This document shows positions 1 to 12,063 of a DNA stretch of 12,063 nucleotides, piece after piece. The stretch comes from Oscillospiraceae bacterium. GTDB lineage: Bacteria > Bacillota_A > Clostridia > Oscillospirales > WRJC01. Location of the stretch: NCBI GenBank assembly GCA_009785015.1, contig WQXD01000083.1:1-12063 (forward strand), in the 5' to 3' direction. A model generated the notes under the pieces. It was not told where the DNA came from. It did no database searches and worked only from the letters and a program-made list of their open reading frames with translations. A program made the translations under genes and the position numbers. Each line of letters opens with the position of its first letter. The stretch's first letter is position 1.

Positions 1-1
1 A

Positions 2-1150
2 ATAACCGCGATAAAAATAAGGCTCGGGCTCGTGATAGGTTTCGGCGCGCTGTTCGGGATCTTGAATCTCATCTGGTGGGCGGTGTTCGGGCTTGTCCCG
101 AACGGCGAATCGACGCCCAAAAGTTCGCTGCTTTTTATCGTTCCCGCGTACGCGATCGATTACAGCTGCATAGAAAGCGAAATCCCGGAAAAAGAAGATT
201 TTCCGGAAGATGCCGCCGAAGCAAAAGATACGGAACAGGAAGCGGAAATTGCCGAAATCGTCGCAAATTCCATAATTTTGAGGATCGGCAGCCCGAAAGC
301 TTTGGTAGGGGGCAGTCTCTGCCATATCGACGAAGAAAACAAATATCTCTCCCCGTTCATAGACGAAAACGACCGGACCCTTGTCCCCGTCAGGTTCATC
401 GCCGAAACTTTGGGGTTTGGCGTCGAATTCGACTTTGAAACGGATTCAAAAAAAATAATGATCGGCGGCGATACGGACGATATGATGACGGAAGCCCGGA
501 ATTTGCCGCTCGTGATGTATATCGGGGAAAATATCCTCGAAGCGGGCGAGCTTTTTATCGAAATGGATACCGCTCCCGTGCTGACTTTTGAAGGCCGCAC
601 TTTTATTCCGGCGAGGCCTTTTGCCGAAAGCCTTTCCATCAACGTTTTCTACGCGGAATCCGAGCGGGTCATAATAATCACGGATTTGGATATCGGCGAC
701 GCGGAGCCGGCCGCGAAAAAAGCGGCGGAGAGCCTGCCCGTCTGGCCGATAGACATGCTTAAAGTTTTGAAAGAATGGAAAAACTGGCCCGCGAACCCCG
801 ACGGGACATATCACGCGGGGGCGGATTTCGCCATCGCCGAGGGCAGCGGCGTATATGCGGCGCACAGCGGCGCCGTCGAGGATGTTTTGGATTTGGGCAA
901 TATCAGCTACGGAAAATACATAATCGTAAAATCCGTGATAGGCGGCAAGGCGCGGTATATATATTACGGCCATCTGAGCGAGCAATCGGTGAAAAAAGGC
1001 GACAACGTGAGAGCGGGGGACATAATAGGCAAGACGGGGAACACCGGCAACTCGACGGGGCCGCACCTGCACTTTGAAGTCCGGGACGAAAACAAGACCC
1101 ACGGCTCGGCGGCAAACCCGTCATTGGACCCGTACGATTATCTGCCTTAA
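2..1150 (+). CDS. Membrane-anchored M23 (LytM-like) peptidase with copper amine oxidase N-like domain, 5' partial
   Basis: Probable cell-wall hydrolase acting outside the membrane. The frame is open to the window edge, so the true start probably lies to the left. An in-frame GTG at 32 has no good ribosome site and would fall inside the hydrophobic segment. Numbering from that GTG, residues 1-20 plus the preceding KIRLG-type basic stretch look like a signal anchor. An acidic spacer (about 48-75) follows. About 80-220 resembles the copper amine oxidase N-terminal-like domain (phrases such as LVPVRFIAETLGFGVEF and FIPARPFAESL), a non-catalytic module common in clostridial surface proteins. Residues about 250-365 are an M23 peptidase domain with H261-AGA-D265 and H345-L-H347, matching the HxxxD and HxH zinc/catalytic motifs of lysostaphin/LytM enzymes, so it is probably active on peptidoglycan cross-links. 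It ends 36 nt before ychF with no evident terminator between them. Confidence 0.88.
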   Translation: MTAIKIRLGLVIGFGALFGILNLIWWAVFGLVPNGESTPKSSLLFIVPAYAIDYSCIESEIPEKEDFPEDAAEAKDTEQEAEIAEIVANSIILRIGSPKALVGGSLCHIDEENKYLSPFIDENDRTLVPVRFIAETLGFGVEFDFETDSKKIMIGGDTDDMMTEARNLPLVMYIGENILEAGELFIEMDTAPVLTFEGRTFIPARPFAESLSINVFYAESERVIIITDLDIGDAEPAAKKAAESLPVWPIDMLKVLKEWKNWPANPDGTYHAGADFAIAEGSGVYAAHSGAVEDVLDLGNISYGKYIIVKSVIGGKARYIYYGHLSEQSVKKGDNVRAGDIIGKTGNTGNSTGPHLHFEVRDENKTHGSAANPSLDPYDYLP

Positions 1151-1186
1151 AAATCAAAATAATAATAACGGAGGCGCGGCATATTT

Positions 1187-2290
1187 ATGAAACTCGGCAT
1201 AATAGGGCTCCCGAATGTGGGGAAAAGCACGCTTTTCAACGCCCTGACAAACACAAAGGCCGAAACGGCCAATTACCAGTTCAGCACGATAACCGCCAAT
1301 GTCGGCACGGTAAACGTGCCGGACGAAAGACTCGATTTTTTGACGAACTTGAACAAATCCCAAAAGACCGTCCCCGCCTTTATCGAATTTTCGGATATAG
1401 CCGGGCTCGTGCAGGGCGCTTCCAAGGGTGAAGGCCTCGGCAACAAATTTTTGGCGAGCATACGCGAAGTCGACGCAGTCGTCCATGTGGTGCGCTGTTT
1501 TGAGGACGAAAAAATAATACACATAAGCGACTCCATCGATCCCGTCCGCGACGTCGAAATCGTCAATATGGAACTGATCTACGCCGACATGGAACTCGCG
1601 GAACGGAGGGTCGAACGCGCAAAAAAAGCGATGAAGAGCGATAAATCCGCGGAAAAAGAGGCGAAGCTCTTCGAAGAGCTTTTGGACGTTTTAAACGAGG
1701 GCAAATCCGCGCGCTCCGTAAATTACACGCCGGAACAGCTGGCAATTCTGGAGACTTGTCCGCTTTTGTCGCGAAAAAAGATAATCTATGTGGCAAATGT
1801 GAGCGAGGACGACGCCGCCGGGATAGAAAACGGCGGAAGCGGGAGCGTATATTACCGTAAATTAAACGAATTGGCGAAATCCGAAAACGCCGAGATAATC
1901 CCGGTGTGCGCGAAAACGGAGGCAGAAATAAACGAACTTCCCGAAATTGAGCGAAAGGAATTTTTAAGAGAGCTCGGAATAAAAAAACCGGGGCTCGAAA
2001 AGCTGATACAGGCGAGCTACAGGCTGCTCGGGCTCATATCGTATCTGACCTCCGGCCCCAAGGAAACCAAGGCCTGGACGATAAAAAAGGGGGCAAAAGC
2101 CCCCGAAGCCGCCGGGAAAATACACAGCGACATTGAAAAAGGCTTTATCAGGGCCGAAACGGTGGCCTTTGCCGATCTGCATGAATGCGGCACGATGGCC
2201 GCCGCGAAAGAGAAGGGCGTCTTGCGCAGTGAGGGAAAGGAATACGTGGTCTCTGACGGCGATGTGATCTTGTTCCGGTTCAATGTGTGA
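1187..2290 (+). CDS. ychF: Redox-regulated ATPase YchF (Obg/OLA1 family)
   Basis: Cytoplasmic P-loop ATPase of the universally conserved YchF/OLA1 family, which binds ribosomes and is linked to translation and oxidative-stress responses. The 367-residue length is standard. Visible motifs are the P-loop G7-LPNVGKST (7-15), switch motif D70-IAG, and the glycine-rich LVQGASKGEGLGNKFL that follows it. N204-VSE replaces the usual NKxD, the known feature that shifts this family towards ATP. The C-terminal part carries a TGS domain (from about LISYLTSGPKETKAW to the end, with a DLHECGTMAAAKEKG-like stretch typical of YchF). The start is supported by GGAGG at 1170-1174, although the 12-nt spacing is a little long. 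This housekeeping gene sits immediately upstream of the dynamin block, with only 24 nt between its stop and the next start. Co-transcription is likely; a functional link need not follow. Confidence 0.97.
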   Translation: MKLGIIGLPNVGKSTLFNALTNTKAETANYQFSTITANVGTVNVPDERLDFLTNLNKSQKTVPAFIEFSDIAGLVQGASKGEGLGNKFLASIREVDAVVHVVRCFEDEKIIHISDSIDPVRDVEIVNMELIYADMELAERRVERAKKAMKSDKSAEKEAKLFEELLDVLNEGKSARSVNYTPEQLAILETCPLLSRKKIIYVANVSEDDAAGIENGGSGSVYYRKLNELAKSENAEIIPVCAKTEAEINELPEIERKEFLRELGIKKPGLEKLIQASYRLLGLISYLTSGPKETKAWTIKKGAKAPEAAGKIHSDIEKGFIRAETVAFADLHECGTMAAAKEKGVLRSEGKEYVVSDGDVILFRFNV

Positions 2291-2314
2291 TGATAAATGC
2301 GGAGATAAAAAATT

Positions 2315-4021
2315 ATGGATGAATTTGCAAATTTCAAAAATCTGGAATTTAAATTATACGAATGCCTCTCGCAGATCCGTTCCATGTGCGCCTCCAAGGA
2401 AATACCCGGCGTCCGCGAGCTTGACGATGTGCTCGAAAGGATTAAAACGCGGATTTTTTCGATTGCCGTCATGGGCGAATTCAAACGCGGCAAGAGCACC
2501 TTTATCAACGCTTTACTGGGGACGCGCCTGCTGCCCGCGGACGTCACGCCTACGACGGCGACCGTCAACCGGATTATTTACGGCGACGAACCCGGCGTCA
2601 CCATAAAATACAAAGACGGAAAAGAGACGCCGGTGGCCCTTTCCCAACTCTCGGAATACGTAACCAAGCTGACAGAAGAGGCCGAGCGCCGCGCGGCGGA
2701 AATCGAATCGGCGGTCATACGCTATCCGACCGCGCTTTGCGCGAACCATATTGAAATAATCGATACCCCGGGCCTCAACGACGACGCGGCGATGACCGAA
2801 GTATCAATGTCGGTAGCAAAGCGCGTTGACGCGGTTATTCTTGTGATCTCCGCCCTTTCGCCGTTCTCGGAATTGGAAACAATGTTCGCCGCCCGTCTTG
2901 TGGCCATGGAAAATATCGACGCGCTGTTTTTTGTCGTCAGTTTTATCGATCAGATCGATGAGCCTGAACGCGAACCGTTTCTCGAAAAGTTAAAAGGCCG
3001 GATTGTCAAAGCCTTGCATTCGGAGCTTGAACAGTCGGGGGCGCTCGACGCGAAGTCGGAAAAAATACTGGGCGATTTGAATTTGTGCGCGGTGAGTTCC
3101 ACGGCGGCATTGGACGCGCTGACGCGCGGCGACAACAGGCTGTTGAAAAAAAGCAATTTGGAAACCCTGAAAACAAACCTTTTTCAATTTCTTACGGCTT
3201 CACAGGGTTATTCGCTGATACAAAAATCGCGCGCGGCAGCATCCAAGTATTGCGCTTTGCTCAATTCGGCAAATTCAAAAACGGCCGAAAAGCTCGAAGT
3301 CAGATCCGAATGGTTTAAAACAGCCGGAGCGCGGCTGATTTTTTACCGGGATCAGGGAGAGGCGGAATTTCGCGGGCTCCGCGGGCGGTTCGACGATATC
3401 AGCAGCGGCATTGTCCAGAAAATCAACCGGGAAAAAAACGCGTGCGCGAAACGCTGCATGGGGGTTATGGGCGGCATGGAAGCGTTTGACGAATTTTGCC
3501 GTTTTACGGATTTTACGATTTCAGAGAGCGAAACAATCAACAGCGGCCTGACAGCTGAACTCATATCCTCGGTAAAAGAGTCAATGCGTTCGGTTTCTGA
3601 AGATTTCAACAGTTTGGCGAGGGGCATAGTCGACGAGGTTCTGTCGGCGAACTTTGAAGCATCCGGCAAAAAACTGCGTTCGCTTGGTTGCTTTTCAGCT
3701 GATTTCGATATAACGCGCGCCGTTTGGCCGCCCGGTTTCAAATGGATGGCGGATGAAAGCGCTCCGCCGGGTCAGATGGCATGGTTGGCCAAGATAAACG
3801 CGAGTTTTAGGGCGTTTGTGGAAAACTGGACAAAATACATAGACGAATTATTCGGTATGTGGGAAAACTGGATCGGCATCGAACAAAGCCGCGTTGTCCG
3901 GCCTCTGCTCGGCGAACTCGAAAAAACGCATATGACGCATAACGCCCAAAAAAACCTGATGTTAAAATCGTTGGAAAAAGAACGCGCCAAATTGGACGAA
4001 ATCCAAAAAATAATCGATTGA
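2315..4021 (+). CDS. Dynamin-like GTPase A
   Basis: Large GTPase of the bacterial dynamin-like protein group, expected to act at membranes. Its 568 residues contain a short N-terminal helix, then a GTPase domain with P-loop G54-EFKRGKST-62, a G2 region with PTTAT (79-83) and G3 D150-TPG-153. The G4 site reads S209-FID rather than (N/T)(K/R)xD, so base specificity may be altered. The rest is predominantly helical, as in dynamin stalks. I see no long hydrophobic membrane segment. A tryptophan-rich stretch, six Trp between residues 471 and 519, could instead be an amphipathic contact surface. The GTPase half is closely related to GTPase B just downstream: residues 48-157 align without gaps to B 53-162 with about 62 identities by hand count, implying local gene duplication. 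GGAG at 2301-2304 supports the start; the next gene begins 22 nt downstream. Physiological role unknown. Confidence 0.93.
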   Translation: MDEFANFKNLEFKLYECLSQIRSMCASKEIPGVRELDDVLERIKTRIFSIAVMGEFKRGKSTFINALLGTRLLPADVTPTTATVNRIIYGDEPGVTIKYKDGKETPVALSQLSEYVTKLTEEAERRAAEIESAVIRYPTALCANHIEIIDTPGLNDDAAMTEVSMSVAKRVDAVILVISALSPFSELETMFAARLVAMENIDALFFVVSFIDQIDEPEREPFLEKLKGRIVKALHSELEQSGALDAKSEKILGDLNLCAVSSTAALDALTRGDNRLLKKSNLETLKTNLFQFLTASQGYSLIQKSRAAASKYCALLNSANSKTAEKLEVRSEWFKTAGARLIFYRDQGEAEFRGLRGRFDDISSGIVQKINREKNACAKRCMGVMGGMEAFDEFCRFTDFTISESETINSGLTAELISSVKESMRSVSEDFNSLARGIVDEVLSANFEASGKKLRSLGCFSADFDITRAVWPPGFKWMADESAPPGQMAWLAKINASFRAFVENWTKYIDELFGMWENWIGIEQSRVVRPLLGELEKTHMTHNAQKNLMLKSLEKERAKLDEIQKIID

Positions 4022-4043
4022 AAATAATTATGGGAGGAAAATC

Positions 4044-6104
4044 ATGAAAAACAAAATCAGCGGATTCGGCGATTATCGGAAGCTTGTGATCGATGTATGT
4101 TCGTATCTCGGCAAACTGAAAGAGTTCTGCGATGAATTGGGATTGGATAACAGCGGTCAGGTGATCAGCGAAGTTCTCGAGCGTGTTTCAAACCAGGCGT
4201 TTTCGATTGCGATAGTGGGCGAGTTCAAGCGCGGCAAAAGCACGCTGATAAACGCCCTGCTCGGACAAGATGTCCTTCCGACCGATATTCTGCCGTGTTC
4301 GGCGACGCTGAACCGTATAACTTACGGCATCGCGCCTTCGGTCGAGGTCCGATTCAAAGACGGAAATATCGACAGAGTCGATATCAACCGGCTCACCGAC
4401 TACGTGACCAAACTCACGCCCGAGGCCGAACAGCTTTCGGCAAACGTCTCGGAAGCGACTGTCTACTATCCGGTAAATTACTGCATGAACAATGTCGATA
4501 TCATCGATACTCCGGGCCTCAACGACGACAAAAATATGACCGATGTGACATTATCGGTGCTGCCTCGCTCAGACGCCGCGATCATGACGATTATGGCTAC
4601 GTCGCCGTTTTCCGATTATGAACGCGACTTTTTGGAAAACAAATTGCTCACCAGCGATATGGGGCGCGTATTGTTCGTCGTCACCCGCATTGACAGTTTT
4701 GACGACGAAGACGATGTCCAAAAAGTGCTCGCCTCCATCACCGGCCGTATCGAAAAATACACGATGGACAAAGCCGCCAAAACCTATGGAGCCGATTCTC
4801 CCGAGTATGCCGTATTCAAGCGCAAAATCGGCAAACCCAAGGTGTACGGCATATCGGCGAAACAAGCGGTCAAGGGAAAACTCACGGGCAACAATGACCT
4901 GCTGGAACGCAGCCGTTTTCCGGATTTTGAAAAAGCCCTTGAAAATTTCCTCACGGAAGAGCGCGGCTCGGTTCTGCTTCAGGTCCCCTTGAACCGCGCC
5001 GTTTCGGGCGCGGCTGAAATATTAAAAACGATCGAATTGCGCGAGAACGCGCTTTCGATGAAAAAAGAAGAATTTGAGGCGAAACACGCCGAGGCGCTGG
5101 CGGAGCTTGAGAATGTGCGCGTAAAAAAACGCGCGGAACTCAACCGCCTGACGGATTCCGCAGAGGCGAGTTTTCAAAATATGCAGCCGCTGCTCGACAA
5201 TTTCTGGGGAGAAGTGTCCGACACAGCCGAGGCGGTTGTTTACAATTCCCCAATAACCGACGACGATATCAAAAAAGACCGCGCAGAGGCGACCCAGCAG
5301 CGGTTAGCCGAAGAGATTTCCCGCGCGGTATCGATAAAAGCGCAGGAATTCACCGAACGGGTGCAGGTCGAAATCGAACGGAATGTCGCAGCGGATGTCG
5401 GCAAATCAGGCGCGTTCGCGCAGTATCTCTCCGAATCGCTGGGGAATATACATCATATGTTCGCCGGCGGCGGCAATGTGATCCAAACAAAGGATATGGC
5501 GATAGGCGGCGCGCTTTCATGGCTCGGAGGATTCGGCATCGGCGGCGCGTATATGGGATTCAAGCAAGGGGGCTGGAAAGGCGCGCTTGCCGGCGGCGCT
5601 GCGGGCGTTGCGGGAGCTGTAGGGGCGAGTGTCGGTATTGCCGCGATTGCGGGCGCTGTGGGTCTGACCATCGCCGGACCGGCGCTTTTGGTGGCGGGCG
5701 CCATTACGGCGGTCGCCTCGGTGTTTTCATCCAAATTCGTTTTGAAAAAATTCTTCAATAACAACGCAGTTCCGAAATTCCGCGAATCATTTGCCGAAGC
5801 GGTTCGCAGCCAGATCGGCGAATTCCGCAAAAACGGGGATTTCATCGAACAGATACGCTCGCAGGTATTCGGAGCTTACGGGCAAATCAAAGAGAACGTC
5901 GAGCGCGACACCGAAACCGTACTGCGCGACACCGAACAGACTCTGTCGTCAATCAAAGAACAGCTCACCGCCGACAAAGTCGCAAGCGAACACGAAAAAG
6001 AACGCTTGCTGGCTATGGCGGCCGAGTGCCGCGCGATAATCGACGAAGCCCAACGTCTGAACAATATGCTCATACCCGAAGAAAACGAGGAGGAGACGCT
6101 TTGA
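4044..6104 (+). CDS. Dynamin-like GTPase B with hydrophobic membrane-insertion segment
   Basis: Dynamin-superfamily GTPase of 686 residues, close in length to cyanobacterial BDLP. It has all main nucleotide-binding motifs: P-loop G59-EFKRGKST-67, G2 PCSAT (84-88), G3 D155-TPG-158 and G4 T214-RID-217. A long helical, coiled-coil-prone region (about 328-380) follows. Residues about 485-565 are a Gly/Ala-rich hydrophobic segment (phrases such as LAGGAAGVAGAVG and LTIAGPALLVAGAITAV), consistent with the bilayer-inserting paddle of BDLP/mitofusin-type proteins. The C-terminus (about 600-685) is again helical and charged, fitting the return strand of the stalk. It is the only one of the three GTPases here with an obvious membrane-insertion element, and so is the likeliest membrane anchor of a joint complex. 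GGGAGG at 4032-4037 supports the start. Its TGA stop overlaps the peptidase start (TGATG), suggesting translational coupling. Confidence 0.95.
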   Translation: MKNKISGFGDYRKLVIDVCSYLGKLKEFCDELGLDNSGQVISEVLERVSNQAFSIAIVGEFKRGKSTLINALLGQDVLPTDILPCSATLNRITYGIAPSVEVRFKDGNIDRVDINRLTDYVTKLTPEAEQLSANVSEATVYYPVNYCMNNVDIIDTPGLNDDKNMTDVTLSVLPRSDAAIMTIMATSPFSDYERDFLENKLLTSDMGRVLFVVTRIDSFDDEDDVQKVLASITGRIEKYTMDKAAKTYGADSPEYAVFKRKIGKPKVYGISAKQAVKGKLTGNNDLLERSRFPDFEKALENFLTEERGSVLLQVPLNRAVSGAAEILKTIELRENALSMKKEEFEAKHAEALAELENVRVKKRAELNRLTDSAEASFQNMQPLLDNFWGEVSDTAEAVVYNSPITDDDIKKDRAEATQQRLAEEISRAVSIKAQEFTERVQVEIERNVAADVGKSGAFAQYLSESLGNIHHMFAGGGNVIQTKDMAIGGALSWLGGFGIGGAYMGFKQGGWKGALAGGAAGVAGAVGASVGIAAIAGAVGLTIAGPALLVAGAITAVASVFSSKFVLKKFFNNNAVPKFRESFAEAVRSQIGEFRKNGDFIEQIRSQVFGAYGQIKENVERDTETVLRDTEQTLSSIKEQLTADKVASEHEKERLLAMAAECRAIIDEAQRLNNMLIPEENEEETL
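6089..6095 (+). promoter_or_regulatory. Ribosome binding site that fixes the M48 peptidase start
   Basis: GGAGGAG lies 8 nt before the ATG at 6104, inside the last codons of GTPase B. It supports that start over the longer in-frame GTG at 6026, which lies deep inside GTPase B, would add 26 non-conserved residues and has no comparable site. Confidence 0.8.
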
Positions 6105-7102
6105 TGATGGATCCGGTAAATCCGAACCCGACCGACGCGGTGGATATAAGCCTGCAAAAATATATTTCGGCGCGCGAGAAAACCTCGCGGGCGCATATGG
6201 AAAAAGGCGTGCCCGATTACGCGTTTGATCTCGACATTGAAATGCGGCGAAAAATAGACGCCATACCGTTCATGTACAAATTTTTCGAATATATCATGAA
6301 AACTCATATGCCGAAGATCCGTCAGCAGCTGAATCTCGACTGCATACTCACCGGTCCGAACCAATATCCGGAAATCTACGAAATGGGTGAGGAATGCGCC
6401 CGGCGCCTCGGCATCGGGATTCCGAAGATGTATGTCAAATATGACCCGTATATGAACGCATCCGCTCACGCATTTGACGATTCGGAGCCCATTATCGTAC
6501 TGCACACCAGTTTGATAGACGCGATGACGCCCGGCGAATTGAAAATGATCATCGGTCACGAGTGCGGACACATACACAACAACCATATGACATACAAACA
6601 GGCCGGCGAGATCATACTCGCAGTCACAGCGGGCGCCGCGAAAGCGATCGTTCCCGGATTGCGGCCCTTTATAACCTTGTTTACCTCCGGGGTGCGGGTG
6701 CTGTTCCAGGATTGGTCGCGCTGCGCGGAAATAACATGCGACCGGGCGGGAATCATAAACGCCGATAACGCCCTTGAGGCGATCATGGCGCAGGCGAAGA
6801 TAAAAACAGGAGGAATAGAGGCCTTAAACGGCATAAACCTCGACGAGTATGTGCGCCAGATCGACGATTCGCAATCGACGCCCGGACGTCTTCTCGAAAT
6901 TCTCAATACGCATCCCGCATCGCAGAAGCGGATACTCGCCGGCAAATTGTTCTCGCAGTGCGAAATTCTGTATAAATGGCGGCCCGAGTGGAAAACCCCG
7001 GACATGGTTGTTTTGCCTAAATCGCTGACTGACAAGAAGTGCCGTGAATTTATTTCGGTATTTCGCAGCGCGAAAAAATCCGATAAGGGGGCGAAAATAT
7101 GA
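6104..7102 (+). CDS. M48-family zinc metallopeptidase
   Basis: Predicted zinc-dependent endopeptidase of the M48 (HtpX/Ste24/OMA1-like) family, 332 residues from the ATG at 6104 (a second ATG at 6107 is equally possible). The zinc site is intact: H152-ECG-H156 with catalytic E153, and the downstream glutamate E209 in a CAEITCDRAG context, with D213 in the position of the usual M48 E..(A/C)D motif. Between them, about residues 165-200 are moderately hydrophobic (AVTAGAAKAIVPGLRPFITLF) and could be membrane-associated, though this is weaker than the clear transmembrane helices of HtpX. The rest is charged, so the protein may be cytosolic or peripheral. It is coupled at both ends, by TGATG with GTPase B and ATGA with GTPase C. 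That placement suggests the GTPases or their partners as substrates, but this is inferred. It could instead be a general quality-control protease. Confidence 0.92.
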   Translation: MMDPVNPNPTDAVDISLQKYISAREKTSRAHMEKGVPDYAFDLDIEMRRKIDAIPFMYKFFEYIMKTHMPKIRQQLNLDCILTGPNQYPEIYEMGEECARRLGIGIPKMYVKYDPYMNASAHAFDDSEPIIVLHTSLIDAMTPGELKMIIGHECGHIHNNHMTYKQAGEIILAVTAGAAKAIVPGLRPFITLFTSGVRVLFQDWSRCAEITCDRAGIINADNALEAIMAQAKIKTGGIEALNGINLDEYVRQIDDSQSTPGRLLEILNTHPASQKRILAGKLFSQCEILYKWRPEWKTPDMVVLPKSLTDKKCREFISVFRSAKKSDKGAKI

Positions 7103-8877
7103 ATGGCGGCAATGAAGAACGTTTTTACGAGGAACGGCTGGTCGCGGACGCCGAGGCGACGCAAAAGGCGCTGACTGAGGCACTCGACGAATTGGATGTC
7201 ATACGTTCAGGCGCCGCCGCGCGAGGTGTCATGGGAGCGGAGTTTTCCGAGTGGCTGCGCAAGGCCTCCGCAGATATAAAGCACAGGCAAAACGATACAT
7301 TCAATATAGTGGTGGTCGGCGATTTCAAACGCGGCAAATCCACGCTCGTCAACGCGCTGCTCGGCGAGGATGCGGTGCATGCCGGCGCCACGCCCGAGAC
7401 GGCCACCTTGAACCGCATAACATGGGACAAAGAGCGCTCAATTGAAGCAGTCCTCAAAAACAAGCGCAAAGTCACGCTTTCCCGCGACGAATTGAAACGC
7501 GAAAATCTTGAAAAAATTATGCCGAATCTGCCTTCGCCGATCGGATATATAGATATAAAAATCCCGCTGGAAATTTTAAAAGATGTGCGCGTTGTGGATA
7601 CCCCGGGCATCGGCGATCTGTTGAAACAGTTTGACAATTTGGTGCGGGATTATATCCTGTTTGCCGACGCGGTGATTTATGTCGTCTCCGCGCTGTCGCC
7701 GTTGTCGGAAACCGAGCAGGCGTTTTTGTGCGCGGCGATCCTGCCTCAAAATGTGTCAAAATTGTTTGTAGTCATAAATATGTGCGACTGCCTCGACGAC
7801 GAAAGCGAAGTAGAGAGGATCACCGCGTTGATAAGAGAGCGCACAGAGCGCATCTTCACCCAAAGCTATATCTATCCGGTCAGCGCGCTCGACGAGGTGT
7901 GCCGCCTCAAGAATTTGCAGCGTCCCAACAAAAAGCTCGAACATATGCTGGGTGCGTCGTTTGACGAACTGCGAACTTCAATCAATTCGCAAATACTCGA
8001 CTGCCGGGATATAATACAGGTTGACCGGCTCAGTTCCATGCTGCGCCGGCTTTTCGCGGAGATGGAGGCCAAAATCGCCATGCTGGAATCCGCGCTGGAA
8101 ATCGAAGCGGGAAACTACTCGAAGATTTTGGGGGACTATGAAAACCAAAACTCCGACCTTGTCCGTGAAATTGAAGCCCATAAAACGCGGATCCATGTCG
8201 CCGTGTCCGATATGCGCCGCGAAGCGGAAGGCTGGATGTCCGCCTTTATGGAACGCATGAAAGGCGAGGTACAGAAGGCGAATGTATTTAAATTGGAACA
8301 GCTTGAAAAGCATTTCCATTTCTATTTCATAGACATGGTGCGCGAAGCGCTGATGCAGTGCGCCCAAACGCACTCCCGCAAGGTTTCCGAAATGATGGAT
8401 GAAAGCATACAGGCGCTGTGGGATACCGCCGCTCAAAAGTCGCTGAACCGCAAAATCGCGTCGGTTTCGTCCGGTATAAAATGGACTTCCTTCGACAGCG
8501 TTATGATGGGAGCGGCCACCGCAGGCGAGGCGCTGCCGGACTTGGGGCTGCTGACTTTGATAGGGCAAGCCGCCCTCGGATTCGCGAAATCAAAAGGCGC
8601 CCCGAAACGCACGGACGTCTATACGGAAAATATCCTCGGAAATTACCCGCAAATCACCGGACAGGTTTTGCCGCAAGTGGAAAAGATATACGCGGATTTC
8701 AACGGATACGTCGATTCGCAGCTGGAGGAATCCTATCAAAAGAGGCTTGATGAGTCGGTAAACGCCATCAAACAGGCTCAGGACATCTCAAAGCGCAGCG
8801 GCGCCGAACGCGACGAGGCGCTCGCGGCGCTTGAGCAGCTGAAATCCGAAGTAAAACGTCTTTCAGAATTATTTTAG
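7099..8877 (+). CDS. Dynamin-like GTPase C
   Basis: Third dynamin-like GTPase, 592 residues, more divergent than A and B. The nucleotide site is well kept: P-loop G74-DFKRGKST-82, a TPETAT G2-like stretch, G3 D167-TPG-170 followed by IGD, and a G4-like N227-MCD-230. After the GTPase domain come a coiled-coil-prone helix (about 315-365), a further helical region, and a short moderately hydrophobic segment (about 468-498, containing LGLLTLIGQAALGFA) that could be a reduced paddle. A charged coiled coil (about 541-592) closes the protein. The start overlaps the peptidase stop as ATGA, with a G-rich ribosome site at 7087-7091. Coupled synthesis with the peptidase and proximity to A and B suggest one complex or pathway, as with paired bacterial dynamin-like proteins. 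The cellular role is not known from sequence. Confidence 0.93.
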   Translation: MNGGNEERFYEERLVADAEATQKALTEALDELDVIRSGAAARGVMGAEFSEWLRKASADIKHRQNDTFNIVVVGDFKRGKSTLVNALLGEDAVHAGATPETATLNRITWDKERSIEAVLKNKRKVTLSRDELKRENLEKIMPNLPSPIGYIDIKIPLEILKDVRVVDTPGIGDLLKQFDNLVRDYILFADAVIYVVSALSPLSETEQAFLCAAILPQNVSKLFVVINMCDCLDDESEVERITALIRERTERIFTQSYIYPVSALDEVCRLKNLQRPNKKLEHMLGASFDELRTSINSQILDCRDIIQVDRLSSMLRRLFAEMEAKIAMLESALEIEAGNYSKILGDYENQNSDLVREIEAHKTRIHVAVSDMRREAEGWMSAFMERMKGEVQKANVFKLEQLEKHFHFYFIDMVREALMQCAQTHSRKVSEMMDESIQALWDTAAQKSLNRKIASVSSGIKWTSFDSVMMGAATAGEALPDLGLLTLIGQAALGFAKSKGAPKRTDVYTENILGNYPQITGQVLPQVEKIYADFNGYVDSQLEESYQKRLDESVNAIKQAQDISKRSGAERDEALAALEQLKSEVKRLSELF

Positions 8878-8892
8878 CGGAGGTGGTGGCCG

Positions 8893-9480
8893 ATGATGAT
8901 ATGCAAAAAATGCAAAGCCGAAATGCCTGACGATACATATTTCTGCGAAAAGTGCGGCGAGCTGATGTATGGACAGGACGGCGAAGCCGCCGATGTGAAG
9001 AGCGAGGGCAAATATTGTCATTCATGCGGCGATAAATTGAGTCCCGCGGCGGTTTTTTGCCCCAAATGCGGAACAAAACAGGAGCCCGGTAACGCGCTTG
9101 CCGCTCCGGGTATGAATGACGCGCCGCAGCCGCAGCTTGCTCCCGCGGCTTTTGCCGACTCCTCAAATAACAAATTGGGTGAATTCAATGTCTCGATAAA
9201 CAGCGTTTCCTCCATAAGAAAACTGATCGGCGTCACGAACATGGGCAAATTGTCGGTTTTTAACAACCGCCTCGAATTCAAGCCGGGCGCGCTCAATGTG
9301 TTCGACACGGTTATTACCATACCGGCAAGTGAAATTACCGCAGTCAATATTGTCAGTGTTTATGGCTTTCAAAACGGCGTCCAGGTTGTTTTGCGTTCGG
9401 GCCAGGAACATATTTTTATACCTACCGTATGGGAAAGGGACCGGCTGATCGAATTGATCCGCTCTCAGCTAAGCGGATGA
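8893..9480 (+). CDS. Double zinc-ribbon protein with possible PH-like C-terminal domain
   Basis: Small protein of 195 residues. Two zinc ribbons are clear: C4/C7 with C18/C21, and C42/C45 with C56/C59, each a CxxC pair followed by CxxCG. A Pro/Ala-rich linker (about 62-90) leads to a C-terminal domain (about 95-195) of alternating beta-strand character ending in an amphipathic helix (WERDRLIELIRSQL). That pattern suits a PH/GRAM-like fold, but I assign it only by pattern. Such proteins are usually adaptors; membrane or protein binding by the C-terminal part is an inference. GGAGG at 8879-8883 precedes the start by 9 nt, and a second ATG follows directly at 8896. It lies 15 nt after GTPase C and most likely belongs to the same operon, perhaps linking the GTPases to a partner. 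No enzymatic motif is seen. Confidence 0.85.
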   Translation: MMICKKCKAEMPDDTYFCEKCGELMYGQDGEAADVKSEGKYCHSCGDKLSPAAVFCPKCGTKQEPGNALAAPGMNDAPQPQLAPAAFADSSNNKLGEFNVSINSVSSIRKLIGVTNMGKLSVFNNRLEFKPGALNVFDTVITIPASEITAVNIVSVYGFQNGVQVVLRSGQEHIFIPTVWERDRLIELIRSQLSG

Positions 9481-9506
9481 AACATTTTGACAAATTTGCC
9501 AAATAT

Positions 9507-9512
9507 AAGGAG
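9507..9512 (+). promoter_or_regulatory. Ribosome binding site that decides the Uma2 start
   Basis: AAGGAG lies 6 nt before the ATG at 9519. It favours this start over in-frame ATGs at 9429 (inside the zinc-ribbon gene) and 9477. The 9477 ATG overlaps the previous stop as ATGA and could still serve as a coupled alternative start adding 14 residues. Confidence 0.75.
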
Positions 9513-9518
9513 AAAAAC

Positions 9519-10214
9519 ATGGATAATTTGGCCCGGCAGAAAAGATACACCTATGCGGATTATTTGACGTGGAAGGGCGATGTCCGTTATGAGATTATAG
9601 ACGGTACAGCCTACGCGATGGCGGGCCCGTCACAAGCGCATCAGAGAATAACCAAGAAATTAGTCAGGCAGTTCGACGATTTTTTGAGGGGCAAAACTTG
9701 CGAAGTATTTCATGCCCCCCTTGATGTGCGCCTTAATGCAAACAGTTTTGACGATGTTGTGGTACAGCCCGATATATTCGTAGTGTGCGAACAATCAAAA
9801 CATAGCGGAAGAAGCGTCAGGGGCGCGCCGGATTTGATAATTGAAATATTATCGCCGTATAATGCGCGCCATGATACATTTATAAAATTCCGGCAGTATC
9901 AAAAGGCGGGGGTAAAAGAATACTGGATAGCCGACCCCATACGCAGGACTGTCGAAGTATATATACTGCAAAACGGAAAATATGGAGTAGGCAGCGTTTA
10001 CAGAGATGATGACGTTGTCCCGGTCCATATTTTAGAGGGGTGTAAAATAAATTTGGCCGAAGTATTCTATGACAGCATTGAGCCGGAAGAAGATGATGAA
10101 TCGGAAATAAGAAACAATATAATCCGGGCGTTAAAGGCGAGCGGCGTAAACATGAGCGACGAGCAGGTGGAGAAAGCCGTTAAAATTTTGGAATCCGGCC
10201 AAAATATTTTTTAG
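9519..10214 (+). CDS. Uma2-family (DUF820) PD-(D/E)XK nuclease-like protein
   Basis: Predicted restriction-endonuclease-fold protein of the Uma2 family, 231 residues. Family hallmarks run in order: YTYADYLTW near the N-terminus, Y24-EIIDG, a QAHQRI stretch, VVQPD85IFVV, PDLIIE109ILSP, D119 and K123, then AGVKEYWIADP (130-140). D85 and E109 fit the acidic metal-binding positions of the PD-(D/E)XK core. Uma2 proteins are very abundant in cyanobacteria and also found in Bacillota and Chloroflexota. Their biological substrate is poorly known, so nuclease activity is predicted, not certain. The C-terminal tail (about 188-231) is acidic and then helical. It lies 38 nt after the zinc-ribbon gene and may be the last gene of the operon or an unrelated insertion, since Uma2 genes occur in many contexts. 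Its TAG stop overlaps the stop of the convergent acetamidase gene. Confidence 0.92.
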   Translation: MDNLARQKRYTYADYLTWKGDVRYEIIDGTAYAMAGPSQAHQRITKKLVRQFDDFLRGKTCEVFHAPLDVRLNANSFDDVVVQPDIFVVCEQSKHSGRSVRGAPDLIIEILSPYNARHDTFIKFRQYQKAGVKEYWIADPIRRTVEVYILQNGKYGVGSVYRDDDVVPVHILEGCKINLAEVFYDSIEPEEDDESEIRNNIIRALKASGVNMSDEQVEKAVKILESGQNIF

Positions 10215-11095
10215 AAATCTCGTATAACTTCCTTTTTTATCTCCATGCGCATGGTTTTTTGCGGGTTCACGATTTGGCATACCCGCAAATCGCCGTAAAG
10301 GGCGATAGCGAGCGCGGCATCGGCAGGCTTTTGGCCGTGGTATGTTTCGAGTATGTAACGCATATCCGAAATTGCCAGCTCGCTCGCCTTTTCCATTGTT
10401 TCGGCGGACGCCGCGGTCGAAATGATTTCTTTTGACATCACCAGAGGCCTGTGTATCTTCATATTTTTGTTCACTCTCACGGTGATATCGACTTCGGCGC
10501 AAATTTCAACGCCCTGGCCGAACACCTCGCCGTCGCCCATAATTCCGTGAATATCTCCGATGCCGAAGAGCGCCCCTTCGACAAACACGGGCAAATATAC
10601 CGTGGCCCCTGCGGTTACGGCGTTGTTGTCCATGTTGCCGCCGTGGTCGCCCGCTTCCACGGTGAGCCCCGAGTGCCCTTTGAAATTTTCAAAATGATCG
10701 GCGACGCCGATGACGCCGATCATAGGTCTCGCAGGCAGTATTTTGTCATTATGCAATATATGCAAACTGCCGCCGGACAGCGCCTCAACTTCGATATACT
10801 CCCGTCCGCTGCGGCTCGGAACGTTTAAAAATCCCCTGCCGGCCAATTTGATATCGTGTATTTCGATTTCAAGCGTATCTTCCGGCATCGCCTCCTTTAC
10901 ATAGATGGGGCCGGTCGCGGGATTTGCGTGCGATATGACGTATTCCCTCGTCAATTTACCGTCGCGGTCGTCAGCGGATCTGCCAAATAAAGCGTCAAGG
11001 GTTTCCAATGTCAGCCTGCCGCCCGACGAAATTTCGGCGCACGGCTGGATTTCCGGAATAAACCGGTTATATATTTTATCTCTTGTTATTCTCAT
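10211..11095 (-). CDS. Acetamidase/formamidase family protein
   Basis: Predicted cytoplasmic amidohydrolase releasing ammonia from formamide, acetamide or related short amides; the true substrate cannot be read from sequence. The 294-residue length is normal for the compact bacterial form. Typical motifs are NPATGPIYV (58-66) followed by an acidic EAMPEDTLEIEI stretch, D150-HGGNMD (150-156), and GDIHGIMGDGE (179-189), which supply the conserved metal/active-site residues of the family. The start at 11095 is chosen because AAGGAG on the - strand (11102-11107) lies 6 nt before it and the family-like sequence begins MRITRDK. An in-frame ATG further upstream at 11179 lies inside the preceding gene. 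It follows the propeller-like gene by 16 nt, so the two probably form one operon. Its TAA stop overlaps the Uma2 stop. Confidence 0.95.
   Translation of the reverse strand: MRITRDKIYNRFIPEIQPCAEISSGGRLTLETLDALFGRSADDRDGKLTREYVISHANPATGPIYVKEAMPEDTLEIEIHDIKLAGRGFLNVPSRSGREYIEVEALSGGSLHILHNDKILPARPMIGVIGVADHFENFKGHSGLTVEAGDHGGNMDNNAVTAGATVYLPVFVEGALFGIGDIHGIMGDGEVFGQGVEICAEVDITVRVNKNMKIHRPLVMSKEIISTAASAETMEKASELAISDMRYILETYHGQKPADAALAIALYGDLRVCQIVNPQKTMRMEIKKEVIRDF
10243..10260 (+). terminator. Weak candidate intrinsic terminator after the + strand block
   Basis: A perfect 12-base palindrome (10243-10254) is followed by six T. It could form a very short hairpin 28 nt past the Uma2 stop. The stem is at most 4-5 bp, and the palindrome results from Met-Arg-Met codons of the acetamidase on the other strand, so it may be coincidence. 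No better terminator is visible between the convergent genes. Confidence 0.2.
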
Positions 11096-11101
11096 GATCG
11101 G

Positions 11102-11107
11102 CTCCTT
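11102..11107 (-). promoter_or_regulatory. Ribosome binding site of the acetamidase gene
   Basis: Read on the - strand this is AAGGAG, 6 nt upstream of the ATG at 11095. It sits in the 16-nt gap after the propeller-like gene, in a run of A residues, and fixes the start against the longer reading from 11179. Confidence 0.8.
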
Positions 11108-11111
11108 TTTT

Positions 11112-12063
11112 TTAATCGAAAATAAACTCGCCCCTGTAGTTTGAATAGTTGTATTCCTGATACCGTTTCCTGCCGCCAAACGCCAATTTCGACGGATTGT
11201 CCTCCTGGGTGTATATATACATCATCCCCTCGTTCCAGCATAGGATTTCTTCGCGTTCGTCTCCGAATAGATCGGCCGCGTCGCAGCATAACTCGGGGTG
11301 CCCGTCGTTTGGAAACTCCACGACGCGATCGCCGCAGCCGTCATACAGCCCGCCGAATTTCGAACTCGCGGAATAGAGCGCGAGTATTTTGCCGTCCGCG
11401 CTCCAGGATACGGGGGTTATAATGTTGCCGTTTGCCCACGGCTCAAATGAAAACAGCTTGTTTCCCCTGCAGTCATAATAGGCGACAATACCCGTATTGC
11501 GCCAGAAAGTAGTCACGCATATTTCAAGCCCCGGCAATTCGGGGCAATAATTCGCGACGCTTACTCTCTGCGCGTGCCCGAGTTTATCCTGCGCGATTAT
11601 GAATCCGTTTTGATCCGCGAGTATAAATCCGTCCTCGCCGGAAGCGAGGGCGATTTGATATTTTTTGTTTCCGGGGTCGAATCTGCCTATCACTATTTCG
11701 TCGACATGGCAGTCCATGCCCGGCAGCTCCCAGATCAATTTGCCGTCTGCGTCAAAAAGCGAATGGCCCGCCAGGAGTTCGTCCCTGCCGTCGCCGTTTA
11801 TATCAAAGGCATACGGAAAATGCCCGCAGTTTACATATCGGTGCCACAATAACCCGAAATTTTCGTCATAGGCCCAAATGTTGTTATACCTGTCTTTGAC
11901 CAATATATCGGAAGGGCGCCTTTTGCCGGAAAAATTGCATATCCTGATACTGTCAGCCACGATTCTATCGAGAATTGTATTCTGATATATCTTATACCTG
12001 TCGTGTTTTACCGATTTCGGCGCAGGGACACAATATTTTGTCATCCCGGTTGACGCGTCCGCC
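11112..12063 (-). CDS. Beta-propeller-like (FG-GAP/VCBS-type repeat) protein, 5' partial
   Basis: Function not recognised. The visible part (310 residues from an in-frame ATG at 12044) consists of successive beta-rich repeats of the kind FDINGDGRDELLAGHSLFDADGKLIWEL. They include a calcium-binding-like DINGDGRDE (81-89) and related strands at DEIVIGRFDPGN, SVANYCPELPGLEI, VSWSADGKILALY and AADLFGDEREEIL. This suits a propeller of about 6-8 blades. The repeat style recalls the propeller of family 11 rhamnogalacturonan lyases, but I do not see enough to call an enzyme. The frame stays open to the right edge and the ATG at 12044 has no ribosome site, so the gene probably begins outside the window. 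Secretion therefore cannot be judged. It is followed after 16 nt by the acetamidase gene, suggesting co-transcription; whether they share a pathway is unclear. Confidence 0.75.
   Translation of the reverse strand, partial: ADASTGMTKYCVPAPKSVKHDRYKIYQNTILDRIVADSIRICNFSGKRRPSDILVKDRYNNIWAYDENFGLLWHRYVNCGHFPYAFDINGDGRDELLAGHSLFDADGKLIWELPGMDCHVDEIVIGRFDPGNKKYQIALASGEDGFILADQNGFIIAQDKLGHAQRVSVANYCPELPGLEICVTTFWRNTGIVAYYDCRGNKLFSFEPWANGNIITPVSWSADGKILALYSASSKFGGLYDGCGDRVVEFPNDGHPELCCDAADLFGDEREEILCWNEGMMYIYTQEDNPSKLAFGGRKRYQEYNYSNYRGEFIFD

Follow-up and report, generated by a model that had tools for sequence, protein, structure and literature searches.

Results

Gene Content and Layout of the Block

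The window (the whole 12,063-nucleotide stretch of DNA analyzed here) contains five same-direction open reading frames (ORFs) in the order dynamin A, dynamin B, M48 peptidase, dynamin C and zinc-ribbon protein (Table 1). A and B are 22 nt apart, B and M48 overlap by 1 nt, M48 and C overlap by 4 nt, and the zinc-ribbon gene follows C after 15 nt. This agrees with an earlier sequence-only reading of the DNA, which had described this gene content, a common direction, and gaps of at most 22 nt or overlaps. The M48 gene starts at the ATG at 6104, which is preceded by AGGAGG. The ychF gene ends 24 nt before the start of A, and a Uma2 gene, with its start probably at 9519, lies 38 nt 3' of the block; in PADLOC this Uma2 gene is PDC-S03.

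Table 1. Features of the block, with positions in the window.
Feature	Position	Strand	Basis or motifs
Dynamin-like protein A, 568 aa, without hydrophobic paddle	2315..4021	+	Pfam, motifs, tree clade
Motifs of A	P-loop 2474-2497; DTPG 2762-2773; G4 SFID 2939-2950	+	
Dynamin-like protein B, 686 aa, BDLP-like, with hydrophobic paddle	4044..6104	+	P-loop 4218-4241
Putative paddle of B, glycine/alanine-rich, residues 488-571	5505..5756	+	Hydropathy
M48 zinc metallopeptidase, 332 aa	6104..7102	+	HECGH 6557-6571; third-ligand region EITCDR 6728-6745
Dynamin-like protein C, 592 aa, paddle weak or absent	7099..8877	+	P-loop 7318-7341; G4 NMCD 7777-7788
Double zinc-ribbon / PH-like protein, 195 aa	8893..9480	+	Pfam, alignment, AlphaFold2, Foldseek
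Two zinc ribbons, Cys 4/7/18/21 and 42/45/56/59	8902..9069	+	Cys conservation in alignment
Predicted PH-like domain, residues 94-193	9172..9471	+	AlphaFold2 secondary structure, Foldseek

Each of the three dynamin-like proteins (DLPs) possesses a Pfam Dynamin_N domain above the cut-off (A, 1.1e-29; B, 8.5e-28; C, 1.6e-22) with G1 and G3 motifs. The P-loops, which the sequence-only reading had reported as intact, are GEFKRGKS in A and B and GDFKRGKS in C, and DTPG is present in all three. The canonical G4 motif (N/T)KxD is missing from the window dynamins, which carry SFID (A), TRID (B) and NMCD (C) instead; these non-canonical motifs were not mentioned in that reading. The G4 Lys is kept in 7/27 A, 10/53 B-clade and 2/42 C proteins and in all 31 myxobacterial-type DLPs, and the G4 Asp is invariant across the four groups. 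Since the whole GTPase domain scores above the cut-off and the Lys varies within clades, the three proteins were retained in the dynamin superfamily. B matches the Nostoc BDLP (2j68) at 4e-30. It reaches 25.3 bits with the bacterial helical stalk model PF21808 (cut-off 28.3), for which A and C are not listed.

The peptidase between B and C is an M48 protein, as proposed before: it matches Pfam Peptidase_M48 at 3.7e-19 (69.7 bits against a cut-off of 20.3) and carries HECGH together with the downstream Glu ligand in EITCDR, the features that define the family. HExxH was found in 81/81 M48 ORFs of the loci described below, and the downstream E...DR in 80/81. No N-terminal membrane helix was detected in the window M48 by hydropathy, and its best score among the NCBIfam HtpX models listed is 41.7 bits, below the cut-off of 285.

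The last protein matches Zn_Ribbon_1 and DZR of Pfam, in line with the double zinc ribbon seen earlier; GRAM scored only 0.015, below its cut-off. In 15 aligned rows, C42, C45, C56 and C59 are invariant and C4, C7, C18 and C21 are present in at least 90%. An AlphaFold2 model, computed with 15 sequences and with a mean pLDDT of 74.3 over the whole protein, has seven strands and a C-terminal helix, and the ten-residue blocks of this domain have pLDDT values of 74-94, except one at 62. The modelled domain matches PH-type domains in Foldseek. The model thus supports a predicted PH-like domain, a seven-strand barrel with a C-terminal helix, in the C-terminal half; the sequence-only reading had guessed that the protein is PH-like.

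The Block Is a Conserved Module

M48 alone was used as the query for related loci, because such a search presupposes no dynamins. Two peptide patterns typical of the subfamily were scanned against a collection in which each species is represented by one genome; 205 stretches matched, 185 of them encode M48 relatives, and the best 80 of these 185 were taken as loci. A same-strand dynamin lies within 476 nt of M48 in 79 of these 80 loci, and within 100 nt in 72. The sole exception is a 3.2 kb contig (L063), on which no DLP was found even with the E threshold raised to 10. In four loci (L057, L061, L072 and L077), a longer overlapping DLP ORF displaced M48 in the operon map; both genes are present. 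Ten loci, L081-L090, were found by searching whole genomes independently of the patterns (two of the ten come from seed genomes), and all of them have a same-strand dynamin as well. By contrast, none of 20 places of other M48 genes (28-136 bits; from ten of the 16 seed genomes) has a dynamin in its flanks, which span roughly 4 kb in either direction unless the contig is shorter (a contig end truncates L095). These controls indicate that the adjacency is beyond chance.

The linkage was also seen from the side of dynamin C. In a sample of 291 genomes of one class, with at most four candidates scored per genome, C-type dynamins (483-767 bits) occurred in three genomes, the same three that have the M48 (seed included), and the M48 and C match ends are 11-63 nt apart there. 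At 1e-30, ten of the 291 genomes matched C; in the other seven of these the score does not exceed 153 bits. Across the loci, the gap from B to M48 has a median of 12 nt (within 100 nt in 42/44), and that from M48 to C has a median of -4 nt (within 100 nt in 40/42). Where all four genes are present (26 loci, the window included), A, B, C and M48 diverge in step: their pairwise identities show correlations of 0.84-0.93, which joint inheritance would produce. Median identity is highest for M48 (0.43), followed by B (0.36), C (0.32) and A (0.28).

Among the best 80 of 185, the order B-M48-C occurs in 38 loci besides the window, belonging by record title to six phyla: 25 Bacillota, seven Cyanobacteriota, three Pseudomonadota, and one each of Actinomycetota, Chloroflexota and Fibrobacterota. 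The sequence-only reading had proposed a multi-component unit, to be checked for conserved order, and had named two outcomes that would speak against it, namely that the parts are mostly found apart or that the order occurs in one genome. Both were looked for, and neither was found; the block is a conserved module.

Dynamin Lineages and the Hydrophobic Paddle

The labels A, B and C were assigned by best hit in a first pass. A FastTree tree of 155 dynamins, which has long branches and uneven composition, then recovered an A clade of 27 rows, a B clade of 52-53 and a C clade of 42 with starred support, and set the myxobacterial-type DLPs apart in their own clade of 31 next to C (by locus titles 26 Myxococcota, two Pseudomonadota and three without phylum). 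In this myxobacterial group, M48 and a single dynamin form a pair. In the other clades, C lies downstream of M48 in 42/42 cases, B upstream in 51/53 and A upstream in 26/27. With the myxobacterial group set aside, 47 loci remain; dynamin ORFs longer than 200 aa number three in 34 of them, four in two and fewer in 11, several of these last being on short contigs. The A clade consists of 24 Bacillota, one Actinomycetota and one Fibrobacterota member plus the window; it does not take in the third dynamins that cyanobacteria and proteobacteria have. The loci nearest to the window in the M48 scan, among the best 80 of 185, are from Bacillota. Among natural carriers, Clostridium formicaceticum has homologues of M48, A and C, each matched on a contig of 4,586,755 bases, and Fischerella thermalis PCC 7521 is the source of L030.

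The distribution of the M48 is uneven; patchiness was one of the checks named in the sequence-only reading. At E up to 1e-50, it was found in 3/291 genomes from the class of the Herbinix seed (seed included), in 1/194 from the phylum of the Fischerella seed (the seed itself) and in 33/140 from the phylum of the Polyangium seed (seed included). Carriers of the module are few in the Clostridia-type sample and in the cyanobacterial one, where the patchiness suggests horizontal movement. In the myxobacterial sample, the M48-dynamin pair may be inherited vertically.

The dynamins differ in hydropathy beyond residue 300 (maximum of KD19). In the window, the maximum is 0.48 in A, 1.41 in C and 2.14 in B, at residue 532. 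The late hydrophobic stretch, a putative paddle, is present in the M48-adjacent B of all 44 loci with B in the tree, and in 46/53 B-clade rows overall; the seven without it are extra B copies that do not adjoin M48. It was found in 0/27 A and 5/42 C proteins, and in all 31 of the single myxobacterial-type dynamins. With the paddle in B and mostly none in A and C, B looks like the membrane-inserting dynamin of the three-dynamin loci, and A and C look like soluble partners.

Zinc-Ribbon Proteins Accompany the Dynamins

By a motif test, a co-directional zinc-ribbon-type ORF lies near the core in 26 of the 47 loci outside the myxobacterial group (a count that includes L030, where the ORF is probably the split-off end of a dynamin) and in 23 of 32 in Bacillota. 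The other halves of these proteins vary, and include PH-like domains (15 aligned), CD225, Band_7, FHA or hydrophobic segments; one locus has a Band_7/SPFH-zinc-ribbon protein. In four cyanobacterial loci (L006, L012, L018 and L028), the zinc ribbon is fused to the C-terminus of an upstream dynamin, the fused ORFs being short in L006 and L012 (523 and 486 aa), and in L037, from Chloroflexota, it is fused to the N-terminus of B. Nine Bacillota loci (L001, L002, L007, L010, L013, L014, L015, L019 and L046) have a separate zinc-ribbon gene in the corresponding position between A and B.

Zn_Ribbon_1 was more frequent among neighbor ORFs than among control ORFs (17/110 vs. 3/94, p = 0.004; with the control M48 genes removed, 17/110 vs. 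3/77, p = 0.015), and DZR did not differ significantly (10/110 vs. 4/94, p = 0.27). Because this frequency test is weak, the association is argued from the fusions and operon positions. The fusion pattern is the best evidence that the zinc ribbons would work with the dynamins.

Neighboring Genes and Mobile Elements

The sequence-only reading had suggested a possible defense role, with nearness to defense genes as a check. PADLOC was run on 110 of the 289 neighbor ORFs of L001-L047 (a random draw of ORFs of 150-1499 aa, core genes excluded) and on all 94 ORFs of the control M48 loci, 17 of which are the M48 genes themselves; the control loci come from ten genomes that by title are mostly cyanobacterial, myxobacterial and proteobacterial, and are unmatched to the Bacillota loci. 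Among the first 25 families listed for each scan, no defense system recurs, and no listed family matches more than four of the 110 neighbor ORFs. The top neighbor families are largely kinase models, and these also match one of the 94 control ORFs. The scans gave 130 families for neighbors and 42 for controls, a difference due at least partly to a few kinases that match many similar models. The 110 ORFs include four with Pkinase, four with AAA_21 and two with GT4-conflict matches, and conflict-type neighbors were seen as kinase-LRR in L032 and L036, kinase-NACHT in L040 and SLATT/SLOG in L002. Among the families listed, a clear defense-island signal relative to the control M48 loci did not appear, and this part of the earlier reading was not borne out.

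No named system of PADLOC-DB 2.0.0 covers the block: M48 is unmatched, the zinc-ribbon protein matches at E 0.04 and weaker, the DLPs have partial LeoA/LeoBC matches, and C has a weak mad8 match. Neither PADLOC nor NCBIfam names the five-gene set, which the earlier reading had not recognized either. In plasmids, nine of 72,556 records match the M48, all partially (21-65% of the query) and none reaching 80% coverage; in one Thermus plasmid locus, no DLP lies within 5 kb of the match. Viral contigs gave one weak partial match. One of 50,697 phage records, MT836781, matches M48 and carries DLP-M48-DLP; as an unverified and unannotated 8.8 kb fecal contig, it was not counted as a phage.

Discussion

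In this study, a peptidase subfamily was found to be bound genetically to bacterial dynamins. We give a probability of about 0.5 to the reading that the block encodes a membrane-remodelling machine, hetero-oligomeric and regulated by a peptidase of its own, resembling OMA1-OPA1 in logic. Membrane remodelling had been suggested before, and the homology of B to the Nostoc BDLP and its hydrophobic paddle support it indirectly. Bacterial DLP pairs are considered to work as hetero-partners in tubulating or tethering membrane (PMC6104087). B, a BDLP-type dynamin with a paddle, would be the membrane-inserting subunit that tubulates or tethers the membrane, and A and C, GTPases without a paddle, would assemble with it as partners. 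The dedicated M48 may process or remove one of the dynamins from the cytosol and in this way switch the machine, as OMA1 does with OPA1. As M48 is tied to C, often by overlapping frames, C or a B-C complex would be the first candidate substrate. The zinc-ribbon/PH-like protein may serve as an adaptor, linking the assembly with a partner that is either a lipid or a protein, and membrane stress is the presumed trigger.

A more specific version is put forward tentatively, as less likely than not. The module could be a bacterial switch of the OMA1-OPA1 type, either evolved or retained outside mitochondria, in which the M48, tied to C-type dynamins in several phyla, cuts a dynamin partner when the zinc-ribbon/PH-like adaptor reports membrane damage; the myxobacterial M48-dynamin pair would be its minimal form. 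The peptidase offers a concrete handle on how bacterial dynamins are switched. If M48 does cut a dynamin, protease control of dynamins would be no mitochondrial peculiarity, and there would be a bacterial model for it. The zinc-ribbon proteins beside or fused to dynamins likewise point to an adaptor class, of which no description was found in the literature searched.

Alternatively, the block may be an anti-phage or anti-bacteriocin module, in which the dynamins seal or isolate phage-damaged membrane and the peptidase is effector or trigger. Its rarity in two of the three sampled groups, its spread across several phyla, the Uma2 gene (PDC-S03) 3' of the block, the partial LeoA/LeoBC profile matches and the kinase, AAA_21, GT4-conflict and SLATT/SLOG neighbors would fit such a role. 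However, no recognized system recurs among the neighbor families listed and the kinase models are also matched in the controls; the 33/140 genomes of the myxobacterial sample look more like a lineage trait, and mobile elements gave no full-length plasmid match and one weak partial viral match. We regard defense as unlikely, yet as a live rival, owing to the patchy distribution and to conflict-type neighbors in one or two loci each.

M48 could also have a broader task within the operon: as a general quality-control peptidase it would remove misfolded membrane proteins around the dynamin assembly and leave the dynamins unregulated. BepA is a quality-control peptidase like HtpX, and the window M48 is of the same fold class as both. 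PMC6510439 describes HtpX as a protease for the quality control of membrane proteins. Such a role is rather improbable here, given that the linkage is specific to this M48 subfamily (79/80 among the best 80 of 185, vs. 0/20 other M48 genes) and that M48 adjoins the single dynamin of the myxobacterial group too. The last reading, a housekeeping trait of membrane shaping or compartments (envelope architecture, vesicles) in which the peptidase would carry out a single maturation step on a subunit, outside any stress response, would suit genes that diverge together and are commoner in the myxobacterial sample. It has little probability in our view, since the strong patchiness in the Clostridia-type and cyanobacterial samples is unusual for an architectural trait.

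The regulated membrane-remodelling machine proposed above can be compared with several known systems. OMA1 is an M48 metallopeptidase, and OPA1 has an N-terminal anchor. In the mitochondrial system the metallopeptidase acts on a dynamin-related GTPase; here the same pairing, an M48 dedicated to a dynamin-related GTPase, is seen as genetic linkage. The window M48 has no N-terminal membrane helix by hydropathy, and the hydrophobic segment of B lies late in the protein. OMA1 cleavage of OPA1 is a stress response (PMC6056715). Relative to HtpX, BepA and ZMPSTE24, the window M48 shares the M48 catalytic core and fold. HtpX has an N-terminal membrane helix, and the window M48 differs from it in this respect and in scoring below the HtpX models' cut-offs.

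LeoABC (LeoA, 4aur) has several DLP genes together, like the window, and the window DLPs match its profiles partially; they score 24.0, 28.6 and 24.5 bits against the NCBIfam LeoA/HP0731 cut-off of 325. We know of no M48 or zinc-ribbon partner in LeoABC. By sequence, B and C both match the Nostoc punctiforme BDLP (2j68) and 5owv, which is presumably the Campylobacter Cj-DLP1/2. In searches of open-access literature (PMC), the titles and opening lines of abstracts listed showed no M48-dynamin module. Bacterial DLPs occur mostly as operon pairs, and in the excerpts of PMC6104087 the Campylobacter operon is described with an HcpA-like beta-lactamase and no peptidase. DLP genes lie side by side in those operons, as in the window; here, however, three DLP lineages, an interposed M48 and recurrent zinc-ribbon proteins take the place of the simple pair. 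The block is best placed among bacterial dynamin operons, which it extends by having three lineages and by adding a bound peptidase and putative zinc-ribbon adaptors.

Genes flanking the block in the window

The Uma2-family gene that follows the five-gene block has a ribosome-binding-like site of its own, and a longer form of this ORF, starting at 9429, matched PDC-S03 in PADLOC.

Genes of the window outside the block and ychF
Feature	Window position	Strand	Remarks
M23 peptidase bearing a copper amine oxidase N-terminal domain	32-1150		5' of ychF
Uma2-family putative nuclease gene	9519-10214		Immediately 3' of the block
Acetamidase/formamidase-family gene	10211-11179	minus
ORF overlapping the acetamidase/formamidase-family gene	11112-12044	minus	Weak FG-GAP and rhamnogalacturonan-lyase-like matches

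Gene neighborhoods of related loci

Among the loci found through the M48 subfamily, a kinase-NACHT protein is encoded close to the module of dynamin-like genes and M48 peptidase in L040 (8344-12138), and a SLOG/SLATT-type protein, recognized by a weak match, close to that of L002 (13292-15022). In L001, a small protein with a zinc-ribbon-like start and a CD225 (IFITM-type) domain is encoded between dynamins A and B (7477-7896); a protein of L002 (7462-7869) appeared similar to it by eye. In the Chloroflexota locus L037, genes for a Band_7/SPFH-zinc-ribbon protein (5645-6781) and a zinc-ribbon-FHA protein (6794-7579) lie 5' of dynamin B, M48 and dynamin C.

Two source labels call for care. A dynamin-M48-dynamin arrangement was found on an 8.8 kb fecal contig (MT836781.1), an unverified record whose label, "Bacteriophage sp.", may be wrong; the module of L042 lies on a MAG contig whose label reads Klebsiella pneumoniae.

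Upstream of the myxobacterial-type M48, which is typical of single-dynamin loci mostly from Myxococcota, a single gene recurs in seven loci (L051, L052, L054, L060, L063, L073 and L076); its copies fall into one cluster, whose L076 member contains an FHA domain.
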